In this document: positions 1-64,000 of the stretch, one piece after another | Layout: every line of letters starts with the position of its first letter | Numbering within the stretch: the first letter of the stretch is position 1 | DNA from: Anaeromyxobacter diazotrophicus | Lineage (GTDB): Bacteria; Myxococcota; Myxococcia; Myxococcales; Anaeromyxobacteraceae | Direction of reading: 5' to 3' | DNA: 64,000 nucleotides | Assembly: GCF_013340205.1 (NCBI RefSeq) | Contig: NZ_BJTG01000008.1 | Span: forward strand, 124,001 to 188,000 | The notes under the pieces: model-generated | The model's database searches: none | What the model was told of the DNA's origin: nothing | What the model saw: only the letters and a program-made list of their open reading frames with translations | Made by a program: the position numbers and the translations under genes

Positions 1-27
1 GTCGAGGGTGGCGCGCCGCGGCGCCAT
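1..27 (-). CDS. Possible 5' end of a gene running off the left edge
   Basis: An ATG on the minus strand is followed by nine open codons (MAPRRATLD) up to the edge. It lies 42 bp downstream of the lemA stop in the same direction. LemA genes are often followed by a TPM-domain (DUF477) gene, so a co-transcribed partner is plausible, but nothing in nine codons identifies it and no strong ribosome site is visible. Confidence 0.2.
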
Positions 28-69
28 GGCGGCGCTAGCCCGGCCCCGCGGGGACGGTGGTGCGGGCCA

Positions 70-657
70 CTACAGCGCCACCCGCACCGGCGCCCGCTCG
101 GTCTCGCTGGCGGACTCGTAGGGCGCCGCCTCGGTGAAGCCGAAGGTGCCCGCGAGCGCGCTGGCCGGGAACGACTCGCGGCCGACGTTGTACTCCATGA
201 CCGCGTCGTTGTAGGCCTGCCGTGCGAAGGCGACGCGGTTCTCGGTGGAGGCGAGCTCCTCGAAGAGCTGCGCCACGCTGCCGTTGGCCTTGAGGTCGGG
301 GTAGGCCTCCGCCACCGCGACGAGCCGCGCCAGCGCGCCCGAGAGCGCGCCCTCCGCCCCCGCCAGCCGCTGCATCGCGCCCGCGTCGCCCGGCGCCGCC
401 GCCGCGCCCCGCGCCGCCCCCTCCGCCTGCGCGCGCGCCTGGACCACCGCGTCGAGCGTCTCGCGCTCGTGCTTCAGGTACGCGCGCGTCGCCTCGACCA
501 GGTTCGGGATGAGGTCGTGCCGGCGGCGGAGCTGGACGTCGATCTGGCTGTAGGCGTTGCGGTAGCCGTTCCGCCGGGCGACGAGCCCGTTGTAGAGCCG
601 CGCCACCGCCGACCCCAGGACCACCACCACGACGAGGACCACCAGCGCGCCGACCAT
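70..657 (-). CDS. lemA: LemA family membrane-anchored protein
   Basis: 195 aa, a normal LemA length. The N-terminus is one hydrophobic segment (about residues 2-20, mostly V and L), followed by the family signature around residues 28-55 (RNGYRNAYSQIDVQLRRR, then DLIPNLV), then long amphipathic helices. LemA proteins are inner-membrane anchored with a helical bundle outside the membrane; their biochemical role is not known. I chose ATG at 657 because a GGAGG sits five bases before it; the in-frame GTG two codons earlier (663) would overlap that GGAGG. The next gene downstream appears to start 42 bp later and runs off the window. Confidence 0.9.
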   Translation of the reverse strand: MVGALVVLVVVVVLGSAVARLYNGLVARRNGYRNAYSQIDVQLRRRHDLIPNLVEATRAYLKHERETLDAVVQARAQAEGAARGAAAAPGDAGAMQRLAGAEGALSGALARLVAVAEAYPDLKANGSVAQLFEELASTENRVAFARQAYNDAVMEYNVGRESFPASALAGTFGFTEAAPYESASETERAPVRVAL

Positions 658-747
658 GGGCACCTCCGGAGCGCCAGCATCGCACAGCGGGGCCGCCCGC
701 GGTCCACGCGTTCGGGCGGGCGGGGTGGAGCGCCGTGGGCGCCGGAC

Positions 748-969
748 CTACCTCGGCGCGCCGAGGGCGAGGTCGTCGCCCATCCGCGAGCACCCCGCCG
801 CGTGCGCCTCGCGCCGGAGCGGCGCGCCGGTGTGCCAGCTGAAGGGCTCCACCGCGTGGCTGCACTCCGGGCAGAGCGCCGCGTCCTGCACCAGCTCGCA
901 GTCCTCGGAGCAGGTGTCCTGGCCAGGTTCGACGGGTTCACCGCAGACGACGCAGCCGAAACGGCTCAT
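748..969 (-). CDS. Small Cys-rich (zinc-ribbon-like) protein
   Basis: 73 aa, start ATG at 969 preceded by GAGGAG at good spacing. Cysteines come in pairs: C6/C9, C20/C24, C33/C36, plus C60. The CxxC pairs separated by 10-25 residues suggest one or two treble-clef or zinc-ribbon sites, and the CSEDC-type segment resembles small DUF2116-like zinc ribbons. Function is unknown. It is divergent from the four-helix-bundle gene at 1230, with the CGACCN repeat tract between them, and precedes lemA by 90 bp on the same strand. A longer in-frame reading upstream translates the repeat tract as SRSRSR and is not credible. Confidence 0.65.
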   Translation of the reverse strand: MSRFGCVVCGEPVEPGQDTCSEDCELVQDAALCPECSHAVEPFSWHTGAPLRREAHAAGCSRMGDDLALGAPR

Positions 970-1024
970 GGAGACTCCTCGCTTTCGCGGGGGGAGTGTG
1001 GAGGGGGGATCTGACAGTGGGGGG

Positions 1025-1180
1025 CGACCTCGACCTGCGACCTGCGACCTCGACCGCGACCGCGACCGCGACCTCGACCACGACCACGACCTCGACCGCG
1101 ACCTCGACCGCGACCGCGAATTGGGACTGCGACTGCGACGCGACTCCGGCGAGTTCGACCTCGACCTCGACGGCGACGAG
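1025..1180. repeat. CGACCN hexamer repeat tract
   Basis: About fifteen near-tandem copies of CGACCT, CGACCG or CGACCA from 1025 to 1118, then a degenerate stretch (GACTGC units) and three more CGACCT-type units at 1156-1172. The six-base period would read in frame as alternating dipeptides such as SR, VE or AT on either strand, but codon use and the lack of a start argue that it is not coding. The same unit recurs at 1921-1951 and, inverted, at 57088-57165. Confidence 0.85.
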
Positions 1181-1191
1181 GGAGGCCATCG

Positions 1192-1233
1192 CCATTTCCG
1201 CCTCCCTCCTTCGGAGTGAGGAGGCGGAAATGG
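1192..1233 (+). promoter_or_regulatory. Perfect hairpin covering the RBS and start codon of the next gene
   Basis: CCATTTCCGCCTCC (1192-1205) is the exact reverse complement of GGAGGCGGAAATGG (1220-1233). The right arm contains the whole Shine-Dalgarno GGAGG (1220-1224) and the ATG (1230-1232) of the four-helix-bundle gene. The loop holds a further CTCC/GGAG pairing (1206-1209 with 1213-1216). As RNA this 14-bp stem would block ribosome access unless opened. Confidence 0.7.
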
Positions 1234-1598
1234 CTCATTCATCTCGTTCATCAATCGTCGTCGAGGTCGAGGTGCTCCCGTTTCAGACACTCGATGTTTA
1301 CGTCGCGGCCCGCGAGCTCGCGGCGCTCGTGCACGCTTTTCGCATCGCGGACGCGGAGCTCCGCGACCAGGCCACGCGGGCCGCGAAGTCGGTCTTTCTC
1401 AACCTCTGCGAGGGGCTGCCCAGCGACAGCGGGCCCATGCGACGCAAGCACTTCGCGCTCGCGAACGGCTCGTTGCACGAGGTGGTCGGGGCCGTGGATC
1501 TGGCGCAGGCCATCGGGGCGCTCGCGCCCGAGCCCGCGCGGCGCGCGCAGGCGCTCGCGGTCCGGGTGAAGCACATGCTGCGCGCGCTGGCGCGGTGA
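1230..1598 (+). CDS. Four-helix-bundle protein (23S rRNA IVP / S23 family)
   Basis: 122 aa. After a short N-terminus (IVVEVEV) encoded by a GAGGTC repeat, the protein shows the family pattern: LDVYVAARELAALVHAF, then LRDQATRAAKSVFLNLCEG, then RRKHFALANGSLHEVVGAVDLA and a final helix ending VRVKHMLRAL. This matches the four-helix-bundle family first seen as intervening sequences in 23S rRNA genes and related to the Avd fold of diversity-generating retroelements. It stands alone here, with no rRNA or reverse transcriptase nearby. The start is set by GGAGG five bases before the ATG, although that site lies inside a perfect hairpin. The function of free-standing members is unknown. Confidence 0.8.
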   Translation: MAHSSRSSIVVEVEVLPFQTLDVYVAARELAALVHAFRIADAELRDQATRAAKSVFLNLCEGLPSDSGPMRRKHFALANGSLHEVVGAVDLAQAIGALAPEPARRAQALAVRVKHMLRALAR

Positions 1599-1612
1599 GT
1601 CGGGGCGCTCAC

Positions 1613-1642
1613 GTGCGGCACGGCGCACCGGACGCGCCGCAC
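1613..1642 (+). terminator. Hairpin after the four-helix-bundle gene
   Basis: GTGCGGC (1613-1619) pairs with GCCGCAC (1636-1642), with an alternative inner GGCGC/GCGCC stem. It begins 14 bp after the stop codon. There is no T tract, as is common at this GC content, so the terminator role is inferred. Confidence 0.4.
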
Positions 1643-1965
1643 CGCGCCCGCGCGCGCACGAGGCGCCATTGCGGAGCGCCGCCCCAGGTCACGCGCTCGC
1701 CGGAACGCGCCGAGGGGACCTCGCCGCGGGCGAGGACTGCTCGAAGCTCCGCGCCGCGGAGGCGGCGCGGTGCAAGGTTCCGCAGCCCGCGTCGCGCGGC
1801 CAGCGGTGCGCGTTCCGGCCGTGGGAGCAGTCCGGCGCGGCGCGGAGCACGGGCGCCGACGCGCGCGCGAGCGCGGGGCGGCGGGGGCAGCCCCTTCGCG
1901 CGCGGGCGAGGGAAACGACTGCGACCTCGACCTCGACCGCAACCGCGACCCGGGCCGACTCGACG
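1643..1965. other. Non-coding gap between convergent genes, with a second CGACCN tract
   Basis: No credible gene is visible: the open frames here have the codon pattern of shadows and no ribosome sites. The one clear structure is five CGACCN-type units at 1921-1951, 15 bp from the end of the activase gene. Confidence 0.6.
1921..1951. repeat. CGACCN hexamer repeat, short tract
   Basis: Five units (CGACCT, CGACCT, CGACCG, CAACCG, CGACCC) just beyond the stop of the minus-strand activase gene. Same unit and same orientation as the tract at 1025-1180. Confidence 0.75.
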
Positions 1966-4900
1966 TCACTGCCCTGCGGGGCCGACGCGCGCGGGGGCGA
2001 GGGCGTGGGGCAGGGGCTCGGCGGTGGAGGCGGCGGGGCGGCGGGTGCGGCGGCCGCGGAAGCGCTGGTGGACCTCGAAGGCGAAGCCGTCCAGCACCTC
2101 CGGGTCGATCGGGTCGCCGTTCAAGGACAAGGTGAGGGAGAGCAGGCCCTCCCGCTCCGCCACGTGGTGGAACTGCGCCTCGGCGATCTTGTTCGGCATG
2201 CACTCGAGCGGGCCCACCGAGACCACCGCGTCGATCTCGCCCCGGCGCCAGGCGTGGACCGGGACGCCGATGGTGAGCACCGACTCCACCTCCAGCTCCT
2301 CGCGCAGGTACGGCGCCGCCGCGGCCAGCGCGGCCTTCACCGGCACGTGCTCCGGCCAGCCCAGCACCCCCGCCCCCGCCCGGTGGCACAGGCCCAGGAT
2401 GCGGTTCCGGAGCGCGGTCTCGAGCCGGTCGGCCGGGCCGCGGTTGGCGCCGCTCTTCGCGGCGATGAAGTCCGAGTACTGGATGAACTCGGACACCGGC
2501 TCCAGCCGGGCGCGGATGCCGCGCCGCTCCAGCGCCTCGGAGACGTAGTCGTTCGCGAAGGGGTCGGAGCGGACGTAGATCTCGCCCACCACCAGCACGC
2601 TCGGCACCTCCTTCCGCGACTTCACCGCGGCCAGCTCCTCCGCCGCGCGCCGGAGCAGCTCCGGGATGCCGTAGACGCGGCCCGTCGCCACCTCCAGGAG
2701 CACCCGCGCCGCCGACAGGTCCCCCGCCGCCGCGCCCTCGATGCGCGCCCACAGCGCCTCCGACCAGCGCCGGTGCAGCTCGGCCGCCGCGCCGTCGCGC
2801 GTCTCCACCGGGCGCACGTCGTGGAGCGCCTCCTCCAGCACCCCCGCCGCGCAGACGCCGGCGAAGATGATGGCCTTGAAGCCTGGCGGCATGCCGTGGA
2901 AGTAGTCGCCGAAGGTGGGCGACCACAGGTCCACCCGCTCGCCGTGGCCCAGCCGGTCGAGCACGAGCTGGTGCAGCTGCTTGTAGGCGCCGAAGCGGCA
3001 GGGGCCGTCCGAGCCGGGCATGAGGAAGGTGAACCGCTCGCGCTCCTCGCCCGGGCGCTCGATGCGCTCGAGCAGGCTGCCCAGGGTGAGGGTGAGCGGC
3101 AGGCACTCCTTGCCCGAGGTGTGCCGCCGGCCGAGGCGCAGGGTCTCGCGGGTCGGCCGGGCCAGGGTCTCGGCGCGGGCGCCCAGCCCGCGCGCCGCCG
3201 CCGCCACCGCCTCCGCCTCCGGCCCCATCCGCGGGACCAGCATGCGCGCGCCCGCCCGCGCCAGCGCCAGCAGCGAGCGCGGCGGGACGGTGAGCCGGCC
3301 CGCGTCGCGCGGAGGGGTCGCGCGCGGGGCGCGCTGGTCCTCGCGCACGCAGTGCAGGAACGCCTCGACCCGGGTCTTCGTGCCCGCGTCGCCCGCGTGC
3401 CCGTCGGTCTCGATGATGGCGAAGGGGCGCCCCTCCATGAGCCAGGCGTAGGCGTGCACCGTGAAGCTGTCCGGGCCGCAGGAGTAGTTGGAGCAGAAGA
3501 TGGAGTAGAGGCCTGGCTCCCGGCGCAGGTGCCAGGCGGCGCGCAGGATGCGCTGCCCGTAGCCCCAGAAGACGTCCTCGAACACCGGCGCCTCGTCCGG
3601 CACCGGGTAGCAGTCGACCGGGATGGCGATCGCGCCCTGCTCGCGCAGGATGGAGGGCACGTGCGAGTTGAGGACGTCGTTGTGGATGGTGTAGCTGCGG
3701 CCCAGCACCACCACCGGGGTCACGCCCTCGGCGCGGCAGAAGGCGAGCGCGCGCGCGCCGATGTCGAGCAGCGCCGCCTCGAACTGCTCCTGCTCGATCC
3801 GCGCCGCCCGCCACGCCGCCCGCCACGCGCCCTCGCGCGTCACGCCCAGCGCCTCGGCCAGGGCGCGGCACCCCTCCAGGAACCGCTCCGAGTCGAGGAA
3901 GCCCGGGCCCATGTCCACCACCGGCGAGACGACGCGCGGCGCGCGCGCCCCGAGGTCCCAGCGCAGCATGTCCGGCGCGCCCTGCACGATGGGGCACACC
4001 GCCGAGACCCGCTCCTGGGCGTGCGCGCGCGGGATCTCGCGCAGCATCGGCAGGAAGAGGAAGTCGGGCCGGGCGTCGGCCATCTCCGAGACGAGCCCGT
4101 GGTACTGCTGCATCGGCGCGCAGAACGGGACGTTCGCCTCCTCGATGCCGCGCCGGAGCGCGCCGCGACCGGCGCCGCGCGCCACCCGCACGTCGAGGCC
4201 GAGCGCGTGCACGAAGGTGGCGAAGAACGGGAAGAGCCCCTTCAGCTGGAACTCGTCCGTCATCGCCACCACCGGCCGCCCGCGGCGGACGCTCGCGCGC
4301 GCCGCCACCGCCTCCACCAGCGCCTCGCGCTCGCGGAAGGGGTCGGGGGCCAGGTCGGGGAGCTTCTTGCGGCGGGTGCCCTGGTCCCACAGCGAGCAGC
4401 CGCCGCCCCAGGTGAAGCGCGCCTGCGCGCCGGCGACGACGGTGGTGAGCCGGTCGATGCGGCACTTGTTGCCGGCGCCGCCGCAGCCCTGCGTCGAGCC
4501 GCACACGAACTCGTCCTTGCGCTCCACCCGCGCCGCGAGGAAGCGGCGCAGGTCGAGCGCCGGCGCGCCCGCCAGCGGCAGCTCGTCGAGCGCGAGGAGC
4601 GCGATGCCCACCGCCCCCATGAGCCCCGGCTTGGGCGGGACGATCACCTCCGCCCCGGTCTGCCGCGCCACCGCCGCCGCCAGCGCGTCGGAGGCGAACG
4701 GCATGCCCTGGCAGAAGATCACCTCGCCCACGGAGCGGCTGCCCTTCACGCGGTTCAGGTAGTTCGCCACCACCGAGTCGTAGATGCCGGCCACGATGCG
4801 GTCGCGCGCCACCCCCGAGGCGAGCGCCTCGTCGATGATCTCGGCCATGAACACCGAGCAGTGCTGGCCGAGCGCGACGCCCCCCTTCGCCGCCAGCGCC

Positions 4901-6297
4901 TCCTCGCCGAGCTGCGCGACGCTCTCGATGCCCTGGAATCGCTTGCCCTGCTCCTCGATGAAGGAGCCGGTCCCGGCGCTGCACGCCTCGTTCATGGCGG
5001 CGTCGACCACCCGCCCCTCGCTGAGCCGGATGTACTTCGCGTCCTGCCCGCCGATCTCGAAGATGGTGTCGACCCGCGGGTCGAGCGCCAGCGCGCCGGT
5101 GGCGTGGGCGGCGATCTCGTTGAGGACGTGGACCGCCTCGCGGCCGTACACGGTGGCGAGCAGCGAGCCCACGATCTCGCGCCCGGAGCCGGTGGCGCCG
5201 AAGCCGCGCACCCGGTGCAGCGCCGCCGGCCCGTCGAGGAAGAGGCGCACCAGCTCCTGCGCCGCCGCCACCGGCGCGCCGTTCGTGCGCAGGTAGCCCT
5301 CCCACAGCGGCGCGCGGGTGGCGGCGTCGAGCGCCACCGCCTTCGAGCCGGTGGACCCGATGTCGAAGCCGAGCACCACGTGCCGGACGCCCTCCACCTC
5401 GACCACCGGCGAGGCCGGGAGCCGCTTCACCCGCGCCCGCGACGCCGAGAGCGCCGGCAGCTTCTCGAGCGTGGTCTCGAGCGGCGGGAGGATGAGCTCG
5501 GAGAGCGGCGGCACCCGCGTCCCCGGGTGCTCGGCCGCCACCAGCGCGCAGCCGAGCGCCTCGAGGTAGAGCCCGTCCTCGGGATCGCCGGCGACGAGCT
5601 CCATCCCGTGCCGCTCGAGGAAGGCGCGGAAGTGCTCCCGGACCCGCCGCGCGCGCGCCACCCCGCCCGCCAGCCAGACCCGCGGCGGCGAGAGGCTCGG
5701 CTTGAGCAGCACCTCGACGTTCTCGCAGATGGCGTCGAGCAGCCCCGCCAGGATGCGGTCCTTGCCCTCGCCCTTGTTGGCGAGGTGGGTCATGTCGGTC
5801 TTGAGGATGACCGGGCAGCGGCCGGAGAGCGGCGCCGGCTCCGCCACCCCCGCCGCCAGCTCGGCGGCCTCCGCCACGCCGAGGTCGAAGCGCTCCACGA
5901 GCTGGCGCAGGAAGTTGCCGGTGCCCTGCGCGCAGCGCGAGTTCTCGCGGAAGACCTGCTGGCCGCCGCCGCGCAGCTCGAGCACGGAGAAGCCGTGGCC
6001 GCCGATCGAGACCAGGGTGGCCGGCGCGTCGCCGTGCAGGTGCCGGTGGGCGCAGGCGACGGCCTGCTTCACCGGCACGCGCGAGAGCTGCACCTGGCGC
6101 CCGAGCCGCCCGGTCACCGCCGCCCCGCCGACCTCCTCCCACGACCAGCCGGAGAGGACCTCCAGCAGCCGCGGCCCGGGCTCCTTGTGGTGCTCGACGA
6201 GCGCGCGGCGCGCCACGCGGCAGCCGCCCTCGTCGCGGACCAGCTCCACGACCTTGAGCGTCTCCGCGCCCAGGTCGATGCCGACGAAGCGAGTCAT
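1966..6297 (-). CDS. Tandem BadF/HgdC-type activase fused to DUF2229 and 2-hydroxyacyl-CoA dehydratase-like domains
   Basis: 1443 aa. Two ASKHA ATPase domains of the BadF/BadG/BcrA/BcrD type lie in tandem: GIDLGAETLK at residues 6-15 and GFDIGSTGSKA at 310-320. Each keeps the two cysteines that hold the activase [4Fe-4S] cluster: C122 in CAQGTG and C161; C439 in CSAGTG and C480. The 39-residue spacing in domain 1 equals that of the well-studied HgdC activase. A further Cys group follows at C599, C605, C612 and C634. The rest (from about 675) looks like DUF2229 plus a 2-hydroxyglutaryl-CoA dehydratase-like region. HgdC-type activases drive ATP-dependent one-electron reduction of a dehydratase or benzoyl-CoA reductase; the substrate of these large fusions is not established. 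The start ATG at 6297 gives GIDLG at the normal position. The gene appears monocistronic. Confidence 0.85.
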   Translation of the reverse strand: MTRFVGIDLGAETLKVVELVRDEGGCRVARRALVEHHKEPGPRLLEVLSGWSWEEVGGAAVTGRLGRQVQLSRVPVKQAVACAHRHLHGDAPATLVSIGGHGFSVLELRGGGQQVFRENSRCAQGTGNFLRQLVERFDLGVAEAAELAAGVAEPAPLSGRCPVILKTDMTHLANKGEGKDRILAGLLDAICENVEVLLKPSLSPPRVWLAGGVARARRVREHFRAFLERHGMELVAGDPEDGLYLEALGCALVAAEHPGTRVPPLSELILPPLETTLEKLPALSASRARVKRLPASPVVEVEGVRHVVLGFDIGSTGSKAVALDAATRAPLWEGYLRTNGAPVAAAQELVRLFLDGPAALHRVRGFGATGSGREIVGSLLATVYGREAVHVLNEIAAHATGALALDPRVDTIFEIGGQDAKYIRLSEGRVVDAAMNEACSAGTGSFIEEQGKRFQGIESVAQLGEEALAAKGGVALGQHCSVFMAEIIDEALASGVARDRIVAGIYDSVVANYLNRVKGSRSVGEVIFCQGMPFASDALAAAVARQTGAEVIVPPKPGLMGAVGIALLALDELPLAGAPALDLRRFLAARVERKDEFVCGSTQGCGGAGNKCRIDRLTTVVAGAQARFTWGGGCSLWDQGTRRKKLPDLAPDPFREREALVEAVAARASVRRGRPVVAMTDEFQLKGLFPFFATFVHALGLDVRVARGAGRGALRRGIEEANVPFCAPMQQYHGLVSEMADARPDFLFLPMLREIPRAHAQERVSAVCPIVQGAPDMLRWDLGARAPRVVSPVVDMGPGFLDSERFLEGCRALAEALGVTREGAWRAAWRAARIEQEQFEAALLDIGARALAFCRAEGVTPVVVLGRSYTIHNDVLNSHVPSILREQGAIAIPVDCYPVPDEAPVFEDVFWGYGQRILRAAWHLRREPGLYSIFCSNYSCGPDSFTVHAYAWLMEGRPFAIIETDGHAGDAGTKTRVEAFLHCVREDQRAPRATPPRDAGRLTVPPRSLLALARAGARMLVPRMGPEAEAVAAAARGLGARAETLARPTRETLRLGRRHTSGKECLPLTLTLGSLLERIERPGEERERFTFLMPGSDGPCRFGAYKQLHQLVLDRLGHGERVDLWSPTFGDYFHGMPPGFKAIIFAGVCAAGVLEEALHDVRPVETRDGAAAELHRRWSEALWARIEGAAAGDLSAARVLLEVATGRVYGIPELLRRAAEELAAVKSRKEVPSVLVVGEIYVRSDPFANDYVSEALERRGIRARLEPVSEFIQYSDFIAAKSGANRGPADRLETALRNRILGLCHRAGAGVLGWPEHVPVKAALAAAAPYLREELEVESVLTIGVPVHAWRRGEIDAVVSVGPLECMPNKIAEAQFHHVAEREGLLSLTLSLNGDPIDPEVLDGFAFEVHQRFRGRRTRRPAASTAEPLPHALAPARVGPAGQ

Positions 6298-6398
6298 GGC
6301 GTTCCCCCCCGGTCCACGAGCGCGCGCCCGGGCGCACGGCGTGCACCCGGCCGGGTGACCCGACCGCTTGGTTCAGGGAAGTCCTACCACGGGCGCGC

Positions 6399-6806
6399 TC
6401 ACCGGCAGTAGCGGCCCACCACCTCGAACAGCTCGTCGAGGTCGAGCGGCTTCTCCAGGTGCGCCGCGACGCCGAGCGCCGCGATCCGCTCCTCGAGGCC
6501 GGCCGCCGCCGAGACGATCACCACCGGGATCCGCGCCAGCTCCGGATCGCTGAGCTGCTGCTGGCGGAACTCGGCCCCGTCCATCACCGGCATGAAGAGG
6601 TCGAGCAGGATGAGCGCCGGCCGAAGCTCGCGCGCGCGGGCGAGGCCGTCGGCCCCGTTGCGCGCCGTGTTCACCTCGTAGCCCTCGCTCTCCAGGATCT
6701 CCTGGAGCGTCTCGCGGATGTCGCGGTCGTCGTCGACGACGAGGACGTGACAGGTCGAGGGGGTGACGCGCGGGCCGCTGGAGAGCGGCGTGGCGGCGGA
6801 CATCAT
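6399..6806 (-). CDS. Single-domain response regulator (CheY-like receiver)
   Basis: 135 aa, only a receiver domain after a 19-residue lead. The acidic pair is D25/D26, the phospho-acceptor D69 (in LILLDLFMP), the switch residue S99 (in VVIVSA) and the lysine K119 (in LEKP). There is no output domain, so it acts through protein contacts or as a phosphorelay intermediate. The first of two adjacent ATGs (6806) is used because GGGAG lies eight bases upstream. It is divergent from the electron-conduit operon with a 228-bp gap, so it may share control with it; no kinase is adjacent. Confidence 0.9.
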   Translation of the reverse strand: MMSAATPLSSGPRVTPSTCHVLVVDDDRDIRETLQEILESEGYEVNTARNGADGLARARELRPALILLDLFMPVMDGAEFRQQQLSDPELARIPVVIVSAAAGLEERIAALGVAAHLEKPLDLDELFEVVGRYCR

Positions 6807-6927
6807 CAGGCGGGCTCCCTGCGAGAACGTTCGAGCACGAGGTGGAACCTTCCTGGGATCTCAGATTACCCGGAACGGGGGCGGCGCGCTGTCCCCGAAG
6901 CAACGGGTAACCCTGATCCGGACAGGA

Positions 6928-7011
6928 GGTTCCTGGGATGGGAGGGGGAACCCGAACGGCGCCCCATCTGGCCGGTGGCTCCTCCGGCCAAGTTCGGGTC
7001 CCTTCCCCATC
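6928..7011 (+). promoter_or_regulatory. Structured 5' leader with competing stems before the oxidoreductase gene
   Basis: A roughly 20-bp imperfect stem joins 6937-6957 to 6992-7011 (one A bulge, one A-C mismatch, two G-U pairs). It encloses a perfect 7-bp hairpin TGGCCGG/CCGGCCA (6969-6975 with 6984-6990). GATGGG (6937-6942) can instead pair with a second CCCATC at 6963-6968, and GGTTCC (6928-6933) with GGAACC (6947-6952). The structure ends 23 bases before the ATG at 7035. I do not recognise it as a named riboswitch. Confidence 0.5.
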
Positions 7012-7034
7012 GGCGCAGCTCGCCCGCGAGGAAC

Positions 7035-9299
7035 ATGGATCTCGGCACCGCCTCCATCGTCGCCACCTCGATCGGCGTCGCCGCGACCTTCGCGGCCGGC
7101 ATGGTGGGCCGGCGCGCGCTGCGGGCGCGGGCCGACGCGCGGGCGCTGGCGGAGCTCACCGCGCGCCAGCGCGACCTGCCGCGCTCGCTGCACCCGGTCA
7201 TCGACCCGGACATCTGCATCGGCAGCCTCTCCTGCCTGAAGAGCTGCCCCGAGGGCGACATCCTCGGCATCGTCGGCGGCGCCGCCCACCTCGTCCACGC
7301 CGACCACTGCGTCGGCCACGGGCGCTGCGCCGCCGAGTGCCCGGTGGGGGCCATCCAGCTCGTCTTCGGCACCGCGCGGCGCGGCGTGGACCTGCCGGAG
7401 GTGGACGCCGCGTTCGAGTCCTCCCGCCCCGGCGTCCACGTCGTGGGCGAGCTGGGCGGCATGGGCCTCATCAAGAACGCCATCCGGCAGGGGCTCGAGT
7501 GCGCGGAGTACCTCGCGGAGGCGCTGGCGCGCCGCCCCGGCCCGGGCGGCGAGGGGGTCGTGGACGTCGCCATCGTCGGCGCTGGCCCGGCCGGCCTCGC
7601 CACCGCGCTCGGCCTCCGGCACGCCGGCCTCGACTTCCGCGTCCTGGAGCAGTCCACCCTCGGCGGCGCGGTGGCGCACTACCCGCGGCAGAAGGTGGTG
7701 ATGAGCGAGACGGTCGAGCTGCCGTTCTACGGGCGGTTCGGGAAGCGCCGCATCTCCAAGGAGGAGCTGCTCCACAGCTTCGAGAAGATGGCGGCGAAGG
7801 GGCAGCTCCGCGTCGAGGAGGGCGTCAAGGTGGTGGGCCTCGAAGGCGCCGACGGCGCGTTCGAGGTGCTGACCGCCGGGCACGGCCGGGTGCGCGCCCG
7901 CAAGGTCGTGCTGGCGGTCGGCCGGCGCGGCACGCCCCGCCGCCTCGGCGTGCCGGGGGAGGAGCTCGAGAAGGTGGTGTACGGGCTCACCGACCCCGAG
8001 CAGTACCGCGGCGCCAAGGTGCTGGTGGTGGGCGGCGGCGACGCGGCGCTGGAGGCGGCGCTGGCGCTCGCCGGCGAGCCCGGCACCGAGGTGACGCTCT
8101 CCTACCGCGGCGCGGCGCTCGCCCGCTGCCGCGAGGCGAACCGCCGAGAGGTGGAGGCGGCAGCCGCAGCGGGCCGGCTCGCGCTCCTCCTCGCGTCCGA
8201 GGTGCGGCGCGTCGCGCCGCGCGAGGTGGTCCTCTCCGTCGGAGGGGCCGAGCAGCGGCTCCCCAACGACCACGTGGTGGTGAACGTCGGCGGCGAGCTG
8301 CCGCTCGAGCTGCTCCAGCAGTGCGGGGTGCAGATGCGCCGCTACTTCGGCGAGGCGCCCGGCGCGCACCGGCACGGCCCGGCGGGCGCGCGCGAGCGGC
8401 TCCTCGCGGGGGCGCTGGAGAAGGACCGCGCGCAGCGCCGCTTCGAGCACCGGCTGGCGCTCGCCTTCGCCGCCGCGGGGGCGCTCCTCCTCGCGTTCCT
8501 GGCCTGGAAGGGCCGCCACTACTACCCGCTCGCCGCGCCCGACCGGCGCCTCTCCCCGCTGCACCGCTCGATGCGCTCGGCCGGGCCGTGGGGCCACGGG
8601 GTCGGCATCGGCGCGACCCTGTTCATGCTGTCGAACTTCCTCTACGCGGCGCGCAAGCGCTTCGCCTTCATGACGCGCTGGGGGCACATCCGCTCCTGGC
8701 TGCACTTCCACGTCTTCGTCGGCTTCATGAGCCCGCTCGTGATCGCCTTCCACGCGGCGTTCCAGTCGAAGAACCTGCTCGCCACCGGCACCGCCTCGTC
8801 GCTGGCGGTGGTGGTCCTGACGGGCATCGTCGGCCGGTACATCTACGGGCTCGTGCCCTCGTCCGGCGGCAAGGCGCTCGAGCTGGAGGAGCTGCAGGGC
8901 GCCTTCGTCCGGCTCCGGGACGAGATCGAGCCGCTCATGGGGCGCGCCCGCGATCCCGAGCGCATCCGGCGCCTCTTCGACCGCGCCACCGTCCCGGCCG
9001 CCCGCGGCTCGCTGCTGCTCCTCCTCGTCGAGCTGCCCTTCCTCTCCCTCGCCACCCGCGCCGACCTCCTGCGCGTGCGGCGCCTCTTCCCCGCCCGCGA
9101 GACCTACCAGGTGGTCCACGACGCCTACCTGCGGCTCCGGCGGCTCACGGTCCAGATCGGCTTCTACCGCTCGCTGAAGCGGCTCCTCGGCGGCTGGCGC
9201 GTCTTCCACGCCTCGCTGGCGGTGTTCCTGGTGCTCGCCATCGCCGCCCACATCGGCCTCTCCCTCTACCTCGGCTACGGCCTCGGGCTCCTCCGCTGA
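7035..9299 (+). CDS. Inner-membrane oxidoreductase: ferredoxin-like Fe-S, YpdA/TrxB-like FAD-NAD(P), cytochrome b-like membrane domain
   Basis: 754 aa. One N-terminal membrane segment (about 7-25). Then a ferredoxin-like pair of sites (C61, C67, C71; C92, C98, C102), an FAD Rossmann motif GAGPAG (182-187) and a second nucleotide-binding motif VVGGGDAALEA near residue 335. The C-terminal part has five hydrophobic segments (about 475-495, 520-540, 555-576, 585-605, 723-748) with histidines (HFH near 556, FH near 573, FH near 724, H near 736) placed as possible haem b ligands. It probably oxidises NAD(P)H or ferredoxin and passes electrons into or across the membrane. The second Cys of each Fe-S motif is replaced (S64, H95). 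The stop overlaps the next start (TGATG). The ATG is chosen because GAGG precedes it and the N-terminal membrane segment follows. Confidence 0.8.
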   Translation: MDLGTASIVATSIGVAATFAAGMVGRRALRARADARALAELTARQRDLPRSLHPVIDPDICIGSLSCLKSCPEGDILGIVGGAAHLVHADHCVGHGRCAAECPVGAIQLVFGTARRGVDLPEVDAAFESSRPGVHVVGELGGMGLIKNAIRQGLECAEYLAEALARRPGPGGEGVVDVAIVGAGPAGLATALGLRHAGLDFRVLEQSTLGGAVAHYPRQKVVMSETVELPFYGRFGKRRISKEELLHSFEKMAAKGQLRVEEGVKVVGLEGADGAFEVLTAGHGRVRARKVVLAVGRRGTPRRLGVPGEELEKVVYGLTDPEQYRGAKVLVVGGGDAALEAALALAGEPGTEVTLSYRGAALARCREANRREVEAAAAAGRLALLLASEVRRVAPREVVLSVGGAEQRLPNDHVVVNVGGELPLELLQQCGVQMRRYFGEAPGAHRHGPAGARERLLAGALEKDRAQRRFEHRLALAFAAAGALLLAFLAWKGRHYYPLAAPDRRLSPLHRSMRSAGPWGHGVGIGATLFMLSNFLYAARKRFAFMTRWGHIRSWLHFHVFVGFMSPLVIAFHAAFQSKNLLATGTASSLAVVVLTGIVGRYIYGLVPSSGGKALELEELQGAFVRLRDEIEPLMGRARDPERIRRLFDRATVPAARGSLLLLLVELPFLSLATRADLLRVRRLFPARETYQVVHDAYLRLRRLTVQIGFYRSLKRLLGGWRVFHASLAVFLVLAIAAHIGLSLYLGYGLGLLR

Positions 9300-11122
9300 T
9301 GCGCTCCCTCCCGCTCGCCCTCGCCGCGCTCCTCCTCGCCGCGCCGGCCGCGCGGGCCGCCGACGTCTTCTCCCCCGGCGACCTCTCGCGCGCCCACGCC
9401 GCGCTGTCGGGCCTCCAGAACTGCACCAAGTGCCACCCCCGCGGCGAGCAGCTCTCGCAGGCGCACTGCCTCGAGTGCCACCGCGAGCTGGCGCCCCGGG
9501 TGCAGGCCGGGCAGGGTTTCCACGGCCGGCTCGCGCCCAAGGAGCGCGACTGCTGGGCCTGCCACCACGAGCACCAGGGCCGGGACGCGGCGCTGGTCGA
9601 GTGGGGCCCGGGCGGCGCGCGGCGGTTCGATCACGCCCGCACGGGCGCGCAGCTCGGGGGCAAGCACCAGGCGGTCGCGTGCGACCGGTGCCACGATCCC
9701 CGCCTGGTGCAGGACTCCGCCGTGAGGAAGCTCCTCGCCGAGCAGCCGCGCCGCAAGACCTACCTCGGCGCGCCCGCCCTCACCGCCTGCGCCAGCTGCC
9801 ACTTCGACGAGCACCGCGGCCAGCTCGGCGCCGACTGCGCGCGCTGCCACCGCGACGGCGGCTGGAAGCCCGCCCCGGGCTTCGAGCACGCCCGCACCAG
9901 CTACCCGCTCACCGGGAAGCACGCCCGCGTCGCCTGCGCGAAGTGCCACGCGCCCGCCGCCGCCCCCGCCGCCGAGCCGGGAGCGCTCACCGCCCCGGTC
10001 CACCCCGACGCCTTCGCGCGCTACCGCCCGCTCGCGCACGCGAGCTGCCTCGACTGCCACAAGGACGCGCACGAGGGGCGCTTCGGCCAGGACTGCGCCC
10101 GGTGCCACACCACCGAGGACTGGCGCCGCATCGTCTCCGGCGCGGGCGCCGAGCGCGCCTTCCACCAGAAGACGCGCTACCCGCTCGAGGGCGCGCACCA
10201 GACCGTCGCGTGCGTGGCTTGCCACGGGCCGTTCCGCGGCGAGCCGGCCCGCTTCAAGCCGCTCGCCTTCGGCGCCTGCACCGACTGCCACGCCGACGCG
10301 CACGCCGGGCAGCTGGCGCGCCAGGGGCCGGCGGCCGGCCGCTGCGACCGGTGCCACGAGGTGCGCGGCTTCCAGCCGGTCAAGTTCGGCCTGGAGGAGC
10401 ACGAGAAGACGCGCTACCCGCTCGCCGGCGCGCACCGGGTGGTGGCCTGCGCCGCCTGCCACCCGCAGGAGCCGCGGCTCGCCGACCGGCTGCCGGAGGC
10501 GACCCGGGCCGAGCTGGCGCGCCGCGGCCGCCCGGCGCGCGTCTCCCTGGCCGTGTACGCGCTGGCGGGCGACCTCGCCCGCTGCGAGACCTGCCACGCC
10601 GACCCGCACCAGGGGCAGCTCGTGCGCCCGCAGGGGTGCGCCGCCTGCCACGCGGTGGACTCCTTCCACCGGGTGCGGTTCGACCACCAGCGGGAGAGCC
10701 GCTTCGCGCTCGCCGGGAAGCACGCCTCCGCGCCCTGCGCCGCCTGCCACCGGCCGGAGCCCGGGCCGTCCGGCGCGGCGGTCCGCTACAAGCCCCTCGC
10801 GGTCGCCTGCGCCGGCTGCCACCAGGACGCCCACCTCGGCCAGCTCGCGCCGAAGGAGGGCGGGCCGACCGACTGCGCCCGCTGCCACGGCGCCGACGAC
10901 TGGAAGAAGACGCGCTTCCAGCACCAGCCGCCCTTCACCGACTACGCGCTCACCGGGAAGCACCTGAAGGTCGCCTGCGCCAAGTGCCACCCCGCGGTGC
11001 AGGTCGCGCCGGGGACGCTCGCGCGGCGCTACCGCGGGCTGCCGCGCGCCTGCGAGGCGTGCCACGCCGACTTCCACCAGGGCGCCTTCCGCGGCTTCGA
11101 GCCGACGAGGTTCAGCCGATGA
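9299..11122 (+). CDS. Periplasmic multihaem cytochrome c, 20 CxxCH motifs
   Basis: 607 aa with a signal peptide (about residues 1-21, ending ARAA). I count 20 CxxCH haem-binding motifs and no other cysteine pattern. The protein is modular: a block with Y-x-L-x-G-K/A-H followed by CxxCH recurs (TSYPLTGKH, TRYPLEGAH, TRYPLAGAH, SRFALAGKH, TDYALTGKH), usually after a D-x-H-x-G-x-x-G segment, suggesting repeated duplication of a 2-4 haem unit. It belongs broadly to the cytochrome c3-like/doubled CXXCH group. As the second gene of the operon it is the likely periplasmic wire between the inner-membrane oxidoreductase and the outer-membrane porin. The start overlaps the previous stop by one base; the end overlaps the next gene as ATGA. 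Confidence 0.9.
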   Translation: MRSLPLALAALLLAAPAARAADVFSPGDLSRAHAALSGLQNCTKCHPRGEQLSQAHCLECHRELAPRVQAGQGFHGRLAPKERDCWACHHEHQGRDAALVEWGPGGARRFDHARTGAQLGGKHQAVACDRCHDPRLVQDSAVRKLLAEQPRRKTYLGAPALTACASCHFDEHRGQLGADCARCHRDGGWKPAPGFEHARTSYPLTGKHARVACAKCHAPAAAPAAEPGALTAPVHPDAFARYRPLAHASCLDCHKDAHEGRFGQDCARCHTTEDWRRIVSGAGAERAFHQKTRYPLEGAHQTVACVACHGPFRGEPARFKPLAFGACTDCHADAHAGQLARQGPAAGRCDRCHEVRGFQPVKFGLEEHEKTRYPLAGAHRVVACAACHPQEPRLADRLPEATRAELARRGRPARVSLAVYALAGDLARCETCHADPHQGQLVRPQGCAACHAVDSFHRVRFDHQRESRFALAGKHASAPCAACHRPEPGPSGAAVRYKPLAVACAGCHQDAHLGQLAPKEGGPTDCARCHGADDWKKTRFQHQPPFTDYALTGKHLKVACAKCHPAVQVAPGTLARRYRGLPRACEACHADFHQGAFRGFEPTRFSR

Positions 11123-11964
11123 CTCCGCTCCTCCTCGCGCTGGCGCTGGCCGCGGCGCCCGACCTGCGCCCGCGCCCGCCCCACCCGGACGACACCCACT
11201 GCGAGAAGTGCCACACCACCGACGGCTGGCAGGAGGTGGCCTTCGCGCACGAGCGGACCGGCTTCCCGCTCGCCGGCGCGCACCGGCGCGCGAGCTGCAA
11301 GGCGTGCCACGCCGAGAGCTTCACCCGCGCGCTGGGCCGCGACTGCGGGTCGTGCCACCGCGACGTGCACCAGGGCCGCCTCGGCGCGCGCTGCGCCGGC
11401 TGCCACGAGGAGACCGACTGGAAGACGCGCTTCGACGCCGACGCGCACCGGCGCGGGAACTTCCCGCTGGTGGGGCGCCACGCCTTCATCCCCTGCCAGG
11501 AGTGCCACGGCGACCGGCGCGACCGCGGCTTCAGCCGGCCCACGCCGCAGTGCCTCGCCTGCCACCAGCGCGACTACGACCGGACCGCCGTCACCGCCAT
11601 CGACCACCGCGCGGCCGGCTTCCCCACCACCTGCCAGCAGTGCCACCAGCCCTGGCGCTTCGCGGGCGCCTTCTTCGCGCAGCACGAGGCGTGCTTCCCC
11701 ATCGCCTCCGGCCGCCACGCCGGGATCCGGTGCCTCGACTGCCACACCAGCTTCACCGGCCCGATCAACCTCAACGGTCAGTGCAACACGGGGACCGCGC
11801 ACTGCCAGAAGTGCCACGACTGCGGCCGCCACCCGCAGGTGGCCGGCTTCGGCTGCTTCGACGCGAAGTGCTACCAGTGCCACCCGGGCGGCAACGCCGG
11901 GACGAGCGCGCTGCGCGGGGGCGGGAGCGCCGCCCTGCGCCGCGGCGGGAGGATCGGACCATGA
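11119..11964 (+). CDS. Exported multihaem cytochrome c, 10 CxxCH motifs
   Basis: 281 aa. A short hydrophobic start (MTPLLLALALAAAP) acts as signal peptide. Ten CxxCH motifs run from about residue 28 to 255, with the same TGFPLAGAH-x-CKACH style of module as the 20-haem protein, so the two are probably related by duplication. The last part has extra cysteines (a CDC-type segment near CQKCHDCGRH). It probably works inside or next to the porin as the through-membrane cytochrome, or in the periplasm. It starts inside the previous stop codon (ATGA) and ends the same way, so its translation is tied to its neighbours. Confidence 0.88.
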   Translation: MTPLLLALALAAAPDLRPRPPHPDDTHCEKCHTTDGWQEVAFAHERTGFPLAGAHRRASCKACHAESFTRALGRDCGSCHRDVHQGRLGARCAGCHEETDWKTRFDADAHRRGNFPLVGRHAFIPCQECHGDRRDRGFSRPTPQCLACHQRDYDRTAVTAIDHRAAGFPTTCQQCHQPWRFAGAFFAQHEACFPIASGRHAGIRCLDCHTSFTGPINLNGQCNTGTAHCQKCHDCGRHPQVAGFGCFDAKCYQCHPGGNAGTSALRGGGSAALRRGGRIGP

Positions 11965-12947
11965 GCGCGCGCCTCTCCTTCCCGCTCGCGCTCGGCGCCC
12001 TGGGCGCCGGCACCGCGCTGGCGCTCGCCGGCGCCTGCGGCCTCCCTGGCGGCTCGTCCGGCGCGACCTTCTCCCACGCCTCCAAGTTCGTCGTGACGGG
12101 CTCGCACCAGGCGCTCGCCTGCGCCGACTGCCACGACCCGGCGAAGCCCTCCTTCGCGCTGGCGGACGGCGGCGTCGACTGCCTGCACTGCCACGCGCAG
12201 GCGGACGTGACGCCGATGCACGCCGGCGTGGGGGGCTTCGGCTACGACGACGCCTCCTGCATCGGCTGCCACAAGGACGGGAAGACGCCCCAGTTCGACC
12301 ACACCTTCTTCCCCATCGCCGCCGGCGCGCCCCACCAGAACCTCGCCTGCGCCGACTGCCACGGCGCGACGCGGGCGGTGGCGGACCTGCAGTGCATCAC
12401 CTGCCACACCCACGACCCCACCACCACCAACGCGGCCCACACCGGCGTGACCGGCTACAGCTACGACTCGCCCTCCTGCTACGGCTGTCACAAGGACGGG
12501 CGCGGCGGCCTGCCGTCGAACCACGACGCCGAGCTCTTCCCGGTGACCGGGACCCCGCACGCGGCGATCGCCTGCTCGCAGTGCCACGGCGCGACCAAGG
12601 CGCTCGCGGACCTCCAGTGCCTCGGCTGCCACGCGAAGACGGACATGGCGACGACGCACGCGGCGGTGCCCGGCTCGGCCACCGGCCGCCTCAGCAACAA
12701 GACCTTCGCGAACTACCAGTACGTACTCGCCGCCTGCATGGCCTGCCACGCCGACGGCGGCTACCACCTCTCGCAGCACCCGTCGGCGAGCGGCACCTCG
12801 ATGGTGTCGGATCACCACCGCCCCTTCTGCCTCGCCTGCCATCAGACGATGCGCCCGGCGAGCGGCGTGAAGCCGTGGGGGCAGGACTTCAAGACCTTCA
12901 CCTGCCTCGACTGCCACACCAACAACAGCGGCGGGGGTGGAGGGTGA
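11961..12947 (+). CDS. Multihaem cytochrome c, 11 CxxCH motifs, possible outer-surface lipoprotein
   Basis: 328 aa. The N-terminus is a signal sequence with a possible lipobox (ALAGAC, Cys near residue 27), so it may be lipid-anchored. Eleven CxxCH motifs follow. An internal duplication is plain: CADCHGATRAVADLQCITCH and CSQCHGATKALADLQCLGCH each sit in a block that also carries a C-x-x-C-H-K-D-G motif. The C-terminus ends in five glycines. Lipid-anchored decahaem-type cytochromes are the usual cell-surface component of porin-cytochrome conduits; that role is inferred from position. GTGA overlap with the porin gene. Confidence 0.87.
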   Translation: MSARLSFPLALGALGAGTALALAGACGLPGGSSGATFSHASKFVVTGSHQALACADCHDPAKPSFALADGGVDCLHCHAQADVTPMHAGVGGFGYDDASCIGCHKDGKTPQFDHTFFPIAAGAPHQNLACADCHGATRAVADLQCITCHTHDPTTTNAAHTGVTGYSYDSPSCYGCHKDGRGGLPSNHDAELFPVTGTPHAAIACSQCHGATKALADLQCLGCHAKTDMATTHAAVPGSATGRLSNKTFANYQYVLAACMACHADGGYHLSQHPSASGTSMVSDHHRPFCLACHQTMRPASGVKPWGQDFKTFTCLDCHTNNSGGGGG

Positions 12948-14698
12948 CGGTCCGCGCGCGCTGGCTGGCCCTCCTCCTCGCCGCCGCGGCGCTCGCGGCC
13001 GGCGCGCCCGCCCGCGCCCAGGAGGCCGCGGACGCGCCGCCGCCCCGGCGCGCGGCCAAGGCGCCGGCGCGGCCGTTTCCCGCGCTCGCGCAGCCGAAGG
13101 CGGCCGGCCCGGTGGCGGTGAAGCCGGTGAAGCTGCACGCGCGGGCGGCCGGCCTCGGGACCGTGCTCTCCGTGACCGCGCGCCGCGCCTACCTCGACGC
13201 CGGCGCGAAGGACGGCCTCGCCCCGGGCCGCGAGCTGCGGCTCGAGCGCAAGGGTCGCCCGGCCGGCCGCTGCACCGTCGAGGCCGTCTCGGACCGCGGC
13301 GCCACCTGCGCCGGGCAGGACCTGCGCGCCGGCGACACCTTCGCGCTCGCCGCGCCGCCCCCGGCCGCCGCCGTCTCGCGCACGCAGGCGGCGCCTCCGC
13401 CCCCGCTGGCGCCGGCCGAGGTGTCCCGCCGCCGCGCCGCGCTCGAGGCCGCTCCGGTCGCCCGGGTGGAGTACGTGGCGCCGCCGCGGCTCGAGACGGC
13501 GCGGGGCCCGCAGCGGGTCGAGGTGAGCTTCCTCCACCTCAGCTCCTTCAGCTCGGGCGGTCCGGGCCTGTCGCAGGACCGGCTGGAGGCGCGCGTGTAC
13601 GGGGCGGAGGTCGGCGCCGGCCTGCGCCTCTTCCTCGACGCGAGCGGCGTCTACCGCGCCACCGCCTCGTCGCCGTCCGAGCGCTTCCGCCCGGGCGACG
13701 CGGCCTACCTGGAGGTGCGCGAGCTGCAGCTCACCACCCGCGAGCCGGACCGTGCGTACGCCTTGTCGGTGGGGCGGATCCTGCCCTGGGCCGCCCCCGG
13801 CTCGACCGTCTTCGACGGCGCGCAGCTCGGCTGGCGCGGGCGCCTCGGGGAGCTGGGCGTGTTCGGCGGGGCGGTGCCGGACGCCGTCACCACCGGCCTC
13901 GGCACGAGCCGCGCCACCGCCGGCGCGTACGGCGCCCTCGAGCACGCGACCGACGCGGTGCTCGTGCGCGCCGAGGGGCGCGTCGCCATGGTGCGCTCGC
14001 CCGAGCTCGGCACGCGCCTCGAGACCGAGGCGCTCGGCCACGGCTGGCTGTGGCGCGCGCTCGACCTCTCGGGGCAGGCGCGGCTCGGCTTCGGCGGCGA
14101 CCGCAACGCCCCCGCAGCGCTCGACGCGGCGCGGGTGGACCTGTCGGGCCGGCTGGCCGAGCCGCTCTGGCTCACCGCCAGCTTCCGGTACGTCGGCCTC
14201 TTCACCCCGGACGCCGCCTCGCCGGCGCTCTTCCCCGGCCCGGCGCGGCACGCCGACCTCACCGCCTCGTGGGACGCCTCGCGCCACCTCACCCTGCGCG
14301 CCATCGCCGGCTACGCCCGCGACCTCTCGAGCGGGCTCGACCGCAAGTACGCCGGCCCGGAGCTGGCGCTGCCGCACCTCTTCGGCCGGTACGGGTCCGC
14401 CTCGGCCGGCTGGCTGGAGGAGCGCGGCTGGGCGGGCGGGCGGAGCGTCTGGGTGCAGGGCGAGGGCGACGCCCTCCTCGGCGCGCGCCTGCTCCTGCGC
14501 GCGTCCTTGTACATGGACGCGCGCCCGCCGCCGCTGTCCGACACCACCACCGTCGGCTTCGTCGCGAGCGCCACCCGGGACCTCGCCGCGTGGCTGCGCC
14601 TGCGGCTCTCCGCCATGGGGCGGCTCGGCGTCGCCACCAGCGCGACCGACACGCTGGGCGGGATCTCGGTCCTGGCCGGGCTCGACGGCCTCTACTGA
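12944..14698 (+). CDS. Outer-membrane beta-barrel porin of the multihaem conduit
   Basis: 584 aa. Signal peptide to about residue 25 (ending ARA-Q), an Ala/Pro-rich linker, and a small SH3-like beta domain (about 65-145, LGTVLSVTARRAYLDAGAKD onward). Then a long region (about 185-584) of alternating amphipathic strands rich in Tyr, Leu and Gly that ends LAGLDGLY with a terminal aromatic, as in outer-membrane barrels. No cysteines suitable for haem. It shares the layout of porin-cytochrome conduit proteins (MtrB/Omb-type) but I cannot assign it to one family by eye. The GTG start overlaps the previous TGA and has GGTGGAGG just before it. Last gene of the operon; a hairpin follows at 14715. Confidence 0.75.
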   Translation: MTVRARWLALLLAAAALAAGAPARAQEAADAPPPRRAAKAPARPFPALAQPKAAGPVAVKPVKLHARAAGLGTVLSVTARRAYLDAGAKDGLAPGRELRLERKGRPAGRCTVEAVSDRGATCAGQDLRAGDTFALAAPPPAAAVSRTQAAPPPPLAPAEVSRRRAALEAAPVARVEYVAPPRLETARGPQRVEVSFLHLSSFSSGGPGLSQDRLEARVYGAEVGAGLRLFLDASGVYRATASSPSERFRPGDAAYLEVRELQLTTREPDRAYALSVGRILPWAAPGSTVFDGAQLGWRGRLGELGVFGGAVPDAVTTGLGTSRATAGAYGALEHATDAVLVRAEGRVAMVRSPELGTRLETEALGHGWLWRALDLSGQARLGFGGDRNAPAALDAARVDLSGRLAEPLWLTASFRYVGLFTPDAASPALFPGPARHADLTASWDASRHLTLRAIAGYARDLSSGLDRKYAGPELALPHLFGRYGSASAGWLEERGWAGGRSVWVQGEGDALLGARLLLRASLYMDARPPPLSDTTTVGFVASATRDLAAWLRLRLSAMGRLGVATSATDTLGGISVLAGLDGLY

Positions 14699-14714
14699 CG
14701 GGGCCGCCCGGGCA

Positions 14715-14751
14715 GGCGGCGGCGTGTCGCTCCGGGCGAGCGCGCGCCGCC
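14715..14751. terminator. Bidirectional hairpin between porin and ferritin genes
   Basis: GGCGGCG (14715-14721) pairs with CGCCGCC (14745-14751), enclosing a second stem CGCTC/GAGCG (14728-14732 with 14738-14742). It lies between two convergent genes and starts 16 bp after the porin stop. Confidence 0.5.
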
Positions 14752-14759
14752 CCGAGCCT

Positions 14760-15107
14760 TCACTTGCGCTTGCCGCGGTCGCCCGGCTCGAGCTCGCCCG
14801 AGGCCTCCTCCTTCTCCTCCTCCTCGGCGATGGGTCCCGGCTTCTCGAGCTTGCGGTCGAGCTGCCGGGCGAAGGCGGGGTCGTTGCGGCGGATCCACTC
14901 CAGGATCATCGCCGCGTGCTCCTTCTCCTCGTCGCGGTTGTGCTCGAGGATGCTCTTCAGCTCCGCGTCCGCGATGACGTCGATGCGCTGCTGGTACCAG
15001 TCGACCGCCTCCAGCTCCTCCTGCAGCGAGGTGTACGCGCGGTGCAGATCGCGGGTCTTGGGCGAGAGGCTTTCGAACGGCTCGTGGTAGCCGGCGGAGT
15101 TGGCCAT
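14760..15107 (-). CDS. Encapsulated ferritin-like protein (EncFtn)
   Basis: 115 aa, very close in pattern to the encapsulated ferritin of Rhodospirillum rubrum: EELEAVDWYQQR and LEHNRDEEKEHAAM. The iron-site residues E31, E61 and H64, entry-site E30 and E33, and W37 line up at a constant offset of one residue. EncFtn is a half-ferritin that forms a ring of dimers, oxidises Fe(II) and normally works inside an encapsulin nanocompartment. The C-terminus is a 20-residue Glu/Lys-rich tail (EEEEKEE, then GDRGKRK), which may or may not act as the targeting peptide. No encapsulin shell gene is next to it. ATG at 15107 has GGGAG seven bases upstream. Confidence 0.9.
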   Translation of the reverse strand: MANSAGYHEPFESLSPKTRDLHRAYTSLQEELEAVDWYQQRIDVIADAELKSILEHNRDEEKEHAAMILEWIRRNDPAFARQLDRKLEKPGPIAEEEEKEEASGELEPGDRGKRK

Positions 15108-15234
15108 CGGTGCTCCCCTGGGGCGTGTTGGCGTGTGCGCTCAGGGTAGGCATCCCCCGGGGCGGGGTCCGCTCCCTTTGGGAGGCGCCCCACCGGGTTT
15201 CTCTTTCTCCCTCGCCCCGCGCAGCGCCTCCTCT

Positions 15235-16239
15235 TCAGCTCACGCACCAGAAGTCCCTCAGCTCCCGGAACCCCTGCTGCTCCAGCTCCGCGCGGATGAG
15301 CGGGCGCGCGCCGGGCGCGCCGACCGCGACCAGCAGGGGGAGCCCGCGCGCGCGGGAGGCCTCGGCGTGGCCGAACACCGGCGCGCCGCGCACCGTGCGG
15401 CCCACCTTGCGCGGGTCCACCTCCAGGAACAGCGCCACCCGCACGCCCTCCGCGGCGAGCGCGTCCGAGAACGCCTTCCCGGTCTCGCCCGCGCCCCACA
15501 CCGCCACCTCGCGCCGGCCGCGCAGCACCTCGGCGGCGAGGTGGGCGCACTTCAGGGCCACGTGCCGCGCGCGCGCGTAGCGCCCGTCCACCCGGGTGGC
15601 GCGCTCCGGCCGCTCCCGCCAGAGGAGCAGCGGGGCGGGCAGGTTCGTCATCCGCCCGCCGGCCGCGGCGAGGCGCAGCCACAGGTCGTAGTCCTCCGGG
15701 AAGGCGCCGTCGCGCCAGCCTCCCAGGCGCTCCAGCGCGTCCCGGCGGAGGGCCGCCGCCGGGTGCACGAGCGGCGCCTCGACCAGCAGGTCCCGCGCGA
15801 CGAGCGCGGGCGTGACGAGGCCGTTCAGCCAGCCGACGTAGCGCCGCATGCCGTCCCGCACGGCGCGCCGCGGGAAGGCGCGCACCTGGGCGCCCACCGC
15901 CCAGAGCGCCCGGTCCGCCTCCAGCGCCGCGCGCTGCAGCGCGAGCCGCCGGGGATGGGCCAGGTCGTCGGCGTCCATGCGGGCGACCACCTCGGCGTCG
16001 CAGCGCACGAGCCCGCGCTGCAGCGCCCCGGCGATCCCCTCGCCCGGGCCGCGCACCAGGACGACCCGCGGGTCGCCCTCTGCCAGCCGGGCCAGCACCT
16101 CGGCGGTGCCGTCGGTGGAGCCGTCGTCCACCGCCACCAGGGCGAGATCGCGCTCCGTCTGGCGCAGGATGGAGCGCGCCGCGGCCCGGACGGTGCCGGC
16201 CGCGTCGCGCGCGGGCATCAGGACGGCGACGCGCGGCAC
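15235..16239 (-). CDS. Family 2 glycosyltransferase with a C-terminal nucleotide-binding-like domain
   Basis: 334 aa. The first 240 residues are a GT-A fold glycosyltransferase: VLMPARDAAG at 6-15, the VDDGSTDGTAEV loop at 37-48 and the DxD-type metal site MDADD at 88-92; ED(Y)DLWLRL near 196 fits the catalytic acidic residue region. From about residue 244 a second domain begins with VAVWGAGETGKAF, a Rossmann-type glycine-rich loop, and continues with features like PglD/CoA-binding domains found in sugar acyltransferases and some sugar transferases. Sugar donor and acceptor are unknown. It lies 33 bp after aroQ on the same strand, so it may be a passenger of the aro operon. Confidence 0.8.
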   Translation of the reverse strand: MPRVAVLMPARDAAGTVRAAARSILRQTERDLALVAVDDGSTDGTAEVLARLAEGDPRVVLVRGPGEGIAGALQRGLVRCDAEVVARMDADDLAHPRRLALQRAALEADRALWAVGAQVRAFPRRAVRDGMRRYVGWLNGLVTPALVARDLLVEAPLVHPAAALRRDALERLGGWRDGAFPEDYDLWLRLAAAGGRMTNLPAPLLLWRERPERATRVDGRYARARHVALKCAHLAAEVLRGRREVAVWGAGETGKAFSDALAAEGVRVALFLEVDPRKVGRTVRGAPVFGHAEASRARGLPLLVAVGAPGARPLIRAELEQQGFRELRDFWCVS

Positions 16240-16272
16240 GGGCCGCCCCCGCCGCGGCGCCCAGGGGCGGCG

Positions 16273-16836
16273 CTACGGCTCGTAGTCGCCCCGGGCGTTC
16301 GCGTCGACCGGCACCGCCTCGGCCGGCTCGAGCTCCGGCTCGCCGCCCGCCGCCGCCCCGGGGGGCGCCGTCGGCGCGTGGCGGGCGGCCGGCTTGCGCG
16401 CGGCGTGCGCCGCCAGGAGCGCGCACAGGTGCAGGGCGGCGTAGTGGTAGCCCGCCACCCCCAGCCCGACGATCTGCCCCGCCGCGGCCGGCGCCACGAA
16501 GCTCTCGTGCCGCCACGGCTCCCGGGCGTGGATGTTGGAGATGTGCACCTCGATGGTCGGGCAGGGCAGCGCGCGCAGGCAGTCGGGGAGCGCGCGGCTC
16601 GTGTGCGTGAGCGCGCCGGGGTTGAGGATGACGCCCTGCGCCTCGCGCCGGTGCTCCTGCAGGAAGTCGAGGATGGCGCCCTCGGAGTTCGACTGGAACG
16701 CGGCGACCTCCAGTCCGTAGCCGGCGCAGGTCTCGCGCACCGAGCGCTCCACGTCGTCGAGCGTGTCGCTCCCGTAGATCTCCGGCTCGCGCTCGCCGAG
16801 CAGGTTCAGGTTGGGGCCGTTCACGAGCAGGATCAT
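16273..16836 (-). CDS. aroQ: 3-dehydroquinate dehydratase, type II
   Basis: 187 aa. Converts 3-dehydroquinate to 3-dehydroshikimate. The type II fold is clear: NGPNLNLLGEREPEIYG at 6-22 with the catalytic tyrosine Y21, NPGALTHTS at 72-80, and EVHISNIHARE at 96-106 with catalytic H103. The enzyme core ends near residue 145, the usual length; a further 42 residues rich in Ala, Pro and Glu form an unusual tail with no recognised domain. The start ATG overlaps the aroB stop by 4 bp. Confidence 0.95.
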   Translation of the reverse strand: MILLVNGPNLNLLGEREPEIYGSDTLDDVERSVRETCAGYGLEVAAFQSNSEGAILDFLQEHRREAQGVILNPGALTHTSRALPDCLRALPCPTIEVHISNIHAREPWRHESFVAPAAAGQIVGLGVAGYHYAALHLCALLAAHAARKPAARHAPTAPPGAAAGGEPELEPAEAVPVDANARGDYEP

Positions 16837-17918
16837 GGCGCCTCTCCGATCTCAGCGACCGCCGCCGCCACCGCGCCGTCCGGCGCGGCGACGTCCCACT
16901 CCACCACCCACGCGTTGCCGCGGGCGCGCGGCAGGACCCAGCGCAGCCCGGCCGCCGTCCGCTTCTTGTCATAGCTCATGAGGCGGGCCGCGCGGCGGGC
17001 GACGGTGGGTGGCACCCGCCGCGGCAGGCCGGCGCGGTCGAGCAGGTCCCCGACCTCCGCCACCGCCGCCGCGTCGACGCGGCCCATCGCGCGCGCCAGC
17101 CGGAAGGCGAAGGCGAGCCCCACCGCCACCGCCTCGCCGTGGGTGTAGCGCGAGAAGCCGCCCGCCGCCTCCACCCCGTGGCCGAAGGTGTGGCCCAGGT
17201 TGAGGAGCTTGCGCTCGGCCTGCTCGCGCGGGTCGCGCGCCACCACCTGGAGCTTGTAGCGGGCGCAGGCCGCGACGAGCGCCTGGCCGGCCCGGCCGGC
17301 GCGGGCGGCCGCGCGCACCTCGGGCAGGAGCGCCGGGTCGAGCGCGGCGTACTTCACCACCTCGCCCATGCCGCTCGCCAGCTCGCGCGCGGGCAGCGTC
17401 GCGAGCGCCACCGGATCGGCCAGCACCGCCCGCGGCGGGTGGAAGGCGCCCACCGCGTTCTTGGCCAGGGGCAGGTTCACGGCGGTCTTGCCGCCCAGCG
17501 CGGCGTCCACCATGGCGAGCAGGGTGGTCGGCACCGCGACCCACGGCACGCCGCGCATGAAGGTGGCGGCGAGGAAGCCGGCGGCGTCGGTGACCGCCCC
17601 GCCGCCCAGCGCCACCACCAGCGTGCGGCGGGTCGCGCCGGCGCGGAGGAGCCGCGTCGCCGCCCGCTCCAGCTCGGCGAGCGTCTTGCCCCGCTCGCCG
17701 TCGGGCAGCACGTGCGCCAGCGCGAGCTTGCCGCTCCCCGCGAGCGCCCGCTCCGCCCGGCGGGCGAACGGCGTGCGGCGGACCCGGGCGCAGGTGACGA
17801 GCGCCACCCGGTCGTGCCCGGCCGCCAGCTCCGCGAGCCGGGCCGGCACGCCGCCGCCGACCCGCACCTCGCAGGCGTGCCCCTCCTGCCGTGCGTCGAG
17901 GACCAGGGCCGGCTTCAC
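16833..17918 (-). CDS. aroB: 3-dehydroquinate synthase
   Basis: 361 aa, the normal length. Makes 3-dehydroquinate from DAHP using NAD and a metal ion. Visible signatures are the nucleotide-binding ALGGGAVTDAAGFLAATFMRG, VPTTLLAMVDAALGGKTAVN, the metal-site region MGEVVKYA, and LLNLGHTFGHGVE with the conserved histidines. GTG start at 17918, preceded by GAGGA and overlapping the aroK stop by 4 bp. Confidence 0.96.
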   Translation of the reverse strand: MKPALVLDARQEGHACEVRVGGGVPARLAELAAGHDRVALVTCARVRRTPFARRAERALAGSGKLALAHVLPDGERGKTLAELERAATRLLRAGATRRTLVVALGGGAVTDAAGFLAATFMRGVPWVAVPTTLLAMVDAALGGKTAVNLPLAKNAVGAFHPPRAVLADPVALATLPARELASGMGEVVKYAALDPALLPEVRAAARAGRAGQALVAACARYKLQVVARDPREQAERKLLNLGHTFGHGVEAAGGFSRYTHGEAVAVGLAFAFRLARAMGRVDAAAVAEVGDLLDRAGLPRRVPPTVARRAARLMSYDKKRTAAGLRWVLPRARGNAWVVEWDVAAPDGAVAAAVAEIGEAP

Positions 17919-18484
17919 GGCGAGTCCTCTCCGGCCCCACCGGCCTCCCGCTCCACCTCCGAGGCCGACGAGCCAGCCGAGGGGGCCGCGGCCAGGAGCT
18001 CGGCGATGCGCCGCGCCACCGCCTCCGCGGCGAGCCCGTCCACCCGCAGCGTGTGGTGCGCCCGCCGGTAGAGCGGCAGGCGGGCCGCGAGGAGCTCTTC
18101 CCAGCGCTTCGCGAGCGGCCGGCCCTCGCCGCCGCCCAGCCGCCGGGCCGCCTCGGCCGCCGACACGTCGAGGAAGACCACCGTCGCCGTCTCGAGCAGC
18201 CGCGCCTGCGTCTCGGCGTCGCAGAAGGCGCCGCCGCCGAGGTCCACCACCGCCGGGCCCGCGAGGCCCGCCAGCACCTCGCGCTCCAGCGCGCGGAACG
18301 CCGGCTCGCCCTCCTCGGCGAAGATGCGGGCGATGGGCTTGCCGGCGCGGCGCTCCACCTCGGCGTCGGTGGAGACCACCGGGCGGCGGAGGAGCCGGCC
18401 CAGGTGCGCCGCCACGGTGGACTTCCCGGCCGCCATCATCCCGGTGAGGGCCACCGGCCGGGCGTCAGCGGACGCGCGCGGCAT
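17915..18484 (-). CDS. aroK: Shikimate kinase
   Basis: 189 aa. Phosphorylates shikimate with ATP. The P-loop is GMMAAGKST (15-23); D40 in [14 protein letters not shown] and the DLGGGAFCD loop match the shikimate-binding site, and [19 protein letters not shown] fits the lid region. About 15-20 residues at the C-terminus form a Ser/Glu-rich tail. Starts 20 bp inside the end of aroC and ends overlapping aroB by 4 bp. Confidence 0.95.
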
Positions 18485-19610
18485 AGGCCTCGATCGCCTG
18501 CTCGATGTCGCCCACCCGGTCCCCGCCGAACTTCTCCAGCAGCGCGTCGGCCAGCGTCCACGCCACCACCGCCTCGCCGACCACCGCCGCGGCCGGGACC
18601 GCGCACACGTCGCTCCGCTCGTACTTGGCGGTGGTCGCCTGGCGGCTCGCCAGGTCCACCGTGGCGAGCCCCTTCGTCATGGTGGGGATGGGCTTCATGT
18701 AGCCGCGCACCACCAGCGGCGCGCCGTTCGTCACCCCGGCCTCGAGGCCCCCGGCGCGGTTGGTGTCGCGGTAGAAGCCGCGCGCCGCGTCGTGGTGGAT
18801 GGCGTCGTGGAAGGCGTCGCCGCGCAGCTCGACCCGCGTCCCCTCGCCGATCTCGGCGGCGCGGATGGCGGGGATGCCGCAGAGCGCGCCGGCGAGGCGC
18901 GCGTCGAGCCGGCGGTCCGGGTGCACGTAGCTGCCGAGCCCGGTGGGGAGCCCCTCGGCGTAGACCTCGAAGGCGCCGCCGATGGAGCCGCCGCGCGCCT
19001 TCTCCGCGTCGATGAGGGCGCGCCACTCGGCCGCCACCGCCTCGTCGTCCACGCCGAGGTCCGAGGCGAGGATGGCCGCCCGCGCCGCCGCGTCCGGCGG
19101 CAGCCCGACCTTGCGCTCGCGCTCGCCGATGGCGGTGACCCGGCTCGACACCCGCACGCCGAAGCGCAGGAGGAGCTGCCGCGCCAGGGCGCCCAGCGCC
19201 ACGGTCGCGGCCGTGCTGCGGGCGCTGGCGCGCTCGAGGGCGTCGCGCGCGTCGTCGAAGCCGTACTTGAGCGCGCCGGGCAGGTCGGCGTGACCGGGGC
19301 GCACCTGGGTGAACTTGCGCCCGCCGCGCGCGTAGGGCGAGACGAGCTCCTTCCAGCTCTGGTGGTCCTTGTTCCACACCACCACCGCGATGGGCGAGCC
19401 GAGCGTCTCGCCGCCGCGCAGGCCGGAGAGGAACTGCGCCTCGTCGCGCTCGATCTGCTGGCGGCCGCCGCGGCCGTAGCCGCGCTGCCGGCGCGCCAGC
19501 TCGTCGTTCACGGCGCCGAAGTCGACCTGGAGGCCGGCCGGGAACCCCTCGGCGATGGCGCACAGGGCGGGGCCGTGGGATTCACCTGCGGTGAGGTAGC
19601 GGAGGCTCAT
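18465..19610 (-). CDS. aroC: Chorismate synthase
   Basis: 381 aa. Converts EPSP to chorismate with reduced FMN. Diagnostic motifs are [22 protein letters not shown] at the start, the [15 protein letters not shown]-type segment near residue 45, [21 protein letters not shown], and the C-terminal [10 protein letters not shown] and [18 protein letters not shown] at 19610 overlaps the aroE stop by 4 bp. Confidence 0.96.
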
Positions 19611-20461
19611 GGGGCTCGCGGGGCGGCGCCGAGGGCGCGCGCCATGACCGGCTCCGGGGCGGCCCGGCCGGTGAAGAGGGTGAAGGCGAGCGCGCCCTGC
19701 CGCAGCAGGAGCGCCTCGCCGGTGACGAGCGCCGTCCCCGCCGCCCGGGCGGCCCGGGCGAAGGCGGTGTCGCCGTAGACGAACTCGATGGCGAGCTGGC
19801 CCGGGCGAGGCGAGGCCGGGAGCGCGCCGGGCGCGGCCCCGGCGAGGCCGACCGAGGTGGCCTGGAGCAGGACCTCGGCGCGCGCCGCCTCGCCGCCGGC
19901 CGCCTCCCAGGGCACCGCGCCCACCGCCGGCCCGGCGGGGAACGCGGCCCGGAGCCGCGCCGCCGCCCCGGCCGCCGCCGCCGGCCGGCGCGCGGCGAGC
20001 TTCACCTCGAGGCCGAGCGCGAGGAGCGCCCAGGCGCCCGCCAGCGCGGCGCCGCCCGCCCCCAGCACCACCGCCCGCTGGCCCGGGCCGGCGCCCGCCG
20101 CCTGCGCCAGGTCGCGGCAGGCGGGCGCGTCGGTGTTGAAGCCCTCCCACCCCTCGGCGGCGCGCCGGAGCGTGTTCACCGCCCCGCACAGCCGGGAGAC
20201 CTCGTCGAGCGCGCCGCACAGCTCCGCCGCGCGCTGCTTGTGGGGCACGGTGACGTTGAGGCCGCGGAAGCCGAGCGCGTGCGCGCCGGCGAGCGCCTCC
20301 GGGAGCCGCTCGGGGGCGACCGGCAAGGCGACGTAGGCCGCGTCGAGGCCGAGCGCCTCGAAGGCGGCGTTGTGCATGGCCGGCGAGAGGCTGTGGCCGA
20401 CCGGGTGGCCGAGCACGCCGTAGAGCTGGGTGCGGCCGGAGATCACCGCCCGCCCCCGCAC
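19607..20461 (-). CDS. aroE: Shikimate dehydrogenase
   Basis: 284 aa. NADPH-dependent reduction of 3-dehydroshikimate. N-terminal substrate domain with [17 protein letters not shown] and [11 protein letters not shown] (catalytic K in VPHK), then FNTDAPA and the NADP motif [16 protein letters not shown]. The C-terminal FVYG and [15 protein letters not shown] segments are typical. GTG start at 20461; the gene begins 19 bp inside the 3' end of aroA. Confidence 0.94.
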
Positions 20462-21732
20462 AGCCGGTCGAGCACGTCGAAGAAGGAGGGGAAGCTGGTG
20501 GCGACGCAGGCGACGTCGTCGAGGTGGACCTCGCCGCCGTCCGCGAAGAGCTGCGCCACCGCCATGCTCATGGCCACCCGGTGGTCGAGGCGGGTGCGGA
20601 CCGCGACCGGCCCGAGCGGCGTCGGCCCATCGATGGCGCAGCCGTCCTCGAACAGCTCCACCTTGGCGCCCGCGGCGGCGAGCGCCTCGCCCATGGACGC
20701 GAGCCGGTCCGACTCCTTCACCCGGAGCTCGCGCGCGTCGCGGATGACGGTGCGGCCGCGCGCCTGGGTCGCCATCACCATGACCACCGGCAGCTCGTCG
20801 ATGAGGCGCGGCACGAGCGCGCCCTCGATGACCGTGCCCGAGAGCGGCGCCGCCTCGACGGTCACGTCGCCGCGCGGCTCGCCCTCGTCGGCCCGGGGCT
20901 CGATCCGCACCCGCGCGCCCATGGCCTGGAGCACGTCGAGGAGGCCGGTGCGCGAGGGGTTGAGGCCCACGTTGCGCGCGGTGACGCGCGAGCCGGGGAG
21001 CGCCGCCGCCGCGCAGAGGAGGAACGCGGCCGAGGAGATGTCGCCCGGCACCTCCACCGTGCCGCCGCGCGGGCGCCCCGGCGTGACCGTCACCGCGAGG
21101 CCGTCCACCGCCAGCGAGACGCCCATCCCGCGCAGCATGCGCTCGGTGTGATCGCGCGAGAGGTGGGGCTCCTCCACCGTGGTGGGGCCGTCGGCGAACA
21201 GGCCGGCGAGGAGCAGCGCGCTCTTCACCTGCGCGCTCGCCACCTCCAGCACGTGCCGCGTCCCGCGCAGCGGCGCGCCGCGCACCACCACCGGCGGCAG
21301 CCGGTCGCCGTCGCGCGCGTGCAGCACCGCGCCCATGCGCCGGAGCGGGTCGAGCACGCGGCGGACCGGGCGCCGCCGGAGGCTGGCGTCGCCGGTGAGG
21401 ACCGACAGGCCGGGCACGGCCGCCAGCACGCCGCAGAGCAGGCGCAGGCTGGTGCCCGAGTTGCCGCAGTCGACCACGTCCTGCGGCTCGGAGAGGCGCT
21501 CGGGGGGCTCGACCACCACGAAGGCGCCCTCGTCGCGCACCACCGCGCCGAGCGCCTCGACGGCGCGGCGGGTGGCGCCCACGTCCTCCGCCGCGAGCAG
21601 ACCGCGCACCTTGGACGGCGAGGTGGCGAGGGCCGAGAAGAGGAGCGCGCGATGCGACACGGACTTGTCGCCCGGCACCTCGAACGCGCCCTGGAGCGGT
21701 CCCCGCCGCCGGCAGATCATGGAGCCCTTCAC
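20443..21732 (-). CDS. aroA: EPSP synthase (3-phosphoshikimate 1-carboxyvinyltransferase)
   Basis: 429 aa, usual length. Joins shikimate-3-phosphate and PEP. Motifs: [18 protein letters not shown] near residue 20, [46 protein letters not shown], and [14 protein letters not shown] chose the GTG at 21732, which overlaps the tyrA stop as GTGA; an in-frame ATG four codons later (21720) is an alternative start. Confidence 0.95.
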
Positions 21733-22595
21733 GTCCCCCCCTCGCCGCGCGGCGGGTAGAGCGCCTCGCGCGCGGCGCGCGCCTGCTCCAGCGCGGCGCG
21801 CGCCGCCTCGGGCGAGTCGGCCACCGCCGCGAGCAGGCGCCCGAGGTGCCGCGAGAGCCGCTCGGCCGCCTCCGGCAGCCGCGCGTTGCGCCGCGAGACC
21901 TCGCCCTGGATGTCGAACGGGAACTGCGCGAGGCGCGTCGTGTCCTTGAGGCCCGGCCCGGCCAGCCGGAGCGCCAGCGGCCCCGCCTCGCCGGCCGCCA
22001 CCGCCAGCGCGCTCGCCACCAGGTAGGGCAGGTGCGAGACCATCGCCACCGCGGCGTCGTGCTCGGCGGCGCGGCAGCGGATCACCTCCGCGCCGAGCGC
22101 CGCGTGCAGCGCGGCGACCCGCTCCACCGCCTCCGGCGCGCCGTCGGTGCAGACGGCGACGCGGCCCCCGCGCCACAGGTCGGCCCGCGCCCCGCCGTAG
22201 CCGCCGTGGCCGCCGAACATGGGGTGCGCGCCCACGAAGGCGACGCCCGGGCGCACCTGCTCGGCCGCGCGCGCGGCGAGGTGCTCCTTGGCGCCGCCGA
22301 CGTCGGTGAGGACCGCGCCGTCGCCGACGAGCCGCGAGAGCGGCCCGAGCAGCGCCTCGATGGCCGCGATGGGCGTGCAGAGCACGACCACCGGGCAGCT
22401 CGCCAGCTCGGGCCCGGGCTCGGCCAGCGCGACCTGGGCCACGCCGTCCTCGAGCGCCGCCCGCCGCACCTCCGGCCGCGGCTCGACCGCCACCACCCGC
22501 AGCCCCGGGTCGGCGGCGCGGGCGGCGCGCGCCAGCGACGCGCCCATGAGCCCGAGGCCGACGACGCCGAGCGGGTGCGGGAGCGGTGACGCCAT
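21729..22595 (-). CDS. tyrA: Prephenate (or arogenate) dehydrogenase
   Basis: 288 aa. NAD(P)-dependent step to tyrosine. [17 protein letters not shown] (9-25) is the nucleotide site; [15 protein letters not shown] and [15 protein letters not shown] carry the conserved TyrA histidines. Length fits a stand-alone TyrA without chorismate mutase or ACT domain. Whether prephenate or arogenate is used cannot be read from sequence. First gene of the aro operon. No Shine-Dalgarno is visible before the ATG, consistent with a leaderless mRNA from the promoter-like sequence at 22608-22637. Confidence 0.92.
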
Positions 22596-22607
22596 GGGGA
22601 ACTTTTG

Positions 22608-22637
22608 ACTCTACGGCATCCCGGGCCGCTGCTTCAA
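22608..22637 (-). promoter_or_regulatory. Candidate promoter of the tyrA-aro operon
   Basis: On the minus strand TTGAAG (22637-22632) and TAGAGT (22613-22608) are spaced 18 bp. Transcription would begin about six bases before the tyrA ATG at 22595, giving an essentially leaderless message, which agrees with the missing ribosome site. Confidence 0.35.
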
Positions 22638-22645
22638 CAGCGGCC
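22624..22645 (-). terminator. Hairpin after the DUF1648 gene
   Basis: Perfect 8-bp stem GGCCGCTG (22624-22631) with CAGCGGCC (22638-22645), six-base loop, starting 9 bp after the stop of the upstream minus-strand gene. It overlaps the -35 of the proposed aro promoter. Confidence 0.5.
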
Positions 22646-22654
22646 TCGTCCCCC

Positions 22655-23269
22655 TCAGGCGAGGAAGAGGCGCGCCAGCGCCAGGATCGCGAGCGGCGGG
22701 CCGAGGAGGAGCAGCCACGCGCGCTGCGCGGCGGGGTGGCCGCGCGCGATGGCGAGGCCGAAGCCGATGGCGCGCGGCACGTAGAGCCACCCGCCCGGCG
22801 GCGGCCGGCCCCGCGGCGCCGGCGCGGCCCCGCGCGCCTCGCCCACCGCCAGGCTGAGCGGGACGAGCGTGAGCGCGGCGCCCCAGGCGACGGCGGCCAG
22901 GGCCGGGTGGGCCGAGGGGAGCGCGACCGCGCCGCTCATCACCGCCAGCGTCCACTGCACGGCGCGCAGCCCGGAGGCGACGAGGCGCAGCGTCCTGCCG
23001 CGGTCGAGCGTCGGGTCGGCGTACCGGAGGACGTGCGCGCGCACCGCCTCCAGCCAGGCGAGCAGCGCCGCCGCGACGGCTAGCGGCGCCGCCACCGAGC
23101 GCATCGAGCGCTCGACCAGGCGCGCGGGCTCCCGCAGCCCGAAGTGCACCGGGTAGACGCGCGGCCAGGCGTCCCAGCGCGCCGCGATGACGATGGCGAC
23201 GGCCGGCAGCACGAGCCACGGCCCGACCTCCACCAGCCGCCTCGACCATCGCCCGGCGAGCGAGCCCAT
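22655..23269 (-). CDS. DUF1648-type integral membrane protein
   Basis: 204 aa. About five hydrophobic segments. Near residue 38 the segment [14 protein letters not shown] has the P-x-H-F-x-x-x-x-P pattern of DUF1648 proteins, a family of predicted membrane proteins sometimes linked to SdpI-like immunity or sugar-ABC contexts. No catalytic motif. I chose ATG at 23269 because AGGTGG lies five bases before it; a GTG at 23278 overlaps that site. It stands between the aro operon and the HIT/Dtd pair. Function unknown. Confidence 0.6.
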
Positions 23270-23344
23270 GCCAGCCACCTAATACCGATCGTGCGCGTCG
23301 ATCGAGGGCCCGCCACGGGTCCGCACCAACTGGGGAGCCGTCGA

Positions 23345-23689
23345 TCAGCCCGGCGGCCAGTGGAACGCGCGCCCCGCCAGGAGGTGGAGGTGCACGTGGA
23401 ACACGAGCTGGTGCGCGTCGCGGTTGACGTTCACCACCACCCGCCAGCCCCGCTCGGCGAAGCCGCCCCGCCGGGCGAGCAGCGCGGCGGTCGCGAAGAG
23501 GTGGCCCATGCTGGCGGCGTCCTCCGGCGCGACGTCGTTGAGCGTCGGGATGTGCTTCTTCGGGATGACGAGCACGTGCGTCGGCGCCTGCGGGTTGATG
23601 TCCTCGAAGGCGAGCGTGTCCGCGTCCTCGTGGACGATCTTCGCCGGCATCTGCTTCGCGGCGATCTTGCAGAAGAGGCAGTCTTCCAT
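23345..23689 (-). CDS. HIT family (Hint-type) nucleotide hydrolase
   Basis: 114 aa. Starts MEDCLFCKIAAKQMPAKIV, with the two N-terminal Cys of Hint proteins (zinc site), then HVLVIPKKHIPTLND and the histidine triad HVHLHLL near residue 99. Hint enzymes hydrolyse AMP-linked phosphoramidates such as aminoacyl-AMP adducts. It follows dtd by 35 bp on the same strand; both fit quality control around tRNA aminoacylation. Strong GGAGG before the ATG. Confidence 0.92.
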   Translation of the reverse strand: MEDCLFCKIAAKQMPAKIVHEDADTLAFEDINPQAPTHVLVIPKKHIPTLNDVAPEDAASMGHLFATAALLARRGGFAERGWRVVVNVNRDAHQLVFHVHLHLLAGRAFHWPPG

Positions 23690-23724
23690 CGGTCCTCCGT
23701 GGCGGGCGGCGCGCGCCGACGCCG

Positions 23725-24174
23725 TCAGAACGTCCTCTGCGTGTCGAGGAGCAGCGTCACCGGCCCGTCGTTCACCAGCTCGACCTCCATCTGGGCCCGG
23801 AAGACGCCCGTCGCGACCGGCAGGCCCTTCTCCCGCAGGAGCGCGCAGAAGCGCTGGTACAGCGCGTCGGCCGCCTCGGGCGGCGCCGCCGCGGTGAAGC
23901 TGGGGCGGTTCCCCTTGCGCGCGTCGCCGAGGAGCGTGAACTGCGACACGACCAGCACGCCGCCGCCCACCTCGGCCACCGCGCGGTTCATCTTGCCGGC
24001 ATCGTCCTCGAAGATGCGGAGCGCCGCCACCTTGTCGGCGAGGAGCCGCGCCGCGTCCTCCCCGTCGCCCTGCGCCACGCCGACGAGGACGAGGAGCCCG
24101 CGGGCCACCGCCCCGGTCACCCGGCCCTCGACCCGCACCTCGGCGCGGGAGACGCGCTGCACCACCGCTCGCAT
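23725..24174 (-). CDS. dtd: D-aminoacyl-tRNA deacylase
   Basis: 149 aa, standard length. Removes D-amino acids and mischarged glycine from tRNA. Signatures: [17 protein letters not shown] at the start, [18 protein letters not shown] near residues 76-93 (the SQFTL motif), and [11 protein letters not shown] at the C-terminus (the NxGPxT active-site motif, here NDGPVT). Likely co-transcribed with the HIT gene. Confidence 0.95.
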
Positions 24175-24294
24175 GCGCCCGCTTGCATCGCACGCCGCGT
24201 GCGCCGCCGCAACCGGACGCGCCGCGGCCCGGAGGTGGATCGGCGCGGTGACACCCCCGGGGGCGCGTGCTACAGGGATCCCGGGCCCGACCGC

Positions 24295-25326
24295 ATGCTC
24301 CTCCTCCGCGACGCGCAGAAGGCCGACCTCGGGGCGCTCCGCGCGCTGGCGGCCGAGCTCGACTCGGTGAACCTGCCGGACGACGAGCGCGCGCTCGCCT
24401 CCATCGTCGACCACAGCCGCAGGAGCTTCGCCGGGAAGATCCGCGACCCGCTGCAGCGCTCGTACGTCTTCGTGCTGGCGGAGCCGCGCTCGGGGCGGCT
24501 CGTCGGCACCTCGATGATCATCGCGCAGCACGGCACCCGCGAGTCGCCCTGCACGTTCTTCGACGTCTCGGAGCGGGAGCACTACTCCTCCACGCTCGAC
24601 CGCCACTTCAGGCACCGCGTCCTCTCCATCGGCTACCACTTCGACGGGCCCACCGAGATCGGCGGCCTGGTGGTGCACCCGCGCGACCGCGGCGGCGCGG
24701 CGAAGCCGGGCAAGCAGCTCGCCTTCGTGCGCTTCCTCTACCTCGCCATGCACCGCGAGCGGTTCCGGGAGAAGGTGCTGGCCGAGCTCATGCCGCCCCT
24801 GCTCCCCGACGGCCGGAGCGCGTTCTGGGAGTCGTGCGGCAAGCGCTTCACCGGGCTCGAGTACCAGGACGCGGACAAGAAGAGCCGGGAGAACAAGGAG
24901 TTCATCCAGCAGCTCTTCCCGCCCGGCGACATCTACGCCACGCTCTTCCCTCCCCGCGTGCAGCAGGCGCTCGGCGCGGTGGGCCCGGGCACGCAGGGCG
25001 TGAAGCACATGCTCGAGGCGCTCGGCTTCCGGTACGTGGACCGGATCGACCCGTTCGACGGCGGGCCGCACTACGAGGCGCGGGTCGAGGACCTCACGGT
25101 GGTGCGCGCTCACCGCCGGCTCCGGGTGGCCGCGGGCGACCTCTCCCCGCGCACCCGCGCGCCGGTGCGGCTGGTGGCGGTCGAGCGGCCGGAGGGGAAG
25201 GTGCGCTTCCGCGCCGTCCGCACCGCCCTGCGCGTCCGCGGGGAGGAGGCGCTCCTCCCGGCCGAGGCGCGGGCGCTGCTCGAGGTGGGGCCCGGCGAGC
25301 GGGTGCACGCCATCCCGTTCGACTGA
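24295..25326 (+). CDS. Arginine N-succinyltransferase family protein
   Basis: 343 aa, the usual AstA length. [19 protein letters not shown] at the start, then [40 protein letters not shown] and [12 protein letters not shown] match the AstA/AruF family of GNAT-like acyltransferases, which succinylate arginine in the AST degradation route. None of the other ast genes is nearby, so substrate and pathway are inferred from family only. No strong Shine-Dalgarno before the ATG. The following nitrilase-like gene starts 27 bp later. Confidence 0.8.
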
Positions 25327-25353
25327 GCGCGCCCGGCGCGTTATGGCAATCGC

Positions 25354-26142
25354 GTGCAGATCGCCCTGGCGCAGGTCCCGCACCCGACGTCCTTCGAGGG
25401 AGGCCTCGCCGAGGTCGTGCGCGCCGTGGCGGCGGCCGCCGCCGGCGGCGCCCGCCTGGTGTGCTTTCCGGAGTGCACCCTGAAGGGGATGCGCGGGACC
25501 GGCTTCCCCATCGAGCCGCTCACCGAGCACGAGCACGACCTCGGCCTCGAGCAGGTCCGCAACGCCGCCGCGGCGCACCGGATCCACGTGATCCTGCCCA
25601 CCGAGCGCCCCTGGGCGGCGGCCTGGCAGAACGGTGCGTACGTGATCTCCGACGACGGCTCGCTCCAGGGCTACCAGACGAAGAACCAGCTCCCGCCCGA
25701 CGAGGAGCCCCTCTTCGAGCCCGGGACGAGCCGGCGCCTGTTCCACCTCGACGGCGTGCCCTTCGCCGTCGTCATCTGCCACGAGGGCTGGCGCTACCCG
25801 GAGACCGTGCGCTGGGGGGCCGCGCGCGGGGCCAAGCTCGTCTTCCACCCCACCTTCTGCGGCGCGCCCGGCGCGTGGGACACCGCCGCGCCGCGGTGGG
25901 GCGAGAGCTTCTACGAGAAGGCGATGGCCTGCCGCGCCGGCGAGAACCACGTCTGGTTCGCGAGCGTCAACTTCGCCCTGCCGGTGCAGGAGTGCGCGAC
26001 GAGCGTGGTGTCGCCCGAGGGCCGCTGCGTGGCGGCGGGGCCGCTCCACGAGCCGGCGCTGGTGCAGGCCGACGTCGATCCCGCGGCCGCGACCGGCTTC
26101 CTGGCCGCGCGGCTCGCGCCCGGGCGGTACCGGGAGGACTGA
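25354..26142 (+). CDS. Carbon-nitrogen hydrolase (nitrilase superfamily)
   Basis: 262 aa. The catalytic triad is visible: E40 in VCFPEC, K110 in QTKNQLPP and C142 in [12 protein letters not shown]. The family hydrolyses amide or nitrile bonds, for example carbamoyl-putrescine, omega-amides or N-carbamoyl amino acids; the exact substrate cannot be read. The GTG start at 25354 gives the typical MQIALAQVP opening. It follows an arginine succinyltransferase homologue by 27 bp, which hints at arginine or polyamine breakdown, but that is an inference. Confidence 0.85.
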
Positions 26143-26164
26143 GCCTCCGCTCGCCCCTCGCGCG

Positions 26165-27442
26165 TCACTTCCACACCCGCCGGTCGTCCACTCGCTTCGC
26201 GCCCTCGGGGATGGCGCCCGGCGGCACGAAGCGCACCTCGCCGCGCACCTTGACCGCCTCGCGCAGCGCCTCGCCGATGCGCGCCGCCAGGGCGGGCTCG
26301 TCCCCGGCGGGGGCCGAGAGCTCCACGTCGTAGGCGAGGTGGTCCTGGTGCTGCTCGCGGGTGACCACCGCCTGGAAGCGCTTCACCTCGGGGAACTTCT
26401 GCAGCGCGGCCGCGAGCTCGCCGCCGCGGACGAACATCCCCTTCACCTTGACCGCGTCGCCGAGGCGGCCGAGCAGCCCCGCGAGCTTGGGGGCGGTGCG
26501 GCCGCACGGGCACGGCGCCTCGGGCGCCAGCGCGGCCAGGTCGCCGGTGCCGAGCCGGACGAGCGGGTACACCGGGTCGAACAGCGTGGCCACCACCTCG
26601 CCCGGCTGGCCCGGCGCGGCGGGCTGGCCGGTCTCGAGGTCGAGCACCTCCACCAGGCACTCTGGGTGAAGGTGCCAGCCGCCCTTCTCCGGGCACTCGT
26701 AGGCGAGGCAGCCGAGGTCGGCGGTGCCGTAGCCCTGCAGCACCCGCACCCCGAACTCGCCCTCCAGCTCGGCGCGCAGGGACTCCGGCAGCATCTCGGC
26801 CAGCACGAAGGCGGTCTCGAAGCGGAGCGGCGTCCCCAGCTCACGCGCCTTGCCGAGCAGCGCGTAGAGGAAGCTCGGGGTGCCGAGGTAGGCGGTGGCG
26901 CCCAGGTGCGCCGCCACCTTCACCTGCAGCTCGGTCTGCCCCACGCCGGCGGGGATGACGGCGCAGCCGAGCGCCCGCGCCGCCGCGTCGAGCATGAAGC
27001 CGAGCGGCGTGAGGTGGTACGAGGCGGCGTTGTGGGCGATCTCGCCCGCCCGGAAGCCGGCGGCGGCGAGCGCGTGGCGGAAGCGCCAGAAGTCCGCGCC
27101 GTCGCCCTCCGGGTCGTAGATGGGTCCGGGCGACATGAACACCCGGGCGAGCGCGCCGGGCGCGACCGCGAGCAGGCCGCCGAAGGGCGGGTCCCCGGCC
27201 TGGAGCCCCGGGAGCGCGTCCTTGCGGAGCGGCGGGAGCCTCGCGAGGTCGGCCGGGCCGCGGAGGTCGCCGGCGGCGAGGTTCGCCGCCGCCAGCCTGC
27301 GCTGGAAGGCGGGCGAGGCGGCGGCGGCGTGGGCCACCGTGGCGCGGAGGCGCTCCGCGAGGTAGGCCTCGCGCGCGGCGGGGGACTGCTGCTCGAGCGC
27401 GGGGTCGAGGATGCGGGAGGGGCGGAGCCTGGGTGCGCTCAT
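26165..27442 (-). CDS. PaaK-like adenylate-forming ligase with an altered P-loop
   Basis: 425 aa. The middle and C-terminal parts fit phenylacetate-CoA ligases: [20 protein letters not shown] near residue 240, [10 protein letters not shown], and [28 protein letters not shown] with the ribose-binding Asp and the C-terminal hinge. The C-terminal lysine region is [15 protein letters not shown]. The Thr/Gly-rich ATP loop expected near residue 105 is not canonical ([17 protein letters not shown]). It may be a CoA ligase for an aromatic or other acid supplied by the adjacent importer. It lies 68 bp after livF on the same strand, across a palindromic repeat. Confidence 0.75.
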
Positions 27443-27450
27443 GGTGCGGC

Positions 27451-27488
27451 CCCCTCTCCCCGGCCCTCTCCCCCGGTGGGGGAGAGGG
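27451..27488. repeat. 38-bp palindromic intergenic element, copy 1
   Basis: CCCTCTCCCCC (27464-27474) and GGGGGAGAGGG (27478-27488) form a perfect 11-bp stem with a 3-base loop, preceded by a degenerate half copy CCCCTCTCCCCGG. Two further copies are at 43709-43747 (inverted) and 47611-47648. Confidence 0.8.
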
Positions 27489-27509
27489 TGAAGTGAGCCG
27501 GATGGCGCT

Positions 27510-28304
27510 TCACGAGATCCACCGCTTTCGCCGCCGGTAGGACTTCAGGTTCTTGAAGCTGCGCCGCTCGCCGCCGGCGCCGCCGCCCAGGTAGAACTCC
27601 TTCACGTCCTCGTTCGCGGCCAGCTTGTCCGGGTCGCCCTCCAGCACGATCCGGCCGCCCTCCATGACGTAGCCGTGGTGCGCCACCGCCAGGGCGATGC
27701 GGGCGTTCTGCTCCACGACGAGGAAGGTGGTCTTCTCCTCGGCGTTGATGCGCGCGATGATCCGGAAGATCTCCGAGACGAGCAGCGGGGCGAGGCCGAG
27801 CGACGGCTCGTCCAGGAGGATGAGGCGCGGGCGCGCCATGAGCGCCCGCCCGATGGCCACCATCTGCTGCTCGCCGCCGGAGAGGTAGCCGGCGAGCCGC
27901 TTCCGCCGCTCCTTGAGGCGCGGGAAGTAGTCGAAGCAGAGGTCGTGGTCGCGGCGCAGCCCGGCGCGGTCGCGCCGGGTGTAGCCGCCCATGACGAGGT
28001 TCTCGTCCACGGTGAGATCCTCGAAGACGCGGCGCCCCTCCATCACCTGGAAGATGCCGCGCCGGACCACGTCCTCCGGCGGGAGCTCCTCGATCCGCTG
28101 GCCGTCGAGCTCGATGGCGCCGTCGGTCACCTCGCCGTCCTCGGCCGCGAGGAGGCCGGAGATGGCCTTGAGCGTGGTGGACTTCCCGGCGCCGTTCGAG
28201 CCGAGCAGCGCCACGATCTTCCCCTGCGGCACGTGCAGGGAGAGGCCCTTCAGGACCAGGATCACGTCGTCGTAGACGACCTCGACGTTCTTCAGGGTCA
28301 GCAT
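27510..28304 (-). CDS. livF: Branched-chain-type ABC transporter ATPase (LivF)
   Basis: 264 aa. Walker A GSNGAGKST (35-43), signature YLSGGEQQM, Walker B LILLDEPSLGLAP. The EGRRVFEDLTVDENL segment is typical of LivF rather than LivG. A 25-residue basic tail (SFKNLKSYRRRKRW) extends the C-terminus beyond the usual end. With livK upstream (19 bp) it completes the importer set livG, livH, livM, livK, livF. Confidence 0.92.
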   Translation of the reverse strand: MLTLKNVEVVYDDVILVLKGLSLHVPQGKIVALLGSNGAGKSTTLKAISGLLAAEDGEVTDGAIELDGQRIEELPPEDVVRRGIFQVMEGRRVFEDLTVDENLVMGGYTRRDRAGLRRDHDLCFDYFPRLKERRKRLAGYLSGGEQQMVAIGRALMARPRLILLDEPSLGLAPLLVSEIFRIIARINAEEKTTFLVVEQNARIALAVAHHGYVMEGGRIVLEGDPDKLAANEDVKEFYLGGGAGGERRSFKNLKSYRRRKRWIS

Positions 28305-28323
28305 CGGGGCCTCTCCCGGTCCC

Positions 28324-29505
28324 TCAAATTCCCAGCCACTCGGCCTTGCGCGGCTGCTCGACCTCCTTCAGCCGCACCAGCTTCCCGCCCTGGACCTGGT
28401 ACAGGTCCACCCGCGTGGTCGGGCGGTGGTCGGTGGGCGTGTAGGTGACCGGGGCGGCGAGGCCTTGCACCTCGAAGTCCTTGAGCGTCTCGAGCGCCGC
28501 CTTGATGCCCTCGCCGGTGAGCTTCCCGGCCTGGTCGGCGCGCTTCAGCCCCTCCGTCCAGACCAGCGCGTAGGACCAGCCGCGCACGTAGTTCGTGTCG
28601 TGCGTGTCGTTCGGGTGGTTCTTCTGGTGGAACTCGACCACCTTGGCCATGCCGGGCACGTTCTCGCCGAAGGGCGGGTTCAGCATGGCGCCGACCACGC
28701 CCTCGGCCGCGTCCTTCGCCACCGCGAGGAGGTTCTCGCCCAGGCCCCAGGTGTTCGTGCCCCACTTGGCGGTCATGCCGAGCTTCTTCGCGTCGCGCAG
28801 CACCACCGAGAAGTTGGTGACCGTCACCTGGGTGAACCCGTAGTCCGCCCCCTTCTGCTTCATGTCGAGGAGCTGCGAGGTCGCGTCCTGCACGATGCCG
28901 GGCAGGATCTCCTCCGCCACCAGGTCGACGCCGATCTCCTTGCAGTAGCGGCGGCCCGCCTCGATGGGCGCCTTGCCGTAGGCGTTGTCGCCGTAGAAGA
29001 AGGCGACCTTCGGGTTCCGGCTCTTGTCCTTCCAGTCTTGCTTCACCCAGGCCAGCCAGGAGCGGAGCACGTCGGAGTAGGAGGCGCCGACGAAGAAGTT
29101 GTAGGGCGTCTTCTTCGGGTCGGTGAGGTGCGCCGAGAAGGAGGCCGAGAAGTACGGCATCCGGTCGCGCGCCACCGTGTCCTTGAGCGCCTCGGTGTCC
29201 CCGGTGCCCCAGCCGTTGATCATGATGACCTTGTCGGTCCCGGTGAGCCGCTTGTAGGTCGCGTTGGCCTCCGGGATCTTGTACCCGTAGTCCGAGTCGA
29301 TGAGCCGGATCTTCTTCCCGTGGATCCCGCCGTTCGCGTTCACCCAGGCCACGCCGTCGCGCACGCCCTGGGCGTAGGGCTTGCCGACGTCGGCCGTGAC
29401 GCCGGTGAGGTCGAAGATGCCGCCCACCTTGATCTCCTGCTGGGCGAGCCCGGCCGCGGGCAGGAGGAGCAGCGCGAGCATCGGGAGGAGCCGCCGTCGC
29501 GTCAT
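28324..29505 (-). CDS. livK: Periplasmic substrate-binding protein (LivK type)
   Basis: 393 aa. Signal peptide about residues 1-21 (ending AGLAQQ). Then IKVGGIFDLTGVTADVG, a type 1 periplasmic-binding fold, with DSDYGYKIPEA and FFYGDNAYGKAPIEAG in the two lobes. It captures the ligand for LivH/LivM. The family binds branched-chain amino acids but in similar clusters also aromatic or short organic acids; the flanking CoA ligases favour an acid ligand. ATG at 29505 preceded by GGAGAA; 11 bp after livM. Confidence 0.88.
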   Translation of the reverse strand: MTRRRLLPMLALLLLPAAGLAQQEIKVGGIFDLTGVTADVGKPYAQGVRDGVAWVNANGGIHGKKIRLIDSDYGYKIPEANATYKRLTGTDKVIMINGWGTGDTEALKDTVARDRMPYFSASFSAHLTDPKKTPYNFFVGASYSDVLRSWLAWVKQDWKDKSRNPKVAFFYGDNAYGKAPIEAGRRYCKEIGVDLVAEEILPGIVQDATSQLLDMKQKGADYGFTQVTVTNFSVVLRDAKKLGMTAKWGTNTWGLGENLLAVAKDAAEGVVGAMLNPPFGENVPGMAKVVEFHQKNHPNDTHDTNYVRGWSYALVWTEGLKRADQAGKLTGEGIKAALETLKDFEVQGLAAPVTYTPTDHRPTTRVDLYQVQGGKLVRLKEVEQPRKAEWLGI

Positions 29506-29516
29506 GTCGTTCTCCG

Positions 29517-30560
29517 TCAGTACGAGAAGGGGTACAGCTTCCAGTACGTCTTGATGAGCCGCCACCGGGCGGCCAGGCCGTCCGGCTCGAACACCAGGAA
29601 CAGCACGATGACGAGCCCGAACAGGCCCGTCCGGAGCGGTGCGAAGAGCGTGGTGAGGTGCGGGAACTCCCCGGTGAGCGCGCCGGTGGCGAGCCGGAGC
29701 AGCTCGGGCAGCAGCGTCATGAAGGCGGCGCCGAAGAGCGCGCCCTGGACGCTGCCCAGCCCGCCGATGATCACCATCCCGAGCTGGTCGATGGCGAGCG
29801 AGATGGGGAAGTTCTCCGGGCTGATGATGCGCGCCTGGTAGGCGGTGAGCGACCCCGCCACGCCGACGTAGAAGGACGAGACGCCGAAGGCGAGCAGCTT
29901 GTAGCGGAAGACCCGCACGCCCATGACCTCGGCCGAGATGTCCTGGTCGCGGATGGCGACGAACGCCTTCCCCACCCGCGTCCGGAAGAGGTTCCGGGCG
30001 AACAGGGTGAGGAAGGCGGCCAGCGGGATGAACAGGTAGAAGAGGCGCGCGTCGTCCCCGAGCTCGAAGCTCCCCAGGCTGGCGGGCGGGATCGAGATGC
30101 CGTTCACGCCGCCGGTCATGCCGTCCCAGTGCGAGGCGGTGAACTCGACGATGAAGTGCGCGGCCAGGGTGGCCATCGCCAGGTAGAGGCCCTTGAGCCG
30201 GAGCGACGGGATGCCGAACACCATCCCGGCCGCCGCCGCCACCAGCCCCGAGAGCGGGATGGTCATGGCGAAGGGCAGCCCCGCCTTGCCCGCCAGGGCG
30301 GCGGTGGCGTAGGCGCCGACCGCCATGAAGGCGGCGTTGCCGAGCGAGATCTGGCCGGTGAAGCCGGTGAGGATGTTGAGGCCGAGCGCCGCGATGGCGG
30401 CGATGGCGATGCGGTTGAGGACGTCGAGCCAGTAGCTCGAGGCGAACGCGGGGACGGTCAAGAGCGCCACCAGGAAGGCGACGGTCACCCAGCGCGAGAC
30501 GGGGGTCTCGAAGATGGCCATGTCGGCCGCGTAGCTCGTCTTGAAGTCGCCGCAGCGCAT
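29517..30560 (-). CDS. livM: ABC transporter permease (LivM type)
   Basis: 347 aa, about ten membrane segments. LGLNILTGFTGQISLGNAAFMAVGAY (about residues 60-85) and VAIRDQDISAEVMGVRVFRYKLLAF are LivM signatures. It is one of the two permease subunits of the importer. Start ATG at 30560 has GAGGG six bases upstream and lies 9 bp after livH; an internal ATG (MAIFETP, residue 14) is an alternative start. Confidence 0.92.
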   Translation of the reverse strand: MRCGDFKTSYAADMAIFETPVSRWVTVAFLVALLTVPAFASSYWLDVLNRIAIAAIAALGLNILTGFTGQISLGNAAFMAVGAYATAALAGKAGLPFAMTIPLSGLVAAAAGMVFGIPSLRLKGLYLAMATLAAHFIVEFTASHWDGMTGGVNGISIPPASLGSFELGDDARLFYLFIPLAAFLTLFARNLFRTRVGKAFVAIRDQDISAEVMGVRVFRYKLLAFGVSSFYVGVAGSLTAYQARIISPENFPISLAIDQLGMVIIGGLGSVQGALFGAAFMTLLPELLRLATGALTGEFPHLTTLFAPLRTGLFGLVIVLFLVFEPDGLAARWRLIKTYWKLYPFSY

Positions 30561-30569
30561 GGGGAACCC

Positions 30570-31454
30570 TCAGACCCGCTCGATCTTGATCTTCCCGAAC
30601 AGTCCGTACGGCTTCACCATGAGGATGAGGACCAGCGCCACGAAGGGCGCCACCTCCTTCACCCCGCCGCCGAAGACCGGGTCGAGGTAGCCGCCCGACA
30701 GGTTCTCCAGGATCCCGATGGAGATCCCGCCCACGATGGCGCCGAGCACGCTGTCGAGGCCGCCCAGGATGACGACCGGGACCACCTTGAGCCCGAACAC
30801 CGCCAGCGAGCCGTCCACGCCGCCGCGCACCGCGCCGAGGAGGATGCCGCCGATGGCGGAGACCACCGCCGCGATGCTCCAGGAGAGCGCGAAGATGTGC
30901 CGCACCGAGATGCCCATCGACAGCGCCACCTGCTGCGAGAAGGCGGTGGCGCGCATGGCGATGCCCGGGCGCGAGTACTTGAAGAACACCGCGAACGCGA
31001 CCAGCAGCACCGAGACCGAGCCGACGCTCCACAGGTAGCCCTGCGAGACGGGGAAGGGGCCGAGGTGCACCGGCTCCGAGGGGAAGATGGGCGGGAAGGG
31101 CCGGGTGTCGGTGCCCCAGATGCCCTGCACCACCGCCCGGAGCACGGCGGAGAGGCCCAGGGTCAGCATGATGACCGAGATGACCGGCTCGCCGATCATG
31201 GGCCGCAGCGCGACGCGCTCGAGCAGGAGGCCGAGCACGACCGAGAAGGCCAGCGTGAGCAGCGCCGCGGCCCAGAACGGCGCCGAGGAGGCCATCACGC
31301 CCAGGCAGACGTACGCGCCGAGCATGAGGAACTCGCCCTGCGCGAAGTTGAGGATGGAGGAGGACTTGTAGATGACGACGAAGCCGAGCGCGACCAGCGC
31401 GTAGATCGACCCGACCACGACGCCGTTCACCACCAGCTGGAGGAAGAAGTCCAC
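30570..31454 (-). CDS. livH: ABC transporter permease (LivH type)
   Basis: 294 aa, about eight membrane segments. Opens MDFFLQLVVNGVVVGSIYALVALGFVVIYKSSSILNFA in the manner of LivH, and contains GILLGAVRGGVDGSLA and GGLDSVLGAIVGG. GTG start, two bases after the stop of the acyl-CoA synthetase gene, so the two are translationally linked. Confidence 0.92.
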   Translation of the reverse strand: MDFFLQLVVNGVVVGSIYALVALGFVVIYKSSSILNFAQGEFLMLGAYVCLGVMASSAPFWAAALLTLAFSVVLGLLLERVALRPMIGEPVISVIMLTLGLSAVLRAVVQGIWGTDTRPFPPIFPSEPVHLGPFPVSQGYLWSVGSVSVLLVAFAVFFKYSRPGIAMRATAFSQQVALSMGISVRHIFALSWSIAAVVSAIGGILLGAVRGGVDGSLAVFGLKVVPVVILGGLDSVLGAIVGGISIGILENLSGGYLDPVFGGGVKEVAPFVALVLILMVKPYGLFGKIKIERV

Positions 31455-31456
31455 GC

Positions 31457-33394
31457 TCAGGCGACCTTCCTGGGCGGCGTGTCAGGCCCGAGCCGCCGCA
31501 CCGGCAGCCGCGCCTGCACCCGCGCCGTCTTGCCGTCCTGGAACTTGATGGTGGCGTCGATGTCCACCGCCTCGGCCTCGCCGTACACCGCGCCGATGAC
31601 GTCGCCGTACCGCTGCTCCACCACCGACCGGCGCACCTTGCGGGTGCGGGTGAGCTCGTCGTCGTCGGCGTCGAGCTCCTTGTAGAGGAGCACGAACTTC
31701 TGGATGCGGGCGGCCGCCGGCAGGGTCGCGTTCACCGCCGTCACCTCGCGCTCGACGAGGTCGTACACCTCCGTGCGCGAGGAGAGGTCGGTGTAGGTCG
31801 TGTAGCCGATCTTCTGCTTCTCGGCCCACTTCCCCACGATGCCCATGTCGATGCAGAGGAGCGCGCCGAGGAAGGGCCGGTCCTGCCCCACCACCACCGC
31901 CTCCTTCACGTAGGGAGAGAACTTGAGGCGGTTCTCGATGAACTGGGGCGAGAAGCGCGTCCCGTCGGCGAGCCGCATCACGTCCTTCAGCCGGTCGATG
32001 ACGACCAGGTGGCCGTCCTCGAGGTGCCCCGCGTCGCCCGAGTGCAGCCAGCCGTCCTTCACCGCCTCGGCGGTGGCGGCCTCGTTCTTGTAGTAGCCGA
32101 GGAAGACGGAGGGGCTGCGCGACAGGATCTCGCCCGCGGGCGAGATGGCGACCTCGGTGCCGGGGATGGGCTCGCCCACGGTGTGGAAGCGGATGTCCTG
32201 CTCGCGGTGGATGCAGGAGATGCCGGCGATCTCGGTCTGCCCGTAGATCTGCTTCAGCGGGACCCCCATGCCGTGGAAGAAGCGGAAGACGTCCGGGCCG
32301 AGCGCCGCGCCGCCGGTGGAGGCGGTGCGCAGGCGCGACAGCCCGAGCCGATCCTTGAGCGCGCGGAAGAGGAGCAGGTGGGCGAGCGCGTGGAGGACGC
32401 GCCAGAGGAGCGGCACGGGCTTCCGCTGGAAGCGCAGGTCGGCCACCCGGTAGCCGACCGGCATGAGCCGCTCGTACATGAACCGCTTGAAGGGCGTCGT
32501 GTCCATGATGCGGACCTGGACCGACGAGACCATCCCCTCCCACACCCGCGGCGGCGCGAACATCACGTGCGGCCCGATCTCGCGCACGTTCTCCATCACC
32601 GTCTCGGGCTCCTCCGGGAAGTTGACGGTGAAGCCGATCGCGAGCGCCGAGGAGAGGCAGACCATCTGCTCGCCGATCCAGGCCAGCGGCAGGAACGAGA
32701 CGAACTCGTCCGACTCGCGCTTCGGGTCCACCTCGTGCAACGCGAGCGCCATGGCGAGGAGGTTCCGGAAGGAGAGCATGGCGCCCTTGGGGAACCCGGT
32801 CGTCCCGGAGGTGTAGGAGATGATGGCGAGGTCCTCCGCCGTCCCCTTCGCCACCTCCTCGTCGAAGAGCCTCGGCTGCCGCGCCAGCACCGCCCGCCCG
32901 CGCGCGCGGACGTCGTCGAACGACAGGAGCGCCGGGTGCCGGTAGCCGCGCAGCCCGCGGGGATCGGTGTAGACGACGTGCCGGACCTTGGGCAGCCGGT
33001 CCATCATGTCGAGGATCTTGTCGACCTGCTCCTGGTCCTCGGCCACCACGATGCCGGCGTCGCAGTGGTCGATGACGTAGGCGACCTCGTTCAGGGTCGA
33101 GTCCTGGTAGATGCCCACCGAGGCGCCGCCCATGGCCTGGGCCGCCAGCTCGGACATCACCCACTCCGGCCGGTTGCCGCCCACGATGGCGACCTTGTCG
33201 CCGCGCGCGAGCCCCAGCTCGCGGAAGCCGAGCGCGAGCTCGCGCACCGCGTCCAGGTAGGCCTGCCAGGAGAAGGACTGCCAGATGCCGAGCTCCTTCT
33301 CGCGCAGCGCGGTGCGGCCGGGGTGGCGCCGCGCGTTGCGCACGAGCAGCTTCGGGAAGGTGTCGTCGCCGCGCAGGAGCTCGAGCGCGCTCAC
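31457..33394 (-). CDS. Long-chain-type acyl-CoA synthetase (AMP-forming)
   Basis: 645 aa. AMP-binding P-loop YTSGTTGFPKGAM near residue 200, YGQTEIAGIS near 395, the SGDAGHLEDGHLVVIDRLKD motif near 450, and a C-terminal region ending with LTRTRKVRRS. It resembles the FadD/FAA1 long-chain class (GXYXXS-like FLGYYKNEAATAEA). It adenylates a carboxylic acid and forms its CoA ester. Embedded between livG and livH with a 4-bp overlap and a 2-bp gap, it very likely activates the transported substrate on entry. Confidence 0.9.
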   Translation of the reverse strand: MSALELLRGDDTFPKLLVRNARRHPGRTALREKELGIWQSFSWQAYLDAVRELALGFRELGLARGDKVAIVGGNRPEWVMSELAAQAMGGASVGIYQDSTLNEVAYVIDHCDAGIVVAEDQEQVDKILDMMDRLPKVRHVVYTDPRGLRGYRHPALLSFDDVRARGRAVLARQPRLFDEEVAKGTAEDLAIISYTSGTTGFPKGAMLSFRNLLAMALALHEVDPKRESDEFVSFLPLAWIGEQMVCLSSALAIGFTVNFPEEPETVMENVREIGPHVMFAPPRVWEGMVSSVQVRIMDTTPFKRFMYERLMPVGYRVADLRFQRKPVPLLWRVLHALAHLLLFRALKDRLGLSRLRTASTGGAALGPDVFRFFHGMGVPLKQIYGQTEIAGISCIHREQDIRFHTVGEPIPGTEVAISPAGEILSRSPSVFLGYYKNEAATAEAVKDGWLHSGDAGHLEDGHLVVIDRLKDVMRLADGTRFSPQFIENRLKFSPYVKEAVVVGQDRPFLGALLCIDMGIVGKWAEKQKIGYTTYTDLSSRTEVYDLVEREVTAVNATLPAAARIQKFVLLYKELDADDDELTRTRKVRRSVVEQRYGDVIGAVYGEAEAVDIDATIKFQDGKTARVQARLPVRRLGPDTPPRKVA

Positions 33395-34176
33395 GCTTTC
33401 CCCCAGGCCGAGGTGGTGGGCTCGCCCAGGTAGGCGGCCTGGACGGCCGGCTCGGCGCGCACCTCGTCGGGCGTGCCGTCGGCGATGCGCTCGCCGAAGT
33501 TGAGGACGGTGATGCGGTGCGACAGGTCCATGACGACGCCCATGTCGTGCTCGATCATGAGGACGGTGGTGCCGCGCTCCTCGTTCACGTCGAGGATGAA
33601 GCGCGCCATGTCCTCCTTCTCCTCGGCGTTCATGCCGGCCATGGGCTCGTCGAGGAGCAGGAGCTTCGGCTCGAGCGCCAGCGCCCGCGCCAGCTCGACG
33701 CGCTTCTGCAGCCCGTAGGCGAGGGTCCCCACGGTCTGGTGGCGCACGTGCTGGATCTCGAGGAAGTCGATCACCTCCTCGACGCGGCGCCGCTCGGCGA
33801 TCTCCTCCCGCTGCCCCGGCCCCCAGTACAGCCCGCCCATCAGGACGTCGGTGCGCTGGTGCACGTGGCGGCCGATGAGGAGGTTGTCGAGCACCGTCAT
33901 CCCCTTGAAGAGGGCGATGTTCTGGAAGGTGCGGGCGACGCCGAGCCGGGTGCGCGCCGAGGGCGCGAGGCCCGAGACGTCCTTGCCGTCGAGCAGGATC
34001 GCGCCGCGCTGCGGCCGGTACACCCCGGACACGCAGTTGAGCATGCTCGTCTTGCCGGCGCCGTTCGGCCCGATGATGGCGTGGATCGAGCCCTGCTCGA
34101 CGGAGAACCGCACGTCCGCCAGCGCGGTGAGCCCGCGGAAGTGCAGCGTGACGTTCCGCACCTCGAGCAGCGCCAT
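33391..34176 (-). CDS. livG: Branched-chain-type ABC transporter ATPase (LivG)
   Basis: 261 aa. Walker A GPNGAGKTS (36-44), the LivG-type ARTFQNIALFKGMTVLDNLLIGRH, signature TLAYGLQKRVELARAL (altered from LSxGQ, as usual in LivG) and Walker B LLLLDEPMAGMN. First gene of the importer operon; ends overlapping the acyl-CoA synthetase GTG by 4 bp. Confidence 0.93.
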   Translation of the reverse strand: MALLEVRNVTLHFRGLTALADVRFSVEQGSIHAIIGPNGAGKTSMLNCVSGVYRPQRGAILLDGKDVSGLAPSARTRLGVARTFQNIALFKGMTVLDNLLIGRHVHQRTDVLMGGLYWGPGQREEIAERRRVEEVIDFLEIQHVRHQTVGTLAYGLQKRVELARALALEPKLLLLDEPMAGMNAEEKEDMARFILDVNEERGTTVLMIEHDMGVVMDLSHRITVLNFGERIADGTPDEVRAEPAVQAAYLGEPTTSAWGKA

Positions 34177-34246
34177 GGACGGGCCTCGCGGAGGAGGTCG
34201 TGTTCGCTAAGGGTGAGTGCGCCTGTTGAAAACGAGCTTACGAGGC

Positions 34247-34263
34247 TGCGGCGTTTCGCCGCA
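34247..34263 (-). promoter_or_regulatory. Small perfect hairpin in the livG leader
   Basis: TGCGGCG (34247-34253) pairs with CGCCGCA (34257-34263) around a 3-base loop, 70 bp upstream of livG. It may be part of the leader RNA or a protein site. Confidence 0.3.
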
Positions 34264-34293
34264 AGCCGTCCGCCCCGCGAGGGTACTCTCAGC

Positions 34294-34332
34294 GTCAACG
34301 CGGTGCGGCGTGCTCGTTGACCCGCGTCAACG
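34294..34332. promoter_or_regulatory. Cluster of three GTCAACG half-sites (candidate operator)
   Basis: GTCAACG at 34294-34300 and 34326-34332, and its complement CGTTGAC at 34315-34321. The last two form GTTGAC-N4-GTCAAC. They lie in the gap between divergent livG and the POTRA-barrel gene, a natural place for a dimeric repressor such as a TetR- or GntR-type regulator. Confidence 0.45.
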
Positions 34333-34393
34333 CGCAGCCGCCCCGGGCCGCCGCCGGATCTCGACCGTGTAGTAGTCTCCGCGGACCCGGACC

Positions 34394-35998
34394 ATGGCGA
34401 CGAAGGCGCTCTTCCTCCTGTTTTCACTGCTCGCCGCCCCCGCCTTCGCCGAAGAGCACGCGCCGCGGCCGCGGGTCGTCTTTCAGGGGAACGTGCTCTA
34501 CGACGAGCTCGTCTACCTGAGCGTCCTGGACCTGCCGCGGAACGCCCGCGCCGACCCCGCGCTGGCGCGCACCGTCGCGGCGAAGCTGCGGAGCTTCCTG
34601 CGCCGCGCGGGCTACGAGCTGGCCACCGTCCACGCCGAGGTGCAGGGCGACCAGATCGCCGTCCGCATGGACGAGGGCCGCCTCGACAAGATCGTCATCC
34701 TGGGGCGGAGCGACATCGAGACCATCCGGTTCAGGCTGGAGCTCTCGATGCCAGCGGGCGTCTTCAACCGGCCCGCCCTGGAGCGGCAGCTGCGCCTGCT
34801 CGCGGCCCGCTTCCGGCTCCAGGAGTACTCGTACCAGCTCATCCCCGTGGGGGAGCAGGAGGGCGAGGAGCCCACGCTCGACGAGCCCGAGCTGGTGGTG
34901 ACCGTCCCCGGGGAAGGTGAGGCGCCGGTCGTGTCGGGCACCCGGCTGCGGCCCGGCCAGAAGTACGAGCTGCACATCCTCATCGCGAGCAGCCCGTGGT
35001 CCCGCGGGTTCTCGCCCGACCTCTCCCTCGACTCCCCCGAGGGCCTCGGCGCGGGCGGACACTACCGCGGGCAGGATCGCGTCCTGACGGACGACCGGTG
35101 GGAGTTCCGCGTCCGCGCGGCGGGCAACCTCCGCCAGCACCTCGACTCGGACTCCTCCCGGCCGGTGCTGACCCGCCTCCTCGGGCAGGGGCGGTGGTTC
35201 TCCCCGCCGGTGTGGACCGACTCGCTCCGGCCCTCGCTCACGGTCCGCGCGGACATGCTGTCCCTGCAGCGGTCCGATCTGCGCCTCGACGACTTCCACC
35301 AGGCGACCTTCGCCGCGTCGCTCGACGCGAGCCTCTTCAGCCCGCGCCTCACGGTCGGCCTCGGCCTCGGCGTCGAGCGGCGCCTCCTCTTCTCGCTGGT
35401 CAAGGCGACCGGCGCGAACCCGCTCATCGACCAGACGCCGCGGGCGCAGACCCGGCCCTACGGCGAGGCGCTGGCGAGGCTCGTGTTCAACCCGGGCGAG
35501 CTCCGCACCGACCGCAAGCACACCCTGGACCTCGAGGCGCGCGCCTACACCGGGTCGCCCTCCAGCGACCCCGCCGTCTGGCTGCGCTCCTCCTACCAGC
35601 GCCGGTTCCCCTTCGGCTGGCACGAGCTCTGGTGGCAGGCGCACGGGACGCTGCTCGCCGGCGAGGTGCTCTTCCCGGACGAGGAGTCCGTGGGGAGCCA
35701 CCTGCACGGGTTCGCGGGCTCGGACTTCGCCCGCAAGCTGGGCAGCACCGGGCTGGAGTTCCGCTACTCGCTCCTGCGCGACGTGATCAAGGTGGGGGCG
35801 TTCTACGACCAGGTCCTGTTCGGCGCGATCGATCGCACCACCATGGTCGAGTCGCTGGGCGCCGGGGGCGCCGGGGGGCCGGCGCTCCACCTGCTGCTCG
35901 CCGACCAGTTCCAGATCGACGTGTACCTGGCCCTCGGCTGGAGCACCACCGGCGCCACCGGCTTCAGCCCGGCCCTCACGCTGCGGCAGGTCTACTAG
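34394..35998 (+). CDS. POTRA-domain outer-membrane beta-barrel protein
   Basis: 534 aa. Signal peptide to about residue 19 (ending AFAEE). The next 140 residues look like one or two POTRA domains: VVFQGNVLYDELVYLS, then an FLRRAGYELATVHAEVQGDQIAV strand-helix pattern as seen in two-partner secretion transporters and BamA. The rest is a predicted barrel (for example TVGLGLGVERRLLF and LTLRQVY at the end with a terminal aromatic). No passenger protein gene is next to it. It could be a transporter of the Omp85 superfamily, perhaps a reduced one. Divergent from livG across a 217-bp gap. Confidence 0.6.
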   Translation: MATKALFLLFSLLAAPAFAEEHAPRPRVVFQGNVLYDELVYLSVLDLPRNARADPALARTVAAKLRSFLRRAGYELATVHAEVQGDQIAVRMDEGRLDKIVILGRSDIETIRFRLELSMPAGVFNRPALERQLRLLAARFRLQEYSYQLIPVGEQEGEEPTLDEPELVVTVPGEGEAPVVSGTRLRPGQKYELHILIASSPWSRGFSPDLSLDSPEGLGAGGHYRGQDRVLTDDRWEFRVRAAGNLRQHLDSDSSRPVLTRLLGQGRWFSPPVWTDSLRPSLTVRADMLSLQRSDLRLDDFHQATFAASLDASLFSPRLTVGLGLGVERRLLFSLVKATGANPLIDQTPRAQTRPYGEALARLVFNPGELRTDRKHTLDLEARAYTGSPSSDPAVWLRSSYQRRFPFGWHELWWQAHGTLLAGEVLFPDEESVGSHLHGFAGSDFARKLGSTGLEFRYSLLRDVIKVGAFYDQVLFGAIDRTTMVESLGAGGAGGPALHLLLADQFQIDVYLALGWSTTGATGFSPALTLRQVY

Positions 35999-36004
35999 CC
36001 GCCG

Positions 36005-36035
36005 CGCGGTCGCCCCGGGTGCACCGGCGACCGCG
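36005..36035. terminator. Strong bidirectional hairpin
   Basis: CGCGGTCGCC (36005-36014) pairs perfectly with GGCGACCGCG (36026-36035), loop 11 bases, between two convergent genes and 7 bp after the POTRA-barrel stop. Confidence 0.6.
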
Positions 36036-36050
36036 GCGCCGCGCGCGCCT

Positions 36051-37448
<1,398 letters not shown>

Positions 37449-37480
37449 TGAGATGACGGTAACGCACCTGCCGCCGGCGA

Positions 37481-38062
37481 TCACCCCTGCCCGCGCGCGA
37501 GCTCGGCGCGCCGGAAGCACGAGGTGAGGTGGTCGTTCACGAGCCCGGCCGACTGCATGAAGGCGTAGCAGCTCTTCGGGCCGACGAAGGCGAAGCCGCG
37601 CGCCCGCAGCGCCTTCGAGAGCGCGCGGCTCTCCGCCGTCTCCGCGGGCACCTCCGCCGGGGAGCGCGGCGCGTTCAGGCGCGGCGCGCCGCCCACGAAG
37701 CTCCAGACGAAGCGCGCGAAGGAGCCCTCGGCCTCGCGCAGCGCCAGGAAGGCCCGGGCGCTCGCCACCGCCCCCTCGATCTTGCCCCGGTGGCGGATGA
37801 TCCCCGGATCGCGCAGGAGCGCCTCGACCCGGCGCGGCCCGAGGCGCGCCACCCGCTCCGGGTCGAACCCGTCGAAGGCGCGCCGGAACGCCTCGCGCTT
37901 CCGCAGCACCGTGATCCAGGAGAGGCCGGCCTGGAAGCCCTCCAGCACGAGCAGCTCGTAGAGCGCGCGGTCGTCGCGCAGCGGCGCGCCCCACTCCTCG
38001 TCATGGTAGGCGACGTAGAGGGGGTCTTCGCCTGCCCACCCACACCGGCGCACGCCCGTCAT
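37481..38062 (-). CDS. tag: DNA-3-methyladenine glycosylase I
   Basis: 193 aa, usual length. Removes 3-methyladenine from DNA. Motifs: [20 protein letters not shown] at the start (zinc Cys and the base-binding residues), [28 protein letters not shown], and the C-terminal [10 protein letters not shown] with the zinc His and Cys. Confidence 0.95.
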
Positions 38063-38175
38063 GTCGCCAGGTTAACGCGCCGCGGCGCGCGGGGCCAACG
38101 CCGGCGGCGCCGCGTCGGTGGACCGAGGCACATGCCCCTTGCCGCCGCCCGGAACTCCGGGTCAAATGCGCCGCC

Positions 38176-38787
38176 ATGACCAAGACCTCACGGCTCACCC
38201 TCACCCTCGCTGCCCTCCTCGCGCTCGCGCCCCTCGCGGCCGAGGCGGCGCCCACCCACTCCACCCGTGCCTCCACCTACGGCAACAGCGAGCCCTCGCT
38301 CGGCGCCGCCGTGGGCCAGGTGGACTACAGCGCGCTGCTCGGGCTCGAGTTCCCGCCCGACGGCATGGACGTCGGCCCGCGCCTCACCGGCGAGATCATG
38401 TACAGCGTGATGGACCTCGCCCCCAAGGCGCGCCTCAAGCTCGGCGTCCGCGGCGCGTTCGGCTACCACGGCTTCCCGGGCGGCTCGTTCTGGCTGCTCG
38501 ACGCGGTCCCGGACGCGAAGATCACGCTCGCCCTCACGGACCTGGTCGCGCTCTATGGCGACGTGGGGCTCGGCCTGGCGGTGCATCACGTCAGCGTCGA
38601 CGCCCAGCCCCCCTTCCCCGGCGGCTCGGACTCCACCCTCACGGTCGCGTTCCAGATGGGCGGCGGCGTCGCCTACGCGATCAACCCGCGCGTGAACCTG
38701 CTCGGCGAGATCCGCCTCGACCTCTACACCCGCAGCGGCTCGAGCACGTTCGTCTCGTTCCCCACCGTCGGCCTGCAGTTCCACTAG
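38176..38787 (+). CDS. Small exported protein, probable beta-barrel
   Basis: 203 aa. Signal peptide to about residue 25 (LLALAPLAAEAAP). The rest alternates hydrophobic and polar residues with many Gly and Tyr (for example LALYGDVGLGLAVHHV-like and GGGVAYAINPRVNLLGEIRLDLY strands) and ends FPTVGLQFH, close to the terminal-aromatic rule of outer-membrane barrels. About 8 strands would fit an OmpW/OmpX-sized barrel. I do not recognise the family. Ends in a 10-bp stem hairpin shared with argB. Confidence 0.55.
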   Translation: MTKTSRLTLTLAALLALAPLAAEAAPTHSTRASTYGNSEPSLGAAVGQVDYSALLGLEFPPDGMDVGPRLTGEIMYSVMDLAPKARLKLGVRGAFGYHGFPGGSFWLLDAVPDAKITLALTDLVALYGDVGLGLAVHHVSVDAQPPFPGGSDSTLTVAFQMGGGVAYAINPRVNLLGEIRLDLYTRSGSSTFVSFPTVGLQFH

Positions 38788-38800
38788 ACGCGGCCCGCTC

Positions 38801-38833
38801 GGCCGGCGGCGGACCTCGGGTCAGCCGCCGGCC
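38801..38833. terminator. Hairpin between convergent genes
   Basis: GGCCGGCGGC (38801-38810) pairs perfectly with GCCGCCGGCC (38824-38833). The right arm lies within the last codons of argB. Confidence 0.45.
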
Positions 38834-39639
38834 AGCACCGTCCCGACGCTGCCCGGGTCGAGGACGGCGCGGGCGAGCTCCCCCTCGGCGAGCCGCCCCA
38901 CGATCACCACCGAGCGCGCGCCCCCCGCGAGCACGGCGAAGCTCTCCTCCAGCTTCGGGATCATGCCCCCCGAGATCGAGCCGTCGGCCACGCCGCGCTC
39001 GAACTCCGCCCGCGTCATGCGCGCCACCCGGCTCGACGGGTCCTTCACGTCGCGCAGCACCCCCGGCGTGGAGGTGACGAGCACCAGCGCGTCGGCCCGC
39101 AGCGCCCCGGCGAGCTGGCTCGCCACCGTGTCGCCGTTGATGTTGAGCGCCTGCCCCTCCGCGCTCATCCCCAGGCACGCCAGCACCGGCACGTAGCGGC
39201 GCTCCCAGAGATCGCCCAGGAGGCCCAGGTTGAAGCCGGTCACGTCGCCGACCAGGCCCAGGTCCACCGGCGCCTCCCCGGCGCCGGTCATGGCGCGCGG
39301 CGGCCGGCGGCGCGCCTGCAGCACGTGCCCGCTCGCGCCGTGCAGGCCCACCGGCATGACGCCGCTCGCGAGCAGGCGGGCGCAGAGGTCCACGTTCACC
39401 TGGCCCGCCACCGTGTACTTCATCACCTCGAGCGTCGCCTCGTCGGTGACGCGCTTGCCGGCGACGAGGCGCGGCTCCTGGCCGAGCCGGCGCTGCAGCG
39501 CGCTCGCCTGCGGCCCGCCGCCGTGCACGAGCGCCACGCGGTGCCAGGCGCCGACGAGCGCCCGCACGTCGCGCGCGATGAGGTCCAGCTCGGGCGAGGC
39601 GACCACCTCGCCCCCCAGCTTCACGACGACGGTCATCAT
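38821..39639 (-). CDS. argB: Acetylglutamate kinase
   Basis: 272 aa. Second step of arginine synthesis. VVVKLGGEVVA at the start, VHGGGPQASALQRRLG with the conserved Gly-rich loop, LNINGDTVASQLAGAL, and the C-terminal GGMIPKLEESFAVLAGGA. ATG at 39639 overlaps the argC stop as ATGA. Confidence 0.94.
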   Translation of the reverse strand: MMTVVVKLGGEVVASPELDLIARDVRALVGAWHRVALVHGGGPQASALQRRLGQEPRLVAGKRVTDEATLEVMKYTVAGQVNVDLCARLLASGVMPVGLHGASGHVLQARRRPPRAMTGAGEAPVDLGLVGDVTGFNLGLLGDLWERRYVPVLACLGMSAEGQALNINGDTVASQLAGALRADALVLVTSTPGVLRDVKDPSSRVARMTRAEFERGVADGSISGGMIPKLEESFAVLAGGARSVVIVGRLAEGELARAVLDPGSVGTVLAGG

Positions 39640-40697
39640 GGCGGCCACGGTCCCGTATCCGAGAGCGACAGCCCCTCGGGCAGCCCGAGGGCGAGGTTCA
39701 GGTCCTGGATGGCCTGCCCGGCGCCACCCTTCACGAGGTTGTCGAGCGCGCCGAAGAGCGCGGCGGTGCGGCGGCCCTTCACGGCCGGCCCGACCGCCAC
39801 GCCCACCTCGGCGTGGTTGGAGCCGGACACCGCCGCCACCTCCGGCAGGCGCCGCCGCGGGACGCGCACGAACGGCTCGCCCGCGTACGCCTCCTCGTAG
39901 AGGCGGCGCAGCCGCGCCTCGTCCCAGGCGTCCGGCAGCTCGACGAAGGCGGTGGCGAAGATGCCGCGCGAGAGCGGCGCCGACACCGGCACGAAGCGCA
40001 GCGCGAGCTCGCGCGCCCCCGCCTGGGCCAGCGCCTCGGCGATCTCGGGCAGGTGCTGGTGCTCGAGCGGCTTGTAGGTGCGGAGGTTCCCGGCGCGGAC
40101 CGGGTGGTGCGTCCCGGCCGAGGGGGCGACGCCGGAGCCGGAGCTGCCGGTGAGCCCCTGCACGTGCACCACGCCCTCGAGCAGCCCCGCCCGCGCCAGC
40201 GGCAGGAGGGTGAGCTCGATGCAGGTGGCGAAGCACCCCGGCGCCGCCACCAGGCGCGCCCCGCGCAGGCGCTCCCGGTTCAGCTCCGGGAGCCCGTAGA
40301 CGAACCGCGCGAGCAGCTCCGGGTGCGGGTGCTCCACGCCGTAGTACCGCGCGTAGTCGGCCGGGTCCTTGAGGCGGAAGTCGCCGCTCATGTCCACCAC
40401 GCGCACCCCGCTCGCCACGAGCGCCGGGACCTGGTGCGCCGACACCTTGTGAGGCAGCCCGAGCAGGACGGCGTCCATTCCCTCGGCCGCCCGCGCCGGC
40501 GCGAGCTCCTCGAAGAGGAGCTCCGTCGCGCCCTCCAGCGAGGGGTGCGCCGCCGCGAGCGGCTCGCCCACGTGGTCCACCGACGCCACCCGCGCGAGCT
40601 CGACCTCCGGGTGCAGCAGCAGGCGCCGGATGAGCTCGGCCCCGCCGTAGCCCGAGCCCCCGATCACGGCCGCCCGGTAACGCTTGCTCGCCGCCAT
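39636..40697 (-). CDS. argC: N-acetyl-gamma-glutamyl-phosphate reductase
   Basis: 353 aa. Third step of arginine synthesis. GGSGYGGAELIRRLLLHP (13-30) is the NADP site and AAPGCFATC (151-159) contains the catalytic C155. GGAG three bases before the ATG at 40697. Only argC and argB of the pathway are here; a divergent M20 peptidase 71 bp away could supply an ArgE-like deacetylase, but its sequence fits better with other M20 subfamilies. Confidence 0.94.
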   Translation of the reverse strand: MAASKRYRAAVIGGSGYGGAELIRRLLLHPEVELARVASVDHVGEPLAAAHPSLEGATELLFEELAPARAAEGMDAVLLGLPHKVSAHQVPALVASGVRVVDMSGDFRLKDPADYARYYGVEHPHPELLARFVYGLPELNRERLRGARLVAAPGCFATCIELTLLPLARAGLLEGVVHVQGLTGSSGSGVAPSAGTHHPVRAGNLRTYKPLEHQHLPEIAEALAQAGARELALRFVPVSAPLSRGIFATAFVELPDAWDEARLRRLYEEAYAGEPFVRVPRRRLPEVAAVSGSNHAEVGVAVGPAVKGRRTAALFGALDNLVKGGAGQAIQDLNLALGLPEGLSLSDTGPWPP

Positions 40698-40705
40698 GGT
40701 CTCCT

Positions 40706-40711
40706 CTTATA
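40706..40711 (-). promoter_or_regulatory. -10-like hexamer before argC
   Basis: TATAAG on the minus strand, eight bases before the argC ATG, the only AT-rich hexamer in the 71-bp divergent gap. No clear -35. If used, the mRNA would be nearly leaderless. Confidence 0.3.
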
Positions 40712-40768
40712 CCGTCCCGCGCCGCGGCGCGGCGCGCGGCGTGGGCCGCGAGGGGGCGACGGGTTCGC

Positions 40769-41920
40769 ATGCTGGCGGAGCGGGTCGAGATCGGGCTGTC
40801 CTGGCTCCAGGGGCAGCGCTTCGCCATGCAGCGCCTGCTCGAGCGGCTGGTGCGGCAGAGCTCGTTCACCCTCGATCCACCCGGCGTCAACGCGGTGGTG
40901 GCCATGCTCGACCAGGAGCTGCGCCGCATCGGGCTCAAGACCGAGCGCCTCCGCTCGCCCAAGTACGGCGACCACCTGTACTTCGAGAGCAGCGGCCAGG
41001 GCCCCTTCACCTTCCTCATCGGGCACACCGACACGGTCCACGCGCGCCGGGCCTTCGACGGCTTCGAGCTCGCCGGCGATCTCGCCAAGGGCCCGGGCGT
41101 CTTCGACATGAAGGGCGGCCTGGTGGTGACGCTCTTCGCGCTGGAGGCGCTGGCCCGCGCGGCGCTCCTGCGGCACGTCCCGGTGCGCGGGCTCATCGTC
41201 TCCGACGAGGAGGTGGGCTCGCCCGACTCGCAGGCGCACCTGCGGCAGCGGGCCCAGGGCGCGGCCTACGCGCTCGGCTTCGAGCCGGGCCGCGCCGGGG
41301 ACGCGATCGTCACCCGGCGCAAGGGGGTCGCCTCGCTCTCGGCGATCGCGCGCGGCGTGGCGGCGCACGCCGGCGCCGAGCACCAGCGGGGCAAGAACGC
41401 GGTCTGGGCGCTGGCGCGCTTCGTGGACCGGGCCCAGGCGCTCACCGACTACGGGCGCGGCTCCACCGTCAACGTGGGGCTGTTCCAGGGCGGCACCACC
41501 CGCAACACCGTCCCCGAGCTGGCGCGGGCGGAGGTCGACCTGCGCTACGTGACGACCGAGGACGGGCAGCAGCTCTACGCCGCGCTGGAGGAGGCCGCGG
41601 CGGCCGCCGCGGTGGAGGGCACGCGCCTGGAGCTGGTGAAGAGCGCCTGGCGCCCGCCGATGGTGCGCACCGACGCCTCGGCCGAGCTGGCGCGCGAGTT
41701 CGGGCGCTGCCAGGAGGAGAGCGGCCTCGCCTCGGGCGAGGCGCCGCTCTCGGGCGGCGGCTCGGACGCGAGCACCACCAGCGACATGGGCATCCCCTCC
41801 ATCGACGGCCTCGGCCCGCGCGGCTCCGGGTTCCACACGGTCGAGGAGCGGGTGGACCTCGCCTCGCTCGTGCCGAAGGCGCTGGCGGTGGCGCGCTTCC
41901 TGGGCGGCCGCGGCGGGTGA
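40769..41920 (+). CDS. M20 family metallopeptidase/deacylase
   Basis: 383 aa. Zinc-site motifs GHTDTVH (H86, D88), GVFDMKGG (D113) and SDEEVGSPDS, then GAAAHAGAEHQRGKNAV-like dimer-domain residues, and a late GGGSDAST with HTVEERVD (metal His). Closest in style to glutamate carboxypeptidase/CPG2-type M20A enzymes; it could deacylate an N-acyl amino acid. Divergent from argC, so a part in arginine metabolism is possible but not shown. Confidence 0.85.
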   Translation: MLAERVEIGLSWLQGQRFAMQRLLERLVRQSSFTLDPPGVNAVVAMLDQELRRIGLKTERLRSPKYGDHLYFESSGQGPFTFLIGHTDTVHARRAFDGFELAGDLAKGPGVFDMKGGLVVTLFALEALARAALLRHVPVRGLIVSDEEVGSPDSQAHLRQRAQGAAYALGFEPGRAGDAIVTRRKGVASLSAIARGVAAHAGAEHQRGKNAVWALARFVDRAQALTDYGRGSTVNVGLFQGGTTRNTVPELARAEVDLRYVTTEDGQQLYAALEEAAAAAAVEGTRLELVKSAWRPPMVRTDASAELAREFGRCQEESGLASGEAPLSGGGSDASTTSDMGIPSIDGLGPRGSGFHTVEERVDLASLVPKALAVARFLGGRGG

Positions 41921-41953
41921 TGTCCGCCGGCTGATCCGAGCGCCTTCCCGTAG

Positions 41954-41975
41954 GGCGGGGGGCTCGTCCCCCGCC
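41954..41975. terminator. Bidirectional GC hairpin
   Basis: GGCGGGGG (41954-41961) pairs with CCCCCGCC (41968-41975), six-base loop, between convergent genes. Confidence 0.5.
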
Positions 41976-42001
41976 GGGGCAGCCCGCGCGGCGGCGGCCC
42001 G

Positions 42002-42967
42002 CTACCCGCCCGCGAGCCAGCACGCGGCGAGCGCCCGGCCCGCCGAGGCGCGCGCGCGATCGTCGCCCTCCTCGAAGCGCCCGAGCGTGAAGCGCGGCCC
42101 CTCCGCGGGCGCCTGCTCGAAGGACGGATCCACCGGGACCCAGCGGCCCTCGACGAGGAGCTCGGCCCACTCGTGCCACACCAGGGCGCGCCCGTCGTAG
42201 GCGACCCCCACCGCGTGCCGGCCGCGCCAGCCCGCGCGCGCCGCGAGCGCGAGGTAGCGCGCGGTGCGCTCGCGGCAGCTCTCGCCTGGGGGCCAGCTGC
42301 GCGGGACAGCGGGGGGCGCGGCGCCGGAGGCGGGGTCGCGCGGCACGCCGCACAGCGCGGCTGCGTCGCGCGGCCGCGGCAGCGCGGCGCCCGAGACGCG
42401 GGGCGCCGCCGCCGGCAGCCGGGCCTCCGCGTCGCGCACGAAGCGGGTCGCCTGCGCGGCGAGGAGCACCTCGTCCGGCGCGGCGCCGGGCGCGGCGCGG
42501 TACCGGAGCGGCGCCCCCAGCACGCGGCCCTCGAGCCAGCCGCCAACGCGCCGCGCGCACGCCTCGCCCTCCTCGCCGCTCTCCTCGTCGCGGACGCGGA
42601 CGCACCGCTCCTCGCCGTCCCGGGCCCGCGCGAGCACGAGCTCGGCCAGGCTGGCGGGGATGGGCCCCGGGCCCTGCGCGCGGCGCCGCTCGCGGCCGTC
42701 CGCGGCGATGCGCACCCGGACCGCCCGCGCCTCGCCGCCGGGCGCGGTGTCGAGCTCCGCCAGCCAGCCGATGACGCCCCCGCCCGCCTCCGCCGGAGCC
42801 CGCAGCTCGCTCTCCCACCGGCCGCGGCAGCCGTCCGCCTGGCAGTGAAGCGCGAGCCGGGCCCACCCGACCGCCTCGCCGCCGATCTCGACGCGGTAGC
42901 GGGCGTCCACCTCGGGCAGCGCGGCGGCGGTGGCGGCGGCGAGCAGCGCGGCGGCGAGCGCGATCAC
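42002..42967 (-). CDS. Exported transglutaminase-like cysteine protein
   Basis: 321 aa. Short signal peptide (to about residue 17). The N-terminal half (20-200) has no recognised fold and contains four Cys. The C-terminal part carries a transglutaminase-like triad: C231 in PPGESCRERTARYLALAARAG, H265 in VWHEWAELL and D280 in WVPVDPSF. Such exported domains act as proteases or cross-linking enzymes on cell-envelope proteins; the substrate is unknown. GTG start overlapping the dedA stop by 4 bp. Confidence 0.75.
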   Translation of the reverse strand: MIALAAALLAAATAAALPEVDARYRVEIGGEAVGWARLALHCQADGCRGRWESELRAPAEAGGGVIGWLAELDTAPGGEARAVRVRIAADGRERRRAQGPGPIPASLAELVLARARDGEERCVRVRDEESGEEGEACARRVGGWLEGRVLGAPLRYRAAPGAAPDEVLLAAQATRFVRDAEARLPAAAPRVSGAALPRPRDAAALCGVPRDPASGAAPPAVPRSWPPGESCRERTARYLALAARAGWRGRHAVGVAYDGRALVWHEWAELLVEGRWVPVDPSFEQAPAEGPRFTLGRFEEGDDRARASAGRALAACWLAGG

Positions 42968-43599
42968 GCCGCGCCCCGGGGACGGCGGCGGCGCAGGAGG
43001 AGGCGGACCGCGAGCGCCGCCGCGGCGAGCGCCATCACCCACCAGGCGGCCCGGGTGTAGCGGTCGAAGAAGGCCACCAGCTCGTCCAGGTTGCGGGCGA
43101 GGAGCGCGCCCACCGCCAGGAGGAGCGCGTTCCAGAGCGCGGCGGAGAGGCCGCCCAGGAGGAGCACGCGCCCGAGCGGGAGGCGCGCCGCGCCCGCGGC
43201 CACGAAGAGGAAGGCGCGGATCCCCGGCAGGAAGCGGTTGGCGAGGAGCAGCAGCCCGCCGTGCTTCCGGTACGCGGCGTCGAAGCGGGCCAGGCGCCCC
43301 GCGTCGAGGGGCCCGCGGACCGCGGCGCGCGCCTCCAGCGCCGGCGCCAGCGCGCGCCCGACGCGCCAGTCGACCCAGGCGCCCGCCACCGCTCCGGCCG
43401 TCACCGCGGCGAAGGCCAGCGGCCAGGAGAGCGTGCCGCGCACCGCGTACCAGGCGCCGAGCAGCACCACCAGGTCGCCGGGGAAGGGCGGGAACACGTA
43501 CTCGACGAAGCTCGCGCCGAAGAGGACCGCCGGCGCGAACGGGCCGGTGCGGGCGACCACGTCCGAGAGCAGCGCCGCGGCGCGGTCGAGGGAGCTCAC
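42964..43599 (-). CDS. DedA family membrane protein
   Basis: 211 aa, four to five membrane segments. FPGDLVVLLGAWYAV near residue 35 and the GRFLPGIRAF-type motif (here ANRFLPGIRAFLFVAAGAARLP near 120-140) are characteristic. DedA proteins are flippase-like and recycle undecaprenyl phosphate or phospholipids. GTG start. Translationally coupled to the transglutaminase-like protein. Confidence 0.88.
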   Translation of the reverse strand: MSSLDRAAALLSDVVARTGPFAPAVLFGASFVEYVFPPFPGDLVVLLGAWYAVRGTLSWPLAFAAVTAGAVAGAWVDWRVGRALAPALEARAAVRGPLDAGRLARFDAAYRKHGGLLLLANRFLPGIRAFLFVAAGAARLPLGRVLLLGGLSAALWNALLLAVGALLARNLDELVAFFDRYTRAAWWVMALAAAALAVRLLLRRRRPRGAA

Positions 43600-43796
43600 G
43601 CGGCGGGGATGCTAGCGGGACCGGCGGACGTGGTCGAGAGGCACCTCTCCCCCGGCCCCCTCTCCCCGCTGCGCGGGGCGAGGGGAGAGGGGACTCCAGG
43701 TCACGGTTCCCTCTCCCCCACCGGGGGAGAGGGCCAGGGAAAGGGGGCAGCACCGGGGGCCACACCCCGGGTGCTACCCCGTCCCCGGCGAGCGCC
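43600..43796. other. Non-coding gap holding two palindromic repeats
   Basis: No gene is supported here. The gap contains a CCCCTCTCCCC/GGGGAGAGGGG palindrome (43657-43692, 14-base loop) and the inverted copy of the 38-bp element. Confidence 0.6.
43709..43747. repeat. 38-bp palindromic intergenic element, copy 2 (inverted)
   Basis: CCCTCTCCCCC (43709-43719), loop ACC, GGGGGAGAGGG (43723-43733), then the degenerate half copy in reverse. It is the reverse complement of copies 1 and 3, as the ACC versus GGT loop shows. Confidence 0.8.
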
Positions 43797-43955
43797 TCAC
43801 GGCACGGCGGCGGTGGAGCGGCGGCCGCGGAAGAAGCCGAGCACGAACAGGATGACGGCGGCGACGAGGGCGATGTGGATGAGACCGGTGGTCACCTTCA
43901 GCGCGAGCCCCACGATCCAGAAGGCGAAGAGGATGGCGGCGAGGATCCACAGCAT
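43797..43955 (-). CDS. Small Lmo0937-type membrane protein
   Basis: 52 aa. Two membrane segments: MLWILAAILFAFWIVGLALK and IHIALVAAVILFVLGFF, with a T-G-L-I-H turn between and a basic end (RGRRS). This is the pattern of the Lmo0937 family of tiny membrane proteins, of unknown function. AAGGAG six bases or so before the ATG at 43955 decides the start against longer in-frame readings. Confidence 0.8.
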   Translation of the reverse strand: MLWILAAILFAFWIVGLALKVTTGLIHIALVAAVILFVLGFFRGRRSTAAVP

Positions 43956-44074
43956 GGCATCTCCTTGCGGCGCGTGCGGCCGCTCTGTGCAAAATCTGGC
44001 GCTCCGGGGCGCGCGTGGCTCGCCCGCCCGCCGCCTGGGCGAGGGGAGCGGCGATCGCCCGGGACGAGCTGCGC

Positions 44075-44080
44075 TATAGT
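44075..44080 (+). promoter_or_regulatory. -10-like TATAGT before the membrane glycosyltransferase gene
   Basis: Five of six matches to TATAAT, 14 bp before the ATG at 44095, in very GC-rich surroundings. No clear -35. Confidence 0.3.
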
Positions 44081-44094
44081 CCGCCGCCCTCGCG

Positions 44095-45303
44095 ATGGTC
44101 ACCGCGCGCCCCCATCCCCGCTGGCTCCCCCTCGCCGTCGCGGCCTGCTGGCTCGCGCTGGGCTGGGCGTGGCTCGCGCGCGGAGCGGCGCACCCCGGCG
44201 TCGCCTACCGGCCCTGGGCGTTCGACCACCACGCCTACTCCGATCTCCTGGCCATGGGCGGCGACCGCTACTTCGGCGGCGGCCGGCCCACCCCCTACCT
44301 CGGCGATCGCGTCGAGTACCCACCGCTCCTCGCCCTGGCGCTGTGGCTCCCCTCCTTCGCCTCGCACGCGCCGCTCGCCTACTTCACGGTGAGCTACGCG
44401 TTCCTCGCCGCCTGCGGGCTCCTCGCCGTGGCGCTCCTCCTCCGCCTGCGCGGCGCCGACGCCTGGTGGCTCGCCGGCGGGCCCGCGCTCGCCTACTACG
44501 GCGGGCTCAACTGGGATCTCCTCCCCATCGCGCTCCTCGCCGCCGCGGCGCTCGCGCACGAGCGCGGCCGCCTCCGGGGCGCGGGGGCGCTGGCGGCCCT
44601 GGGCGCCTCGGCCAAGCTCTTCCCCCTGGTCCTCGTCCCGCCGCTCCTCGGCGCCGGCTCCCGCCCCGGCCGCGGCCGCGCGCTCCTCGCGGTGGGCGCG
44701 GCCTTCGCGGCCGTCCTCCTGGCGGTGAACCTGCCGCTGGCGCTCGCCGCCCCCGACGGCTGGAGCTGGTTCTGGCGCTTCAACGCCGGGCGCGGCGCCG
44801 AGAACTCGGTCTGGGAGCTCCTGCGGGTCTCGCCGCGGCTCGCCCACCTCGTCTTCGACGCCGGCTTCCTGAACGCCGTCACGGCGCTCCTGGTCGCGCT
44901 GGCGGCCCTCGCCGCCGCGCTCGCCGCCCGCGCCGCGGCCCGCGACCCGGGCCGGGCGGTCCGGCTCGGCGCCGCCTTCGTGCTGGTGGTCTGGATCGGC
45001 ACCAACAAGGTGTGGAGCCCGCAGTACGCGCTGTGGGCCTGCGCCGCCGGAGCGCTGGCGGCCGCCCCGCGCGCGCTGCTCGCCCTGCACGCGGCGGTCG
45101 CGGTGGCCGACTACCACGTGGCGTTCGAGGCCCGCGCCACGCGCGGGCTGGTCCACTACTTCGACGCGCTCTACCTGGGCGAGGAGGTGCTGCGGTTCGG
45201 CGCCTACGCGCTCCTCGCGGCCTGGCTCGGGCGCGAGCTGTGGCGGGTGGCGCGCGCGGCGGGGGACGAGCCCCCGCCCTACGGCCCTGTGGTGTCGCCG
45301 TGA
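44095..45303 (+). CDS. Polytopic membrane protein, GT87/DUF2029-like glycosyltransferase
   Basis: 402 aa, about nine membrane segments. Features shared with lipid-sugar-dependent GT-C transferases: an early acidic loop after the first membrane segment (WAFDHHAYSDLL, about residues 42-53), the VEYPPLLALAL segment near 75, and LGASAKLFPLVLVPPLL near 180 as in DUF2029/GT87 mannosyltransferases. Donor probably a polyprenyl-phosphate sugar; acceptor unknown. GTGA overlap with the following YfhO-like gene, so they work together, perhaps in glycosylating envelope polymers. Confidence 0.6.
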   Translation: MVTARPHPRWLPLAVAACWLALGWAWLARGAAHPGVAYRPWAFDHHAYSDLLAMGGDRYFGGGRPTPYLGDRVEYPPLLALALWLPSFASHAPLAYFTVSYAFLAACGLLAVALLLRLRGADAWWLAGGPALAYYGGLNWDLLPIALLAAAALAHERGRLRGAGALAALGASAKLFPLVLVPPLLGAGSRPGRGRALLAVGAAFAAVLLAVNLPLALAAPDGWSWFWRFNAGRGAENSVWELLRVSPRLAHLVFDAGFLNAVTALLVALAALAAALAARAAARDPGRAVRLGAAFVLVVWIGTNKVWSPQYALWACAAGALAAAPRALLALHAAVAVADYHVAFEARATRGLVHYFDALYLGEEVLRFGAYALLAAWLGRELWRVARAAGDEPPPYGPVVSP

Positions 45304-47606
45304 CCGCGCGGAGCACGCCCGGCGGGGAGCGGGCCGGAGCCGCCGTGGGGGCGCGGAGCGCGTCCGGGTGGTGGGCGGCGGCGCTGGCGGTGCCGGCGCT
45401 GGTGATCGCGTTCCACGCGCGGGCCGCCGCGCCGGGCCAGGCGTTCGTCGGGACCGACCTGCGCAACTTCTTCTTCGCCGTGCGGGAGGCGACCGCCGCC
45501 GCGCTGCGCGCCGGCCAGGTCCCGGGCTGGCAGCGCGGCTTCTTCCTCGGGTACCCGCTCCTCGGCGATCCCCAGGCGGCGGTGCTCGACCCGGCCACCT
45601 GGCTCACCCTGCCCTGGGACGCGCCGCGCGCGCTCACGCTCGGCGTCCTGCTCCACCTCTGCGTCGCCGGCTGGGGCATGCTGGCCTGGCTGCGCCAGCG
45701 CGGGCTCTCGCCGGCGGCGGGGCTGCTCGGCGCCGTCCTGTTCGCGCTGGGCGCGAAGCAGACCGCCCACCTCCAGCACTGGAACTTCGCCGCCTCCTGC
45801 GCCTGGTGGCCGTGGATGCTGTGCGGGCTGGACGGGTTCGCGGCGCGCGGGCAGGGCCGCTTCCTCGCGCTCACCGCCGCCGCGGCCGCCCTCTCCTGGC
45901 TCGGCGGCGCGGCGCAGATGGCCTACTTCGGGACGCTCGTCGCCGGCGTCTACGCGCTGGCGCTGGCCCCCGCCCTCTGGCGGCGCCGGCCCGCCGACGC
46001 CCTGCTGGCCCTCGCCGCCGCGCCGCTCGGGCTCCTCCTCGCAGCGCCGGTGGTGCTGCCGGTGCTCGAGCTGGCGGGGCTCGGCCCGCGCGGCGCCGGG
46101 GTGGGCTACCGGTTCGCGACCAGCTGGAAGTGGCCCGACCGCCACGGCCTCTCGCTCTTCCTCATGCCCCGCGCCTTCGGCGGCCGCTGGTACCTCCCCG
46201 AGATGAACCTGTGGGAGGCGACCGGCTACCTCGGCATCCTCCCGCTCGGCCTCGCCGCCGCCGCGCCGCTGCGGCGGCGGGGGCTGTGGCTGTTCCTCGC
46301 GCTCGGCGTGCTCGGCGTGTGGCTCTGCTTCGGCGAGGACGCCTGGCTCGGGCTGCACCAGGCGCTCTACCGGCTCCTCCCCGGCTACGGCTCGTTCCGC
46401 AACCCGACCCGCTCGCTCATGGTGACCTCCTTCGCGAGCGCGCTCCTCGCCGCGGAGGCGCTCGAGGCGCTCGGCGCGCCGGAGGGGCGGGGCCGGCGGC
46501 TCGCGCGGGCGGCGGCCGCCCTCGCGCTGGCGGCGGCCGTCGCCCCGGCGCTGCCGCACCTCGCCGGCTTCTCGCTCGACCTGGGCCGCGCGCGCGAGGG
46601 CGCCCGCCTCACCGTCGCGCTCGCCGCGGGCGCGCTCGCCTGGCTCGCCGCGGGCTGGTGGCTGGCGGCCTCGCCTCGCTGGCGCCCGGCCTGGGGACTC
46701 GGCGCGGCGGCGCTGTGCGCGATCGACCTCTTCCTCACCTTCGGCGACATGAACCCGACCGCGCCCGCCGCCGGCGAGCGGCCCGCGCTGGCGGACCTCG
46801 CCCCGCAGGTGCCCGCGCCGCCGGCGCCGCGCCGGGTGGCGGTGCTCGCGAACTGGGGGCGCACCGCCAACGCGCCGCTGCGCAACAGCTGGGAGGGGAC
46901 CACCGGCTACGGGCCCAGCGTCATCGACCGCGTGCGCCAGCTCCTCGAGGCCACCCGCCGCGACCGGCTGCCGCCGCTCGGCCCGGTGGTGGCGGACACG
47001 AACTTCCCGCGCCCGCGCCCCTCCTCGGCGCTGTGGCCGCTCCTCGCCACGCCGCTCGTGGTGGCGGACCGCGGGCTGCCGCTCCCGCGGGTGGCGCGGC
47101 TCGCGCCGGAGTACGACCTCCCCACCTTCGCCTACGCCGCCCCGGCGCTGCCGCGGGTGTTCTGGACCGGCGCGTGGACCACCGCCGGCGACGCGGAGCT
47201 GCGCGAGGGGGGCGCGCTCCTCGCGGCGGCGCGAGGCGACCGGGCGGTGCTCGCGCCGGAGACGCCGCTTCCGCGGCTGGCCACCGGCGCGCCCGAGGGA
47301 CCGCTCGCCGCGCGCGCGGTGCGCGCCGACGGCGGCGCGGTGGAGGCGACGGTGACCGCGCCGCGCCCCGGCCTGGCGGTGGTCCTCGACCCCTGGTTCC
47401 CGGGGTGGACCGCCACCGTGGACGGCGCGCCGGCGCCGCTCGCGCGCGCGGACTACGCGTTCATGGCGGTCCCGGTGCCGGCGGGGGAGCACGTGGTCCG
47501 GCTCGCCTACCGGCCGACGCAGCTCGGGCGAGGGGTGGCGGTCGGCGCCCTGACCGCGGCGCTCCTCGCCGCCGCGCTCGCGTGGCGGCGACTTCGGCCC
47601 GCTTGA
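45300..47606 (+). CDS. YfhO-like large membrane protein
   Basis: 768 aa with about 11-12 membrane segments in the first 480 residues and a soluble C-terminal domain. VGTDLRNFFFAVREA and LHLCVAGWGMLAWLR after the first segments, RNPTRSLMVTSFASALLAAEAL in the middle, and near the C-terminus LAVVLDPWFPGWTATVDGAPAPL followed by VPAGEHVVRLAYRP are the YfhO family pattern. YfhO proteins are GT-C-like and are linked to glycosylation of teichoic acids or other surface polymers in Firmicutes; its role here is not known. GTG start in the previous stop. Confidence 0.8.
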   Translation: MTARSTPGGERAGAAVGARSASGWWAAALAVPALVIAFHARAAAPGQAFVGTDLRNFFFAVREATAAALRAGQVPGWQRGFFLGYPLLGDPQAAVLDPATWLTLPWDAPRALTLGVLLHLCVAGWGMLAWLRQRGLSPAAGLLGAVLFALGAKQTAHLQHWNFAASCAWWPWMLCGLDGFAARGQGRFLALTAAAAALSWLGGAAQMAYFGTLVAGVYALALAPALWRRRPADALLALAAAPLGLLLAAPVVLPVLELAGLGPRGAGVGYRFATSWKWPDRHGLSLFLMPRAFGGRWYLPEMNLWEATGYLGILPLGLAAAAPLRRRGLWLFLALGVLGVWLCFGEDAWLGLHQALYRLLPGYGSFRNPTRSLMVTSFASALLAAEALEALGAPEGRGRRLARAAAALALAAAVAPALPHLAGFSLDLGRAREGARLTVALAAGALAWLAAGWWLAASPRWRPAWGLGAAALCAIDLFLTFGDMNPTAPAAGERPALADLAPQVPAPPAPRRVAVLANWGRTANAPLRNSWEGTTGYGPSVIDRVRQLLEATRRDRLPPLGPVVADTNFPRPRPSSALWPLLATPLVVADRGLPLPRVARLAPEYDLPTFAYAAPALPRVFWTGAWTTAGDAELREGGALLAAARGDRAVLAPETPLPRLATGAPEGPLAARAVRADGGAVEATVTAPRPGLAVVLDPWFPGWTATVDGAPAPLARADYAFMAVPVPAGEHVVRLAYRPTQLGRGVAVGALTAALLAAALAWRRLRPA

Positions 47607-47610
47607 ACGG

Positions 47611-47648
47611 CCCCCTCTCCCTGGCCCTCTCCCCGGTGGGGGAGAGGG
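47611..47648. repeat. 38-bp palindromic element, copy 3; likely terminator
   Basis: CCCTCTCCCC (47625-47634) and GGGGAGAGGG (47639-47648) form a 10-bp stem with a GGTG loop. It sits between the convergent YfhO-like gene and ahcY, where it can stop transcription both ways. Confidence 0.75.
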
Positions 47649-47669
47649 AGTGGAAAGGTCGAGCGGGCG

Positions 47670-49145
47670 CTAGTAGCGGTAGTGCTCCGGCTTGAAAGGC
47701 CCGCTCGGCGAGACGCCGATGTAGTCGGCCTGCTTCTTCGAGAGCTTGGTGAGCTTGGCGCCGATCTGGTCGAGGTGCAGCCGGGCCACCTTCTCGTCGA
47801 GGTGCTTCGGGAGGACGTAGACCTTCCGCTCGTACTTCGCGCCGCGGGTGGCGAGCTCGATCTGGGCCAGCGTCTGGTTCGTGAAGCTGTTCGACATGAC
47901 GAAGCTCGGGTGCCCGGTGGCGCAGCCCAGGTTGAGGAGCCGGCCCTCGGCCAGGATGAGCACCCGGTGGCCGTCGGGGAACTTCCAGGCGTCGTACTGC
48001 GGCTTGATGTTGACGCGTTCGATGCCCGGCACCTTCTTCAGGCCGGCCATGTCGATCTCGTTGTCGAAGTGGCCGATGTTCCCGACGATGGCGCAGTCCT
48101 TCATCTTCCGCATGTGCTCGGCGGTGATGATGTCGAGGTTGCCGGTGGCGGTGACGAAGACGTCGGCGGTCTTCACCACGTCCTCCAGCCGCACCACCTG
48201 GTACCCCTCCATCGCCGCCTGCAGCGCGTTGATGGGGTCGATCTCGGTGACCACCACCCTCGCGCCCTGCCCGCGCAGCGACTGGGCGCAGCCCTTGCCC
48301 ACGTCGCCGTAGCCGCACACCACGCACAGCTTGCCGGACAGCATGACGTCGGTGGCGCGCATGAGGCCGTCCACCAGCGAGTGCCGGCAGCCGTACAGGT
48401 TGTCGAACTTGGACTTCGTCACCGAGTCGTTCACGTTGATGGCGGGGAAGAGGAGCGTCCCCGCCTTCTGCATCTCGTAGAGCCGGTGCACGCCGGTGGT
48501 GGTCTCCTCGGTCACGCCGTGGCAGTCCGCCGCCACCTTGGTCCAGCGGCGCGGGTTCTTCTTCAGCTCGCGCGCGAGGACCGTGAGCACCACCGCCAGC
48601 TCCTCCGAGTCGGCGCTCGACGCCGGCGGGACCTTGCCCGCACGCTCGAACTCGACGCCCTTGTGCAGGAGCAGGGTGGCGTCGCCGCCGTCGTCCACGA
48701 TCTGGGTCGGCCCGAGGCCGCCGCCGAAGTCGAGCGCGCGCTCGGTGCAGTCCCAGTACTCCTCGAGCGTCTCGCCCTTCCAGGCGAAGACCGGCACGCC
48801 GCGCGGATCGTCGGGCGTCCCGTCCCGGCCCACCGCCACCGCCGCCGCCGCGTGGTCCTGGGTCGAGAAGATGTTGCAGGAGGCCCAGCGGACGTCGGCG
48901 CCGAGGTCGCGGAGGGTCTCGAGGAGCACCGCGGTCTGGATGGTCATGTGCAGCGAGCCGGTGACGCGCTGGCCGGCGAGGGGGCGCTTCTTCGCATACT
49001 CGCGCCGGACCGCCATGAGGCCGGGCATCTCCTTCTCGGCGAGCTCGATCTCCTTGCGCCCCCACTCGGCCAGGCCGAGGTCCTTCACCTTGAACTCGAG
49101 GCGGGTGGAGCTCTTCTTCGCGGCGCGGGCGGCGCTGGGGGGCAT
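47670..49145 (-). CDS. ahcY: S-adenosylhomocysteine hydrolase
   Basis: 491 aa. Splits SAH to adenosine and homocysteine, removing the product of methyl transfer. [16 protein letters not shown], the [14 protein letters not shown] segment, [21 protein letters not shown], the NAD loop [10 protein letters not shown] and the C-terminal KPEHYRY are all typical; it has the insert of the longer bacterial/plant type. ATG at 49145 has AGGAGG upstream. The short leader shows no SAH-riboswitch core that I can recognise. Confidence 0.97.
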
Positions 49146-49239
49146 CGTCGGTCCTCCTGCCTCGGTCGATCGAGGGCTCCCGGCGATACACCGGGGGCAC
49201 CGGCGCGTCAACGGGAGGGGCCGGGGACGGGGGCTGCGA

Positions 49240-52200
49240 TCAGTAATCCTTGGACCAGATGAGGCTGCCGCCGCCCGTGCCGGCGTCGCCGTAACGCACG
49301 TCGAAGGTCCAGCGCCGCGAGATCTGGTACTCGGCCCGCACCTCGTTGGTGTTCTCGTTCTCCTCGGTCCTGGCGTTGAAGCGCCGCGTGTAGCCGACGT
49401 AGATCTTGTCGGTCAGGTACTTGCCGGCGCGCAGCTGCGAGCTGTCGAGCGAGACCGTGTCCACCGGAAGCTTGTCGGCGATGAGGTCCTTGAACACCTG
49501 CTGCGACAGGGCGCCGAGCGCCGCGTTGCCCGCCTCCTGCACGGGGTTCTGCACGCCCCCGGCGCCGGCCTTGAACTCGGTGCGGCCGGTGGCGATGAGG
49601 AGCGCGATCTGCCCCTCGTCCATGGGCGGGTCGCTCGTGAGCTTCACCTCCGGCTTCTCGACGGTCCCGGTGATGGTGACGGTGGCGGTGGCGTTGGGGT
49701 TCACGTACACGGCCTGCACGTCGAGCACGCCCGCCTTGTAGTCCTCTCCGGTGAACTGGACCCGGGCCCGCTTGAGGTCGAAGCTCCGCCCGCCGACGGG
49801 CTCCACCTGCCCGCGCAGCGTCTCCACGGTGCCGGTGAGGTAGAGGTCGCCCTCGTCCTCCTCGGCCACCACGTCGGCGCGCAGCTCCACGTCGACGCGC
49901 GGGCTGTCCCCCTTGATCTGGAACCGGTTCGGCACGAGCAGGTGGACCTTGGCGTGGAAGGGCGGGCCGGCCGCAGCGACCACCCCGCCGCGCGGCGCCT
50001 TGGCGTGGAACGGCCCCACGGCGATGTCGGGCCGCTGGTCGAGCGGCTGGATCTTGCGGGTGGGGAGCTTCTCGGGGAGCTTCACCAGCGCGCGCGGGAT
50101 GCGGAGCTCGGCGTCGAGGTCGCCGGCGGCGAGCTTGCCGGTGAGCGTGGCGCTGGCGGTCAGGGTGGCGAAGTCCTGGCCGGCGCGGGAGATGGTGAGC
50201 TCGCTCGCCTCGAGGGAGCCGGTGAGGTCGGCCGGCGCGCCCTTGCGGGCGAGCCCCACCGCCTCGGCCTTGAGCTCGACCCGCCCGTGCCCGCGGTGGG
50301 CGGTGAGGCGGTCGAGCCTGAAGACGTCGTCCGACAGGGAGGCGTCGAGCGCGATGCCGGTCCAGTCGCCGAACTCGACCACCGCCGCGCTCCCGTCCTT
50401 CAGCGAGGCGGTGCCCCGCGGGACCATCCGCGCCAGCGGCCCCTCCGCGGTCACGTCCGCCTCGAGCTTGCCCGCGGCGGCGCGCACGAGCCGCGGGGCG
50501 ACCGCCGGCAGGAAGCCCAGGTCCAGCGCCCGCGCCCGCAGCGTCGCGCGCGCCGGCGCCCGGGCCAGCTCACCGCGGCGCAGCGCCGGCAGGCCCAGGT
50601 CGGCCTGCGCGTCGAGCGCGCCCGTGAGCGTCCCGCCGCTCGCGACGGCGAGCGCGACGCCGGCATGGAGCGCCCCTCCGCCGCCCTGCGCCGTGAGCGC
50701 CACGTCGCCGAGCGGCCGCTCGTCGATCGCGATCCCGTGGCCCTTCACGTCGGCCGCGAGGCGCGGCGCGGCGAGGCTGCCGGCCAGCTCCGCCCAGCCC
50801 TCGAGGTGGCCGGTGAGCGGGACCGGGGCGCCGGCGCGGCGCAGGTCGGACCGGGGCAGGTCGAGCCGCGCCCGGACGGCCGCCGCCTCGCGCGCGGCGG
50901 CGTCGCCCAGCCGCTCGACCGGGAGCGCCAGCGAGGCCGTGAACCGGAGCACCTCCTCGCGCTCCAGCGCCCCGCGCCCCTCGAGCCGGGTCGCGTCCGC
51001 CGCGGCGACCGCGGCGAGGTGCGCCTCGACGTCCGGGTACCCCGCCACCGTGCCGCCGGTGAGATCCACCGTCCCGTCCCCGCGCGGCGCGCGCGCCGTG
51101 CCCTTCACCGTGAGCCGCGCCGCGAGTCGGCCGCGCAGCTCCTTGGGGACGCCCAGCCGGCCGGCGAGGAGCGACAGGTCGTAGCCGGGCACCGCGGCCT
51201 GCGCGGTGAGCGGCGCGGCGGCGAGGCCGCGCGCCACCTCCCCGGGCGCGCGCAGCAGCCGCGCCCAGTCGAGCGGCAAGGACGCCTCCACCTCGGCGGC
51301 CCGCGTGGCCCGCGCGTCCGCGGTCGCGGTGAGGTGCGTCTCGCGCCCGGCGCCGCGGAGGGCCAGCCGCACCGCCACGCCGTCGAGCGCGCCGTAGGAG
51401 GCGCGCTCGAGCGCCGCCGTGGCCTCGGCGGTGGGCGCCCCGGCCGTGCCGCCGAGGCGCGCCTCCAGGCCGAGCGCCCCGGCCACCGGTTCGGGCGGCT
51501 CCACCCGCGCGAGCCGCAGCGCCTCGCCGAGCGGGAAGTCCCGGACGGCGAGGTGCAGGTCGAGCGGCTCGCGGGACCCCGCGCGCGCGAGCGCCACCGG
51601 CAGCTCCCCCCGGACCTCGAGCGCGCCGCCGGCGGCCCGCTGCGCGGCGAGGTCCAGGCGCGCTCGCCGGCGCGCGCCGTCGTAGCCGAGGTCGGCGCGG
51701 GCCGTGAGGCCCTCCATCCCGAGCAGCGCGCCGTCCGCGAGGCGCACCTGCGCCGTCACCGCGGGCTCGGCCGGCGACCCCTTCGCCTCGGCGTCGGCGT
51801 CGAGCCGGCCGGCCAGCGCGAGCCGCGGCGGCAGGAGCGCCCGGGGCAGGTGCGCCAGGTCGAGCGCGGCGAGGTGCAGCCGGGCGTCGAGCGCGCGCCG
51901 GGCGGGAGGGCCCGAGAGGCCGCCCGCCAGCTCGATCCGCTGCGACCCCGCGGCGAGCGCGAGCCGATCGACGGACGGTCCGGCCAGGGTCACGCGGGCG
52001 GGGGCGGCGAGCTCGAAGCGGTCGCCCGGCCAGGCGAGCGAGAGCGCCGACAGGGTCAGCACGCGGCGGTCGGGCGAGAGCGCGCCGGTGGCGCGCAGCG
52101 CGAGCGGGTCCGGGCCGACCAGCGGCACCGAGGCGGTGACCGCGAGCTCCCCCGCCAGGCGCTCCACCTGGCCCCGCACCGCGAGCGCCCGCGCGTCGAG

Positions 52201-53742
52201 GCGGCCCGCGACGAGGCGGTCGGCCCGGCCGTCCAGCTGGACCCGCGGCGAGGAGAGCGCCCCGGAGGTGGAGGCGGTGAGCGCGACCCCGGCGGCCGAG
52301 ACCCCGCCCGCGCCGATGGAGGGGGCGCGGGCGCGGAGCTGCACCGAGGGCGCCGCCTCGGTGCCGGAGAGGTCGGCGTCCACCGCCACCGCGCCGGAGA
52401 GCGGCGGGAGCGGACGGCCGAGCAGGTCCTGGAGGTTGCGGCGCAGCAGGGCCAGGTCGCGGGCGTCGAGCGCGAGGTGGCCCGCCAGCGCGCCCTTCGG
52501 CCGCCACCTCCCGCTGCCGGTGAGCGCCGCGCCGGGCAGGGTCGCGTCGAGGCGGGAGAGGTCGTACGCGCCCCCCGCCGCGGAGGCGCGCAGCTCGACC
52601 GGCCCGAGCCGCCCCGCCCGCACCCGCGACGGCGCGAGCGAGAGCGCGAGCGCCGCCTGGAGCGAGGCGAGGTCGCGGCCGCGCGCCCTCCCCCGCGCCT
52701 GCAGCCTGAGCGAGGTCGCGGGCGCGCCGCGCAGCACCCGCGAGAGGTCCAGGTCGTCGAGGTGCACCTCGGCGCCGCCCGCCAGCGCCGCCGGCGGGAG
52801 CTGCACCGCCGCCGCCGCCCGCGCCGCCCCGCCGCCCCGCGGGCGGAGGTCGAGCGCGGCGGTGGCCTCGCTCCCGTCGGACTCGGCGTAGAGCGTCCCG
52901 GTGAGATCGCCCGCCAGGGGCGCGCGCGGCGCGAGGCGCCGCACCTCGGCGGCGTCCACGGCCAGCGACAGGACCGCGGCGCGGCCCCGCCAGGTGGCCT
53001 GGTCGAGCTGCGCCACCGCCTCGAGCGCCGTGTCGCCCACCGCCAGGCGCAGCTGCCGCAGGCGGACGACCTTGCCGCGCAGGCCCCCGGCCAGCTCGAG
53101 CGCGAGCGGCGCCCGCTCCGGCTCGGTCAGCTCGCCCCGGAGCGACAGCTCCCCGCCGGCCCGGTCCGGCGCGTACAGGGCGCGGGCGTCGGCGTCGAGC
53201 CCGCTCGCCGCGTACCCGGGCCCGCCGTCCCCGGGGACGTAGCGGACGCTGCCGCCGCGCAGGGTGAGCCGCACCAGGCGGAAGGTCCAGGTGGTGGAGG
53301 AGGTCTGGGTCTTCGGGCTCGGGTGCGTCGGCGCGAACGCGCGCGCCAGGGAGAGCCCGCCGTCCTCCTCGCGCTTCAGCACCACCTCGGGTCCGTCGAG
53401 CTCGATCCGGAGCCCGATCACCTTGGACCGGATCCGGCCCAGGTCCGGGTAGACGCGGGCGCGGCGCAGCGCGAGGACGACGTCGCCGTCCGGGTCGATC
53501 ACCTTCGCGCCCAGGAGCTCCAGGCCGCCCTGGCCGAGCAGCCGGAAGCCCTGCAGCTGGATGCTGCCGGCGATGGCGTCGTCCGCGGCCCGGAGCGCGG
53601 GGGGCACGATGAGCCCGCGCCCGAGGTCGGTCGAGATGGCTAGGAAGGCGCAGGAGAGCACCACCCCGGCCGCCGCGAGGAGGCCGAGGACGACGTAACC
53701 GAAGCCGGCGAGCGCTCGCCGCGTGGCCGCTCCCACGCCCAT
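49240..53742 (-). CDS. tamB: TamB/DUF490 family translocation and assembly protein
   Basis: 1500 aa. One N-terminal membrane anchor (about 12-34, [20 protein letters not shown]). The rest is a long repetitive beta region with L-x-L-x-A/G strands, as in the groove-forming proteins TamB/AsmA that move lipids or outer-membrane proteins between membranes. The last 330 residues form the TamB C-terminal domain (for example [48 protein letters not shown] is spread over about 1350-1400), ending SLIWSKDY. It follows the TamA/BamA-like gene by 18 bp and is the obvious partner. Confidence 0.92.
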
Positions 53743-53760
53743 GCCGTAACCCGCGCCTCC

Positions 53761-55830
53761 CTAGAACGCCTCTCCGATGGAGAGGTGGAACGAGAGGATG
53801 GTGCCGCGGTGGAGGGCGCCGGTGGGGACGAGCTGCGAGCGCGTGCTCGGCGTGGTCGAGTCGCAGCCGCTGGCGGAGCACAGCTTCATCACCTCGACCC
53901 CAGGCTGGCCGTCCGGCCCTGGCAGCCGCGCCGCCAGGTCGAGGCGGAGCGGGCCGAAGACGGTCTTGTACCGGATGCCGGCGCCCACCGCGTACTGGAG
54001 GTTCGCGACGTTGAGCGCGTCGGCCGCCTTGAACCGCACGTCGCCGAAGTCGAGGAAGGTGGCCCCGCCCAGCTCGCCCGAGATGGGAAAGCGGAGCTCG
54101 ACCGACCCGTCGATGAGCCCGGCCCCGCCCACCGGCAGGTAGTCGGTCCCGTTCGGCGGGCAGGGCTGCTTGGTGCAGAACCCGTACACGGGCGACAGCT
54201 GGCGCGTGTAGTAGCCGCGCATGAGGTTCGGGCCGCCGCTGGTGAAGCGCGCCACGATGGGCACCTCGCTCCCGGAGCTGAGGAGCCCGATGCGGCCGCG
54301 CCCGGCCAGCACCAGGCCCAGCGGCAGGCTCACGAACGCGCGCGCCTCGGGCAGGAGCCGCAGGTACGACGCGCCGTTCCCCTTGACGCTGAACCCCTCC
54401 TGCACCGTGAGCGACAGGTAGAGGCCCTTGGTCGTGTTGAGCGGGTCGTCGCGGAAGTCGAAGGCGAGGCGCTGCTCGAAGTACGACAGGAGGCACAGGC
54501 TCGGGTCCTGGCCGGGGCAGGTGGCGAGCTGCAGCACCTGGCTCGTCTGGCCGCCGGGGAGCGAGGTCTCCTGGCTGACGATCCCGCCCAGCTCGTAGAG
54601 CTCGAGGTTCACCGAGGGCACGAAGGTGACGAGCCGGCCCAGCTTGAAGGGTGTCCCGAGCCGCACCCGCTCGGCCCAGAAGTCGTAGGCCTGCTCGAGG
54701 CCCCGCTCCACCTCGGCCCGGAGGTTCAGGTCGACGTAGCGGCTGGCGATGCCGGGCTGGGTGAAGTCGGCGGTGAAGAGCGCCACCGGCCCCTGCTTCG
54801 TCTCGGTGATGAGGTTCGGCAGCCAGGCGTACCCGACCCGCGCGTCGAGGCTCAGCTTTCGGAGCCCGCCGAGCCAGTTCCGGTGCTGCCAGCCGGCGAT
54901 GGCGTCCGCCTCCCAGCGCGTCGCCTGGAACGCGAAGCCCGGGCCGGCGCGGATGGTGCGGAACGGCGCCTCGCGCACCGCCACCACCACCGGCACGGTC
55001 TTCTTCTGCTCGTCCGCGGCCTGGAGCGACGGGCTGACCCGCACGCCACCGAACACCCCCAGGTCGAAGATGCGCGCCTGCGCCTTGGGCAGCTCGGTCG
55101 CGTCGAACACCTGGCCGGGCTTCACCGCCAGCTCCGCCTCCTCGCGGATGCGGGCCCGGGGGATGGCGGCGGCCCCGCTGACGAAGACGCTCCCGAAGCG
55201 GTAGCGCGGCCCCGCCTTCACGGTGTACCGGACGTGCGCCTCGTCGAGCCCGGGGTCGACCTGGGCCGCCTGGGCCACCTCGGCCCGCGCCCAGCCGGTG
55301 GAGGTGAGGGCGTCCTGGATGGCGGCGCGCGCCGCGTCGTACGCGGCCTCGGTGAAGACGTCGCCCACCTTGAGCGGGAGCTTGAGGCGCGCCCGCGCCT
55401 CGGGCGCCTCGTCGAGCCCATCGACGTCGAGGCGGGTGACGTGGACCGGCGGCCCCTCCTCGATCCGGATCCGGATCCGCACCCGGCCCGGGCCGTCGGG
55501 CACGACGTCGGCCGAGGTGACCCTCGCGTGGTAGTAGCCGCGCGCCTGGTAGTAGCGGGCGATGCGCTTCTTGTCGTTGGCGAAGGCGTCGACGTCGAAC
55601 GGCTGCGGCTGGGGGACGAGCAGCCAGCGGCGGCCGGACTCCTGCGTGGCGAGGTGCGTGCGCAGCTCCCGGGCCGGGACCGCGCGCGCCCCCTCGATGT
55701 CGAACGCGACGACGGTGGGGTGCTCCTCGGTCCCGCGCGGCTGGGGCCACAGGAAGCAGCCCTGGAGCGCGAGCGCGAGCAGGGCGAGCGCGAGGCCCGG
55801 GCGCCGGGCGCGGCGGTGGGACGAGGTCAC
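53761..55830 (-). CDS. TamA/BamA-like Omp85 protein with an N-terminal lipobox
   Basis: 689 aa. The N-terminus has a lipobox LQGC (C25), so the mature protein may be lipidated, unusual for an Omp85 barrel. Three to four POTRA domains follow (about 40-370): VAFDIEGARAVPARELRTHL, then VTRLDVDGLDEAPEA, FGSVFVSGAAAIPR. The barrel (370-689) has the conserved LMRGYYTRQLSP segment near 535 and GAGIRYKTVFGPLRLDLAARLPG near 625, and ends IGEAF with terminal Phe. It assembles or inserts outer-membrane proteins with TamB. The first of two genes; the SprT-like gene lies 69 bp upstream. Confidence 0.85.
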   Translation of the reverse strand: MTSSHRRARRPGLALALLALALQGCFLWPQPRGTEEHPTVVAFDIEGARAVPARELRTHLATQESGRRWLLVPQPQPFDVDAFANDKKRIARYYQARGYYHARVTSADVVPDGPGRVRIRIRIEEGPPVHVTRLDVDGLDEAPEARARLKLPLKVGDVFTEAAYDAARAAIQDALTSTGWARAEVAQAAQVDPGLDEAHVRYTVKAGPRYRFGSVFVSGAAAIPRARIREEAELAVKPGQVFDATELPKAQARIFDLGVFGGVRVSPSLQAADEQKKTVPVVVAVREAPFRTIRAGPGFAFQATRWEADAIAGWQHRNWLGGLRKLSLDARVGYAWLPNLITETKQGPVALFTADFTQPGIASRYVDLNLRAEVERGLEQAYDFWAERVRLGTPFKLGRLVTFVPSVNLELYELGGIVSQETSLPGGQTSQVLQLATCPGQDPSLCLLSYFEQRLAFDFRDDPLNTTKGLYLSLTVQEGFSVKGNGASYLRLLPEARAFVSLPLGLVLAGRGRIGLLSSGSEVPIVARFTSGGPNLMRGYYTRQLSPVYGFCTKQPCPPNGTDYLPVGGAGLIDGSVELRFPISGELGGATFLDFGDVRFKAADALNVANLQYAVGAGIRYKTVFGPLRLDLAARLPGPDGQPGVEVMKLCSASGCDSTTPSTRSQLVPTGALHRGTILSFHLSIGEAF

Positions 55831-55899
55831 GCGGGGCGGATGATGTCACAGCCAGGCGGCCCGCCGCTCGGTTTCGGCGGGGCGCGCGCCGCGCGGCGA

Positions 55900-56649
55900 T
55901 CAGCTCTCGAGGAGGAAGCTCAGGTTCGCCTCCTCCCAGGCCTTGGCGCGGCGGTAGTCGGGGTAGGCGCGCTCGCGCCGGCGGAACTCGGCGCCGTGGA
56001 CGACGCGGCGCCCGCCGCGCTCGAGCGCCGGCACCACCTGGTGCAGCATCTCGTGGAACACCACCGTCGCGACGTACATCTCGGGGACCTCGCGCCGGTC
56101 GAGGGCGGGGTGGATCCGGATGAGCCGCGCGTCCTGCACGTAGACGCCGGTCTTGATGGTGCGCCGCCGCCGGCCACCCCGGTTCGGCCCCCAGCCGATG
56201 CGCGCCTCGACCCGGCCGCCGAACTGCTCGGCGTTGACGCGGTCGAAGATGGCCTGGAGGTCGTGGACCCGGCCGCGCGGCTCGAGGCGCGCCGGGCGGG
56301 GGTCCCCGATCCGGGCGCGGTGCTCCCGGACGTAAGCGTCGATCCGCTCGCCGGCGCCGCGTCGCCGCGCCGCCATGCCCCGCCCGGGGCCGGCGAACGC
56401 CGCCAGCGCTTCGACCACCTCGCCTGGAGCGTCCAGGAACATGTGGTGGACCCGGTAGTGCAGCATCCCGCCGACGCGGCGAAACGAGACCATGGTGGAG
56501 CGGTTGTCGTGGACGAAGAGCCGGACGCGCTCCCCGCACCGATCGGAGAGCTGATCGGCGAGCGAGCTCGCGGCCGCCACCCGCCGCTCGCGGTTCCAGA
56601 GGCGCGCCCCGAAGAGATCGAGCTGGCGGTCGAGCTGGCGGGTGCCCAC
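55900..56649 (-). CDS. SprT-like zinc metallopeptidase
   Basis: 249 aa. Zinc site H199-E200-x-x-H203 (VVFHEMLHQVVP) with a third histidine at H218 (VVHGAEFRRRE), as in SprT/M48-like proteins. LQAIFDRVNAEQFGG and RIGWG (140-155) before it match the SprT-like fold core. The first 120 residues are basic and have no recognised domain. No signal peptide, so it is cytosolic; SprT domains often act on DNA-protein crosslinks, but the substrate is unknown. GTG start at 56649. Same strand as the tam pair. Confidence 0.75.
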   Translation of the reverse strand: MGTRQLDRQLDLFGARLWNRERRVAAASSLADQLSDRCGERVRLFVHDNRSTMVSFRRVGGMLHYRVHHMFLDAPGEVVEALAAFAGPGRGMAARRRGAGERIDAYVREHRARIGDPRPARLEPRGRVHDLQAIFDRVNAEQFGGRVEARIGWGPNRGGRRRRTIKTGVYVQDARLIRIHPALDRREVPEMYVATVVFHEMLHQVVPALERGGRRVVHGAEFRRRERAYPDYRRAKAWEEANLSFLLES

Positions 56650-57212
56650 GGCGGGGGCATGCTACGAGGCCCCGGGCCGGCCTATCAAGGGCCACACCCC
56701 CGAACGTGAGGCCGGGCGCCTGGAGGGCGGGCTTCCGAGCGGGCGCACGGCCCCCGGGGGCTGCGGGGAGCGGGGGAAGCACCCGCGGTGCGGGCCCCCC
56801 TCCACTCGAGCCTCCCTCCGCGAAACGCGGGCAGCGGTTCCGAGCGGGCGGCGGGGTGGCCCGCCGGCGTCGCTCCGGACGACCTACCGGGTTCGTACGG
56901 CGGCCGGCTCAGAAGCGCGCGGAGGCCGGCAACGCATCGTGCCGCGCCGACGCGGCGCACGAGGTCCGCGCGCCGGCGCGGCACCGGCGTTGCTGGCGGC
57001 AGTACGGCGGGCGGGAGTCTCACGCAGGTCGGCCTGCGCTCCTTCGGAGGGCCACCCCGCCGCCCGCTGGCGGGCGTCGCCGTCCGCAGGTCGCGGTCCA
57101 GGTCGCGGTCGAGGTCGGGGTCGAGGTCGCGGTCCAGGTCGGGGTCGAGGTCGGGGTCGGGGTCACGGCGACGCCCGCCCGACTCGGCGTGCGGGCCGGG
57201 GGGCCCCTTCCC
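56650..57212. other. 563-bp non-coding gap with the inverted CGACCN tract
   Basis: No frame has a ribosome site or a protein-like composition. It contains a 13-bp direct repeat TTCCGAGCGGGCG (56733-56745 and 56838-56850) and the hexamer tract at 57088-57165, 48 bp from the end of the NFACT gene. Confidence 0.55.
57088..57165. repeat. CGACCN hexamer tract, inverted copy
   Basis: About thirteen units reading NGGTCG (with two CCAGGT variants), the reverse complement of the CGACCN unit at 1025-1180. As with the 1921 tract, it lies just beyond the stop codon of a minus-strand gene. Confidence 0.85.
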
Positions 57213-58709
57213 TCACCCCACCTCTTCCTCCGCCGCCAGCAGCCGCTCCACGCGCTCCCGCTCGACCCTGAGCAGAATGGTCCGCTCCTGGCTGTACGTG
57301 ACCGCCCCGGGCGCCGCGCCCTTCACCTTCCGGACGTACTTGGCCCGGGTCGCCACCACCTCGACCTGCGGCTCGTTGCGCGCGTCGCTGAAGTGCACCG
57401 CGAGGTGGGCGGCGTCGAGGAGCGTCTCTCCGTCGGGGGCGCGGCCCTTCTCCAGCTTCACCACCACGTGCGAGCCTGGGAGGCCGCGGGCGTGGAGCCA
57501 GAGGTCGTTGCCCTTCGCCACCTTGACGGTCAGGGCGTCGTTGGCCTCGGCGCTCCGGCCGACCAGGATGGGGGCGCCGGCGACCGAGCGGAACAGGCGG
57601 TAGGGCGGGAGCGGCTCGTCGCGGCGGGCGCGCGGGCGAGGAGGCGGCCGCGGCGCGGCGCCGAGGCGGCGCGCCTCCCGCTCCAGCCGGGGCAGGTCGG
57701 CGCGCGGGGCGGCGTCGAGCGCGTCGAGGAGCGCGCGGAGCTCCGCCTCGCGCCCGCGCACCTCCGCGGCGCGCGAGGCGACCCGGGCGGCGCTCTCGGC
57801 GATGCGCCGGTAGCGGCGGTAGTAGCGCTCCATGTTGGCCTGCGCCGAGAGCGCGGGGTCGAGCGCGACCATCACCTCGCGCGCCCCGTCGGCCGTCCAC
57901 TCGGTGAGCCGCGCCTGGGCGGCCCCGCGCTTCACCGCGTGCAGGTTCTGCTTCAGGAGGTCCGCGCGGCGCCGGTCCTCCTCGGCGGCCGGCACCCGCG
58001 CCGCCTCCTCGGAGAGCTTCTCGAGCGCCCGCCGCGCCCGCGCCAGCGCGGCGCGCACCGGCTCCCGCAGGCGCCGCCGCCCCTCGAGCGCGGCGCGCTC
58101 CTCCTCGAGCGCGGCGTAACGCTCCTCGAGCGCGGCGGAGAGCGGGAAGCGGACGGCGGCCTGGGCGGCGGCGGCCCCGGGACGCCGCTCCGCCTCCGGC
58201 TCCGCCTCGCCGCCGGGCGCCGCCGCCGTCGCGGCGCGCGGGGCAGGGGGCACGTACGGCTTGCCGGGGACGAGGTCGCGCCGCTGCGACAGGTTCCGGG
58301 CGACGCTCTGGCGGATGATCCCGTCGCCGCCGACGAGGAAGAGGTTCCCGTGCCGGCCGGTGAGCTCCGCCACCAGCCGGAGCGGGCCCGCGGGCGCGTC
58401 GAAGGCGAGCTCCACCACCCGGTCGTCCGGACGCGCCGACAGCGAGGCGAGCCGGGCGCCCTCCAGCTCGCGCCGGAGCACCGCCTGGGCGCCGAACGGC
58501 GCCGGCGGCTGGGGCGGGCGGCGGGCCACGGCGTGGAGCCGCGTGAGGTCGGCCTCGGCGGAGAGGAGCAGCGTGGCCGCGCCGGCCCGGCCGTACAGCT
58601 CGAGCGTGAGCGCCCGCTCGGCGTGCATCCGGAGCGCGTCGACCCTGGAGCCGGCGAGCGGCTGCAGCTCGGCGACGACGGCGGCGATCTCGGCGGCGGA
58701 GAGCGACAT
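57213..58709 (-). CDS. NFACT domain protein (RqcH/FbpA-like)
   Basis: 498 aa. N-terminal NFACT-N domain (ALRMHAERALTLELYG; the DR pair D96/R97 in RPDDRVVELAFD corresponds to the residues needed in RqcH), a GNLFLVGGDGIIRQSVARNL segment, a charged coiled-coil middle (about 190-330), and the C-terminal NFACT-R part with DLWLHARGLPGSHVVVKLEKG and GAVTYSQERTILLRVERE. Bacterial RqcH binds stalled 50S subunits and adds alanine tails to rescue ribosomes. The family assignment is good; alanine tailing here is inferred. ATG start with the histone-like gene 69 bp upstream. Confidence 0.85.
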   Translation of the reverse strand: MSLSAAEIAAVVAELQPLAGSRVDALRMHAERALTLELYGRAGAATLLLSAEADLTRLHAVARRPPQPPAPFGAQAVLRRELEGARLASLSARPDDRVVELAFDAPAGPLRLVAELTGRHGNLFLVGGDGIIRQSVARNLSQRRDLVPGKPYVPPAPRAATAAAPGGEAEPEAERRPGAAAAQAAVRFPLSAALEERYAALEEERAALEGRRRLREPVRAALARARRALEKLSEEAARVPAAEEDRRRADLLKQNLHAVKRGAAQARLTEWTADGAREVMVALDPALSAQANMERYYRRYRRIAESAARVASRAAEVRGREAELRALLDALDAAPRADLPRLEREARRLGAAPRPPPRPRARRDEPLPPYRLFRSVAGAPILVGRSAEANDALTVKVAKGNDLWLHARGLPGSHVVVKLEKGRAPDGETLLDAAHLAVHFSDARNEPQVEVVATRAKYVRKVKGAAPGAVTYSQERTILLRVERERVERLLAAEEEVG

Positions 58710-58778
58710 GCGATCCCAAAAATGCGACGGCCGCCCGAAGGCGGCCGCAGCAACGAGCGGAATCGGCTCGAGGTGAAG

Positions 58779-58877
58779 CTACTTCGCCGCCTTCCGCGTG
58801 GTCTTCTTGGCGGTCTTCTTCGCAGCCGGCTTCTTGGCGGCGGTCTTCTTCGTCGCGGTCTTCTTCTTGGGCGCCAT
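58779..58877 (-). CDS. 32-aa histone H1-like Lys/Ala-rich peptide
   Basis: MAPKKKTATKK followed by AAKKPAAKK- and TAKKTTRKAAK-type repeats: 13 Lys, 9 Ala, 6 Thr in 32 residues, no acidic residues. This is the composition of histone H1 C-terminal tails and the nucleoid proteins of the same style (for example the tails of HU-like or AlgP-like proteins). GGAGGG five bases before the ATG supports expression. It probably binds DNA or RNA nonspecifically. It is upstream of the NFACT gene on the same strand and may be co-transcribed. Confidence 0.75.
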   Translation of the reverse strand: MAPKKKTATKKTAAKKPAAKKTAKKTTRKAAK

Positions 58878-59089
58878 CTTTTCCCTCCGTTGAGGTGCCT
58901 GCGTGTGGGAGCCGCCTCGTCGGCCGCGCTCCGGGTTCAGACGAGCGGCAGGTTACCGCGCCCAGATCGGCCGCGCAACTTGGCTTGCATGGATTTGCAC
59001 CTCGCCGGACGCGCGCGGCGCGGGCGGGGGCACCACCGGACGCTCCGCCGATTCACCGTGCGTGCGACCTCTCGGCGCGCCCCGGCCGC

Positions 59090-59118
59090 TTGACACTCCA
59101 CCGGGCCGCTCCTTAATT
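59090..59118 (+). promoter_or_regulatory. Sigma70-type promoter of exbB-exbD-tonB
   Basis: Consensus -35 TTGACA (59090-59095), 17-bp spacer, -10-like TTAATT (59113-59118). The start of transcription would be near 59125, about 26 bases before the ATG at 59151. Exact TTGACA is rare in DNA of this composition. Confidence 0.6.
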
Positions 59119-59150
59119 AGCCGCCTCACCCTCGCGGGGAATCCCTCACC

Positions 59151-59777
59151 ATGCTCACGCAGAAGCTCCTCGCCGTGACCCAGCTCGGCGCCGACTGGGT
59201 GCTGTGGCTGCTCGTCGGGCTCTCCGTCGTCTCGGTCGCGGTGATGCTCGAGCGCGCCGCCTTCTTCCGCGTCCGCCGCCTCCCGGGCCTGGACGCGCTG
59301 GCGCGCCAGCTCCTGGCGGGCGACTTCGCCGGGGCGCGCGCGGCGGTGGAGGGCCGGCGCGGGATGGAGGCGGAGGTCGTGCGCGCGGCGGTCGAGCACG
59401 CCGCCAAGGGGCCCGACGCGGTGGCCGAGGTGGTGAGCGCGCACCTCGAGCGCTCGCGCCTCGACTACGAGGAGCGGCTCGCCTTCCTCGGCACCCTCGG
59501 CAACAACGCCCCCTTCATCGGGCTGTTCGGGACGGTGCTGGGCGTCATCCGCGCCTTCGCCGACCTGGCGGCCCACCCGGGCGCGGCCGGCGCCGGCTCG
59601 GTGATGGCCGGCATCTCCGACGCGCTCATCGCGACCGCGGTCGGCCTCTTCGTGGCCCTCCCGGCGGTGGTGATGTTCAACCTGTACCAGCGCTGGCTGC
59701 GGCGCACGACCCAGCGCGCCTCCGCGCTCGGGCACGCGGCGGTGGCCTGGCTGCGCGCCCGGCCGGAGGCGCGCTGA
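59151..59777 (+). CDS. exbB: ExbB/TolQ family proton-channel protein
   Basis: 208 aa with three membrane segments (about 15-33, 115-137, 158-180). SVVSVAVMLERAAFF, LGTLGNNAPFIGLFGTVLGVIRAF and GISDALIATAVGLFVALPAVVMFN are the MotA/TolQ/ExbB signature. With ExbD it forms the proton-driven motor for TonB. First gene of the exbB-exbD-tonB set; exbD starts 3 bp after its stop. Confidence 0.93.
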   Translation: MLTQKLLAVTQLGADWVLWLLVGLSVVSVAVMLERAAFFRVRRLPGLDALARQLLAGDFAGARAAVEGRRGMEAEVVRAAVEHAAKGPDAVAEVVSAHLERSRLDYEERLAFLGTLGNNAPFIGLFGTVLGVIRAFADLAAHPGAAGAGSVMAGISDALIATAVGLFVALPAVVMFNLYQRWLRRTTQRASALGHAAVAWLRARPEAR

Positions 59778-59780
59778 GCC

Positions 59781-60206
59781 ATGGCGAGCCTCGCGGGCGG
59801 CGGCGCCGGCCGGGACGGCGACGACGATCTCATCAGCGGCATCAACATCACGCCGCTGGTCGACATCGTGCTGGTCCTGCTCATCATCTTCATGGTGACC
59901 GCCACGTACATCGTGCGGGAGGCGATCGAGGTGGACCTGCCCCGGGCGGCGCACGGCGGCGAGGCGACCGGGACCACCCTGGCGGTGGTGCTGACGCGCG
60001 ACGGCGCGATCTACCTCGACGGCGTCCGCCGGACCGAGGAGGAGCTGGCGGCGCGCAGCCGGGAGGCGGTGGCGAAGGACCAGGGCACCCGCGCCATCAT
60101 CAGCGCCGACCGGGCCTCGCTGCACGGGGCGGTGGTGCGCGTCATCGACGTGGTGAAGGGCGCCGGGGTGTCGCGCTTCGCCATCAACATCGAGAAGGAA
60201 CCGTGA
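59781..60206 (+). CDS. exbD: ExbD/TolR family protein
   Basis: 141 aa. One membrane segment with the essential aspartate D28 (ITPLVDIVLVLLIIFMV), then a periplasmic domain (VEVDLPRAAHG, GAIYLDGVRRTEEEL, ISADRASLHGAVVRVID). D28 corresponds to the proton-carrying Asp of ExbD. GTGA overlap with tonB. Confidence 0.93.
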   Translation: MASLAGGGAGRDGDDDLISGINITPLVDIVLVLLIIFMVTATYIVREAIEVDLPRAAHGGEATGTTLAVVLTRDGAIYLDGVRRTEEELAARSREAVAKDQGTRAIISADRASLHGAVVRVIDVVKGAGVSRFAINIEKEP

Positions 60207-60964
60207 GCTCCCGCCCGGGCGGGCTGCGCGCGCCCGCCTTCTACGGCGCCTCGCTGGCGCTGCACGGGCTGCTCTTCGCGGCCCTGCTGGCGGTGCGCCC
60301 GCCGGCGGCGCGACGCGCGACGCCGGTCGAGGTGGAGCTGGTCGAGGCGCCGAAGGCGCTGCCGGCCCCCGAGCCTCCCCGGCCCGAGCCGGCCCGCGAG
60401 GCGCCGCGCTCGCCGCCGCGGCCCCCCCGGGTGGCGAAGCTCCCGGCCCCGCGCGAGGCTCCCCCGCCGCGCGCGCCTCCGGCGCCCCCGCCGCCCAACG
60501 CGCCCCCGCCGCCCGACGCCAGCCGCGCCGCGCCGCCGCGCATCGGGATCTCGATGGAGTCGACCACCACCGCCGGCGGGGTGGCCGCGCCGGTCGGGAA
60601 CACGCTCTACGGCCGCCCGCCGGAGCGGGCGGAGGATCCCGCCGCGGTGAAGCCCTACCGCGCCGAGCGCTACGCCGCGCCGTCGCAGGTGACCACCCTC
60701 CCCGAGCCGCTCGGCTGCGAGATCCCGAAGGCCGAGTATCCGGAGGAGGCGCGCCGGCTCGGCGTCGAGGGCGAGGTCCGGCTGCGGCTGCTGGTGGACG
60801 AGGAGGGCCGGGTGCGCGAGGCGCGGGTGGTGCGCGATCCCGGCCACGGCTTCGGCGCGGTGGCGGCCCGCGCCGCCCGCGCCTACTGCCGCTTCCGCCC
60901 GGCGCGGAAGGACGGCGCGGCGGTGGCGACCGAGATCCCGTACACCATCCGGTTCGAGCTGTAA
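60203..60964 (+). CDS. tonB: TonB energy transducer
   Basis: 253 aa. N-terminal membrane anchor (about 12-30, FYGASLALHGLLFAALLAV) with the conserved His near the start, a Pro-rich periplasmic spacer (about 48-115), and the C-terminal TonB domain from about 165 (YPEEARRLGVEGEVRLRLLVDEEGRV). It carries energy to outer-membrane receptors. No TonB-dependent receptor gene is in this window. GTG start. Ends 19 bp from the convergent histidine kinase, across a CGCGGATCCGCG palindrome. Confidence 0.92.
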   Translation: MSSRPGGLRAPAFYGASLALHGLLFAALLAVRPPAARRATPVEVELVEAPKALPAPEPPRPEPAREAPRSPPRPPRVAKLPAPREAPPPRAPPAPPPPNAPPPPDASRAAPPRIGISMESTTTAGGVAAPVGNTLYGRPPERAEDPAAVKPYRAERYAAPSQVTTLPEPLGCEIPKAEYPEEARRLGVEGEVRLRLLVDEEGRVREARVVRDPGHGFGAVAARAARAYCRFRPARKDGAAVATEIPYTIRFEL

Positions 60965-60983
60965 GGCGCCGCGCGGATCCGCG

Positions 60984-62147
60984 TCACGCCAGCGGCAGGT
61001 AGATCCGGAAGCAGGCGCCCTCGCCCTCCGCGGACTCCACCAGCACGTGGCCGCCCGCCTGCTTCACCGCGCCGAAGACGGTGGCGAGGCCCAGGCCGGT
61101 GCCGCACCCCTCGGGCTTGGTCGTGAAGAACGGCTCGAAGAGGTGCGACCTCGTCTCGGCCGACATCCCGCAGCCGGTGTCGCGCACGGACAGCAGGGCG
61201 TACCGGCCCGCGGGTACCCCGGGCACGTCGCGCGCGCCGAGCTCGGCGTTCTCCGTCTGGATCGAGATGGTGCCGGCGCCCCCCGCCATCGCGTCGCGGG
61301 CGTTCACGACCAGGTTCAGGATCACCTGCCGGAGGCTGGTGGGATCGGCGACCACCCGCCCCAGGTCCGGCGCGAGCGCCGTCGCGAGCTGGAGCTCGTC
61401 GCCCAGGAGCCGGGCCAGCACGCCGGTCATCTCCTCCACCGTGTGGTTGAGGACGACCGGCACCGGTTGCACCGGCCGCTGGCGCGCGAACTCGAGCAGC
61501 TGCCGGGTCAGCCGGGCGGCCTCGCCCCCCGCCGCCGCGATCTCCTCGGCCTCCTCGCGCAGCGGGTGCCCCGCCGGCAGCTCGTGGCACAGCGCGCCCG
61601 CGCACCCGAGGATCACCGTGAGCAGGTTGTTGAAGTCGTGCGCCACGCCGCCGGCCAGCCGCCCGATGGCCTCGAGCTTGGCGGCCTGGGTGAGCTGATC
61701 CCGGTACCGCCGCTCGTTCTCGGCCAGCGCCCGCTCCGTCTGGCGCAGCTCGGTGACGTCGATCCCGGTCGCGACGACGAAGCGCACCCGGCCGTCGGGG
61801 TCGCTCTGGACCGCGTTCGACCACGCGATCAGCCGCTCGGTGCCGTCCTTCGCCACCCAGACGTTCTCGTAGGTGCTCCGCTGGCCGGCGCTCAGGCGGC
61901 GGAAGACGCCCTTCACCGGCTCCACGTCGGCCGGCCGGAGCACGACATCCCACGCGTACCGGCCGCGCACCTCGTCGAAGCGGTAGCCGCTGACGCGCTC
62001 GCACGCGCCGTTGAACACCTGGATCCGCCCCTCGGCGTCCATCGCCAGCACGAGCGCGTCGACGGTGGCGAGCACGGTCGCGAGCATCCCGCTGCGCTCG
62101 TCGAGCTCGGCGGCCGGGAGCGGGCGGGATGTGGCGGCCTGTCGCAT
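60984..62147 (-). CDS. PAS-domain sensor histidine kinase
   Basis: 387 aa, no membrane segment, so a soluble sensor. PAS domain about residues 22-135 (GMLATVLATVDALVLAMDAEGRI), then the H box GGVAHDFNNLLTVILG with H170, N box NLVVNARDAMAGG, G1 DTGCGM and G2 GTGLGLATV. AHDFNN places it with the HisKA class typical of myxobacteria. No response regulator is adjacent (the nearest in this window is at 6.4 kb). Start ATG at 62147 has GGAG seven bases upstream. Confidence 0.92.
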   Translation of the reverse strand: MRQAATSRPLPAAELDERSGMLATVLATVDALVLAMDAEGRIQVFNGACERVSGYRFDEVRGRYAWDVVLRPADVEPVKGVFRRLSAGQRSTYENVWVAKDGTERLIAWSNAVQSDPDGRVRFVVATGIDVTELRQTERALAENERRYRDQLTQAAKLEAIGRLAGGVAHDFNNLLTVILGCAGALCHELPAGHPLREEAEEIAAAGGEAARLTRQLLEFARQRPVQPVPVVLNHTVEEMTGVLARLLGDELQLATALAPDLGRVVADPTSLRQVILNLVVNARDAMAGGAGTISIQTENAELGARDVPGVPAGRYALLSVRDTGCGMSAETRSHLFEPFFTTKPEGCGTGLGLATVFGAVKQAGGHVLVESAEGEGACFRIYLPLA

Positions 62148-62299
62148 GCTCGATCTCCGACGGTGAACACTGTAGCCCGCGGCTCCAGCGCGGTGAAGCC
62201 GCGGCGCCTCCGACGGCCACGGGTCGGGCGAGGCGGGCGCACGCGCACCCACCGTCGAGACCCGCCTCCAAGGCAGCACGGCCCGGCAGCGCGGGCGCC

Positions 62300-63262
62300 C
62301 TACTCCAGCAGCGCCGCCCCGATCACGCCGGCGTCGTCGCCCAGGAAGGCGCGCTCCAGCGTGAGCCCGACCAGGGCGCTGCGGGAGACCCGCGCCTGGA
62401 ACACCTCGTCCACCCGCCGGCGCAGGTCGGGACAGCCGAGGAGGACGCCGCCGCCCAGGATGACGCGGGCGGGGTTGAGCAGGGTCACCACCGAGGCGAT
62501 GGCGTTGCCGAGCAGGTCCGCCACCTCCTCCCACAGCGCACAGGCGTAGGGATCGCCCTGCACGCAGGCCTCGTCGATCACGCTGGCGGAGAGCCGCGAC
62601 AGGTCGCCCTGCAGCAGCGCGCCGAGGCGCGAGCTCGCCCCGGCCGCGAGCTCCTCGCGGACCCGCGCCGCGAGGTTCATGCCGCTCGTGTACGCCTCCA
62701 GGCAGCCCAGCTCGCCGCAGCCGCAGCGGCGGGGCGCGGTGCTGGCGCGCGACGGGCGCACCTTGACGTGCCCGAGCTCGCCCGCCACGCCCCGGTGCCC
62801 GTCGTGCAGCCGCCCGCCCAGGATGAGGCCCGAGCCGACGCCCGAGCCCACGAACACCAGCACCGCGTCGTCCACCCCGCGCGCGGCCCCGAACCGGCGC
62901 TCGCCCCAGGCCGCCGCCGAGAGGTCGTTCGCGATGCGCACCTTGGCGCCGAGGCGCTCCTCGAGCAGCTCCCCCAGCGGCACGTCGCGCCAGCCCAGGT
63001 TCGGCGCGTTGAGCACGACCCCGGTGCGCCCCAGGCACTGCCCCGCCACCCCCACGCCCACCCGGCCGAAGGTGCGCGCCGCGTCCCCGGCGCCTTCCAG
63101 CGCCGCCGCCACGGCGTGCGCGACCGTCTCGACCACCGCCGCCGGCGAGCGATCCCGGTGCGGCTCCTTGTGGGAGGCGACGATCTCGCCCGAGTCGCGG
63201 TCCACCACCGCCGCGCGGGCGTTGGTGCCGCCGAGATCCACCCCGAGCGCGCGCGCCGCCAT
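62300..63262 (-). CDS. ROK family sugar kinase (glucokinase-like)
   Basis: 320 aa. ATP loop VDLGGTNARAAVVD (8-21), GAGVAGQ-type turn, GVGSGLILGG, the catalytic AGELGHVKV segment and the zinc site CGCGELGCLEAY that defines ROK kinases. It phosphorylates a hexose, probably glucose; the exact sugar is not certain. The next gene on the minus strand upstream, a phosphohexomutase, ends 11 bp before its start, so both serve sugar-phosphate supply. Confidence 0.9.
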   Translation of the reverse strand: MAARALGVDLGGTNARAAVVDRDSGEIVASHKEPHRDRSPAAVVETVAHAVAAALEGAGDAARTFGRVGVGVAGQCLGRTGVVLNAPNLGWRDVPLGELLEERLGAKVRIANDLSAAAWGERRFGAARGVDDAVLVFVGSGVGSGLILGGRLHDGHRGVAGELGHVKVRPSRASTAPRRCGCGELGCLEAYTSGMNLAARVREELAAGASSRLGALLQGDLSRLSASVIDEACVQGDPYACALWEEVADLLGNAIASVVTLLNPARVILGGGVLLGCPDLRRRVDEVFQARVSRSALVGLTLERAFLGDDAGVIGAALLE

Positions 63263-63273
63263 GGCCGGCGCTC

Positions 63274-64000
63274 CTAGGCGCCCACCTCGCGGCCGAGCGC
63301 CTGCACGCGCTCGGTGACGAGCTGCTCGATCTCGCGGAGCCGCTGCGCGCTGGTCGCCTCGAAGCGCAGCACGAGCAGCGGCTGCGTGTTGGAGGCGCGC
63401 ACCAGGCCCCAGCCGTCGGGGAAGGTGATCCGCACCCCGTCCACGGTGACCGTCTCGTAGCGCGCGGAGAACCAGGCCTGCGCCCGCCGGACCACCTCGA
63501 ACTTCTTCTCCTCCGGGCAGTCCATCCGGATCTCGGGTGAGGCGAAGGTCTCGGGCAGGTCGGCCAGCAGCGAGGAGAGCGGCGCGTCCGTCCGGCTCAG
63601 GAGCTCGAGGAGGCGCCCCGACGCGTAGATGCCGTCGTCGAAGCCGAACCAGCGGTTGGCGAAGAAGATGTGCCCGCTCATCTCGCCGGCGAGGAGCGCG
63701 CCCGCCTCCTTCATCTTCGCCTTGATGAGGCTGTGGCCCGCCCGCCACATGATGGGACGCCCGCCCTTGCGCGCGATGTCGTCGTAGAGGTTCATCGAGC
63801 ACTTCACCTCCCCGACGATGGCGGCGCCGGGGTTCTCCTCCAGCAGGGCGCGCGAGAAGAGGACCATGAGCTGGTCGCCCCAGAGCACGTTCCCGCGCTC
63901 GTCCACCGCGCCCACCCGGTCGGCGTCGCCGTCGTAGGCGATGCCCACGTCCGCCTTCACCTCCAGCACCTTCCGCCGCAGCGGCTCGAGGTTCTTCTCG
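63274..64000 (-). CDS. Phosphomannomutase/phosphoglucomutase, C-terminal part (runs off the right edge)
   Basis: About 241 residues of an alpha-D-phosphohexomutase; the N-terminus lies beyond the window. ADVGIAYDGDADRVGAVDERGN contains the metal loop DGDADR, GEMSGHIFF is the sugar-binding loop, and the C-terminal RASNTQPLLVLRFEA is the phosphate-binding loop. It interconverts hexose-1- and 6-phosphates. The N-terminal catalytic phosphoserine is outside the window. Confidence 0.92.
   Translation of the reverse strand, partial: EKNLEPLRRKVLEVKADVGIAYDGDADRVGAVDERGNVLWGDQLMVLFSRALLEENPGAAIVGEVKCSMNLYDDIARKGGRPIMWRAGHSLIKAKMKEAGALLAGEMSGHIFFANRWFGFDDGIYASGRLLELLSRTDAPLSSLLADLPETFASPEIRMDCPEEKKFEVVRRAQAWFSARYETVTVDGVRITFPDGWGLVRASNTQPLLVLRFEATSAQRLREIEQLVTERVQALGREVGA

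Follow-up and report, generated by a model that had tools for sequence, protein, structure and literature searches.

A probable PCC3-kind trans-envelope electron conduit in Anaeromyxobacter diazotrophicus, with its inner-membrane protein fused to a predicted Fe-S flavoprotein

From what source, or to what sink, would electrons move through a trans-envelope conduit whose operon also encodes an oxidoreductase of the inner membrane? This question is raised by positions 7035-14698 of the window, the whole 64,000-nucleotide stretch of Anaeromyxobacter diazotrophicus contig NZ_BJTG01000008.1 (positions 124,001 to 188,000) that was analysed, where five plus-strand genes overlap by 1, 4, 4 and 4 bp in order:

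7035-9299, + strand: g1, 754 aa, predicted inner-membrane oxidoreductase with an N-terminal membrane anchor, Fe-S motifs, a TrxR/YpdA-like flavoprotein and a C-terminal PCC3-type di-haem b domain
9299-11122, + strand: g2, 607 aa, cytochrome c with 20 CxxCH motifs and a Sec-type signal, presumed periplasmic wire
11119-11964, + strand: g3, 281 aa, cytochrome c with 10 CxxCH motifs
11961-12947, + strand: g4, 328 aa, cytochrome c with 11 CxxCH motifs and the lipobox LAGAC, candidate cell-surface lipoprotein
12944-14698, + strand: g5, 584 aa, GTG start, predicted outer-membrane barrel

A first-pass annotation of this DNA had described five overlapping genes with cytochromes of 20, 10 and 11 haems and a barrel, and the coordinates, the CxxCH counts (41 across the block) and the prediction for g5 agree with that description. 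Residue-shuffled g2 and g3 contain a mean of about 0.2 CxxCH motifs with a maximum of 2, and a third-position GC of 0.98-0.99 in g1, g2, g3 and g5 indicates that these four are real coding frames. A Pfam search assigned Fer4 and Pyr_redox domains to g1 and class III/c7 cytochromes to g2-g4, and returned zero domains for g5. The g1 protein is divided into a reductase part and a membrane part as follows:

7041..7106, + strand: hydrophobic N-terminal helix, g1 residues 3-24 by hydropathy (AlphaFold2 helix 3-43)
7191..7358, + strand: two-motif ferredoxin domain, g1 residues 53-108 (CxxSxxCxxxCP and CxxHxxCxxxCP)
7365..7550, + strand: FAD-contact-like segment, g1 residues 111-172, resembling the TrxR-type C-terminal motif; candidate circular permutation
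7557..8345, + strand: predicted FAD- and NAD(P)-binding domain, g1 residues 175-437, closest to YpdA bacillithiol disulfide reductase
8442..9284, + strand: predicted five-TM di-haem cytochrome b domain, g1 residues 470-750, with PCC3 IMP motifs

By motif and profile, the membrane part of g1, its C-terminal third, is the inner-membrane protein (IMP) known from the published PCC3 conduits. It carries W555-x3-H559-x13-H573, TGIVG (a TGxxG where the PCC3 IMP has SGXXG) and W721-x3-H725-x13-H739, and the two pairs H559-x13-H573 and H725-x13-H739 are invariant across 33 homologues, as befits the label 'cytochrome b-like' that g1 had been given. A profile made from stand-alone IMPs only, which were found beside reductases and may bias it towards that subfamily, matches the g1 C-terminus at E = 8.8e-36 as its sole match in the genome; paralogue and profile searches of this genome yielded neither a second full-length g1 nor a second IMP. 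Against PDB sequences the IMP profile returned coiled-coil noise only, and fold searches with the full g1 protein were taken up by matches to the flavin domain and say nothing on the membrane part. The proposal that the conduit has its own inner-membrane entry point is supported. The further proposal of a distinct conduit architecture is not supported in the form given, as a self-encoded inner-membrane protein is a trait of the PCC3 conduits already published by He et al. 2017, whose PCC3 passages model the IMP as coupled to quinone (PMC5566968).

The assignment to PCC3 extends to the periplasmic cytochrome. A near full-length alignment (30% over 578 residues) joins g2 to the 21-haem PCC3 cytochrome of Amphritea atlantica, whose genome He et al. 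name (PMC5566968), and on this basis g2 is the PCC3 cytochrome of about 21 haems, presumed from its signal sequence to be periplasmic. In five other loci g3 is fused to the C-terminus of g2. The g4 gene is variable among relatives, and a lipobox is found in g4 and in 17 of the 23 further candidates for a terminal cytochrome. Membership of the MtrA and MtrC types was excluded for g2, g3 and g4 by scores far under the family cut-offs, with g2 at 46.3 and g3 at 16.9 bits for DmsE/MtrA (TIGR03508, cut-off 192.2) and g4 at 22.1 bits for OmcA/MtrC (TIGR03507, cut-off 209.3).

Structure prediction of g5 (AlphaFold2, mean pLDDT 78) agrees with the earlier reading of the last gene as a barrel:

within 12944..14698, + strand: 22 predicted barrel strands, g5 residues 191-583, preceded by a beta domain (71-134)

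Comparison by hhalign relates g5 to the barrels of related unfused operons (98.8%), and profile homology to the canonical proteobacterial PCC3 porins was undetectable by the same method (1.2%).

The block search proposed in the first-pass annotation found a unit that is conserved within Myxococcota. Near-full-length g1 occurs there at 42 loci, 38 of which run on into a gene for about 20 haems; 36 have this gene and the 10-haem part, and 29 have a recognisable barrel besides. The order g1-g2-g3-g5 is kept across the phylum. Apparent g1-g2 fusions at L064 and L090 were left out as evidence; their alignment to g1 breaks off early, making a frameshift likelier than a fusion. These counts bear on the reading that there is no extracellular conduit at all, with cytochromes that store or distribute periplasmic electrons and a barrel that serves as a plain porin lacking a cytochrome. 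Such a reading would suit both the structure matches of g5, which are generic porins and TonB-type barrels, and the failure to reach the MtrA and MtrC cut-offs, but we consider it highly improbable given that barrel and cytochromes stay together at those 29 loci and that lipoprotein-type cytochromes sit at the g4 position or nearby in relatives.

The N-terminal two-thirds of g1 would supply the redox partner of the IMP. The histidine of the second Fe-S motif is kept in 76 of 76 relatives in which that motif was found. The flavin domain matches YpdA/TrxR folds in a structure search with Z of about 21 and an rmsd of 6.7 A over 268 residues, and scores 145.7 bits against the YpdA family TIGR04018, below its cut-off of 339.9. 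The NAD(P)H-type flavoprotein chemistry that had been ascribed to g1 is supported; use of NAD(P)H itself is suggested by fold and conserved motifs, and the pocket could bind a different partner. The AlphaFold2 model of g1 is of moderate quality (pLDDT 73.7, pTM 0.46), its Fe-S region being poorly modelled. In g1 the FAD-contact-like segment precedes the Rossmann domain, and its counterpart in TrxR-type enzymes is C-terminal. When the sequence is de-permuted, the alignment reaches deeper into the C-terminal part of TrxR (1-314 against chain 17-311 in 3f8p, for instance), whereas in natural order it stops near 265. Since the total scores of the de-permuted form are no higher, and it was run with fewer sequences, the evidence for a circularly permuted TrxR fold is suggestive only, and g1 is a candidate for one.

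The PCC3 passages of PMC5566968, PMC10734462, PMC8788666, PMC12442390 and PMC13386937 make no mention of this reductase, and relative to these published accounts the novelty is the N-terminal Fe-S and YpdA/thioredoxin-reductase-like part of g1. The combination of NAD(P)H-type chemistry with a porin-cytochrome exit, which had been put forward as a novelty, stands in respect of the flavin/Fe-S reductase; the g1 C-terminus and g2 belong to the PCC3 family.

The g1-type reductase and the IMP are fused in Myxococcota, and elsewhere the reductase is a separate gene. At 41 of 56 such split loci an IMP is present, and at loci without an adjacent IMP one was found elsewhere in six of the eight tested. 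Among 369 gammaproteobacterial genomes the reductase occurs in 41 of the 49 with an IMP, or in 41 of 42 (Fisher p ~1e-49) under a strong-hit cut for the IMP that was fixed post hoc, after the list had been seen. Of 47 strong IMP copies in these genomes, 37 have a reductase within 2 kb, and 36 of those 37 pairs are divergently transcribed. In two unfused operons (L114 and L131) the genes run from reductase through IMP to cytochromes, as in the fused block. Fusion and linkage point to a cytoplasmic-side flavoprotein as the likely partner of the IMP, and to an NAD(P)H-type donor or acceptor in the cytoplasm instead of the published quinone coupling.

We regard the block as probably a PCC3-kind conduit for electrons across the cell envelope, with the IMP and its redox partner, a membrane-anchored Fe-S flavoprotein, joined in one polypeptide. 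The FAD of g1 would be reduced by a two-electron carrier of the cytoplasm, probably NAD(P)H, and single electrons would pass from it via two Fe-S clusters, one with the conserved histidine placed as a ligand, to a pair of stacked b haems spanning the inner membrane. From there they would enter the 20-haem periplasmic wire g2 and then the 10-haem g3, which may sit at the g5 barrel or within it; the surface end of the path would be formed by g4, the 11-haem candidate lipoprotein. Outward flow of this kind would do without quinone and run thermodynamically downhill, with help from the membrane potential; its natural role would then be that of a fast, non-conserving outlet through which reductant reaches Fe(III), humics or comparable acceptors.

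A quinone-linked conduit would differ in that the IMP exchanges electrons with menaquinone, the reductase feeding quinone from NAD(P)H or being accessory. The four-His di-haem pattern of the IMP is common to quinone-reactive cytochromes b, and the quinone model is the one given in the PCC3 passages of He et al. (PMC5566968). We judge it unlikely, as in Myxococcota the IMP and the Fe-S flavoprotein form one covalent chain and in Gammaproteobacteria the flavoprotein is the nearly constant companion of the IMP, as a direct partner would be, and the two His pairs also fit quinone-free ferric reductase/NOX domains (PF01794, matched by 5 of 34 IMPs, best E 2.8e-5).

The direction of flow could also be reversed, with Fe(II), minerals or partner cells as donors and NAD(P)H as the product of the flavoprotein. 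We consider this reading very unlikely. Uptake to NAD(P)H is energetically uphill for most extracellular donors and is opposed by the membrane potential. According to the PCC3 passages of the papers cited, PCC3 is found in Fe(II) oxidisers, this general type of conduit is capable of working in both directions (PMC5566968, PMC10734462), and the inner-membrane gene of one PCC3 copy in Sideroxydans CL21 is up in iron-oxidising cells (PMC12442390). Yet in the corresponding passages on S. lithotrophicus ES-1 both PCC3 clusters are down-regulated on Fe(II) (PMC8788666), fitting a role other than Fe(II) uptake, and among the relatives is Anaeromyxobacter, whose members are described as reducers of Fe(III) (PMC4245776).

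With slightly more doubt than confidence, the outward NAD(P)H-linked reading can be generalised: PCC3-type conduits in many phyla may work across the envelope on NAD(P)H (or NAD(P)+), independently of quinone, around a hitherto unrecognised flavoprotein, probably a circularly permuted TrxR fold with a His-ligated Fe-S domain, that is either fused to a di-haem cytochrome b or docked on it. The IMP of PCC3 had been left with no function assigned to it; the fusion in Myxococcota and the near-complete linkage in Gammaproteobacteria suggest the source or sink of the electrons of the PCC3 family and make their link to metabolism directly testable. Should NAD(P)H and the cell surface exchange electrons directly, it would be necessary to rethink the energy balance of the carriers and the part they play in the cycling of iron and manganese.

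Among known systems, YpdA and thioredoxin reductase resemble g1 in how the FAD and NAD(P) domains fold; g1 differs in having no CxxC, in its added Fe-S and membrane domains and in the possible permutation. FRD/NOX enzymes likewise combine a flavoprotein of NAD(P)H type with a membrane domain that has two H-x13-H pairs, a pattern for which haem binding is predicted in g1, but their FNR-type FAD/NADPH domain is C-terminal, whereas the flavin domain of g1 is N-terminal, TrxR/YpdA-like and placed after Fe-S motifs. MtrCAB, Geobacter Pcc and the two-gene, 12-14-haem pcc clusters described in Anaeromyxobacter by Shi et al. 2014 (PMC4245776) have in common with the block a barrel, predicted here, and multihaem cytochromes. 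The block is set apart by its own inner-membrane module and the sub-cut-off DmsE/MtrA and OmcA/MtrC scores, and in gene number and haem counts it differs from the published Anaeromyxobacter clusters. PCC3 shares a homologous IMP with two WX3HX13H motifs, a homologous periplasmic cytochrome of about 21 haems, a further multihaem cytochrome and a barrel; here, the predicted barrel comes from another or very distant sequence family, the candidate surface cytochrome has 11 haems only, an additional 10-haem cytochrome follows the 20-haem one, and the IMP is fused to an Fe-S flavoprotein.

The five-gene block of the first-pass annotation is present at 7035-14698 with successive overlaps of 1, 4, 4 and 4 bp, and its cytochromes carry the 20 (g2), 10 (g3) and 11 (g4) CxxCH motifs, 41 in sum, that had been counted there; shuffled g2 and g3 residues yield a mean of about 0.2. 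In g1, the 754-residue inner-membrane oxidoreductase, Pfam recognises Fer4 and pyridine-nucleotide oxidoreductase domains; g2-g4 have class III/c7 cytochrome domains, and g5, the predicted outer-membrane barrel, falls in no family. Full-length g1 has one copy in the genome. The operon and its neighbours are:

1966-6297, - strand: protein of 1443 residues that contains BadF/BcrA ATPase and DUF2229 domains
6399-6806, - strand: response regulator receiver domain standing alone and transcribed away from g1; a candidate regulator
7035-14698, + strand: operon g1-g5
14760-15107, - strand: EncFtn-like (encapsulated ferritin) gene, directly 3′ of the operon and convergent; a possible iron-handling neighbour

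Elsewhere in this genome (G000:C4:87000-131000), very large open frames of 1202, 1431 and 2176 residues are clustered, with numerous PF09698 motifs.

The operon is a real, conserved system. Matches to g1 at E <= 1e-20 occur in 58/195 Myxococcota genomes, some to single domains only. At 42 loci g1 is near full length; a g2-homologous cytochrome is next in 38, the 10-haem part is also held in 36, and a barrel recognisable from g5 in 29 as well. Several loci without the full block reach contig ends, and gene starts at relatives' loci are approximate because they were called by our own GC-frame script. The variable member is g4, replaced at other loci by 8-14-haem proteins or by nothing, and cytochromes of 27-29 or more haems adjoin the block at some loci; a lipobox, which g4 also has, is found in 17 of 23 candidate terminal cytochromes (in the g4 place or adjoining the block). 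At five loci g2 and g3 are joined, in that order, into a single protein with 27-30 haems, and a continuous wire is therefore suggested. At L064 and L090, g1 and g2 run together in one open frame, probably through a frameshift. The genome of locus L041 has a second g1-like gene (L069, G047:C26) lacking H521, with a 14-haem cytochrome near and no adjoining g2 homologue.

Residues that do not vary across 33 g1 homologues are the six Cys in two ferredoxin motifs, histidine H95, key glycines in the flavin and nucleotide motifs, and the H-x13-H pairs H559/H573 and H725/H739. Among 78 relatives examined, the second Fe-S motif is C-x2-H-x2-C-x3-CP in all 76 that show one. At the position in the first motif that matches this His, nearly all forms with reductase and inner-membrane protein (IMP) fused, as in g1, have Ser, and most proteobacterial forms have Cys; L091, unlike other fused forms, has a canonical CxxCxxC. 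YpdA and thioredoxin reductases are nearest to the flavin domain in sequence and also in fold (Z about 21, rmsd 6.7 A across 268 residues; whole-g1 model pLDDT 73.7, pTM 0.46). The segment FESSRPGVHVVGELGGMG, ahead of the Rossmann domain, resembles their C-terminal FAD-contact motif, and the domain may therefore be circularly permuted; in support there are weak matches and, with the sequence re-ordered, longer, not higher-scoring, alignments.

He et al. 2017 (PMC5566968) describe the PCC3 conduit as a porin, an extracellular cytochrome, a ~21-haem periplasmic cytochrome and an IMP of ~300 residues that has five TM helices, SGXXG and two copies of WX3HX13H. The g1 C-terminus is matched at E = 8.8e-36 by a profile for which only stand-alone IMPs were used. 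In a scan with the g1 alignment, one genome per species, relatives were encoded in 577 of the 586 stretches listed. In those of the best 80 that lie outside the fused group, the reductase (about 435 residues) has a gene to itself, whose neighbours commonly include an IMP, a cytochrome of 18-24 haems and a second cytochrome, and often a barrel too; an IMP is present at 41 of 56 such loci, as is, also at 41, a cytochrome of at least 15 haems. One is that of Amphritea atlantica (L132; cytochromes of 63 and 21 haems), which He et al. name as a PCC3 example (PMC5566968). In a 58-row reductase tree, from which the domain-cutting pattern dropped KSB1-type rows, a fully supported branch separates the fused forms from the rest, a pattern compatible with a single fusion. 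Since one fused row, L112, carries the label Pseudomonadota, the trait belongs mainly but not strictly to Myxococcota.

The reverse association was examined in 369 gammaproteobacterial genomes, searched with an IMP profile and then a reductase profile. An IMP at E <= 1e-20 occurs in 49, 41 of which also have the reductase; at E < 1e-45, a cut chosen post hoc, the other seven matches being weak (about 1e-21 to 4e-31), the reductase accompanies 41 of 42. Conversely, 41 of 44 genomes with a reductase at E <= 1e-60 have a strong IMP (Fisher p about 1e-49 for the strong-IMP table, genomes treated as independent, though relatives are not). The reductase lies within 2 kb of 37/47 strong IMP copies, on the opposite strand in 36 of the 37. 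A reductase-less IMP subfamily could be under-counted, since the profile came from IMPs beside reductases. Ten of the 56 separate-reductase loci (from the best 80 of at least 577) have neither IMP nor large cytochrome near, and six of eight genomes searched from these have an IMP match; in two, L170 and L172, it falls within a ~550-residue reductase neighbour earlier excluded by a size filter. In these Hyphomicrobiaceae that neighbour has three CxxCH and is perhaps an IMP-cytochrome fusion. The fusion in g1, with this linkage elsewhere, suggests the reductase as the missing partner of the PCC3 family.

As the first-pass annotation had proposed, g5 is predicted to be a barrel: AlphaFold2 gives 22 strands, spanning residues 191-583, plus an N-terminal beta domain. 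In structure it matches generic porins and TonB-type barrels. Profile comparison relates it to the barrels that unfused operons of KSB1 and similar genomes encode (98.8%) and to a shorter group (94.7%), with no detectable relation to canonical PCC3 porins (1.2%).

Quinone use has been proposed for the PCC3 IMP (He et al. 2017, PMC5566968). For g1 the most economical reading, and the one preferred here, is a quinone-free path from NAD(P)H to the outside, in which electrons would pass to FAD, Fe-S, two b haems and the c-haem chain. What the data establish is homology, conservation and linkage; that a nucleotide is used, which way electrons run, what types the clusters are and where g3 and g4 sit are inferences. 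Published PCC3 expression data are mixed: both clusters of S. lithotrophicus ES-1 are down on Fe(II) (PMC8788666), and the inner-membrane gene of one copy in strain CL21 is up in iron-oxidising cells (PMC12442390). The operon differs from the Anaeromyxobacter pcc pairs reported with 12-14 haems (PMC4245776), and is a new variant of PCC3.
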